In this document: piece after piece, positions 1 to 32,559 of the stretch
Position numbering within the stretch: position 1 is the first letter of the stretch
Layout: every line of letters starts with the position of its first letter
Source of the DNA: Desulfobacterales bacterium GWB2_56_26
GTDB lineage: Bacteria > Desulfobacterota > Desulfobulbia > Desulfobulbales > Desulfocapsaceae
Length of the DNA stretch: 32,559 bases
Assembly: GCA_001799365.1 (NCBI GenBank)
Contig: MGTI01000041.1
Span: 1-32,559 of the forward strand
Direction of reading: 5' to 3'
Notes under the pieces: model-generated
What the model was told of the DNA's origin: nothing
Database searches by the model: none
The model's input: only the letters and a program-made list of their open reading frames with translations
Translations under genes and position numbers: made by a program

Positions 1-1950
1 CATGAAGCCCTGCAGCAAAGCAGGGAAAAGTATCGGGCTATCTTCGACAACGCCACGGAAGGTATCTTCCAGCTGGCGACCGACGGCACACTGCTTGTTG
101 TCAACCGCGCCCTGGCCGGGATCTTCGGTTATTCGTCGCCGGAAGAAATGATCGAGGCGGTCAATTCAGGCTCGAACGGTCTCCTCGGGCAGAAAGTGCA
201 GGCCGAGCTGCTATCCGCCCTGCAGGAAAGGCAGACGGTGGAAGGTTTCGAACTCGAATACCGCCGCCGGAACGGCGCCTCGGTTTCCCTGTCGATCAAA
301 GCCCATGGCCTCCCGGACGCATCCGGTGCACTCCGAAGGATCGACGGGGTGATCGAAGACATCACCGGCAGGAAAGAGACCGAGCGCTTACGGATCGAAC
401 GGGATGCCGCGGAGGCGGCAAGCAAGACTAAAAGCGATTTTCTCGCCAATATCGGTCACGAGATCCGTACGCCGCTGAACTCGATCCTCGGTTTTTCCCA
501 GATTCTCCAGGCCCAGCTCGGGGAAGAACGGCTGCAGCAGTATATCCATGCCATCACCGCCAGCGGTAAGACGCTGCTCCGATTGATCAATGATCTCCTG
601 GATCTCTCCAAAATCGAGGCGGGAAAATTCGAAATCCAGCCTTCCGCCGTCGATCTGCAGCGGGTCGCCCGGGAGATTCAGCTGGTGTTCATGCCTTCGG
701 TCGACGAAAAACAGCTGAAATTCGTGGTCGACCTCGATCCCAGCTTGCCCAGGACCGTTTTTCTCGACGAGGTCCGCTTGAGGCAGATTCTGGTCAACCT
801 GCTGAGGAATGCCTTCAAATTCACTGATAAAGGGAGCATCACCCTGTCGTTGCGGGTGATCGGCAGGTCCCGGCCCGGAACGGTCGATCTGGAGATCGAG
901 GTGGCCGATACCGGCATAGGCGTTCCACCGGAAGATCAGGAGACGATCTTTGAGGCCTTCATTCAGCAGCGACGGCAGGATCAGGCAAAGTATGCCGGGA
1001 CCGGCCTGGGGCTGAGCATTACCAGAAGGCTGGTCGAGATCCTCGGCGGTCGGATTTCGCTGCACAGCGAGGTGGGCAAGGGCAGCACGTTCTCCGCTGT
1101 ACTGCACGGTATTCCGATCGCCGAAGATCACTTCAATCGGTCGCTGCACGACAATGAGGGGCGGAATATCCTGTTCGACGAAGAGGCGGTTGTGCTGGTT
1201 ATCGATGCCATGGACAGCGACCGGCTGCTCATTCGTGAGTTTCTCCGGTCGACCAAGCTGTCCATTGTCGAGACGATCAGCATCGCCGACGGCGTTGAAT
1301 GGTGCATGGCGATCAAGCCCGATCTCATCCTCCTCGATTATACCCTTTCCCTGGTCCCCGACCCTCTTCTGGTGCAGCGGTTCAATCGGGTGAAAGATGA
1401 TCTGAATATCCCCATCGTCGTCATGACTTCGGTGACGGGTGTCGGCAGCGACGATTTTCATACCGATTACCGGTTCGATGGCTGGTTGGGCAAGCCCCTG
1501 CTGTTCGAGGATGTCATGCGGATGCTGGCGCGGTTTCTGCCGCATGCCACTCTCGGCCGGGAGGATGACGCCCTGGGTATCGACGCGAGGGAGGAATATG
1601 CCCTGCCCGCCGAGACGGAAGTGCGGCAGGCGGTGGCAGGGCTGAATGGCCGGTTGCCGGTCCTGCGGCGGATTCTCCTTGGCAATATGCTTGCGCAATG
1701 GCAAGAAATCCAGGAAACATGTATCATCAATGAAATGAAATCATTCGCCGAGGAAATCGAGCAGATGTCGGCGGAATACAATCTCGATTTTCTGGCCGAT
1801 TGGGCCGGAGTTCTGCTCAACCGGATCAGGCTCTTCGACATGGAGCGGGTACCCAAAACCTTTTATCTCTTTGCCGATCTGGTCGATTTGATCGAAAAGT
1901 GCAGCCGGATGGGATCGGCAGCCGAAGAACACCCTTACCTTGAGAACTAA
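1..1950 (+). CDS. Hybrid sensor histidine kinase (PAS-HisKA-HATPase-REC), 5' end cut by window
   Basis: The reading frame is open from base 1, so the start lies outside the window and 649 residues are visible. In order there is a PAS domain (visible residues about 8-125, ending in a PAC-like stretch), a HisKA dimerisation helix with the phospho-acceptor His at visible residue 153 (GHEIRTPLNS), and a HATPase_c domain with N box (NLLRNAFKF), G1 box (DTGIGVP) and G2 box (GTGLGLS). A receiver-like domain follows, with a candidate phospho-Asp in LILLDYTL and a Lys in GKPL. The acidic pair at the end of the receiver's first strand is weakened (IDAM instead of a DD pair), so its phosphorylation chemistry may be altered. 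A helical tail of about 120 residues has no recognised domain. No membrane segment is visible, but the N-terminus is missing. The following response regulator starts 10 bases after the stop and is its likely partner. Signal and output are unknown. Confidence 0.92.
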   Translation, partial: HEALQQSREKYRAIFDNATEGIFQLATDGTLLVVNRALAGIFGYSSPEEMIEAVNSGSNGLLGQKVQAELLSALQERQTVEGFELEYRRRNGASVSLSIKAHGLPDASGALRRIDGVIEDITGRKETERLRIERDAAEAASKTKSDFLANIGHEIRTPLNSILGFSQILQAQLGEERLQQYIHAITASGKTLLRLINDLLDLSKIEAGKFEIQPSAVDLQRVAREIQLVFMPSVDEKQLKFVVDLDPSLPRTVFLDEVRLRQILVNLLRNAFKFTDKGSITLSLRVIGRSRPGTVDLEIEVADTGIGVPPEDQETIFEAFIQQRRQDQAKYAGTGLGLSITRRLVEILGGRISLHSEVGKGSTFSAVLHGIPIAEDHFNRSLHDNEGRNILFDEEAVVLVIDAMDSDRLLIREFLRSTKLSIVETISIADGVEWCMAIKPDLILLDYTLSLVPDPLLVQRFNRVKDDLNIPIVVMTSVTGVGSDDFHTDYRFDGWLGKPLLFEDVMRMLARFLPHATLGREDDALGIDAREEYALPAETEVRQAVAGLNGRLPVLRRILLGNMLAQWQEIQETCIINEMKSFAEEIEQMSAEYNLDFLADWAGVLLNRIRLFDMERVPKTFYLFADLVDLIEKCSRMGSAAEEHPYLEN

Positions 1951-1960
1951 AAGAACCCCT

Positions 1961-2662
1961 ATGGACAATTTTGACTTTGATCTTCCCGAAAGACCGCCCC
2001 TCATTCTGGTGGTCGACGATATCCCTAAGAATCTTGAACTGGTCGGTAATATCCTGAGCCTGGAACAATACCAGATATCGGTGGCCGACGATGGCGACAA
2101 GGCGTGGAAAATCATCAACAGGATTTCTCCCGATCTGATTCTCCTGGATATCATGATGCCGACCATCGACGGCTACACTTTGTGCCGAAAGATCAAGGCA
2201 CTGGAGGACAAGAAAGATATCCCGGTGATCTTCATAACCGCCAAATCGAGTCCCGAAGATCTGATTAAAGGCTTCGAGCTCGGGGCGGTGGATTACATCA
2301 CCAAACCCTTCAATGCTGCAGAGCTGACTGCCCGGGTTCGCACCCACATCGCTCTGTACCGGGCCAAGAAAAAGAATGAATATCTCATCGAGGAACTTCG
2401 GGCGGCTCTGGTCCAGGTGAAAACCTTGTCGGGGCTCCTGCCCATCTGCTGCGTGTGTAAAAAAATCCGCGACGACGAAGGCTATTGGCAGCAGGTGGAG
2501 ACCTACATCTCCGCCCATGCCGACGTCCGGTTTTCCCACGGCCTGTGCCCGGCCTGCATCCGAACGAAATATCCGCAGTTTGCCAAGGCGATCCTGGATA
2601 AGCAAAAAACCGAGGCCGATCCTTCGCCGCCGCCGGCTTCTCCGAAAAAATGCCGGCGCTGA
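1961..2662 (+). CDS. Response regulator, REC domain plus C-terminal cysteine-motif domain
   Basis: A 233-residue protein with an N-terminal receiver domain (about residues 8-125): acidic pair in LVVDDIP, phospho-Asp in LILLDIMMP, and the conserved Lys in ITKPF. A short linker leads to a C-terminal module with two cysteine clusters, CCVC and CPAC, separated by the motif IRDDEGYW and a FSHG segment. This tail recurs at the end of many signalling proteins; I infer a metal-binding or adaptor function but its role is not known to me. There is no DNA-binding or enzymatic output domain, so it probably acts by protein contacts. The ATG at 1961 is preferred; a TTG at 1940 overlapping the kinase stop codon is an alternative, and neither has a strong ribosome-binding site. 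It is probably co-transcribed with the upstream hybrid kinase. Confidence 0.88.
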   Translation: MDNFDFDLPERPPLILVVDDIPKNLELVGNILSLEQYQISVADDGDKAWKIINRISPDLILLDIMMPTIDGYTLCRKIKALEDKKDIPVIFITAKSSPEDLIKGFELGAVDYITKPFNAAELTARVRTHIALYRAKKKNEYLIEELRAALVQVKTLSGLLPICCVCKKIRDDEGYWQQVETYISAHADVRFSHGLCPACIRTKYPQFAKAILDKQKTEADPSPPPASPKKCRR

Positions 2663-2984
2663 GCGTCGGTAAGACCGTCTCTTACCTGCATTCACATCTC
2701 CTGCAACCGCCGTCCTCGGTATCCCAGTCAGCTGTGCCTATCGCATTGATTGATCGTTGAAACCTGCTGCCCGTGTGGGCGGAGGGGGCAATATGAAAGG
2801 CGGAATTGCGTCGACAGCCAAAATGCCCCAAAAATGCCAAGGCCTTGAATAGTTGCTGGAAATAATCGATAATTGAACAAGTTTGAGATGCCGTTCTGTC
2901 TCCACTGAAATTAACCTCGCTCAACTCGCGCGGTGAAGGCGGGCAGCGAACACGTTCGCATGGGGATTCCACTCCGGTAAACGA
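2663..2984. other. Intergenic region between response regulator and Cache kinase
   Basis: These 322 bases hold no convincing gene. Just after the response regulator stop is a 7-bp hairpin (2668-2674 pairs with 2680-2686, loop of 5) without a T tract, a weak candidate terminator. A sigma-70-like promoter for the next gene lies at 2845-2873. A minus-strand ORF that covers the region has no recognisable family and is considered noise. Confidence 0.5.
2845..2873 (+). promoter_or_regulatory. Candidate sigma-70 promoter for the Cache hybrid kinase
   Basis: A -35 box TTGAAT (2845-2850) and a -10 box GATAAT (2868-2873) are separated by exactly 17 bases, giving 4/6 and 5/6 matches to consensus. The leader to the ATG at 2985 would be about 105 bases. 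It is predicted by eye only. Confidence 0.4.
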
Positions 2985-5741
2985 ATGAAGAAAATTCGCT
3001 TCAAATCAATCCAGTTCAAGATCGCCTTGTGGGCAAGTGCCTGTCTTATAGTGAGCGGCATGGTTATTGTGGCCTATGCGGTTGCCACCTCCCGGGCAAC
3101 GGCCATAAGGGCAGCCGAAGAGCGGTCTCTCGCCGAAGCGCGGACCCAGGCAGGCATCGTCAAGGCAGAGATCGAGGTTGGCCTCGATACCGCCCGGGCA
3201 AGAGCCCATGAGCTGGTTGCGGTTCGCCAGCCGGAGGACCCGCTGGTCATCAGCCGGGAACAGGTCAATGCGATGATGCGCCAGGTCCTGCTGCAGAATC
3301 CGCAGTACATCGGCGTTTGGACCTTATGGGAGCCGAATGCTTTCGATGGCCGTGACGACGATTATGCTGGTTCCGCGGCGTATGGCGAAAGCGGACGTTT
3401 CTTTCCCTACTGGAATCGGGGAACCGGTGTTGTCACCGTTGAGCCCATCGTCGATTTCGATACCGGCGACTGGTATCAGGTGCCGAAAACGACCGGTCGT
3501 GAATACGTAAGCGATATCTATAAATATCCGGTCATGGGGAAAGATACCTGGATGATTTCGGTTGTTGCGCCGATAGTTGTTCAGGATGTTTTCTACGGCG
3601 TCGCCGGCGAGGATATTTCCATTACCTTTCTGCAGGATCTCACCGATCGGCTGAATATCTACGACGGCACCGGCCGACTCTTGCTGATCGGCAACAACGG
3701 CAGGGTGGTGGCGGCAACGGGTCAGGAGGGACTGCGCGGCAGACCGCTTGCCGAGGTGCTCGATCGGCAGGATGCCGAGGAGCATCTGGGGGCGGTTCAG
3801 GCTGGTCGGGAACATATCAAGCACGCTGCCGATCGTCTGGAAGCGGCCGTGCCCATTTATTTCGGTCATATTGCCAAGCCGTGGACCGCACTGATCGTTG
3901 TCCCTTCGGAAAAAATCACGGCTCCGGCCAACACGCTCATGTGGCGATTGGTGGCGACATCTTTGGTCATGATCCTGGCCGGAATGGCGGCGCTTGCTCT
4001 CGTTGCCCGGCGGATAGCCCAACCTGTCCAGCGGGTTGCTGAGGTAGTGCGGAAAGTGGCCGCCGGCGATCTGAGCCAGGTGGTGTCGGTGGGCGAACGT
4101 GAAGATGAACTGGGGATGCTGGCCCGGGATTTCAATCACATGACCCGGCAGCTTCGCGGTTTATACGATACCTTGGCGCAGCGTGTTCAGGAACTCAATC
4201 GCAAGAGTCAGGAACTGTACCGGAGCGAGCAGAAATTTCGGGTCATTTTCGATCAGACTTTTCAGCTTATCGGCCTCCTGGATCTTGACGGCAGGATCAT
4301 CGAGGCAAACAAGACTGCCCTGCAGTTCATCGGCATCGAACAAGCCGAGGTCCTCGGCAGGCCGTTCTGGGAAACGGCGTGGTGGGCGCATTCACCACAG
4401 CTGCAGGATCAGGTGCGAGCCTCGGTGAAAAAAGCCGCCGAGGGAGAATTCGTGAGGTTCGAGGCCAGCCATCCCGGTGTCGACGGCAGGATGCGCAATA
4501 TCGACTATTCCATCAAACCGGTGCTGGATGAAAACGGCAAGGTCGTGCTGCTGATCCCGGAAGGACGCGATATTTCTGAATACAAAAAACTTGAAGGGCA
4601 GCTTCGTCAGGCCCAGAAAATGGAAGCCATCGGTACCTTGGCCGGTGGTATTGCCCATGATTTCAACAATATCCTCGGTGTGATTCTCGGCAATGCGGAG
4701 ATGGCCAGAGAGGATTGCCCTGCCGGTTCCAGTCAGATCGATCTGCTTGACGACGTGATCAAGGCGAGTCACAGGGCCAAGGAACTGGTGAAACAGATCC
4801 TGGCCTTCAGTCGCCAGATGGAATCCGAACGGCATCCCCTGCAACCGGCGGGCATTGTCAAAGAAGTAATGAAAATGCTGCGGCCTTCCATACCTTCAAC
4901 CATTTTCATGGAGCAGGATATCGCCGCATCGACCAGTCTCATTCTGGCAGATCCGACGCATATTCATCAGATCCTGCTGAATCTTTGCACCAACGCCTAT
5001 CATGCCATGGAGGCAACCGGCGGCAGGATAGCCGTGTCGCTGCATGAGGTTGAATTGAACGATGCAGACCTGCTAAAAGAGCAAGAGGTCAGGCCGGGCC
5101 GCTTTGTCCGGTTGACGGTGGAAGATTCCGGGCCGGGTATGGCGCCGGAAGTGCAGGAGAAGATCTTCGATCCCTATTTCACCACCAAGGAAGTGGGAAA
5201 AGGAACGGGGATGGGCCTTTCCATCGTCCATGGCATCGTGAAAAGCTATGGCGGGTTCATTTCCTTGACCAGCGAATTGGGGGCCGGCACAACATTTGAT
5301 GTCTACTTTCCCGCGCTTGTGGGTGGCGCTCCATCCGAAGAAAATGCAATCCAACCGATTCCCTTGGGGACGGAGAGGGTGTTGCTCGTCGACGATGAAG
5401 CGATGCTTTTGGGGATGACGGAGAAGATGCTTGAAAGATTAGGGTACAGAGTGACAACAAGGACCGACGGCATGATGGCGCTGGAGACCTTTCACAATAT
5501 GCCGGACCATTTCGACATCGTCATCACCGATCAGACCATGCCGGGCATGACTGGGCTTGAGATGGCGACCAGGATGCTGCAGATCCGGGCCGATCTTCCC
5601 GTCATCCTGTGCACCGGTTACAGCACCATTATTTCGGAAGAGAAGGTCAAGTTCGCCGGTATTCGCGGGTTTATGTTGAAACCGTTAACCCAACGAAAAA
5701 TCGCCCGGACGATCAGAAATGTCCTGGATGGCAATGTCTAA
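2985..5741 (+). CDS. Membrane hybrid histidine kinase, Cache-HAMP-PAS-HisKA-HATPase-REC
   Basis: A 918-residue inner-membrane sensor. A transmembrane segment (about residues 9-32) is followed by a periplasmic dCache-type ligand-binding domain (about 40-300), recognisable from the stretch around GVWTLWEPNAFDG and from WMISVVAPI. A second membrane helix (about 313-340) leads into a HAMP domain and a PAS domain (about 413-535). The kinase core has phospho-acceptor His558 (GGIAHDFNN), of the type common in kinases with a C-terminal receiver, and an ATPase domain with DSGPGM and GTGMGLS. The C-terminal receiver has phospho-Asp849 (VVITDQTMPG). Dual Cache domains usually bind small organic ligands such as amino acids or carboxylates; the ligand here cannot be read from sequence. 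No separate output regulator is adjacent, so the receiver may pass phosphate to an unlinked partner. The start ATG gives a normal positively charged N-terminus before the first membrane helix. Confidence 0.93.
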   Translation: MKKIRFKSIQFKIALWASACLIVSGMVIVAYAVATSRATAIRAAEERSLAEARTQAGIVKAEIEVGLDTARARAHELVAVRQPEDPLVISREQVNAMMRQVLLQNPQYIGVWTLWEPNAFDGRDDDYAGSAAYGESGRFFPYWNRGTGVVTVEPIVDFDTGDWYQVPKTTGREYVSDIYKYPVMGKDTWMISVVAPIVVQDVFYGVAGEDISITFLQDLTDRLNIYDGTGRLLLIGNNGRVVAATGQEGLRGRPLAEVLDRQDAEEHLGAVQAGREHIKHAADRLEAAVPIYFGHIAKPWTALIVVPSEKITAPANTLMWRLVATSLVMILAGMAALALVARRIAQPVQRVAEVVRKVAAGDLSQVVSVGEREDELGMLARDFNHMTRQLRGLYDTLAQRVQELNRKSQELYRSEQKFRVIFDQTFQLIGLLDLDGRIIEANKTALQFIGIEQAEVLGRPFWETAWWAHSPQLQDQVRASVKKAAEGEFVRFEASHPGVDGRMRNIDYSIKPVLDENGKVVLLIPEGRDISEYKKLEGQLRQAQKMEAIGTLAGGIAHDFNNILGVILGNAEMAREDCPAGSSQIDLLDDVIKASHRAKELVKQILAFSRQMESERHPLQPAGIVKEVMKMLRPSIPSTIFMEQDIAASTSLILADPTHIHQILLNLCTNAYHAMEATGGRIAVSLHEVELNDADLLKEQEVRPGRFVRLTVEDSGPGMAPEVQEKIFDPYFTTKEVGKGTGMGLSIVHGIVKSYGGFISLTSELGAGTTFDVYFPALVGGAPSEENAIQPIPLGTERVLLVDDEAMLLGMTEKMLERLGYRVTTRTDGMMALETFHNMPDHFDIVITDQTMPGMTGLEMATRMLQIRADLPVILCTGYSTIISEEKVKFAGIRGFMLKPLTQRKIARTIRNVLDGNV

Positions 5742-5751
5742 CAGGGTTTTC

Positions 5752-5883
5752 GTAGGGTGCGCCGTGCGCACCGAAAATCATCCCGGATGCCCGAAAACAA
5801 TCTCAAATACCGTTCCCCCTTCCTCACGGACATCCACCGCCACGTCCATGAGCGCATGCCACGGTGCGCACGGCGCACCCTAC
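5752..5883. repeat. MITE-like element with 21-bp perfect inverted repeats
   Basis: Bases 5752-5772 are the exact reverse complement of 5863-5883, a 21-bp arm beginning GTAGGGTGCGCC. The arms enclose about 90 bases with no gene. Just outside them, GTTTTC on the left and GGAAAAC on the right continue the symmetry imperfectly. The element sits between the convergent ends of the Cache kinase and the serine ammonia-lyase, where it could act as a bidirectional terminator. The arm looks like dispersed GTAGGGTGCG-type palindromes I have seen in many proteobacterial genomes, but copy number cannot be checked here. Confidence 0.7.
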
Positions 5884-5920
5884 CTGGAAAACGTTATTTT
5901 GAAAGCTTTTGGCATGAGAA

Positions 5921-7306
5921 TCAGCAGTCGACCAGGTTGACCGCCAGGCCGCCCCGGGCGGTTTCCTTGTATTTGTCGTTCATGTCGAGGCCGGTCTGGT
6001 ACATGGTCCTGATGCATTTGTCCAAAGAGACGTAGTGGCTGCCGTCGCCCCGGAGTGCGAGCGTCGCCGCGGTGACCGCCTTGACTGCGCCGAAGCCGTT
6101 GCGTTCGATGCAGGGCACCTGGACCAGGCCGTCGACCGGATCGCAGGTCATGCCGAGGTGGTGTTCGAGGGCGATTTCCGCGCTGTTTTCGATCTGTTCG
6201 TTGCTGCCGCCAAGCACGGCGCAGAGCCCGGCGGCGGCCATTGCCGCGGCGGAGCCGATTTCGCCCTGGCAGCCGACTTCCGCACCGGAAATGGAACCGT
6301 TGTGCTTGATGATGCCGCCGATCGCCGCGGCCGTCAGCAGGAATTTCCGGACACCTTCGGGGGTCGCGCCCGGGTAAAAGGCGAGATAATAGCTGATCAC
6401 CGCCGGGATGACGCCCGCCGCCCCGTTGGTCGGCGCGGTGACGATCTTGCCGCCGGCGGCATTTTCCTCGCTCACGGCCATGGCGTTCTGGACCAGCCAC
6501 TCGTTGACCAGTAGAAAAGAACGGTCGCCGCTCGCCATCTCTGTCTCCAGCTGCCGGTGCAGCGCTTTCGCCCGCCGTTTCAGTAGAAGACCGCCGGGCA
6601 GGATGCCGCCGGCCGCAAGGCCGCGGTCGATGCTGTCCGCCATGACTCGCCAGATCCGGTCGAGCCGCTCGTCAAGCGCTATGCTGTCTACCAAGGTCAA
6701 CTCATTGGCCCGTTTCATCTCGGCGACGGAAAGGTTTGCTTTGCGGCCGGCCGCAAGCATGTCGTCAGCCGTGTTAAAGGGATAGGGGACTGCCGGACCG
6801 TCGGTTGCCTCCGTTGCCCGGCGCCTGCCGTCCTCCAGTTCGGCAGCGGTCAGGACGAAACCGCCGCCGATGGAATAGTAGGTCTCCTGCCGGAGAAGGG
6901 CGCCGTTTTCGGCCATGGCCGAAAAGCTCATGCCGTTGGCGTGACCGGGCAGGGGCGGGCCGTAATCGAAGACCAGATCCTCATCCGGGTTGAAGTGAAA
7001 CGGCGCAAAAGCCTGAGGATCGATGCGGCGGGTGGCGTGGATGTCTGCCAGTGCCGCGGCCATTTCCTCGGCTTCGGCCGTTTCCGCCGAAAAGCCGGCA
7101 AGTCCCAGGATGACCGCTCGGTCGGTGGCATGGCCCCGGCCGGTAAAGGCCAGGGACCCATGGAGCCGGACCCGGATGCGGTGGGGCGAGATGCCGGCCT
7201 GCGCCAGAATCTTGAGAAAGAGCAGAGCGGCGGCCATGGGTCCCATGGTGTGGGAGCTGGAAGGGCCGATGCCGATTTTGAAGATATCGAAAACGCTGAT
7301 AAACAT
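5921..7306 (-). CDS. sdaA: L-serine ammonia-lyase (serine dehydratase), iron-sulfur type
   Basis: A 461-residue cytosolic enzyme that deaminates L-serine to pyruvate and ammonia. The N-terminal beta domain has the signature IGPSSSHTMGP. The C-terminal alpha domain carries three cysteines expected to bind the catalytic [4Fe-4S] cluster: Cys346 (VGCQGEIG), Cys388 (MTCDPVDG) and Cys399 (VPCIERN). Their spacing matches the single-chain enzymes of E. coli and Legionella. The final residue, Cys461, fits the C-terminal Cys that in the Legionella enzyme reaches back to the cluster as a fourth ligand. The ATG at 7306 is chosen because AGGGA lies 7 bases upstream; a GTG at 7327 would add seven residues. 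The gene lies 56 bases downstream of the ACT-domain regulator on the same strand, which suggests co-transcription or control by it. An oxygen-labile cluster fits an anaerobe. Confidence 0.95.
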   Translation of the reverse strand: MFISVFDIFKIGIGPSSSHTMGPMAAALLFLKILAQAGISPHRIRVRLHGSLAFTGRGHATDRAVILGLAGFSAETAEAEEMAAALADIHATRRIDPQAFAPFHFNPDEDLVFDYGPPLPGHANGMSFSAMAENGALLRQETYYSIGGGFVLTAAELEDGRRRATEATDGPAVPYPFNTADDMLAAGRKANLSVAEMKRANELTLVDSIALDERLDRIWRVMADSIDRGLAAGGILPGGLLLKRRAKALHRQLETEMASGDRSFLLVNEWLVQNAMAVSEENAAGGKIVTAPTNGAAGVIPAVISYYLAFYPGATPEGVRKFLLTAAAIGGIIKHNGSISGAEVGCQGEIGSAAAMAAAGLCAVLGGSNEQIENSAEIALEHHLGMTCDPVDGLVQVPCIERNGFGAVKAVTAATLALRGDGSHYVSLDKCIRTMYQTGLDMNDKYKETARGGLAVNLVDC

Positions 7307-7362
7307 GATGATCCCTGTAACCCCCACTCAATTCAAAAAATCCGGCCAGGCAGGCTTACCGA

Positions 7363-8997
7363 TCAACCGAGCGTGCTGGTCCGGACGGTTTTCATCCCGT
7401 ATTTTTTCATTTTTTTCAGCAGGGCCGGATGGGAAATCTGCAGGGCGCTGGCGGTTCGCCGTACCGATTTACTGTCGGCAAAGGTCTGCTGAATGATTCT
7501 CTTTTCAAATTCGATCACCTGATTTTTGAGCGGTCTGGCGAGCTGGACAGGTCTTTCCAAAGGAGAGGTGGTAAAGGTGTTCAGTTCATGGCTGAAGAGG
7601 ATATAGTGCTCATCGATCACCTCGGATTCGCAGAGGATGGCCGCGCGTTCGATGACATTTTTCAACTCCCGGACATTGCCCGGCCACTCGTGACCCTGCA
7701 GTCTCTCCAAGGCCTGGGGGCTCATCCTGGGGACGGCCTTGCCCAGCCGGTTGGCGAGCAGGAAGAGAAAATGCTCGGCCAGGTCGGCGATATCCCCCAG
7801 GCGCTGCTTGAGCGGGGGGATATGGATGGGCAGGACGGAGATGCGATAGTAAAGATCCTGGCGGAACTTTTTCTCCTGCACCAGCAGTTCCAGGTTTTTG
7901 TTGGTGGCGGTGACGATGCGGGCGGAGATCGGGATCTCTTTGGCTCCGCCAATCCGGCGCACCGCCTTTTCCTGGATCAGCCGCAGCATCTTGGCCTGGG
8001 ACACCAGAGGCATCTCTGCGATCTCGTCGAGGAAGACCGTGCCGTTTTCAGCGATTTCGAACAGGCCTGGCTTGCCTTCCTTGCGGCCGCCGGTGAAGGC
8101 CCCGCCGACATAGCCAAACAGCTCGCTTTCCAGCAGGTTCTCTGGCAGGGCTGCACAGTTGATGGGCACGAAGGGGCCCTGCCGACCGGAGGAGCTGTGG
8201 ATGGCTTTGGCGAACAATTCCTTGCCGGTGCCGCTGCCGCCGTAGATGGAGATGGAAATGTCGGTGGCGGCGATCTTTTCGGCAAAAGCGATGGCCTCCT
8301 TGATCGTCGAGTTCCTGCCGATGATGTCGGAAAAGCAGATCCTGCTGTCCTCGGACAGGGATTGGGCCAGTTTCTTGATCTCCTGCATGTCCTTGGCTAT
8401 TTCCACCGCGCCGATGATCCGCCGCTCGGCATCGTAAATCGGTTTGCAGGTTGAAAAATACTGGTACCGTCCGCCGGGCGTAATCAGGTTCTGCTTAACG
8501 TTGTTGAGTTTGGTGCCGTCCAGGCACTGTAGCAGATGGTAATCGGGGATGGCGAAGCTGTCGAGCTTCTTGCCGACCACTTCCGCCGGTGTCTTCATGA
8601 AGGCCTTGCAGGCCACCGTGTTGATCGTGGTGATCCGGCCCTCCCGGTCGATGGACAGGACTCCGTCGCTGATATTGTCCAGCACCACGGTGAAGCGGTT
8701 GGTCTTTTCCTCGTGGGGCAGAGTCTCGATGCGCTCGATCCGGCGGAAATCATCGATTTCCCGAAATCTTTCGATAAAGAAGTCCTTGTCATGGATGCTG
8801 TCGGCGTTTTCGATTTCCACATAGACGTCGGTCAACTCCTGATTTCTGATCACCTCCATGTGGACAATGTTGAGGCCGAACCGGGTGATCACGGTGGAGA
8901 CATCGGCAACGATGCCGATGCGGTCCCGGAAGGTGGCCTTGATCTTGATGGTTCCTGACTCTTGGTGATCTGCAGCCGAGGGGGGTGTTGGAAGCAT
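7363..8997 (-). CDS. TyrR-like regulator: ACT, PAS, sigma-54 AAA+ and Fis-type HTH domains
   Basis: A 544-residue transcriptional regulator. It has an N-terminal ACT domain (about residues 17-90, typical of amino-acid sensing), a PAS domain (about 105-210) and an AAA+ sigma-54 activator domain. Walker A is GGSGTGKE (about residue 250), Walker B is VFLDEI (about 320), and the sigma-54 contact loop is GAFTGG, close to the canonical GAFTGA. The C-terminal helix-turn-helix (about 495-544) resembles TyrR (ASALQISHPALLKKMKKYG). The near-intact loop suggests a true sigma-54 activator, unlike E. coli TyrR, which lacks the motif. The ATG at 8997 has AAGGAG upstream at suitable spacing; a longer version to 9129 adds 44 residues with no domain. 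The location upstream of sdaA suggests it senses serine or a related amino acid and controls the lyase. That link is inference. Confidence 0.9.
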   Translation of the reverse strand: MLPTPPSAADHQESGTIKIKATFRDRIGIVADVSTVITRFGLNIVHMEVIRNQELTDVYVEIENADSIHDKDFFIERFREIDDFRRIERIETLPHEEKTNRFTVVLDNISDGVLSIDREGRITTINTVACKAFMKTPAEVVGKKLDSFAIPDYHLLQCLDGTKLNNVKQNLITPGGRYQYFSTCKPIYDAERRIIGAVEIAKDMQEIKKLAQSLSEDSRICFSDIIGRNSTIKEAIAFAEKIAATDISISIYGGSGTGKELFAKAIHSSSGRQGPFVPINCAALPENLLESELFGYVGGAFTGGRKEGKPGLFEIAENGTVFLDEIAEMPLVSQAKMLRLIQEKAVRRIGGAKEIPISARIVTATNKNLELLVQEKKFRQDLYYRISVLPIHIPPLKQRLGDIADLAEHFLFLLANRLGKAVPRMSPQALERLQGHEWPGNVRELKNVIERAAILCESEVIDEHYILFSHELNTFTTSPLERPVQLARPLKNQVIEFEKRIIQQTFADSKSVRRTASALQISHPALLKKMKKYGMKTVRTSTLG

Positions 8998-9373
8998 CCT
9001 GTGATTCTCCTTGGCAAAAGGGGAAAGGTTTGCGGGCGGTTTTCTTGTTGCCGGTTGCAAAAAATCCGCCACTTTCGACGCGCGTCCGGGCTTTTGCGGG
9101 AATAACGGGGGATGTTGCAGGAACCTCAAACATCCCGAAATGTTAACGAGAAGATGAAAGGCCCGCCTCAGCTTCCTGGGCGGGCCCGAAGCGGAGCAGG
9201 AAGTTCCGGTAGATTTCGCAATGGTAATAAAAGTTACCGTTGCTGGATGCGGTATATGATTTAACTCTATGAATATATAATCAACAAAATAATCGGTACG
9301 ATTTCGTGCCAGCGGTGTTTATTGATGCCACAAACAGGAGGAGCTGACCGTATTGCGGCACGCAGGGTGCCGG
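8998..9373. other. Intergenic region upstream of the TyrR-like regulator
   Basis: These 376 bases contain no credible gene. They hold a GC-rich hairpin at 9160-9186 and an AT-rich stretch around 9245-9295 that could carry the regulator's promoter, although I could not find clear paired -35/-10 or -24/-12 boxes. Confidence 0.5.
9160..9186 (-). terminator. Candidate terminator downstream of the Pat-like gene
   Basis: An 8-bp perfect GC stem (GGCCCGCC at 9160-9167 pairs with GGCGGGCC at 9179-9186) has an 11-base loop. Read on the minus strand it is followed by TTTCATCTTCTCGTT, a T-rich but interrupted tract. It lies about 190 bases after the stop of the Pat-like gene and before the regulator start, so it could separate the two transcripts. 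Confidence 0.45.
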
Positions 9374-12061
9374 CTAGCCAAGTTCAAGATGCATTTCCTC
9401 CATTTCCTCATCCTTCTCGCCCGTCCGGCTAAAGCCGTATCGGTAGCCGAGGCGGATCATCCGGGTGTTGCTCTTCATGATCTCCATCAACAGGGTTTTC
9501 AGGCCGATCTCTTTCGCCACGCCGATACAGAAATCCATGAGCAGGCTGCCGATCCGCTTGCCCTGCCAGCTATCGGCCACGGTAAACGACAATTCGGCGC
9601 TTTCGAGATCGGGGAACCTGTTCAGCCGTACGTCGCCGATGATCGCCTCTTCCCCGCCGACCACCGCGAGGAAGGCCAGGTCCCGGTCATAATCGACCTG
9701 GCAGAAGCGGGCCAGATGGTCATGGGGCATGTTGATACGCCGCTGGCCGAACCGGAAGAATACCGATTCTTCGGACAACGCCTCGAAAAAGCGGCTCAGG
9801 GCCGGCTCGTCTTCGCCGCGGATCGGCCGGATATGGACGATGGTGCCGTCGGCCAGAGAGAAGTTTTTCTCGTACTTGAACGGATAGGGCGGGATGGAGA
9901 GGTGAAGCGGGCAGAAATCTCCCTGCGCCCATTTATAGCCCTTCGGCAGGTTGTCGTCGATCCGCATGGTCACGTCCCGGACCAGACATCCTTCCGCCAT
10001 GAGCAGCAAGGGATTGATGGCGATCGAACCGATCTGGGGCAGGTCGATCACCAGCTGGGAAAACCGCACCAGCATTTCTTCCAGGGCGCGCAGCCCTCCC
10101 TGCAGGACGCCGAGCTGCTGCAGATACGGGTAGATCCTGGTTTCCTCCATCATCCGGCGGGCCAGGGTCTGATTCAAGGGCGGCAGGCCGAAGGCATAGT
10201 CCCGCTCCGCCTGGTAATATTTGCCGCCGAGGCCGAAGGAGATGACGGTGCCGAAGTTTACGCTTTTCTGGGCGCCGATCAGCAGCTGATAGCCGCGTTT
10301 GACCACCATCGGCTGGACAATGACCGCCGTCTCGCTCTGCTCAGCGAGGTGGTCCCGGAGGGTGGCATAGGCCTGCCGTACCGCCTGATCGCTTTCCAGC
10401 TGGAGAAGGACGTTTTCCGGCGCATCGCCGCGGCTTGTACCCCCATCGGTCTTCATCGCCACCGGATAGCCGAAATGCCGCGCGGCCCGCACCGCTTCGC
10501 CCTCGTCATCCGCCCGGATCGTGTCGATCACCGGAATGGAGTACGACCTGAGGATTTCCCCCGCTTCATCGCCATGGAGGGTGTAGCGTTTCCGGTCGAG
10601 ACAGCCGCTGATGATATGCTTGGCCACGTCCAGCTTGGGGGTGAAATCCCTGATGATGATATCCGGAGTCTCCTGGAGGAGCTTCAGATTGTAGTCGTAG
10701 CGATACATGTACATGAAGCTCTTGACCGCCTGCTCCGGGGTATAATAGGTGGGAATCCCGTAATTGTTGAGGAAATCGATGTCGTCCTGGATGGTTTTCT
10801 CGCCGAACCAGGTGGAAAAGAGTGGGATATTCGGGCGGTTTCTGACGGCGGTCACGATTATTTCCGCTATTCGCTTGGCGGCGATGCCGGGAAAGGGGGT
10901 GCAGATCACCATGAGGCCGTCGATCTCATGGTCCCGAAGACAGTTTTCAATGGCTGCCCGGTAGTCCTCGGCCGAGGCATCGGGGAGCAGGTAGATCGGG
11001 TTATGCGGCTCGCACCGGCCGGACAGATCGCATTGCCCGGGTAGAATGGCGGCGATCTTGGCCAGCGTCCTCGGGCCAGGCGCCGCCAGCACGCCGCCCA
11101 TGGCATGCAGGGCATCGATGGCCATCTCGGTCGGGGCGATGCTGTTGGAAATTATCATCAGCCGTTTGCCCTTCGGCCGGTTTTGCTTGGCGATGGTCTC
11201 GACCATGGAGAGCAGATCGAGAATGTCGTCGACCCGCAGACAGCCCGCCCGCTTGAAGACCGCCTCGTAGATGAGGTCCTCCATTGCCGGGAGATGGGGG
11301 TCGGCGAGCAGCGAATAGCTGCCGCCTCGGCCGGGCTTGACGACCACGATGGGCTTGGTCCGGGCGAAGTTACGGACGGCGGCCATGAATCTTCGGCCGT
11401 TGTTGATTGTCCGGAGCAGGAGGAAAATCGCCCTGGTGCTGCCGTCGCCGCCGAGGAAATCGATGGTGTCGGCGATATTGATGTCTTGCTTTGCACCAAG
11501 GGAGATGAAATAGCTGAAGCCGACTTTCTTGCTGATGGCGTGTTCAAGAAATTCAGTCGAAAAAATCCCGCTTTCGGAGATGAAGGCGATATGGCCTTTC
11601 TGCGGGAGTTTCGTGTAAAGGCTGGCGTTGAGATTGATCGCGGGCCGGAGAAACCCGAGAGAGTTGGGTCCCAGCACCCGGCAGCCGTACAGGGCCGAGA
11701 GCTGTCTGATCCGGTCCCTGATAAGCGACGGCCGGCCGATCCTGGCGGCGTGGTCCGGGGCGAGGATGGCGATGCCTTTTACGCCTTTGCGGCCGCAATC
11801 CCCCAGAACCGCCGGCAGGTGCTGCGGCTCGGTCGCCACCAGGGCGAGATCGACCGGATGGGGGATGTCGGAGACGGTCGGATACGCCTCGACGCCCTGC
11901 ACCCCGCCCATGTCGGGATTGACCGGGTGGACGATGCCCTTGAAACCCTTGCCGATCAGATTCCGGAAGATGTGATAACCGATCGACCTCTCATCCTCAT
12001 TTGCCCCGATAACCGCTATTCTCTGCGGATTGAACAGGATATCCAGGTTCTTGAGCGACAT
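9374..12061 (-). CDS. Pat/PatZ-like protein: acyl-CoA synthetase (ADP-forming)-like domains fused to GNAT acetyltransferase
   Basis: An 895-residue fusion. It begins with a CoA-binding Rossmann domain (LFNPQRIAVIGAN) and a succinyl-CoA-ligase-like domain (ISESGIFSTEF, then SLGAKQDIN). An ATP-grasp-like region follows at about residues 460-680. The last 160 or so residues form a GNAT acetyltransferase (ADSWQGKRIGSLLMDF, the acetyl-CoA pyrophosphate loop). This architecture matches protein lysine acetyltransferases of the Pat/PatZ type, which inactivate acetyl-CoA synthetase by acetylation. The SHTG motif with the catalytic phospho-His of true ADP-forming synthetases is not seen after the KPGRGG segment (the region reads SYSLLADPHLP). 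The front half is therefore probably a regulatory ligand-binding unit, not an active synthetase. The ATG at 12061 is preferred: it has AGGCAAGG upstream and gives the usual family start; the frame is open to a TTG at 12148. Its protein targets are not in the window. Confidence 0.9.
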   Translation of the reverse strand: MSLKNLDILFNPQRIAVIGANEDERSIGYHIFRNLIGKGFKGIVHPVNPDMGGVQGVEAYPTVSDIPHPVDLALVATEPQHLPAVLGDCGRKGVKGIAILAPDHAARIGRPSLIRDRIRQLSALYGCRVLGPNSLGFLRPAINLNASLYTKLPQKGHIAFISESGIFSTEFLEHAISKKVGFSYFISLGAKQDINIADTIDFLGGDGSTRAIFLLLRTINNGRRFMAAVRNFARTKPIVVVKPGRGGSYSLLADPHLPAMEDLIYEAVFKRAGCLRVDDILDLLSMVETIAKQNRPKGKRLMIISNSIAPTEMAIDALHAMGGVLAAPGPRTLAKIAAILPGQCDLSGRCEPHNPIYLLPDASAEDYRAAIENCLRDHEIDGLMVICTPFPGIAAKRIAEIIVTAVRNRPNIPLFSTWFGEKTIQDDIDFLNNYGIPTYYTPEQAVKSFMYMYRYDYNLKLLQETPDIIIRDFTPKLDVAKHIISGCLDRKRYTLHGDEAGEILRSYSIPVIDTIRADDEGEAVRAARHFGYPVAMKTDGGTSRGDAPENVLLQLESDQAVRQAYATLRDHLAEQSETAVIVQPMVVKRGYQLLIGAQKSVNFGTVISFGLGGKYYQAERDYAFGLPPLNQTLARRMMEETRIYPYLQQLGVLQGGLRALEEMLVRFSQLVIDLPQIGSIAINPLLLMAEGCLVRDVTMRIDDNLPKGYKWAQGDFCPLHLSIPPYPFKYEKNFSLADGTIVHIRPIRGEDEPALSRFFEALSEESVFFRFGQRRINMPHDHLARFCQVDYDRDLAFLAVVGGEEAIIGDVRLNRFPDLESAELSFTVADSWQGKRIGSLLMDFCIGVAKEIGLKTLLMEIMKSNTRMIRLGYRYGFSRTGEKDEEMEEMHLELG

Positions 12062-12218
12062 ATGCCTTGCCTCGCTGCCGGAGTTGTGCATAACATTGAT
12101 GTCAGGAGTTGATAGAATTGGTATATCATCGGTGGGCGATATCGCCAAAGGAATTTCGTTTTTCCATCTTCTATCGGCGTCGCGACACCCCGATGTTTTC
12201 CCTGTTTTTTCTTGCGGC

Positions 12219-12248
12219 TTGAGCCAATTCGCGTTATGCGCTTATAAT
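12219..12248 (+). promoter_or_regulatory. Candidate sigma-70 promoter for the small secreted protein
   Basis: A -35 box TTGAGC (12219-12224) and a perfect -10 box TATAAT (12243-12248) are spaced 18 bases apart. The expected start near 12255 gives a leader of about 37 bases to the ATG at 12292, which contains an AGGAG ribosome-binding site. Confidence 0.55.
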
Positions 12249-12291
12249 TGGATAACAGAGCGTACAGCCTATAATGTATGAGGAGCACCCC

Positions 12292-12759
12292 ATGAGAATT
12301 TCGATACTTTTTGCATTTTTTCTGATGCTGCAGCCGTCCCTGGCTGTGGCGGCGAATGTCGTCCGGCAGACCATGGATATTGAGAACAGCGCCAATCCGC
12401 GGATGGCGTGCCAAAACCCCAAGTTTAATTTCAACAGGCAGGAGACGGAGATCTGCCTGGGCGTCTACCAGGGCTGCCTGCGGCCCGACTTTAAACAATC
12501 GGAACGGGAACAGTGTATCGTCGATGCGGTGCGCAAGGGCAAGACCTCGACCGGTCAGACCGGCGGCGGCCCCGGAGCGCAGGGGCCCGGTTCGGGGCCA
12601 AGGGCAGCCAATATAGATTTTTCCTTCAACTCCTTTCAGGCCTATGATCTGATCGAGGTCTGCGAGCAGAAGCAGAATAAAAAAAGACCGCTGTGCTCGG
12701 GAGCCATCCTTCCCAACAAGGCCAAAATCATCTCAGATATCAATAAGGCACGGCAGTAG
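12292..12759 (+). CDS. Small secreted cysteine-containing protein, unknown function
   Basis: A 155-residue protein with a clear Sec signal peptide (positively charged start, hydrophobic core, likely cleavage after SLAVAA near residue 21). The mature part has six cysteines: one in MACQNP, two in the CLGVYQGC segment, one in EQCIVD and a pair near the end (VCEQKQ, PLCSG). These could form three disulfides in the periplasm. A Gly/Pro-rich low-complexity linker (about residues 84-100) separates two parts. I do not recognise the family. The start at 12292 is set by AGGAG six bases upstream; an ATG at 12274 would place that site inside the gene. The ABM-fold gene follows after 37 bases on the same strand and may be co-transcribed. 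Confidence 0.75.
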   Translation: MRISILFAFFLMLQPSLAVAANVVRQTMDIENSANPRMACQNPKFNFNRQETEICLGVYQGCLRPDFKQSEREQCIVDAVRKGKTSTGQTGGGPGAQGPGSGPRAANIDFSFNSFQAYDLIEVCEQKQNKKRPLCSGAILPNKAKIISDINKARQ

Positions 12760-12796
12760 CCGGGAGTCGGGCTGCAAAGAAAGAGGGGCAAGAAAG

Positions 12797-13135
12797 ATGG
12801 CAGGCAAATATACCTTGATCTGGCGGTTCCGGGTCCGTCCCGACTGCCTGGCCGATTTTCTCGCCTGTTACGGACCGGACGGCGACTGGGTCAGGCTCTT
12901 TCGCCGGTCCCCCGGCTTTTGCGAAACCCTCTTGCTGAAGGATCTTACCGTTCCCGATTGGTATCTGACCATCGATCGCTGGCGGAGCGAAGCGGCCTAT
13001 GGTGAATTTCGCCGCGAGTTCGCGCTCGAATACGCGCAACTCGACCGCCAATGCGAGGGCTTGACCCTGGCCGAAGAGTTTCTCGGCGCATTTTGCGAAG
13101 AGAACAGAGGCGCCGAACTCCCTGAAACCTGTTGA
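12797..13135 (+). CDS. ABM-fold (antibiotic biosynthesis monooxygenase-like) protein
   Basis: A 112-residue single-domain protein. The N-terminal strand with YTLIWRFRV, the central SPGFCETLLLKD segment and the DRWRSEAAYGEFRREF helix match the dimeric alpha+beta barrel of the ABM superfamily. These small proteins act as heme- or quinone-related monooxygenases or simply as ligand-binding folds, so the true activity is open. A purine-rich stretch (AGAGGGGCAAGAAAG) precedes the ATG. No heme or quinone pathway gene is adjacent. Confidence 0.72.
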   Translation: MAGKYTLIWRFRVRPDCLADFLACYGPDGDWVRLFRRSPGFCETLLLKDLTVPDWYLTIDRWRSEAAYGEFRREFALEYAQLDRQCEGLTLAEEFLGAFCEENRGAELPETC

Positions 13136-13158
13136 CTTAAAAGTCCTCTTCGCATAAT
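13132..13158 (+). promoter_or_regulatory. Possible promoter for the pseudouridine synthase
   Basis: A near-perfect -35 box TTGACT (13132-13137) overlaps the stop of the ABM gene and is followed 15 bases later by CATAAT (13153-13158), or 17 bases later by the weaker TAATGC. If real, transcription starts downstream of the ATG at 13157, which supports translation of the next gene from 13241. Confidence 0.35.
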
Positions 13159-13240
13159 GCTACGGCCTCTATTGCTTCCTGATCAGGATTTCGCCGATCT
13201 CTCCATACCCGCCGCAAAAGAGTCAGTCAAAACCAGAGAT

Positions 13241-14155
13241 ATGAAAAAAACTGAACCACATAAGAAAGATACCACCAAGATCTCCGATATTCTCGTCGAA
13301 GAAGAGGATACCCTCCTGGCCTGGTTGCTCGCAAGGCTGCCGGGGAAGAGCCGCAGCACCGTCAAGGCGGTGCTCAAAGACAGCCAGGTCATGGTCGACG
13401 GCCGCGCGATCACCCAGTTCGACCATCCCCTGGTCCCCGGCCAGCGCGTCCGGGTGTACTGGCAGCGGACGGCGGCGCCGCGGGAGCACTTCGGGCTGAA
13501 CATTGTTCATGAGGATGACGAGATCATCATCATCGACAAGCCTTCCGGACTGCTCACCATCGCCACCGATAAGGAAAAACGCAAAACCGCCTATGCGATC
13601 CTGAGCGACTATGTGAAAAAGGAGGACCCCGACAACAAGATCTTCATCGTCCACCGGCTCGATCGGGAGACCTCGGGGCTGTTGATGTTTGCCAGAAACG
13701 AGAAGGTCAAACAGCAGATCCAGGAGACCTGGGAGACCACCATCAGCGAGCGCACCTATGTGGCGGTGGTGGAAGGGCAGGTGGAGCCGCCGGAGGGAAC
13801 CATCACTTCCTGGCTGACCGAGAGTAAGGCGTTGATCGTCTATTCCTCGCAGAATTCGCAGCATGGCAAGAAATCGGTGACCCACTATAAAAAGATCCGG
13901 GAAAACAGCGATTTTTCCCTGCTGCAGCTGAATCTCGATACCGGCCGCAAGCATCAGATCCGGGTCCATATGCAGGAGATCGACCATCCGGTGGTGGGCG
14001 ATAAAAAATACGGATCGACTCTCAACCCCTTGCGCCGCCTGGGGCTGCACGCCCAGGTTTTGGTTTTCACCCATCCTAAAACCGGCAGGCTTTGCCGGTT
14101 CGAGACATCCATCCCGAAAAGCTTTCTCAGGATTTTTCAGACCAAGGAAAAATAA
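13241..14155 (+). CDS. RluA-family RNA pseudouridine synthase
   Basis: A 304-residue enzyme that isomerises uridine to pseudouridine in structured RNA. An N-terminal S4-like RNA-binding domain (about residues 25-85, LPGKSRSTVKAVLKDSQVMV) precedes the catalytic domain. The signature HRLDRETSGLL carries the catalytic Asp, and GRKHQIRVHM plus GDKKYGS are the other conserved RluA-family motifs. The family covers rRNA and tRNA modifiers (RluA, RluC, RluD, TruC); the exact target cannot be assigned. The ATG at 13241 gives a typical lysine-rich start. The frame is open to an ATG at 13157, but the extra 28 residues look unlike the family and lie over a candidate promoter. Confidence 0.93.
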   Translation: MKKTEPHKKDTTKISDILVEEEDTLLAWLLARLPGKSRSTVKAVLKDSQVMVDGRAITQFDHPLVPGQRVRVYWQRTAAPREHFGLNIVHEDDEIIIIDKPSGLLTIATDKEKRKTAYAILSDYVKKEDPDNKIFIVHRLDRETSGLLMFARNEKVKQQIQETWETTISERTYVAVVEGQVEPPEGTITSWLTESKALIVYSSQNSQHGKKSVTHYKKIRENSDFSLLQLNLDTGRKHQIRVHMQEIDHPVVGDKKYGSTLNPLRRLGLHAQVLVFTHPKTGRLCRFETSIPKSFLRIFQTKEK

Positions 14156-14186
14156 AGAGGGGCGGCAGGCCTTCCGTCTGCTGCCG

Positions 14187-15356
14187 TCAACCCCGGCTTT
14201 CGAGATATTCCTGGATAAGGGCAAGTCCCCGGCTGAACTCCTCGGGCGGGACGATCAGGCTGACGACAATCCGGTTGCTTTCGGCAAAATCGTAGAAAAA
14301 GCCGGGATGGACGATGAGCGAATGACGTTCCAGCAGTTCCAGACAGCACTCTTCGTCGGGAATATGGTCCGGGAGTTGGAGGATCGCATACCATCCGCCT
14401 TCCCGGTGGAGGTGGGGCAAGGTGGTCGCCGACCTCAGAGCGGTTTCGTTGGCCCGGATCCGAGCCATGATCTGGGACTGGATCTCCTGTTGGCAGTTGA
14501 GGAGCGCAGGGGCGGCCTGCTGGATCATACTGCCCACCGAGAGATAGGTGTCGGCGATGAATTCCAGCCTTGCTTTAGCCCCTTCCTTCAAGGCCGCAGG
14601 TCCTTCCACATGGATCCAGCCGAGCTTGGCCTGGGGCAGAGCCAGAATCTTCGATAAGCCGCTCAGGGTAAAGGTGAGCGCGCCGCGGTTGGTAATGACC
14701 GAGAAAGGTTTTTGTCTATCTTGCGGATTGATGTAGTCGAGGAACACTTCATCGACGATAAGCGCCAGGTCGTGAATCCGGCAGAGTTCGTTCAGCCGCT
14801 CCAGTTCGCCCGCGGTCAGGTAGGAGCCGGTCGGATTGTTGGGGTTGACCACGACGATGGCCCGCGTGAGGCTGGAGATCATCAGTTCCAGGGAACGGAA
14901 ATCGATCCGCCAGCGACCTTCTTCGTTCAACTTCAGGGCATATCGGACCGGCGTGACATTCTCCAGGGTGGCGAGGAGATCGAAGAGCGGATAGCTGGGG
15001 GCCGGTATTAACACTTCGTCGCCCGGTTCGGTGAGGAGCTTCAATAAAAAGCCGTAGGCCTCGCTGGTCCCGGCCGTAAGGAACAGGTCTTCGGCGGAAA
15101 TCGAGCCGTGCCGGTTGCCCTGGTAGTAGCGGCAGATGGCATCCCTGGCCTCCGGCAACCCCTGGGCCGACGGCTCATAGCGGCCGGGTATGTCGCCGGG
15201 AATGTTGCCCGTCCGCAGGAAATCATATGTAAAAGAAGCCTCGGTCGGATTCGATTGGGTCAGATCGAGTATCCGGACGCCTGCAGCTTTTTTGGCCTGC
15301 AGTATCGTGGTGAACTCGTTAGGTTCGAGGTCTGTCGGCAGTCGTGATGAAAACAT
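14187..15356 (-). CDS. Class I/II pyridoxal-phosphate aminotransferase
   Basis: A 389-residue cytosolic aminotransferase of the aspartate aminotransferase fold. Conserved elements are the N-terminal substrate segment LTQSNPTE, TAGTSEAYGF for cofactor phosphate binding, NPNNPTGS, the Asp of LIVDEVFLDY that holds the pyridine ring, and the Schiff-base Lys in LSGLSKILALPQAKLGW. The substrate cannot be stated. The start is uncertain: the ATG at 15356 gives the family-typical MFSSRLP opening, but ATGs at 15383 and 15431 are in frame, and only the last has a GGAGG, at rather long spacing. It converges on the pseudouridine synthase with a 31-base gap. Confidence 0.9.
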   Translation of the reverse strand: MFSSRLPTDLEPNEFTTILQAKKAAGVRILDLTQSNPTEASFTYDFLRTGNIPGDIPGRYEPSAQGLPEARDAICRYYQGNRHGSISAEDLFLTAGTSEAYGFLLKLLTEPGDEVLIPAPSYPLFDLLATLENVTPVRYALKLNEEGRWRIDFRSLELMISSLTRAIVVVNPNNPTGSYLTAGELERLNELCRIHDLALIVDEVFLDYINPQDRQKPFSVITNRGALTFTLSGLSKILALPQAKLGWIHVEGPAALKEGAKARLEFIADTYLSVGSMIQQAAPALLNCQQEIQSQIMARIRANETALRSATTLPHLHREGGWYAILQLPDHIPDEECCLELLERHSLIVHPGFFYDFAESNRIVVSLIVPPEEFSRGLALIQEYLESRG

Positions 15357-15479
15357 GGAGTGTGGGATCGGTAGGGGTAGCATTATATGGAATGATGAGG
15401 TGGTTGCCTTGCCGGCCTCCATCGGCACCATCGCTTTTTCTTAAGCCTCCGCTCGACAGGATGCTCGGCGGTGGTTACT

Positions 15480-15494
15480 CTTATGTACCATAAG
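15480..15494. promoter_or_regulatory. Perfect 15-base palindrome, possible operator
   Basis: CTTATG and CATAAG flank a TAC centre in the spacer between the divergent aminotransferase and the small plus-strand ORF. The symmetry is exact and the location fits a repressor site, but no cognate regulator is indicated. Confidence 0.3.
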
Positions 15495-15578
15495 CGGGTA
15501 AAATCGGTAAAGAAAAGTCTGGCTTCAGCCGATACGGGAGTATGGCAACACAAGAGACTTCTGCCAGGGAGGGAGACG

Positions 15579-15740
15579 ATGAAGACCCAAGAAGCTATCG
15601 GCATCCTGATGCTCAGTCCCGGTTATTGGCGAATGAGACTGCCGGAAAGAAAAGAACTGATCAGGGAATTCATGGCCAGTTATTCAGCCATCGACTTTTC
15701 GCTCACCTCCATGCCGAACAAAAAGCGCACCGACAGTTGA
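15579..15740 (+). CDS. Small hypothetical protein (53 aa)
   Basis: A 53-residue, mostly charged ORF (starting MKTQEAIGILMLSPGYW) preceded by a strong purine-rich ribosome-binding site (AGGGAGGGAGACG). No domain or membrane segment is seen. It lies alone between the minus-strand aminotransferase and DUF3795 genes. The good translation signal is the main support; the frame stays open upstream to 15471 but without a comparable site. Confidence 0.45.
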   Translation: MKTQEAIGILMLSPGYWRMRLPERKELIREFMASYSAIDFSLTSMPNKKRTDS

Positions 15741-15768
15741 ACCTCTCCTGCCTTTACAGGATCGATGT

Positions 15769-16116
15769 TTATCGCCGTTTCACGACCGAAAGTCCCCGTC
15801 TCGTCATCTCCCTGGCGTATTCCTCCACGCCCACTGCCGAGATCAGCTGCAGGGAAGCCTTGCGGTCCGACTTGAAGACCAGGGCGAAGAACTTGGAAAA
15901 AATATTGTTCAATTTCCGACAGGCCTGAACGTCGGGGAACTCAGTGCATTCGGCGCAGGTACGGTAGCCGCGCTCCGCTGTACAGGTCCGCACCTTGCAC
16001 CAGGTGGCCTTGACATTTCCCGCGCAGCCGGGGCATTTGCCCTTTTTGTAGCGGTGGCATTCCCCGCAGTAGAGACCGCAGGCCGCAACGAGTTCGCTTC
16101 GAGCTTCACTGTTCAT
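15769..16116 (-). CDS. DUF3795-like cysteine-rich protein
   Basis: A 115-residue protein whose cysteine pattern matches DUF3795: CGLYCGEC, then CPGC, CKVRTC, CAEC and a further Cys in VQACRKL. It probably binds zinc or an iron-sulfur cluster; no activity is known to me. An excellent ribosome-binding site (AAGGAGG, seven bases before the ATG) sets the start. Its ATG overlaps the stop of the upstream GyrI-like gene by four bases (ATGA), so the two are translationally coupled. Confidence 0.82.
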   Translation of the reverse strand: MNSEARSELVAACGLYCGECHRYKKGKCPGCAGNVKATWCKVRTCTAERGYRTCAECTEFPDVQACRKLNNIFSKFFALVFKSDRKASLQLISAVGVEEYAREMTRRGLSVVKRR

Positions 16117-16571
16117 GCGTTTTCCTCCTTGCCGTTGGTTATGCCGATAAAAATCGCCACCGATTCACGCCCCGTGTATTCTTCGAAATCGCAGCGATAA
16201 GTGCGGGCGGGGGCGTTTCCTCTCGCAAAATATTCCCAGACTTTCTGCCACAGGGCGATGACCGTTGCCGGGCAGGGGCCGCTGCCCTCAAAAGAGAGGT
16301 AGGTGCCGGCGGGGATTGTCACCTCGCGTGCGCCCGGGTGGGGAAAATCACCCGGCAGGGCCGCGGTGACGGCAAATTCGCCATGTATATCCGAATCATA
16401 GTCGGAATAGACGCCATAGACCCGGACCGGCTCCGCGCAATTGCCGCAGACCCTGCCAAACTCCTGCCAGAGGCCTGGGATAATCGCCGTCTCCGGCTGA
16501 GTTTCAGCGCGGTTGGTGGTGCGGACGGATAGCCCGCGGACCGTAAATTCTTCTCGTTGTATCGGTTTCAT
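16113..16571 (-). CDS. GyrI-like / AraC effector-binding domain protein
   Basis: A 152-residue stand-alone effector-binding domain of the GyrI/Rob type, with no DNA-binding part. Recognisable elements are the GLWQEFGRV segment, YGVYSDYDSD, the GTYLSFEGSGP strand and a C-terminal VAIFIGI strand. Such domains bind small hydrophobic or cationic compounds; some protect DNA gyrase, others hydrolyse or sequester ligands. Specific function is unknown. It lies between the WYL regulator (89-base gap) and the DUF3795 gene (4-base overlap), consistent with one regulated transcript. Confidence 0.82.
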   Translation of the reverse strand: MKPIQREEFTVRGLSVRTTNRAETQPETAIIPGLWQEFGRVCGNCAEPVRVYGVYSDYDSDIHGEFAVTAALPGDFPHPGAREVTIPAGTYLSFEGSGPCPATVIALWQKVWEYFARGNAPARTYRCDFEEYTGRESVAIFIGITNGKEENA

Positions 16572-16660
16572 CGTCTCTTCTTCTCCGTTTCATTTGTGGT
16601 ATTCTAGTAATTCCAGTGTCTATCGGAAAGAAGGTACCAGACGGCTGTGACACCGTTATG

Positions 16661-17590
16661 TCAAGTTGCGTAGATTTTTTCGACGGCCGCACATGTTTTT
16701 TTAATCGCCTCTCGCCAGCGGGGCGGGGAGAGGACTTCCAGATCGCTGCCGAAACTGAGGAGAAAGGAGAGAATCCAGTCATCCTCCGGCATGGTGAGCG
16801 TGGCAACGAGCGAGCCGTCAGTTGCATGACGCAGCTGGGAAGAAGCAAAATGTTCCTCGACCTTTATCCGGAGTGCCGGATGAAATTTCAGGACAAGTTC
16901 CACCGGCGGGCGGCTGTCCTGCTCGAAAAACCGGCTCAGGGGTGGCACAGGCCTGCGGACGAAATGTTCCGGCAGCGTCTGCAGCTCCCGCATCCGCGAC
17001 AGCCGAAAGAGCCGGAAATCACTGCGTTTGCGGCACCAGGCGAGGAGATACCAGGTAAAACCCTTGTAGAGCAGGGTGTGCGGTTCGACCAGACGCTGAC
17101 TGCCGCGGCCGTTGGCACCGGTATAGGCAAAACCGAGGAGCTGCGACCGGCTCACCGCCTCGTGCACGATCTGGACTTTGTCCCGGTGGTTGTCGACCGT
17201 GCCCCAGGGGGTGATGTCGATGACAAAGGAGTCGGCATGGGTCCGGTAGAGGGGTTCCTTCTCCTCCGGGATGAGGGCGGTGATCTTGTCGATTATCCGT
17301 CCGATATCGCCGTTCTTGAGCGTTTGGTTGACGCCTTTCAGGGCGGTCAAGAGGGAGAGCATGTCCTCGAAGGTGAGAAGCTGGCGGCTCAGTTTATAGT
17401 TGTCCGGAATGGTCAGGCCGCCTTCATGGCCTTGTGTCGAAATAACCGGGATGCCCGCGCCGTTCAGCGTTTCCACATCCCGGTAGACGGTGCGCACCGA
17501 AACCTCGAAGTGTTCGGCCAGTTCCCTCGCGGTAACCCGCCGCCGGTTGAGGAGCATTACGGTGATGGCCAGCAGTCGTTCGATCTTCAA
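16661..17590 (-). CDS. YafY-type transcriptional regulator (HTH-WYL)
   Basis: A 309-residue regulator. An N-terminal winged HTH (ARELAEHFEVSVRTVYRDVE) is followed by a WYL ligand-sensing domain (about residues 140-215, with GFTWYLLAWC) and a WCX-type C-terminal extension. Family members bind DNA and respond to nucleic-acid or nucleotide-like ligands. The TTG at 17590 is preferred since it gives the usual family start (KIERLLAITVMLL); another TTG at 17611 would add seven residues. Two small-molecule or metal-binding genes follow on the same strand, and I infer that it regulates them and itself. Confidence 0.88.
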   Translation of the reverse strand: MKIERLLAITVMLLNRRRVTARELAEHFEVSVRTVYRDVETLNGAGIPVISTQGHEGGLTIPDNYKLSRQLLTFEDMLSLLTALKGVNQTLKNGDIGRIIDKITALIPEEKEPLYRTHADSFVIDITPWGTVDNHRDKVQIVHEAVSRSQLLGFAYTGANGRGSQRLVEPHTLLYKGFTWYLLAWCRKRSDFRLFRLSRMRELQTLPEHFVRRPVPPLSRFFEQDSRPPVELVLKFHPALRIKVEEHFASSQLRHATDGSLVATLTMPEDDWILSFLLSFGSDLEVLSPPRWREAIKKTCAAVEKIYAT

Positions 17591-17967
17591 TAGGTGTTCC
17601 CAACAGTCCAATGAGAGAAAATGATACGGATTTGCCTTTGCTCAGAGTGGCGCAGGCTCTTGCCGATAATAGCTGCTTTTCGGGCAGGAAATCGAGCTTT
17701 TTTGCTCTGGCACTGATTTCTTTCAGCAATGCATCGGGGTTTGCCCCGGTTGCGGCGCGGCCGGCGTCCGCCGCGCAGGACTGGCAGACAGACCGGTTCG
17801 GGATTATCGTTGAATCTGTTGGGAAATCCAAGATGCCGCGATTTCACGTGAAGGGGTTGCAGGTCCAGCATAATTTTTTTTTGGACATTTGCCTGGAATG
17901 ACCGGCCGGAGTAAAATAGAAGAAGAAGAGTCCCGGCGGCCGCCGACGGGAAAATGGGGGCTAACTC
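17591..17967. other. Intergenic region between the WYL regulator and the APH-like kinase
   Basis: This 377-base divergent spacer should hold promoters for both flanking genes, but none is clear by eye. It includes a 10-base palindrome TTCACGTGAA (17843-17852) and a run of nine T residues near 17874-17882. Short ORFs on both strands (for example 17611-17901 plus) have no recognised family or ribosome-binding site and are not called. Confidence 0.45.
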
Positions 17968-18981
17968 ATGCGGAACATCCCGGAATATATCGATTATCTT
18001 TTGGCACCGTCCTGCTATCCGCATAAGGCAGACGACACCCACCTGGTGCAGACTCATATTTCCTTTGTGATCCTGGCCGGCGACTACGTCTATAAATGGA
18101 AGAAGCCGGTCAACTTTGGGTTTGTCAACTTTTCCACGCTGGCCGGAAGGAAATACTTCTGCGAGGAGGAACTGCGTCTGAACCGGCGGCTCTGTCCCGA
18201 GATCTATCTCGGACTGACCTGGGTCAGCCGCGAGGGTGGAGTCTTTCGCTTGGAGGGGGGCGGCGAAATCGTCGAATATGGGGTGAAGATGGCGCGCATG
18301 CCGGAAGAAGCGATGATGAGCCGGATCCTTGCTGCGGGCGGGGTCCGGAAGGAACACCTCGATACCCTGGTCGGGATCCTTGTGCCGTTTTACCGGCAGG
18401 CCGACGGCGGGGAGCGGGTGCGGGCCAATGGCCGGGCGGAGGCGGTGGCCCATAACATCTTCGACAATTTTGCCCAGACCGCGCGGTTTGTCGGGGACAC
18501 GGCGCTTGGCACCGACCGATTCGCCACGATCAAGGCCTACGCGGAGCGGTTCCTCGCGCGGGGGGAACTGTTCGCCGAGCGCATCGCCGCAGGAGCTGTC
18601 CGCGATTGCCACGGCGATCTCTATTCGGGCAATATCTGCCTGGCCGACAAGGTTTATATTTTCGACTGCATCGAATTCAACGAGAACCTGCGCTTCATCG
18701 ATTATGCAGCCGACGTGGCCTTTCTGGCCATGGACCTCGATTTTCATGGTTACGCCGGTTTAAGCGAATATTTCATCGACCGGTTCATCGCCCTGTCGGG
18801 CGATCCGGGCTTGCTCAAGATGCTCAATTTCTATAAATGTTATCGGGCCTATGTGCGGGGCAAGGTGGGCGTGCTGACGGCCGTCGACCCGGCGGTCGAG
18901 CAACATGCAGCCGAGGCCGCCCTGGCCACGGCCGCAAAATATTTCCGATTGGCGGAGGCGTATGCCGAAAGGCAAAACTGA
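17968..18981 (+). CDS. Aminoglycoside phosphotransferase-like kinase domain protein
   Basis: A 337-residue protein with an APH/choline-kinase-like fold. The nucleotide-binding part includes GDYVYKWKKPV, with a Lys at the usual ATP-contact place. The catalytic loop is RDCHGDLYSGNI (Brenner-type HxDxxxxN) and the metal-binding Asp lies in IFDCIEFN. The downstream helices contain DYAADVAFLAMDLD. The substrate is unknown; this group is not reliably linked to antibiotic resistance. In relatives I recall, this domain is fused to a C-terminal P-loop kinase domain. Here the two are separate ORFs that overlap by 20 bases (18962-18981) in different frames. The start ATG follows a GGGGGC-rich stretch. 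Confidence 0.85.
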   Translation: MRNIPEYIDYLLAPSCYPHKADDTHLVQTHISFVILAGDYVYKWKKPVNFGFVNFSTLAGRKYFCEEELRLNRRLCPEIYLGLTWVSREGGVFRLEGGGEIVEYGVKMARMPEEAMMSRILAAGGVRKEHLDTLVGILVPFYRQADGGERVRANGRAEAVAHNIFDNFAQTARFVGDTALGTDRFATIKAYAERFLARGELFAERIAAGAVRDCHGDLYSGNICLADKVYIFDCIEFNENLRFIDYAADVAFLAMDLDFHGYAGLSEYFIDRFIALSGDPGLLKMLNFYKCYRAYVRGKVGVLTAVDPAVEQHAAEAALATAAKYFRLAEAYAERQN

Positions 18982-19594
18982 TTCGAGAAAGCGGATAGTG
19001 GTCTTCATGGGGATGATCGCTTCGGGCAAAAGCTATCTGGCCGGGGCCTGGGCGGGACGGCACGGCTGTCCGTATTTCAATACCGATGTGATCCGCAAGA
19101 CCCTTGCCGGAATCGATGCCACCGAATCCCGGCCGGAGGAGGCGGGGCAGGGGATCTATTCCGCCGAATACACCCGCAGGACCTATGATGCCATGCTGGT
19201 TTCGGCCGAAGAGAGACTTCGGGATCCCGCTGTTTCATGCGTGGTGCTGGACGGTTCGTACCAGTCCGAGGCGGAGCGTGACCGGGTGCGCAGAACTTTT
19301 GAGAAAACGGCCCGGGTGGTCTTCGTCATGTGCAGCTGCAAGGAGACGGTGACCAAAGCGCGGCTGGCCGAGAGAGCCGCCGACCCGGCCTCCGTTTCCG
19401 ACGGGCGCTGGGAGATATATCTCGCCCAGAAGGACGCTTTCGAATTTCCCGAGGAACTGCCGGTTGAGCAGTTTCGCCGGCTTGACACCGATGGTCCGCT
19501 CGACGTTTTGCTTGGGCAACTCGATGCCCTTCTCCAGCAGGATGCCGCAGGTTGTGGCGGGGATAAGACTGAGAGGAAAGGACTGAGGACTTAG
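18962..19594 (+). CDS. AAA/P-loop kinase-like protein (zeta-toxin/APS-kinase-like fold)
   Basis: A 210-residue P-loop protein. Walker A is GMIASGKS (about residues 16-23), followed by FNTDVIRK, typical of small-molecule kinases, and a hydrophobic strand with Asp (CVVLDGSYQ). It begins inside the end of the APH-like gene, +1 relative to that frame, and the two normally make one bifunctional protein. Translational coupling or ribosomal frameshifting are both possible. The last codons run into the repeat at 19577-19665, giving an odd C-terminus (KGLRT). Confidence 0.82.
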   Translation: MPKGKTDSRKRIVVFMGMIASGKSYLAGAWAGRHGCPYFNTDVIRKTLAGIDATESRPEEAGQGIYSAEYTRRTYDAMLVSAEERLRDPAVSCVVLDGSYQSEAERDRVRRTFEKTARVVFVMCSCKETVTKARLAERAADPASVSDGRWEIYLAQKDAFEFPEELPVEQFRRLDTDGPLDVLLGQLDALLQQDAAGCGGDKTERKGLRT

Positions 19595-19665
19595 GACTGA
19601 GGACTGAGAAATGCAAGGACTGTAGGGGCTAAAGATTTTTCGCCCCTACCCTCAGTCCTCAGTCC
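19577..19665. repeat. Nested palindromic repeat element, likely bidirectional terminator
   Basis: Outer arms of 15 bp (19594-19608 and 19651-19665, built from GGACTGA units) are perfect reverse complements. An inner 8-bp arm GTAGGGGC (19622-19629) pairs with GCCCCTAC (19642-19649). A further GGACTGAGGAC copy lies at 19580-19590 inside the end of the P-loop kinase gene. The element fills the gap between two convergent genes. Its core recurs at 30645-30668. Confidence 0.75.
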
Positions 19666-19685
19666 TTTTGCCTCAGTCCCTTTAC

Positions 19686-20963
19686 TTAATAATTGAGATC
19701 GAAGGTCAGGAAGACGTCGCTGTTGGATTTCTCCGTCAGCGTTATTTCTTCCGCCGCTCCGTAAGTCGCGGTCCGTTTATCGTGTTTGCCGATAATGGAG
19801 AACTGCAGGTTGTCGGTCAGGTTGATCCCTAGCTTGACCCCCATGTTCAACGAACTGAGCATGTTGTTCTCGGTCGCCGCCCCAAGGGTGTTATCCTGGT
19901 CTGAGTACTGCAGGAGCATCGACAACGACCAGCGGTTGTCGGGGGTCAGCAGGGTGTTGAGGCCGAGGGTCCTGGTGGGGGCATCGAAAAGGTCGGAAGT
20001 GCCGTTTTCCAGGGAGTAATCGAAATAGGTGATGGACGGGGTAATCAAGAGCCAGTCGCTGGGCTGGAAATTGCTGGCCAGTTTCACTCCCTGCCTCACC
20101 CCGGTTTCGGACGAGCCGTCATCCAGCCGATAGCTCATATTTCGGGTTGAGGAATCGAAACCCGGAATGGCAGTGGAACCGTCGAAGGTCTCGTGAATGG
20201 CAGTGAAATTCATGTTGAAGCCGTCGGCCAGGGCATGGTCGTAGCCCACCTCGTAGAGATTGAGATGCGACTGATCCGTGCCCAGATCATAGGAACCGTC
20301 GGTAACGGTGTTGAAATCGACCTGCAGCAGGGTGGATGATTCGGTTCGAAATTCATCGCGGGTGAAGCCGGTCAATGTGCCATTCTGATGGAGAGGTATT
20401 TCCACAGAGCTCTCAAATCGCACCTGGCTGGCCTCGCCGCCGGATTTCAGGGCCAAATGCCGTTTCGAGCCGACAAATCGCTTCTTCCAGTAACGGTCGT
20501 CAAGGCTTGACACCATCACGCCATTGCTGCTGCTGGCATGAATGAATTGGCCGTCGGACAGGTAGACGCCGACATGGTTGATCCTCTTTTTCTTGTAGCC
20601 AAAGAAGATCAGATCGCCGGGCTGCAGGTCGCGTGTGGCGATCTTCTGCAGGTCCGAGGATCGAAATTGGTTCACGGAGTTGTGCGGCAGATCAATGCCG
20701 AACAGCCGATCGTAGATCATTCGGGCAAAACCGGAACAGTCGAGGCCCCGGGTCGAGGTTCCACCCTTGCGGTAGGGGATACCGAGGAATTCTTTGGCTT
20801 CGCTTTCAAACTCATGCTCGGTCAGTCCATAGGAGGAGAGCGGAGAGTCTGAATTCTTTTTTCCCATGGCGAAGGCGACGGGGGAGGATACGGTGATGAG
20901 TGTGCTGCAAACGACGCAAATGATGCTTTTGGATAAGGAAAAGTGTCGAATTTGTCTTTGCAT
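19686..20963 (-). CDS. NlpC/P60 peptidase fused to an outer-membrane beta-barrel-like domain
   Basis: A 425-residue exported protein. A signal peptide (residues 1-32, ending SPVAFA) precedes an NlpC/P60 cysteine peptidase domain (about 45-175). The catalytic Cys is Cys76 (GLDCSGFARM), the His is His130 (INHVGVYL), and His142 (FIHASS) is a third polar residue. Such domains cut cell-wall peptide bonds. The remaining 240 or so residues are rich in alternating polar and hydrophobic strands and end in an aromatic residue (FLTFDLNY), the usual C-terminal sign of an outer-membrane barrel. I infer a barrel-anchored peptidoglycan hydrolase facing the periplasm. The ATG at 20963 has a poor ribosome-binding site but gives a complete signal peptide. 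Confidence 0.82.
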   Translation of the reverse strand: MQRQIRHFSLSKSIICVVCSTLITVSSPVAFAMGKKNSDSPLSSYGLTEHEFESEAKEFLGIPYRKGGTSTRGLDCSGFARMIYDRLFGIDLPHNSVNQFRSSDLQKIATRDLQPGDLIFFGYKKKRINHVGVYLSDGQFIHASSSNGVMVSSLDDRYWKKRFVGSKRHLALKSGGEASQVRFESSVEIPLHQNGTLTGFTRDEFRTESSTLLQVDFNTVTDGSYDLGTDQSHLNLYEVGYDHALADGFNMNFTAIHETFDGSTAIPGFDSSTRNMSYRLDDGSSETGVRQGVKLASNFQPSDWLLITPSITYFDYSLENGTSDLFDAPTRTLGLNTLLTPDNRWSLSMLLQYSDQDNTLGAATENNMLSSLNMGVKLGINLTDNLQFSIIGKHDKRTATYGAAEEITLTEKSNSDVFLTFDLNY

Positions 20964-21257
20964 TGGCCCAATTGTATTTTTTTTCTATCTGGAACGGAGC
21001 TGCCAGCTTCCGTAACACCGCCTCTCACGGTGTAAAACAAACAGCAAAACAGTAAGGATTGTTGTGGCAATTAACAAATAATAGTAGTCAAATTGCCATC
21101 TCCGGGAAATGCGTAACGCCTTTCCGGCAAACATTAATTCCCCCAGGAGATAGTATATTCCGGGGGGGCTTGTCAACCTTCAATCCTCCTTTTCGGAAGA
21201 AAAAATGAAATGAATTCGGTACTCTCAGACTATTGTTAGGCGAAATCACCGACTGAT

Positions 21258-21280
21258 CGCACCGATTGTGCGGCTTTTTT
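21258..21280 (+). terminator. Intrinsic terminator-like hairpin without an upstream gene
   Basis: CGCAC (21258-21262) pairs with GTGCG (21268-21272) and is followed by GC and six T residues (21275-21280), the form of a plus-strand intrinsic terminator. No plus-strand coding gene precedes it, so it may end a small RNA or a short leader, or be chance. Confidence 0.4.
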
Positions 21281-21364
21281 GAGAGTGCTATGGACGCTTG
21301 TGCCGCCTCTTGTTGGGAATCATCCTCAATAATGATTTGATAAAAATGTGTTGCTTTTCCTCCG

Positions 21365-21393
21365 TTGACAGGCAGGTCTGGCTCGATTTAAAT
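21365..21393 (+). promoter_or_regulatory. Sigma-70 promoter for the dienelactone hydrolase family gene
   Basis: A perfect -35 box TTGACA (21365-21370), an exact 17-base spacer and -10 box TTAAAT (21388-21393) lie about 80 bases ahead of the ATG at 21473. This is one of the best promoter matches in the window. Confidence 0.6.
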
Positions 21394-21472
21394 TGAAAGT
21401 CAATTGGGACGTGCATTATCGGAGGAGATTTGGACGTTCATTTGCAACAACCTGTATAATGGGAGGAGTGCC

Positions 21473-22333
21473 ATGGATCGAGAGGTGAGAGAACTGTATG
21501 CCAGATACCGGGGGGATGAGATCAATCGCCGCCAGTTCCTGGAAAAGCTGGCAATCATCGCCGGGGGAGTGGCTGCCGCCTATGCCCTGTTGCCTCTGCT
21601 GGAAAGCGATGTAGCCCAGGCGACAATCGTGGCCGCAGACGATATCCGGCTGATGACCGAGCCGGTAACCTATAAAGGCGCTAAGGGAGAAATACGGGGG
21701 TATCTCGCCCGGCCGAATGACGCAGGCAAACTGCCGGGCGTGGTTGTGGTCCATGAGAACCGGGGCCTCAATACCCATATCGAGGATGTCACCAGGCGGC
21801 TCGCCCTGGCGGGCTTTCTGGCTTTTGCCCCGGATGCGCTGTCCCGGGAGGGCGGTTCGCCCGTCGACCCGGAGCAGGCTATCGCCATGATCAAAAACCT
21901 GGATATGGATGAGACCGTGAAAAATTTCGCCGCGGCCGCCGCCTACCTGAAAACCCATCCCCGGTCCACCGGCAAGGTTGGGGTGGTCGGCTTTTGCTGG
22001 GGCGGGGCGATGGCGAATCTGATGGCCGTTCACTCCCCCGATATCATTGCCGCCGTACCCTATTACGGTAAGGCGCCGCAGCCGGAAGACGTGGCCAAAA
22101 TCAAGGCTTCGCTGCTTCTCCATTACGCCGGCAACGATGAGCGCATCAATAAGGATATCCCGGCATTCAAAGAGGCGCTGACGAAAAACAAGATTGATTT
22201 CCAGATCCACATGTACGAGGGAGCAGAACATGCTTTCAATAACGATACCAACCGCGAACGGTATAACAAGGTGGCGGCGGAACTGGCCTGGACCCGGACC
22301 ATCGAGTTCCTGGACAAAAAGTTGAAGGGCTGA
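21473..22333 (+). CDS. Dienelactone hydrolase family protein with Tat-type signal
   Basis: A 286-residue alpha/beta hydrolase. The N-terminus has a twin-arginine motif (NRRQFLEKLAIIAGG) before a hydrophobic stretch, suggesting Tat export or membrane anchoring. The catalytic triad is visible: Cys175 in the nucleophile elbow GFCWGG, Asp222 in GNDERIN and His253 in GAEHAFNN. The Cys nucleophile is typical of dienelactone hydrolases, but many members have other or unknown substrates (compare E. coli YghX), and no aromatic degradation gene is nearby. The ATG at 21473 follows a strong GGGAGGAG site; in-frame codons to 21404 lack one. It converges on the radical SAM gene. Confidence 0.92.
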   Translation: MDREVRELYARYRGDEINRRQFLEKLAIIAGGVAAAYALLPLLESDVAQATIVAADDIRLMTEPVTYKGAKGEIRGYLARPNDAGKLPGVVVVHENRGLNTHIEDVTRRLALAGFLAFAPDALSREGGSPVDPEQAIAMIKNLDMDETVKNFAAAAAYLKTHPRSTGKVGVVGFCWGGAMANLMAVHSPDIIAAVPYYGKAPQPEDVAKIKASLLLHYAGNDERINKDIPAFKEALTKNKIDFQIHMYEGAEHAFNNDTNRERYNKVAAELAWTRTIEFLDKKLKG

Positions 22334-22355
22334 GCAGGGCGGCGAAAGATTGCCC

Positions 22356-23576
22356 CTATTTTCGCCCGCAGCATTTCTTGTATTTCCGGCCGCTGCCGCA
22401 CGGGCAGGGATCGTTCCTGCCGGTGTGGCCCGGTCGGCCGTCGGTTTGGCTTTGCTGTCGCCATTGTCTGGCTACCGCCTGCACGAAGGGCGTGCAGTGG
22501 TTGAAAAAGAGCTTGTAGCCGGCACAGAGGTAGTTCAGTTTTTCAGTTTCGTTCCCGCCTGTCACGAACCGGTTTTTCGGACATTCGCCGTTACACATCG
22601 CGAGCACCTCGCAGGACCGGCAGCTTCGCGGCAGTGAGGTGCGTTTAGCCGCACCGAACCTTCGCAGCCGTTCCGAGCCGAGAATCTCGGCGAGGGGCTC
22701 GTCCGCGATATTGCCCACCCACCATCCCGGTTCGACAAAATGGTCGCAGGCGTAGACGTCGCCGCCCGCTTCGACCACCGGAATATCGCCGCAGGTCGGC
22801 CGGAAAAGACAGAGGGAATGGTCCTGGCCAAAGGCGGCCCTGGCCGCTTCTTCGAAGATCTGCATCTTGACGGTGCCGATATCGCTCGCCCGCCACTCGT
22901 CGAATATGGTGCAGAGGAAGGCGCCGAATTCCTCCGGCGGTACGGTCCGGTCGCTGACCCCATTCTCCAGCGGTTCGACCAGGGGCAGAAAACTGAGGTG
23001 GGTGGCCCCGATCGACTTGAAAAAACGGTACACCTGCAGGGGAAACATGACGTTATGACCGTTCACCACACAGAGGATGTCGGTGGGGATCCGGTGGTCG
23101 GCCAGGACCCGGTAGCCGCGCATCGCCGCCGCATGCGACCCCTGGCCCAGCCGGTCCGTCCGATAGACGTCGTGAATTGCCTCCGGCCCGTCGAGGCTCA
23201 GGCCCACGGTAAAGCGGTGTTCGGCCAGGAATCGGCCCCAGTCGTCGGTGAGCAGCGTTCCGTTGGTCTGGATGCCGTTGGTTATGTGCTTGCCTGGTGG
23301 GCAATGCTTCTGCTGCAGCTCGATAATCCGGCGGAAACGGTCGATGCCGAGCAGGGTCGGCTCCCCGCCGTGCCAGGAGAAGCGCACATTGTTGCCTGGA
23401 TAGGCTTCGATATGGCCCCGGATGTATTTCTCCAGGAGATCTTCCGTCATCTGCGGCGCAGGTTCGGTAGGAAAGATGCTCTCTTTCCTGAGATAGTAGC
23501 AATAGCTGCAGTTCAGGTTGCAGCGATAGCTGACCGGTTTGGCGAAGATCTGGAAATCGGGTGGGGTTTTAGTCAT
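22356..23576 (-). CDS. Anaerobic sulfatase-maturase-like radical SAM/SPASM protein with SEC-C tail
   Basis: A 406-residue radical SAM enzyme. The cluster motif CNLNCSYCYY (Cys19, Cys23, Cys26) lies close to the start. WHGGEPTLLG and the segment QTNGTLL follow, both typical of anaerobic sulfatase-maturating enzymes, which oxidise Cys or Ser to formylglycine. A SPASM domain with further cysteines (CRSCEVLAMCNGECPKN) binds auxiliary clusters. The last 20 or so residues form a SEC-C zinc motif (NDPCPCGSGRKYKKCCG), an addition not needed for maturase activity. No sulfatase gene is in the window, so the substrate is open. The ATG at 23576 gives the family start; the frame is open to 23738 but would run over the hydrogenase promoter region. 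Confidence 0.88.
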   Translation of the reverse strand: MTKTPPDFQIFAKPVSYRCNLNCSYCYYLRKESIFPTEPAPQMTEDLLEKYIRGHIEAYPGNNVRFSWHGGEPTLLGIDRFRRIIELQQKHCPPGKHITNGIQTNGTLLTDDWGRFLAEHRFTVGLSLDGPEAIHDVYRTDRLGQGSHAAAMRGYRVLADHRIPTDILCVVNGHNVMFPLQVYRFFKSIGATHLSFLPLVEPLENGVSDRTVPPEEFGAFLCTIFDEWRASDIGTVKMQIFEEAARAAFGQDHSLCLFRPTCGDIPVVEAGGDVYACDHFVEPGWWVGNIADEPLAEILGSERLRRFGAAKRTSLPRSCRSCEVLAMCNGECPKNRFVTGGNETEKLNYLCAGYKLFFNHCTPFVQAVARQWRQQSQTDGRPGHTGRNDPCPCGSGRKYKKCCGRK

Positions 23577-23731
23577 CGCTTTCTTTCGTGCCCAAATTAT
23601 GGAATCAGGCGGCATTCCCGACATAGATATACAAACGGGGACCGTGCCCCTCTCATCCTCTTCTGTATGCCGCCTCTTAGGTTCTTTATCAAGGAATTTC
23701 CCATTGAACAGATGAACAGATGACACCGATA

Positions 23732-23760
23732 TTGACATCCCCCGGCATATCCTCGATACT
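23732..23760 (+). promoter_or_regulatory. Sigma-70 promoter of the hydrogenase signalling operon
   Basis: A perfect -35 box TTGACA (23732-23737), an exact 17-base spacer and -10 box GATACT (23755-23760) predict a start near 23767. That leaves a leader of about 55 bases to the GTG at 23822. Confidence 0.6.
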
Positions 23761-23798
23761 GGTATAAAAAATAGCTTTAATGGATTTTATACCTGTAT
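23756..23798. promoter_or_regulatory. Dyad overlapping the -10 box and start of the hydrogenase operon
   Basis: Bases 23756-23769 (ATACTGGTATAAAA) and 23785-23798 (TTTTATACCTGTAT) are inverted repeats with one mismatch in 14; the inner 9 bp are perfect, and the spacer is 15 bases. Because it spans the -10 box and the predicted start, it could be a repressor operator, or a hairpin at the 5' end of the mRNA. Confidence 0.55.
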
Positions 23799-23821
23799 TT
23801 GGGGACACTGGAGCGATAAAC

Positions 23822-24757
23822 GTGAAAACTGCGTATTGGTTGCAGGGCGGTGGCTGTGGCGGGGATACCTTCTCCTTTCTGGGCAGTGAATATCCGGATG
23901 TGATCGAACTGTTTCAAGGTCTCGACATCCGGCTGCTCTGGCACGCCTCGCTCTCTCCTCTCTCCCCCAGGGAACACGAACAGCTGCTGGAGGATCTCCT
24001 CGCCGGCAGGCGGCCCCTCGACATCCTCCTGGTGGAGGGCTCGGTCATTTGCGGTCCGGCCGGGACCGGGATGTTTCACACCAAGGACGGCCACCCCAAG
24101 AAGGAACTGATCTACAGCCTGGCATCGCTCGCTCAGGTGGTGATCGCCGTCGGTACCTGCGCGTCGTTCGGCGGTTTCGGCGCCGACGATATCATCGAGG
24201 CGCGCGGCTTGCAGTTCACCAAAAAAAGTCGCGGCGGCTTTCTCGGCGAGGATTTTACCGCCAGGTCCGGCCAGCCGGTGATCAATCTGGCCGGCTGCCC
24301 CTGCCATCACGATGTCATCGCCGGAGCCCTCATTGCCGCGGTGAGCGGCGTGACCCTACCCCTCGACAAATTTCAGCGGCCCCTGGAATGGTACGGAAGC
24401 ACCGTGCATCAGGGTTGCACCCGCAACGAGTACCACGAGTACCGGGTCGAGGAATCGGATTTCGGTGAGATGGGCTGTCTCTTTTTCCATATGGGCTGCG
24501 CCGGCCCGTTGGTGCCGGGGCCCTGCAACAAGCTGCTGTGGAATCAGCAGTCGTCGAAACCGCGGGTCGGGGTGCCGTGCTTCGGCTGCACCGATCCCGA
24601 ATTTCCGCGGGCCACGCCGTTTTTCCAGACGCCCAACATCGAGGGGATTCCGCTCTCCCTGCCGATGGGGGTCAACCGGGCCCATTACATGGTATATAAA
24701 GGTATGGCGGCCGCCGCGGCGCCCGAACACCTGAAGAATCGGGTCTCGAAGGTTTGA
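23822..24757 (+). CDS. [NiFe]-hydrogenase small subunit, cytosolic, group 2-like
   Basis: A 311-residue electron-transfer subunit for three iron-sulfur clusters. There is no Tat signal; the protein begins KTAYWLQGGGCGGDTFSFL, like cyanobacterial HupS or sensory HupU/HoxB. Candidate proximal ligands are Cys12, the Cys of VGTCASFGG and a Cys of AGCPCHHD. The usual second Cys of the first motif is replaced by Asp15. The distal cluster is given by VHQGCTRNEY with GEMGC and HMGC, the medial by GPCNK and PCFGC. GTG at 23822 is chosen because GGAG lies eight bases upstream and it gives the family start; the in-frame ATG at 23780 falls within the promoter dyad. It heads an operon with the large subunit, a protease, a kinase and a cyclase, which points to H2 sensing over energy metabolism. 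Confidence 0.93.
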   Translation: MKTAYWLQGGGCGGDTFSFLGSEYPDVIELFQGLDIRLLWHASLSPLSPREHEQLLEDLLAGRRPLDILLVEGSVICGPAGTGMFHTKDGHPKKELIYSLASLAQVVIAVGTCASFGGFGADDIIEARGLQFTKKSRGGFLGEDFTARSGQPVINLAGCPCHHDVIAGALIAAVSGVTLPLDKFQRPLEWYGSTVHQGCTRNEYHEYRVEESDFGEMGCLFFHMGCAGPLVPGPCNKLLWNQQSSKPRVGVPCFGCTDPEFPRATPFFQTPNIEGIPLSLPMGVNRAHYMVYKGMAAAAAPEHLKNRVSKV

Positions 24758-24780
24758 AATTTCTCGGGGTTAAAAGCTTC

Positions 24781-24873
24781 GTGGGGTCAAATCTTTATCT
24801 TTGACATTTTCTCCCACCTAGCGATTTAAAAGGAAAACAGAAAAAAATGTCAAAGATAAAGATTTGACCCCAC
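24781..24873. repeat. REP/MITE-like element with 30-bp perfect inverted arms inside the hydrogenase operon
   Basis: Bases 24781-24810 are the exact reverse complement of 24844-24873; the arm begins GTGGGGTCAAATCTTTATC. A 33-base loop separates them. The element fills most of the 138-base gap between the small- and large-subunit genes, leaving 22 bases before the large-subunit ATG. I recall GGGGTCAAATC-type palindromes as dispersed elements in anaerobic proteobacteria, sometimes linked to REP-associated tyrosine transposases; no transposase is present here. In mRNA it would form a very stable hairpin. Confidence 0.85.
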
Positions 24874-24895
24874 CCAATATAGGTAGGTAACCGGC

Positions 24896-26446
24896 ATGGT
24901 GAAGACGACGAAGGGCATGAACATCCCCCTGAACAGGGCTGAAGGGGATCTGGAAATACGGGTGGAGATCGAGGACGGGGTGGTGACCGAGGCATGGAGC
25001 GCCGGCACCATGTTCCGCGGCTTCGAGGCGATGATGCAGGGCCGCGGGGCCCGGGACGGCCTGGTGATGACGCCCCGGATCTGCGGGATCTGCAGCCTCA
25101 CTCACTTGACCGCGGCCGCCCTGGCCCTCGATGCGATCGCCGGCGTCACGCCGCCCGACAACGCCCACCGGCTGCGCAACATTGCGCTCATGATCGAGAC
25201 CATCCAGAGCGACATCCGCCAGGCGGTTCTCATGTTCATGGTCGATTTTGCGAACAAAAAAGCCTACGGCAGCCATCCTTTAAGCGAGGAGGCGCAGGCC
25301 CGCTACGGCGCGCTCTCCGGCAGGACCGCCATCGAGACTATCCGGGAGAGTAAACGTCTGCTGCAGGTAGTGGCGATCATCGGCGGCCAGTGGCCGCATA
25401 CCTCCTTTATGGTGCCGGGCGGGGTGACGTCTTCTCCCGATATCTCGAAGATCCTCCAGTGCCGGATGATCATCGACGGCTTCCGCGCCTGGTATGAACG
25501 GACCATCCTCGGCTGCTCCATCGCCAGGTGGCAGGAAATCGTAAGCGTCGACGACCTCTACGCCTGGCTGCTCGAAAAGGAGGCCCACCGCGAAAGCGAG
25601 GTGGGTTTTTTCCTGCGTTTTGCCAAACATGCGGGGCTCGATACCTTCGGCCGGGGTCCCAATCGGTTTCTCTCCTACGGCAATTATCCGCTGCCGCAGG
25701 CGACGGCCGTGTCGGGGCAGGGGGCGAGACTCACCCGCGCCGGGTACGCCGTCGGCACGGAAGTCTTTCCCTTTATGCCCGGCAAAATCGCCGAGGATAT
25801 CTCCCATTCCTGGTACGAGCAGAACGGCGAGCCGCTGCATCCGTTTTCGGGCCGGACCAAGCCATACGCCTCCGGCCAGAGCGGCCGGCTCTATTCCTGG
25901 ATCAAGGCGCCCCGCTATGACGGAGAGGTGGTCGAAACCGGGCCGCTTGCGGAAATGGTGATAGACGGCAATCCGCTCTTCTGCGAGATGATCGAGCGGG
26001 AAGGCCCGAGCGTTATGGTAAGGGAGTTGGCCCGGCTGGTCCGGCCCGCGGGGCTTTTAACCCCAATGACGACCTGGGTGGATGAGCTTCTCGCGGCGAG
26101 TAATGACAGCTTCTACCACCCGGTTAAGGCGATTCCCGACGGCGAGGGCGCAGGGCTCATCCAGGCCGCCCGCGGCGCCCTGGGACATTGGGTGAAGGTC
26201 GAGGATGAAAAGATTGCCCACTACCAGATCATCACTCCGTCCGCCTGGAACGGTTCGCCCCGCGACGGGCAGGGCCGGCGCGGCGCCTGGGAGGAGGCCT
26301 TGATCGGCACGCCGATCCGCGATATCGACAACCCGGTGGAGGCGGGCCACGTGGTCCGGTCGTTCGATCCCTGTCTGGTCTGCGCTGTCCATTGTCTGGA
26401 CAAGGGCGGCGGCAAGGGTGGGCTCAGGATTGGTCCAGGCCGGTGA
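24896..26446 (+). CDS. [NiFe]-hydrogenase large subunit, group 2-like (putatively H2-sensing)
   Basis: A 516-residue catalytic subunit. Both nickel-binding motifs are complete: N-terminal RICGICSLTHL with Cys63 and Cys66, and C-terminal DPCLVCAVH with Cys493 and Cys496. After His499 there are 17 more residues (CLDKGGGKGGLRIGPGR), a C-terminal extension of the kind removed by a specific protease during nickel insertion. As I recall, classic H2 sensors (HoxC/HupV) lack this extension, so this protein matures like an ordinary hydrogenase. The spacing of the N-terminal half (LNRAEGDLEI onwards) fits group 2 enzymes. The stop overlaps the protease start by four bases (GTGA). No hyp maturation genes are in the window, so they must be elsewhere. 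Confidence 0.94.
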   Translation: MVKTTKGMNIPLNRAEGDLEIRVEIEDGVVTEAWSAGTMFRGFEAMMQGRGARDGLVMTPRICGICSLTHLTAAALALDAIAGVTPPDNAHRLRNIALMIETIQSDIRQAVLMFMVDFANKKAYGSHPLSEEAQARYGALSGRTAIETIRESKRLLQVVAIIGGQWPHTSFMVPGGVTSSPDISKILQCRMIIDGFRAWYERTILGCSIARWQEIVSVDDLYAWLLEKEAHRESEVGFFLRFAKHAGLDTFGRGPNRFLSYGNYPLPQATAVSGQGARLTRAGYAVGTEVFPFMPGKIAEDISHSWYEQNGEPLHPFSGRTKPYASGQSGRLYSWIKAPRYDGEVVETGPLAEMVIDGNPLFCEMIEREGPSVMVRELARLVRPAGLLTPMTTWVDELLAASNDSFYHPVKAIPDGEGAGLIQAARGALGHWVKVEDEKIAHYQIITPSAWNGSPRDGQGRRGAWEEALIGTPIRDIDNPVEAGHVVRSFDPCLVCAVHCLDKGGGKGGLRIGPGR

Positions 26447-26886
26447 CCGGGTGCATCATCTGCATCGGCAACCGCTTTGTCGCGGCAGACGCGGCAGGCC
26501 CGGCGGTCTTTGACCGGTTGCGGGAGATGGTGCTGCCTCAGGGGGTCGATTTGGTCGAGGGCGGGCTTGCCGGCCTGAATCTCTTGCCTTTTTTGGAAAA
26601 TGGCGGCAGGGTGGTCTTTGTTGATGCAGTGTGCGGTTTCGCCGGTCCGGGCGAAATGGTGCTGCTTACCGAGCGGGAAATCACAGGGACTACAAGTCAA
26701 GTCCATTACGATCACGGGGCAGGTCTGCCTTACGTGCTGGCGGTGCTGCCGCAGGTCGCAGACGGCGAACCGCCGGAGGAAATATTTCTGGTCGGACTGG
26801 AGGGTGAATGCAGCATGGAGACGATCGATCAGGCCGCCAGGCTGAGTATCGCCGTGGCAGCCAATGGCCTCATGGGTAGCGGGTGA
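26443..26886 (+). CDS. Hydrogenase maturation protease (HyaD/HybD family, M52)
   Basis: A 147-residue peptidase expected to cut the large-subunit tail after His499. The three nickel-recognition positions known from E. coli HybD are present: an acidic residue after the start motif (IGNRFVAADAAG, Asp where HybD has Glu16), the Asp in VVFVDAVCG and the His in HYDHGAGLPYVL. The GTG at 26443 starts within the large-subunit stop codon and places the IGN motif at the usual distance from the N-terminus; an in-frame ATG at 26392 would overlap the large subunit by a further 51 bases. The stop shares one base with the kinase ATG (TGATG). Tight coupling to the large subunit suggests a dedicated partner. 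Confidence 0.92.
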   Translation: MTGCIICIGNRFVAADAAGPAVFDRLREMVLPQGVDLVEGGLAGLNLLPFLENGGRVVFVDAVCGFAGPGEMVLLTEREITGTTSQVHYDHGAGLPYVLAVLPQVADGEPPEEIFLVGLEGECSMETIDQAARLSIAVAANGLMGSG

Positions 26887-29741
26887 TGGAAAAGACCAGG
26901 GCAGAGATGCAGCGGGAAATCGACATGCTGCGCGAGGAAATCCGGGTTGCCCGGGAAGCGGCGGAAATCACCGCCGACTTCGTGGTCAAGCAGTTCGAGC
27001 AGACCGAACAGATGCTGCACCGTTTCCAGAGCGCCGATGCGGAGCGGCAGGCGGTCCTCGACGCCGCCACCCAGCTCTCCATCATCGCCACCTACCTCGA
27101 TGGCACCATTCAGCTCTTCAGCACCGGCGCCGCGACCCTGCTCGGCTATAAGCCTGCCGAGATGATCAACAATAAGAACATCCTCTCCCTCCATCTGCCG
27201 GAAGAACTGGACCATTACGGCCGGCAGGTGAGCGGCATCGAAGGCACCAGCCTCCAGGGCATGGAGGTTTTCGACCAGTTCGTCAAACAGAAGCACAGCC
27301 GCGCCCTGGAATGGAAGTATGTGTGCAAGGACGGCACTCATCTGCCGGTCAGCCTCTCCGTCACCAGCCTGTACAATCCGGTGGGCCGGGTGGTGGGGTA
27401 TCTTTTTGCGGCGATGGATATGACCCGCCACAAGCAGATGGAACGCGAGCTGATCCAGGCGAGGGATCAGGCGGAATCGGCCAACGCCTCACGTGGCGAT
27501 TTCCTTGCCCGGATGAGCCATGAGATTCGTACGCCGATGAACGGCATCGTCGGCATGGCATCGCTCCTGCGCAAAACCGCCCTCGATCCCAAGCAGCACA
27601 ATTACGTGGAGAAGCTGCTCGGCTCCGCCAATACGCTCTTGCGCCTGATCAACGATATACTCGATTTTTCCAAGATCGACGCCGGCAAGCTGGTGCTGGA
27701 GGAAGTTCCCTTCAACCTGGAAGACATTCTCGGCAATATCGCCAATGTCGTCGGCATGCAGGCCGAGAAGAAGGGCTTGGAGTTTTTGTTCCGGATCAGC
27801 TCCGAGGTGCCGTACAACCTGATCGGCGACCCGCTGCGCCTTGGCCAGGTGCTCATGAACCTGGCCGGCAATGCGGTGAAATTCACCGAACGGGGCGAAA
27901 TCGTCATCTCCGTGGGGTTAGAGGCGCGCGGCGCAGACGAGACCACCTTACGCTTTTCGGTCCGCGACAGCGGCATCGGCCTCCGGCCGGAACAGATCAA
28001 GCTGCTGTTTTCAGCTTTCAACCAGGCCGACGATTCCATTACCCGCAAATACGGCGGCACGGGGTTGGGGCTTGCGATCTGCAAGCAGCTCACCGAACTC
28101 ATGGGCGGCCGGATCTGGATCGAAAGCGTACCGGGCCGGGGCTCGGAATTCATCTTCACCGCCAAGATGCGGCTCTCGGCCGGCGTCCGGCAGCGGCGGG
28201 AGCTGTCGCCGGAATATCTGCAGGGCTTGAGGGCGCTTGTGGTCGACGATAACGAGACCGCCCGTGAGGTCCTCTCCTCCATGTTGAGCTCGCTCAAGAT
28301 CAAGGTTGACACCGCCAATGACGGCCTGTCCGCCCTGGACAGCCTTGAGGCGGCGACGCAGCAGGGCGATCCCTACGACGTCGTGCTGCTCGACTGGATC
28401 ATGCCCGGCATTGACGGCATCGAAACCGCCCGGCGGATCAAGGCCAACGAGTCCTACGCCAAGGTGCCGGCGATGCTGATGGTGACCGCCAACGGTCGGG
28501 AAGAGGCCATTGTCGAGGCGGGGCGGGTGGGGCTCGACGGTTTTCTGCTGAAACCCGTCTACGCCTCGGTCATGTACAACACCTTGCTGGATATCCTCGG
28601 CATCGAGTCGGTCGCAGGGCCCGCCACCACCAAAGAGAATACCACCACGGTCGACCTTACCGCTCTGGCTGGCGCTCGTATCCTGCTGGTTGACGACAAC
28701 ACCATCAACCAAGAAGTGGCCATGGAATTTTTGCGGGACGCGGGCATGGTGGTCGACATCGCCACCAATGGCCGTGAATGTTTGAATGCACTGCACTGCA
28801 GCCAGTATGATCTGGTCCTGATGGACATCCAGATGCCGGTGATGGACGGCCTGGAGGCAACCCGGAGAATCCGGCAGAGCGATCGGTTCAAGGATCTGCC
28901 CGTGATCGCCATGACCGCCCATGCCATGACGGGCGACCGGGAAAAAAGTCTTGCCGCGGGAATGAACGACCATATCACTAAACCGATCGACCCGGATGTC
29001 CTCTATCGGGCACTGAAACAGTGGATTGTGGGGCAGCCGTCGGCAGGGACCGTCCGGGCGTCTTCCCTGGAACCGGGCGGTGGTACGACGGACGAACTGC
29101 TCCTGCCGCACTTGCCGCCCCTGCCCGGCATCGATCAGGCGGAGGCCATGAAGATCCTCAACAACAAGGCCGGTCTCTTCGTCAAGATGCTCTACGACTT
29201 CCGCAATAATTACAGCATGCTGCCGACCGTTCTGCGGGAGTTGTCCGCGGCGGGCGACTGGGACGAGATCCGGAAAAAGGCCCATACGGTGAAAGGGGTG
29301 GCCGGCTATATCGGCTCGGTTCCCTTGCAGCAGGCCGCGGCGATACTGGAAGAGGCGGTGCACAGCGACCTGCGGGAAGAAGCGGTTCGCCACTTGGCCG
29401 CCTTTATCGACACCCTGGATGAAATCCTCTCTTCCCTTGCGGCGCTTCCCGAGACCGAAGCCGATGCACCACGGCAGACACCCGACCTGGCAGGAGACCT
29501 GGCCGGCATGCCGGAGGCGGAAGAACCCCTGCAGCTCCTCCTCGGCCAGCTGAGCCGGGGAGAGGTGGCGGCGGAGGAGCAGGCCGGTATTGTCGGCAAA
29601 ATCCTGGCCGGTTCGAAACTTGCCGGACCGATGCAGGAAATAATCTCGCTCATCGAAGACATAGAATACGAAAGCGCGGCGGAAAAGGCGCAAGGACTGT
29701 TGACCTTGCTCAGAGAGAGACGGGGGAATTGCCATGCGTAA
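26886..29741 (+). CDS. Soluble hybrid histidine kinase PAS-HisKA-HATPase-REC-REC-HPt, hydrogenase-linked
   Basis: A 951-residue cytosolic phosphorelay kinase with no membrane segment. The N-terminal 55 or so residues are charged and probably coiled-coil, followed by a PAS domain (about 58-185). HisKA carries His212 (MSHEIRTPMNG), and the ATPase domain has NLAGNAVKF, DSGIGL and GGTGLGLA. Two receivers follow, with Asp503 (LLDWIMPGIDG) and Asp647 (LMDIQMPVMDG). An HPt domain (about 755-855) has His800 (KKAHTVKGVAG). All phosphorelay residues are present, so it can run His-Asp-His-Asp to the next gene's receiver. In known H2-sensing systems the kinase (HoxJ/HupT) contacts the hydrogenase through a PAS-containing N-terminus; by analogy this PAS could receive the signal. 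ATG 26886 overlaps the protease stop by one base; GTG 26883 is possible. Confidence 0.94.
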   Translation: MEKTRAEMQREIDMLREEIRVAREAAEITADFVVKQFEQTEQMLHRFQSADAERQAVLDAATQLSIIATYLDGTIQLFSTGAATLLGYKPAEMINNKNILSLHLPEELDHYGRQVSGIEGTSLQGMEVFDQFVKQKHSRALEWKYVCKDGTHLPVSLSVTSLYNPVGRVVGYLFAAMDMTRHKQMERELIQARDQAESANASRGDFLARMSHEIRTPMNGIVGMASLLRKTALDPKQHNYVEKLLGSANTLLRLINDILDFSKIDAGKLVLEEVPFNLEDILGNIANVVGMQAEKKGLEFLFRISSEVPYNLIGDPLRLGQVLMNLAGNAVKFTERGEIVISVGLEARGADETTLRFSVRDSGIGLRPEQIKLLFSAFNQADDSITRKYGGTGLGLAICKQLTELMGGRIWIESVPGRGSEFIFTAKMRLSAGVRQRRELSPEYLQGLRALVVDDNETAREVLSSMLSSLKIKVDTANDGLSALDSLEAATQQGDPYDVVLLDWIMPGIDGIETARRIKANESYAKVPAMLMVTANGREEAIVEAGRVGLDGFLLKPVYASVMYNTLLDILGIESVAGPATTKENTTTVDLTALAGARILLVDDNTINQEVAMEFLRDAGMVVDIATNGRECLNALHCSQYDLVLMDIQMPVMDGLEATRRIRQSDRFKDLPVIAMTAHAMTGDREKSLAAGMNDHITKPIDPDVLYRALKQWIVGQPSAGTVRASSLEPGGGTTDELLLPHLPPLPGIDQAEAMKILNNKAGLFVKMLYDFRNNYSMLPTVLRELSAAGDWDEIRKKAHTVKGVAGYIGSVPLQQAAAILEEAVHSDLREEAVRHLAAFIDTLDEILSSLAALPETEADAPRQTPDLAGDLAGMPEAEEPLQLLLGQLSRGEVAAEEQAGIVGKILAGSKLAGPMQEIISLIEDIEYESAAEKAQGLLTLLRERRGNCHA

Positions 29742-30648
29742 GGAAAAAGCCCGAATCCTCATCGTCGACGACGAGAAAATGAACCTGAAGGTGCTGGCCG
29801 ACCTGTTGAAGGAGGAATATTCGCCTGTGCTGGCCAGAAGCGGCGAGCAGGCCCTGCAACAGGCCTTCGGCGAGGCGCCGCCCGATCTTATCCTTCTCGA
29901 CGTGATCATGCCGGAGATGGGAGGCTACGAGGTCATCAAGGCTCTCAAGAACAGCGACAAGACCAACCACATTCCGGTGATTTTCGTCACCGCCCTCAAC
30001 TCCATCCAGGACGAGGAGCGCGGTCTTTTGCTGGGGGCGGTGGATTATATAACCAAGCCCTTTTCCCCGCCCATCGTCAAGATGCGAGTCCGTAACCACC
30101 TGCGCATCGTCCATCAGTACAAGCTGCTCGATCAGCTGGCCCATCTGGACGGTCTGACCGAGATTCCCAACCGGCGGCGCTTCGAAGAGGTGTTCCACAA
30201 GGAGTGGGCGCGCGCGGCCAGGAACGGCACGCCTTTTTCCCTGGCCATGGTCGATGTCGATTTTTTCAAGCAGTTCAACGACCACTATGGCCATGCCATG
30301 GGCGATATCGCCCTGCAGCGGATCGCCAAGGCCCTGGACTGCGTACTCCGGCGGCCGGGCGATCTGGTCGCCCGGTACGGGGGCGAGGAATTCGTCATGC
30401 TGCTGCCGGAGACAGACGCCTTCGCCGCCTACGAGGTAGCCCAGCGGTGTCTGCAGCAGGTGGTGGGCCTTGCCATCCCTCATCAATATTCCAGGGCCGG
30501 CGAGACGGTGACGATCAGCATCGGCCTGGTGACGAAAGGGATAGACGCCATAACCGCCCCGCAGATTTTTATCGCCACCGCCGATAAGAACCTCTATCTC
30601 GCCAAGGAAAACGGCCGCAACCGGATTGTCGAGAGCGTCATCGGGTAG
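29734..30648 (+). CDS. Response regulator diguanylate cyclase (REC-GGDEF)
   Basis: A 304-residue PleD/WspR-like output protein. The receiver (about residues 5-125) has the DDEK acidic pair, phospho-Asp56 (LILLDVIMPEMGG) and Lys in ITKPF. The GGDEF domain (about 140-300) has the active-site GGEEF at 216-220 and, five residues before it, RPGD, the inhibitory I-site that binds c-di-GMP. Both catalytic and feedback sites are therefore intact. It should make c-di-GMP from two GTP when phosphorylated. Its ATG overlaps the kinase stop by eight bases, so it is very likely the kinase's phosphorelay target and the output of the hydrogenase operon. Confidence 0.95.
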   Translation: MRKEKARILIVDDEKMNLKVLADLLKEEYSPVLARSGEQALQQAFGEAPPDLILLDVIMPEMGGYEVIKALKNSDKTNHIPVIFVTALNSIQDEERGLLLGAVDYITKPFSPPIVKMRVRNHLRIVHQYKLLDQLAHLDGLTEIPNRRRFEEVFHKEWARAARNGTPFSLAMVDVDFFKQFNDHYGHAMGDIALQRIAKALDCVLRRPGDLVARYGGEEFVMLLPETDAFAAYEVAQRCLQQVVGLAIPHQYSRAGETVTISIGLVTKGIDAITAPQIFIATADKNLYLAKENGRNRIVESVIG

Positions 30649-30676
30649 GGGCGAAAAAATCTTTCGCCTTTGAAAT
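30645..30676 (+). terminator. Terminator-like hairpin with dispersed GTAGGGGCGAAA palindrome
   Basis: GGCGAAA (30650-30656) pairs with TTTCGCC (30662-30668) around a 5-base loop and is followed by TTTGAAAT. It starts inside the stop codon of the cyclase gene and probably ends the hydrogenase operon. The start GTAGGGGCGAAAAA and the right half are nearly the same as the reverse complement of the core at 19622-19649. Confidence 0.55.
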
Positions 30677-30837
30677 ATCATAGGATCAGGGAGAAAGCCG
30701 TTGAGCAGAACGGCCGAATATACTACATTGGTCGCCGTTTGCTAAAAACTGCAGGCTCTGGCTGAAATGAGGACAGCCGGACGCCGTGATGCCCCATTTG
30801 GCATCCTTATTTTGAATTCCCGTCAATTGCCGTCATC

Positions 30838-32076
30838 ATGTCCCTGTCATCGCCACCCCATCACGAAGAGTTGGATCGTCTTTTCACCCAAGCCTGCGAG
30901 GATTACCGCAACGGTCTGCTGGAGTCGGCAGGCGAGGCGTACCGAAAACTCTTGGAGTATTGCCCCGACGTCCCGATCCTGCATTACAATCTGGGGCTCG
31001 TCCGTTATCAGCAGGGCGAGTTCGAGAAGGCCTGCGAATCCTTTGCCAGGGCGGCGGAGCTCGCACCCCACGATGTCGATATTCTCTTCAATCTCGCCCT
31101 CAGCCAAAAAAAATGCGGCAATAGCGTGACGGCGACTGTCACCTATCTGGAACTGCTGCAGAGCGACCCCCACAATGTCGACGCCCTGTACAATCTGGCC
31201 GGCTGTTACAAGGATGAACATCTGCATCGGGAGGCCAAAGAAATCTACCGCGAGGTGCTGCGGCTGGCCCCCGACCATCCGTCGGCGAACAATAACCTCG
31301 CCTATCTCCATCACCTGGACGGCGAGTTTGAACCGGCTCTCGCTTGTTACCGGAAGGTCCTGGCGCAGAACCCCCAGCACCTGGCGGCGGCTCATATGGT
31401 CGCCGCCCTGACCGGAGCGGAAGTCGCCGGTCCGCCCGACGCCTATGTCCGGGAAGTTTTCGATCAATATTCCGATCGCTTTGAAGAGAGCCTCGTTCAT
31501 GGCCTTAAGTATCGGGTGCCGGACCTCCTCAGGGATTTTCACGACCGGACGCTTGGGAAGGTTGCGAAGATTGGGGAGGTCGGACACTATGCCCTTGGCC
31601 TCGATCTCGGCTGCGGAACCGGCTTGGGCGGTGCGGCCTTTACCGAACTGGTTGCGGTGTTCGATGGGCTGGACCTCTCGGCGAAGATGCTCGCCATCGC
31701 CGAAGGCAAGAACATCTACCGGCACCTCTACCATGGCAGCATTGCCGAGATACTTACGGCTGTCGACAGCACTTTCGATTTTATTCTTGCGTCCGACGTC
31801 TTCATCTATGCCGGCGAGTTGGAGACAACCTTCCGCCTGCTGAGAGAGCGCGCCAGTGCAGACGCCGTCTTCTGTTTTTCCACGGAGTTTGCGGCAGGAG
31901 AAGGCTTCCAACTGCAGCAGAACGGCCGGTTTGCCCATTCCCCCGAATACATCCGTCAGACGGCGCAGGCGACCGGCTGGCAGGTCGAGGCCGCGGAAAC
32001 AGCCCAAATCAGGAAAGAGCAGGGCGAGTGGGTGGAGGGTGCGCTCTGGATATTTCGGCCTGTGGAATCCTTCTGA
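30838..32076 (+). CDS. TPR-repeat SAM-dependent methyltransferase
   Basis: A 412-residue protein. The first 185 or so residues are about five tetratricopeptide repeats (for example ILHYNLGLVRYQQGEFEKAC and ALYNLAGCYKDEHLHREAKE), a protein-binding scaffold. The C-terminal half is a class I methyltransferase: motif I GLDLGCGTGLGG, then the acidic strand FDGLDLSAKML and FDFILASDVFIY. TPR-methyltransferase fusions of this type are known in many proteobacteria, mostly without a defined substrate. No signal peptide is visible. It starts about 190 bases after the hydrogenase operon and past its terminator, so it is probably a separate unit. The start ATG lacks a strong ribosome-binding site. Confidence 0.9.
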   Translation: MSLSSPPHHEELDRLFTQACEDYRNGLLESAGEAYRKLLEYCPDVPILHYNLGLVRYQQGEFEKACESFARAAELAPHDVDILFNLALSQKKCGNSVTATVTYLELLQSDPHNVDALYNLAGCYKDEHLHREAKEIYREVLRLAPDHPSANNNLAYLHHLDGEFEPALACYRKVLAQNPQHLAAAHMVAALTGAEVAGPPDAYVREVFDQYSDRFEESLVHGLKYRVPDLLRDFHDRTLGKVAKIGEVGHYALGLDLGCGTGLGGAAFTELVAVFDGLDLSAKMLAIAEGKNIYRHLYHGSIAEILTAVDSTFDFILASDVFIYAGELETTFRLLRERASADAVFCFSTEFAAGEGFQLQQNGRFAHSPEYIRQTAQATGWQVEAAETAQIRKEQGEWVEGALWIFRPVESF

Positions 32077-32116
32077 GGCTTCAGGTACCTCGAATTGCCC
32101 AAGACGGGGCAGAGGT

Positions 32117-32559
32117 CTACTCGACTCCTCCCAAACGAAGAACTCCCAGGACATTGGAAAAATCATCGGTCCACTGAGGGATCAACTCATCCTGCTCAAG
32201 CCTTTGCCATCTTGTCGACTGGGTAATTTCTGCCGGTAAGGCTGATTCCCTGGCGATAACGGCCACCTGGCTGTGACTGAAGTAGCCCATCGGCTGGTTG
32301 GCTGGCTCGGGCTTTTCCACGCCCTTTTTTGAGGCATAGAAGAGTGCGTAGCCCTCCGGCAGCCGGTAGCCCTGCATCACCTTTCTGAGATTGAGATAGC
32401 GGTTGCTGAGATGAAAGATGAGGGCGCCGTCGTCTTTCAGTTTCCCCAGATACATGGCGAGGGCCTCGGCGGTGAGGAGGTGGACGGGGATGGCGTCGCT
32501 CGCGAAGGCGTCGATGAGGAGGATGTCAAACGAGGCATCCGGCGCCCGGCGCAGCTGCA
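32117..32559 (-). CDS. Spermidine synthase-like protein, C-terminal part (5' end outside window)
   Basis: The minus-strand frame is open to the right edge, giving about 146 C-terminal residues. The segment FDILLIDAFASDAIPVHLLT matches the Asp-containing loop of the spermidine synthase/aminopropyltransferase fold, followed by LKDDGALIFHLSNRY. In many anaerobes this domain follows a membrane transporter-like part, and true polyamine synthesis is uncertain for that type; the missing N-terminus prevents a decision. It converges on the TPR-methyltransferase with a 40-base gap. Confidence 0.8.
   Translation of the reverse strand, partial: QLRRAPDASFDILLIDAFASDAIPVHLLTAEALAMYLGKLKDDGALIFHLSNRYLNLRKVMQGYRLPEGYALFYASKKGVEKPEPANQPMGYFSHSQVAVIARESALPAEITQSTRWQRLEQDELIPQWTDDFSNVLGVLRLGGVE

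Follow-up and report, generated by a model that had tools for sequence, protein, structure and literature searches.

The five genes hydS, hydL, hydP, kinase and cyclase in the window (the whole stretch of DNA analysed here, one complete contig of 32,559 bases from a draft genome of 4.5 Mb in 263 contigs) are best read as encoding a cytoplasmic H2-sensing complex of the 2c type, in which a kinase coupled to the hydrogenase through an N-terminal module would act on a REC-GGDEF protein and so set c-di-GMP, a reading to which we assign a probability of about 0.7 on the sequence evidence. Judged by its clade, the hydrogenase matches HydDB group 2c, a class already named and proposed. New here is the module itself, an N-terminal segment of ~42 residues, predicted to be helical, that stands before differing outputs, and it is this module before varied outputs, not the cyclase, that is the constant partner in the wider clade.

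Table 1. Features of the hydrogenase-kinase-cyclase block, numbered by position in the window
Feature	Position	Strand	Description
hydS	23822..24757	+	GTG start; [NiFe]-hydrogenase small subunit, 311 aa; Pfam PF01058, PF14720
REP/MITE-like palindrome	24781..24873		perfect 30-nt inverted repeat, arms 24781-24810 / 24844-24873
hydL	24896..26446	+	[NiFe]-hydrogenase large subunit, 516 aa; Pfam PF00374
hydP	26443..26886	+	GTG start; hydrogenase maturation protease (HycI); Pfam PF01750, TIGR00072
kinase	26886..29741	+	ATG start; 951 aa; soluble hybrid; Pfam PAS, HisKA, HATPase_c, two REC, HPt
N-terminal module	26910..27035	+	42 aa, kinase residues 9-50: QREIDMLREEIRVAREAAEITADFVVKQFEQTEQMLHRFQSA; putative helix for docking to the hydrogenase
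REC-GGDEF diguanylate cyclase	29734..30648	+	ATG start; 304 aa; response regulator; Pfam REC/GGDEF

The genes form one same-strand block at 23822-30648 on the + strand, with overlaps of 4 bases between hydL and hydP, 1 between hydP and kinase and 8 between kinase and cyclase, and both the coordinates and the Pfam domains confirm this one-direction arrangement, which the original prediction had put forward as a candidate H2-to-c-di-GMP system (the domain scans of hydP used a translation from an upstream TTG). By Pfam the kinase is laid out as N-terminal module - PAS - HisKA - HATPase_c - REC - REC - HPt, and a residue check found everything claimed as intact to be so: H212, D503, D647 and H800 of the kinase, and D56 of the REC domain, GGEEF at 216-220 and the I-site RxxD (R207-D210) of the cyclase, which on this evidence has the expected active-site residues, GGEEF and a phosphorylatable REC Asp56. 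The small subunit begins with MKTAYWLQGGGCGGDT and, unlike HoxK, has no twin-arginine leader, which bears out the earlier claim that hydS lacks a Tat signal; an in-frame ATG at 23780 offers an alternative start, over which we prefer the GTG at 23822 because L028, L029 and L031 are among the relatives that start there. In an alignment with HoxB, 2a-type rows and relatives, the proximal-cluster site of hydS is CGGD and its C-terminal tail is conserved, and hydL carries the motifs RICGIC and SFDPCLVCAVH and a C-terminal extension of 17 aa. No electron-transfer partner was found among the scanned flanking genes, a set to which the two upstream genes at 19686-20963 and 21404-22333 do not belong. 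An Rfam search of the window gave no match at gathering scores, and promoter and terminator scans gave consensus matches only, with a sigma-70-like site at 23732-23760 ahead of hydS.

Between hydS and hydL lies a palindrome that is absent from the original prediction. It is predicted to fold in the transcript at -47.5 kcal/mol (z -11), and a 24-nt piece of its arm has 19 copies in the genome at <=2 mismatches, both window arms included, and was not found at <=3 mismatches in the loci examined from other genomes. It sits in a hydS-hydL gap of 138 nt; the corresponding gap is 22 nt long in L028, 15 nt in L149 and at most 96 nt in the other loci measured. The palindrome is no part of the signalling system; it may reduce expression of the genes downstream, a point that we count against the best explanation.

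In the careful tree of 61 rows, the window's large subunit lies inside a 53-row clade (support 100/99) with Methylobacter tundripaludum, and the quick tree of 92 rows, from which ten rows were dropped for size (nine 2a-type rows and the near-duplicate L052), agrees in placing it with the M. tundripaludum clade and outside the 2a-type and 2b rows. Both trees put it outside the Huc/cyanobacterial 2a-type clade with strong support, and the HoxC-type (2b) rows form a separate clade, represented by five rows in the quick tree and two in the careful tree, whose hand-chosen outsiders were four 2a-type or unplaced rows and these two 2b rows. Placement as 2a or 2b is ruled out by both trees, and, as the original prediction requires, the large subunit belongs to no sampled energy-conserving group and falls in the 2c-type clade. 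The assignment to 2c is anchored in the trees on M. tundripaludum, which the excerpted text of PMC4853749 names as the best hit for an enzyme that is likely 2c, stating also that 2c genes may share a transcript with those for cyclases or phosphodiesterases. HydDB Table 1 (2016) lists 2c as 'Diguanylate cyclase-linked (putative)', and says of it: 'May sense H2 and regulate processes through cyclic di-GMP production' (PMC5037454). The traces of 2c in the literature excerpts were this table, a Thiomargarita paper and a mention of Methylobacter, and no experimental study of 2c or of an H2/c-di-GMP pathway was among the literature matches listed.

The L2 consensus SFDxCLVCTVH, as quoted in the excerpt of PMC4853749, differs at one position from SFDPCLVCAVH of the window; the CTVH ending occurs in 16 of the 31 loci L028-L058, and many 2a-type rows fit SFDxCLVCTVH too. 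All 20 of a chosen set of aligned 2c-type small subunits have Asp at the second position of the proximal-cluster site (CGGD or CSGD), whereas Cys (CGGC) occupies it in four 2b rows and Asn (CSGN) in four 2a-type rows. By eye, the small-subunit tail of the clade follows the pattern RAHYxxYKGMAAAAAPxRLxxRxTxV, and over 34 loci the last 45 residues have a mean identity of 71% versus 62% for the remainder. The clade is not uniform: in L031-L034 and L053 the large subunit is without the C-terminal extension and no protease was detected in the locus, and near the active site the window has His (CGICSLTH) where the clade members L016 and L063 have Gln.

Within the window's subclade, the kinase and cyclase are kept with the hydrogenase in relatives, as had been predicted. 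This subclade comprises ten rows (support 100/100 in the careful tree), and a module kinase followed by REC-GGDEF occurs in nine of nine loci with enough downstream sequence (the window, L028, L029, L030, L031, L033, L034, L149 of G088 and L150 of G320), the tenth, L032, ending at its contig end. The gene neighbourhoods of these loci were drawn up with a simple ORF picker, whose unlabelled ORFs are no gene calls. A separate HPt protein lies between kinase and REC-GGDEF in L030, the locus of Desulfamplus magnetovallimortis, and hydS was not found in the 20-kb locus L034, which we count against the best explanation. Four of five tested window flanking genes are present in L028 and none of the five in the 14-kb stretch of L149, so that the unit is held together independently of its surroundings. 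Sequence extends 6 kb or more downstream in 27 module loci; a GGDEF gene is present in 11 of these and an HD-GYP gene in 6 others, so a c-di-GMP gene is near in 17 of 27 as against 0 of 26 2a-type controls. These counts cover same-strand genes up to 8 kb away and rest on local phmmer queries for GGDEF, HD-GYP and EAL, not Pfam. The controls are those having 6 kb downstream among 39 2a-type loci, L068, which the quick tree does not place inside 2a, being counted among the 39. The other 10 of the 27 have no GGDEF or HD-GYP gene within 8 kb. The reading of the locus as an H2-to-c-di-GMP operon is therefore supported, while the cyclase does not stand as a constant partner clade-wide.

What recurs across the module clade is the segment near the N-terminus of the protein encoded after hydL or hydL-hydP. 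Behind it may follow a PAS kinase, a GAF kinase (L047), a bare kinase (L036, L044), PAS-GGDEF (L055, G517) or GGDEF alone (L057, L058); the 46 module proteins comprise 36 kinases, 4 GGDEF proteins, 5 that are ended by the contig before any output and 1 unclassified short ORF (L148). L039 is a locus with the module. On the careful tree, kinase and cyclase have been exchanged behind the module at least two separate times. The mean identity of the module is 56% over 561 pairs of kinase carriers, in which the kinase core reaches 40%, and 64% over 253 PAS-carrying pairs, in which the PAS domain reaches 44%. AlphaFold predicts one helix, over residues 4-62 of the segment, running into the PAS fold, with pLDDT <50 over most of residues 42-60, the second part of the module helix. 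This short helix, shared by the kinase and by different outputs next to related hydrogenases, is probably the plug that joins the hydrogenase to signalling.

In the searched genomes, the pairing of module and hydrogenase is near-exclusive by sequence. Among 395 genomes sampled from the organism's phylum there were 12 module matches (E <=5.3e-19; next best E 0.008) in 11 genomes, exactly the ones with a hydL of >=48% identity in the same set; 11 of the 12 stand behind hydL or hydL-hydP, and the other, G352:C24, comes after fragments of an additional hydS/hydL copy that is broken or incomplete. The module is absent beside hydL relatives of 35-46% identity (G004, G180, G089 and the second G118 copy). 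Among 398 genomes sampled from the phylum of L035, 7 matches in 6 genomes adjoin the 7 best-scoring hydL (>=694 bits), and none of the other hydL matches of 36 positive genomes (<=588 bits) has the module. Across both samples, where in some genomes the first-pass candidates were scored in part (18 at most), 19 of 19 strong matches have a hydL, intact or broken, next to them, and 30 genomes of known carriers yielded two further copies, G421:C10 with a full-length hydL and G424:C230 with a hydL piece. Most rows of the profile come from the loci searched, so that finding the module beside those hydL is partly built in, and the specificity test draws more of its strength from the lack of matches elsewhere; copies from outside the profile are G485, G517, G529, G565 and G421:C10 in the 398 set, G352:C24 in the 395 set and G424:C230 among the known carriers. 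The module was not found in the genomes of L063, L066, L086, L061 and L083 (2c- or 2b-like), Sulfurimonas L086 scoring 5 bits against the profile, and profile searches for a module within Methylobacter or Sulfurimonas proteins detected none. Methylobacter-type L063 and L066, Sulfurimonas L086 and L061 thus have a 2c-type hydrogenase without a module match, which we count against the best explanation.

Pairwise similarities suggest where the module might dock. In a test on whole proteins (34 kinase loci, 40 columns, 500 permutations), whose p values retain phylogeny despite the permutation, module similarity followed that of hydS (rho 0.41) and of its last 45 residues (rho 0.45) but not that of hydL (rho 0.09, p 0.18) or of the core of the kinase that carries it (rho 0.04, p 0.31), and kinase core similarity followed hydL (rho 0.49) and hydS (rho 0.24) and only weakly the hydS tail (rho 0.10, p 0.07). 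In HoxB, replacement of a 50-residue extension gave HoxBC as a single heterodimer, not the double-dimeric form, according to the excerpt of PMC5665086. Based on the hydS-tracking similarity and this effect of the HoxB extension, we propose HydS as the subunit to which the module docks, and docking by the module seems to us reasonably probable. We lean slightly towards a more specific version, in which the ~42-residue helix would be a portable hydrogenase-docking adaptor, borne by kinases with PAS, GAF or no sensor domain and, independently at least twice, by direct cyclases, with its contact face near the C-terminal tail of HydS. If so, then the direct module-GGDEF proteins would be H2-gated cyclases that work without any kinase.

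The same pairing could reflect operon inheritance of a module that makes no contact with the hydrogenase and serves the kinase just as a coiled coil for dimerisation or signalling. N-terminal helices that run into PAS domains are common in kinases, the module is predicted to be a single helix of this kind, and the kinase core too tracks hydL, as plain co-inheritance predicts. This explanation is doubtful, however, when set against a module that is kept where a cyclase replaces the kinase, is conserved better than the kinase core, has no strong match away from hydL in 793 genomes and tracks hydS, not the core on its own chain. A main output that is transcriptional or runs through another two-component system, with the cyclase a subclade-specific side branch, would account for the 10 of 27 loci (6 kb downstream) without a c-di-GMP gene within 8 kb and for the lone REC or further kinases found instead in several of them, but it is unlikely given that REC-GGDEF follows the kinase in all nine loci of the window's subclade and that L030 has a separate HPt between them. 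In this organism c-di-GMP is very probably the output, a grading alongside which we cite the 21 GGDEF and 11 PilZ matches found genome-wide.

Two further rivals concern the sensing part. The nearest solved structure to hydL is the Hydrogenase-2 large subunit 7uus/7utd, which we take to be Huc, of group 2a, and the C-terminal extension and maturation protease are as in catalytic enzymes, so the locus might hold a working uptake hydrogenase of the 2a kind (Huc/cyanobacterial) with signalling genes adjacent by chance. The window keeps both extension and protease, unlike the sensor HoxC, and this too we count against the best explanation. Yet the strongly supported position outside the 2a-type clade, a proximal site of CGGD, not CSGN, the lack of an electron-transfer partner among the flanking genes scanned, and a signalling protein after hydL clade-wide, with no c-di-GMP genes in the 26 2a-type controls, make this most improbable, and we consider it highly likely that the enzyme is a sensor, not an uptake enzyme. 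Alternatively, the complex might use its hydrogenase clusters or its PAS domain to sense redox state or O2, with H2 a mere poising reductant, as could be argued from the presence of PAS in the kinase, the altered proximal-cluster site and the excerpt of a review (PMC6978683) in which HoxBC sensing may involve oxidation-driven cluster changes. Several relatives that keep hydrogenase and module lack PAS, though, and the NiFe-site motifs of the window are intact, so that we regard redox or O2 sensing as decidedly unlikely.

The preferred reading is H2 sensing by a 2c-type complex, for which we infer that H2 is the ligand and that the module docks, with the small subunit as its site, together with the direction of the response and the behaviour controlled. 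In it, HydSL would bind or turn over H2, and a redox or conformational change would pass via the small subunit to the helical N-terminal module of its partner, whose helix, continuing into the PAS domain, would switch the kinase on or off. Phosphate would then take the route His212 - Asp503/Asp647 - His800 - Asp56 of the REC-GGDEF cyclase, H2 thereby setting the level of c-di-GMP and then attachment or motility. If this is true, whether these bacteria attach or move depends directly on dissolved H2 (many of their relatives bear sulfate-reducer names), and the locus shows how an enzyme becomes an exchangeable sensor part. Locus and module together would narrow HydDB's 2c guess to a 42-residue contact, to natural kinase and cyclase versions of one sensor and to a candidate small-subunit site.

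Compared with known systems, the window is closest to 2c as HydDB's excerpt describes it, which likewise has HydSL beside c-di-GMP enzymes and with which it shares the clade of M. tundripaludum. The sister system in Methylobacter (L063) has a Rieske-PAS-PAS-GGDEF-EAL protein, whereas the window places a phosphorelay kinase with the module between hydrogenase and cyclase. A leaderless HydSL with a soluble PAS kinase is also like HoxBC/HupUV with HoxJ/HupT of group 2b, and HoxJ-type kinases have a conserved N-terminal segment before PAS, as the window kinase does. The two segments look alike by eye, but homology between the module and that of HoxJ/HupT was not detected: hhalign gave a probability of 1.1% (E 0.047, one comparison), and hmmsearch with the module, all filters off, gave no match to HoxJ at E 20. 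HoxC is without the C-terminal extension and needs no proteolysis, as stated in the excerpt of PMC10073562, where the window has extension and protease (L031-L034 and L053, in which both are missing, resemble HoxC); according to the excerpt of PMC5665086, a His close to the active site is replaced by Gln in HoxC, CGICSVSQ as against CGICSLTH in the window. The proximal site in 2b is CGGC, not CGGD, and the HoxBC/HupUV system acts on a transcription regulator (HoxA/HupR), unlike the cyclase output of the window.

The 2a uptake enzymes (Huc, cyanobacterial HupSL) are alike in nearest structures, maturation protease and C-terminal extension, but they form a separate clade, have CSGN in four aligned rows and show downstream c-di-GMP genes in none of 26 loci. 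On the signalling side, the domain make-up of the kinase is like that of BarA/TorS and the cyclase is like PleD/DgcR, the best NCBIfam matches, all of which fall below curated cut-offs; the window kinase differs from the BarA/TorS type in being soluble and in having a hydrogenase-linked N-terminal module as its input.

Two genes flanking the operon, encoding the sulfatase maturase-type radical SAM protein and the TPR-methyltransferase, were found again in L028, a locus from the window's subclade, and both are absent from the 14-kb stretch of L149, another locus of that subclade. When up to 2 mismatches are allowed, a 24-nt piece of the arm of the repeat between hydS and hydL has 19 genomic copies; none was found in the relatives' loci examined. 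Elsewhere in the window, imperfect inverted repeats with a unit of the 'GGACTGAG' type lie between two ORFs (19567-19682).

Coordinates of features flanking or lying within the operon, and of a further hydrogenase gene in the genome
Feature	Position	Context
Radical SAM protein, anaerobic sulfatase maturase-type	window 22356-23738	flanking gene
Inverted repeat, REP/MITE-like, 30-nt perfect arms	window 24781-24873	hydS-hydL intergenic
TPR-methyltransferase	window 30838-32076	flanking gene
Further hydrogenase large subunit (L006)	L006 1501-1968 (G000:C84:26085 on)	same genome as window

Because the second Cys motif of the L006 large subunit contains an in-frame TGA, and reads DPUMSCATH when this codon is translated as selenocysteine, the sequence suggests that L006 encodes a selenoprotein hydrogenase.

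In Methylobacter and relatives (L059, L060, L062-L066), 2c-type hydrogenase genes are followed by those for GGDEF proteins. The L063 protein has the domain order Rieske-like-PAS-PAS-GGDEF-EAL, and its Rieske domain might accept electrons directly from the hydrogenase.

L034, inside the 2c clade, carries hydL, a module kinase and REC-GGDEF, with hydS not found within the 20-kb locus. There, as in L031-L033 and L053 of the same clade, the large subunit lacks the C-terminal extension and no maturation protease was detected at the locus, both features in which these loci resemble HoxC.

Kinases adjoining 2b-type and sister hydrogenases (L020, L021, L083 and the HoxJ-type L108, L140 and L142) share a segment of their own, which includes W-x-x-II-R-x-MD-x-x-Y-x-x-L. 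No homology to the 2c module is detectable in this segment, which is perhaps a parallel docking element; like that module, it precedes PAS or the kinase core.
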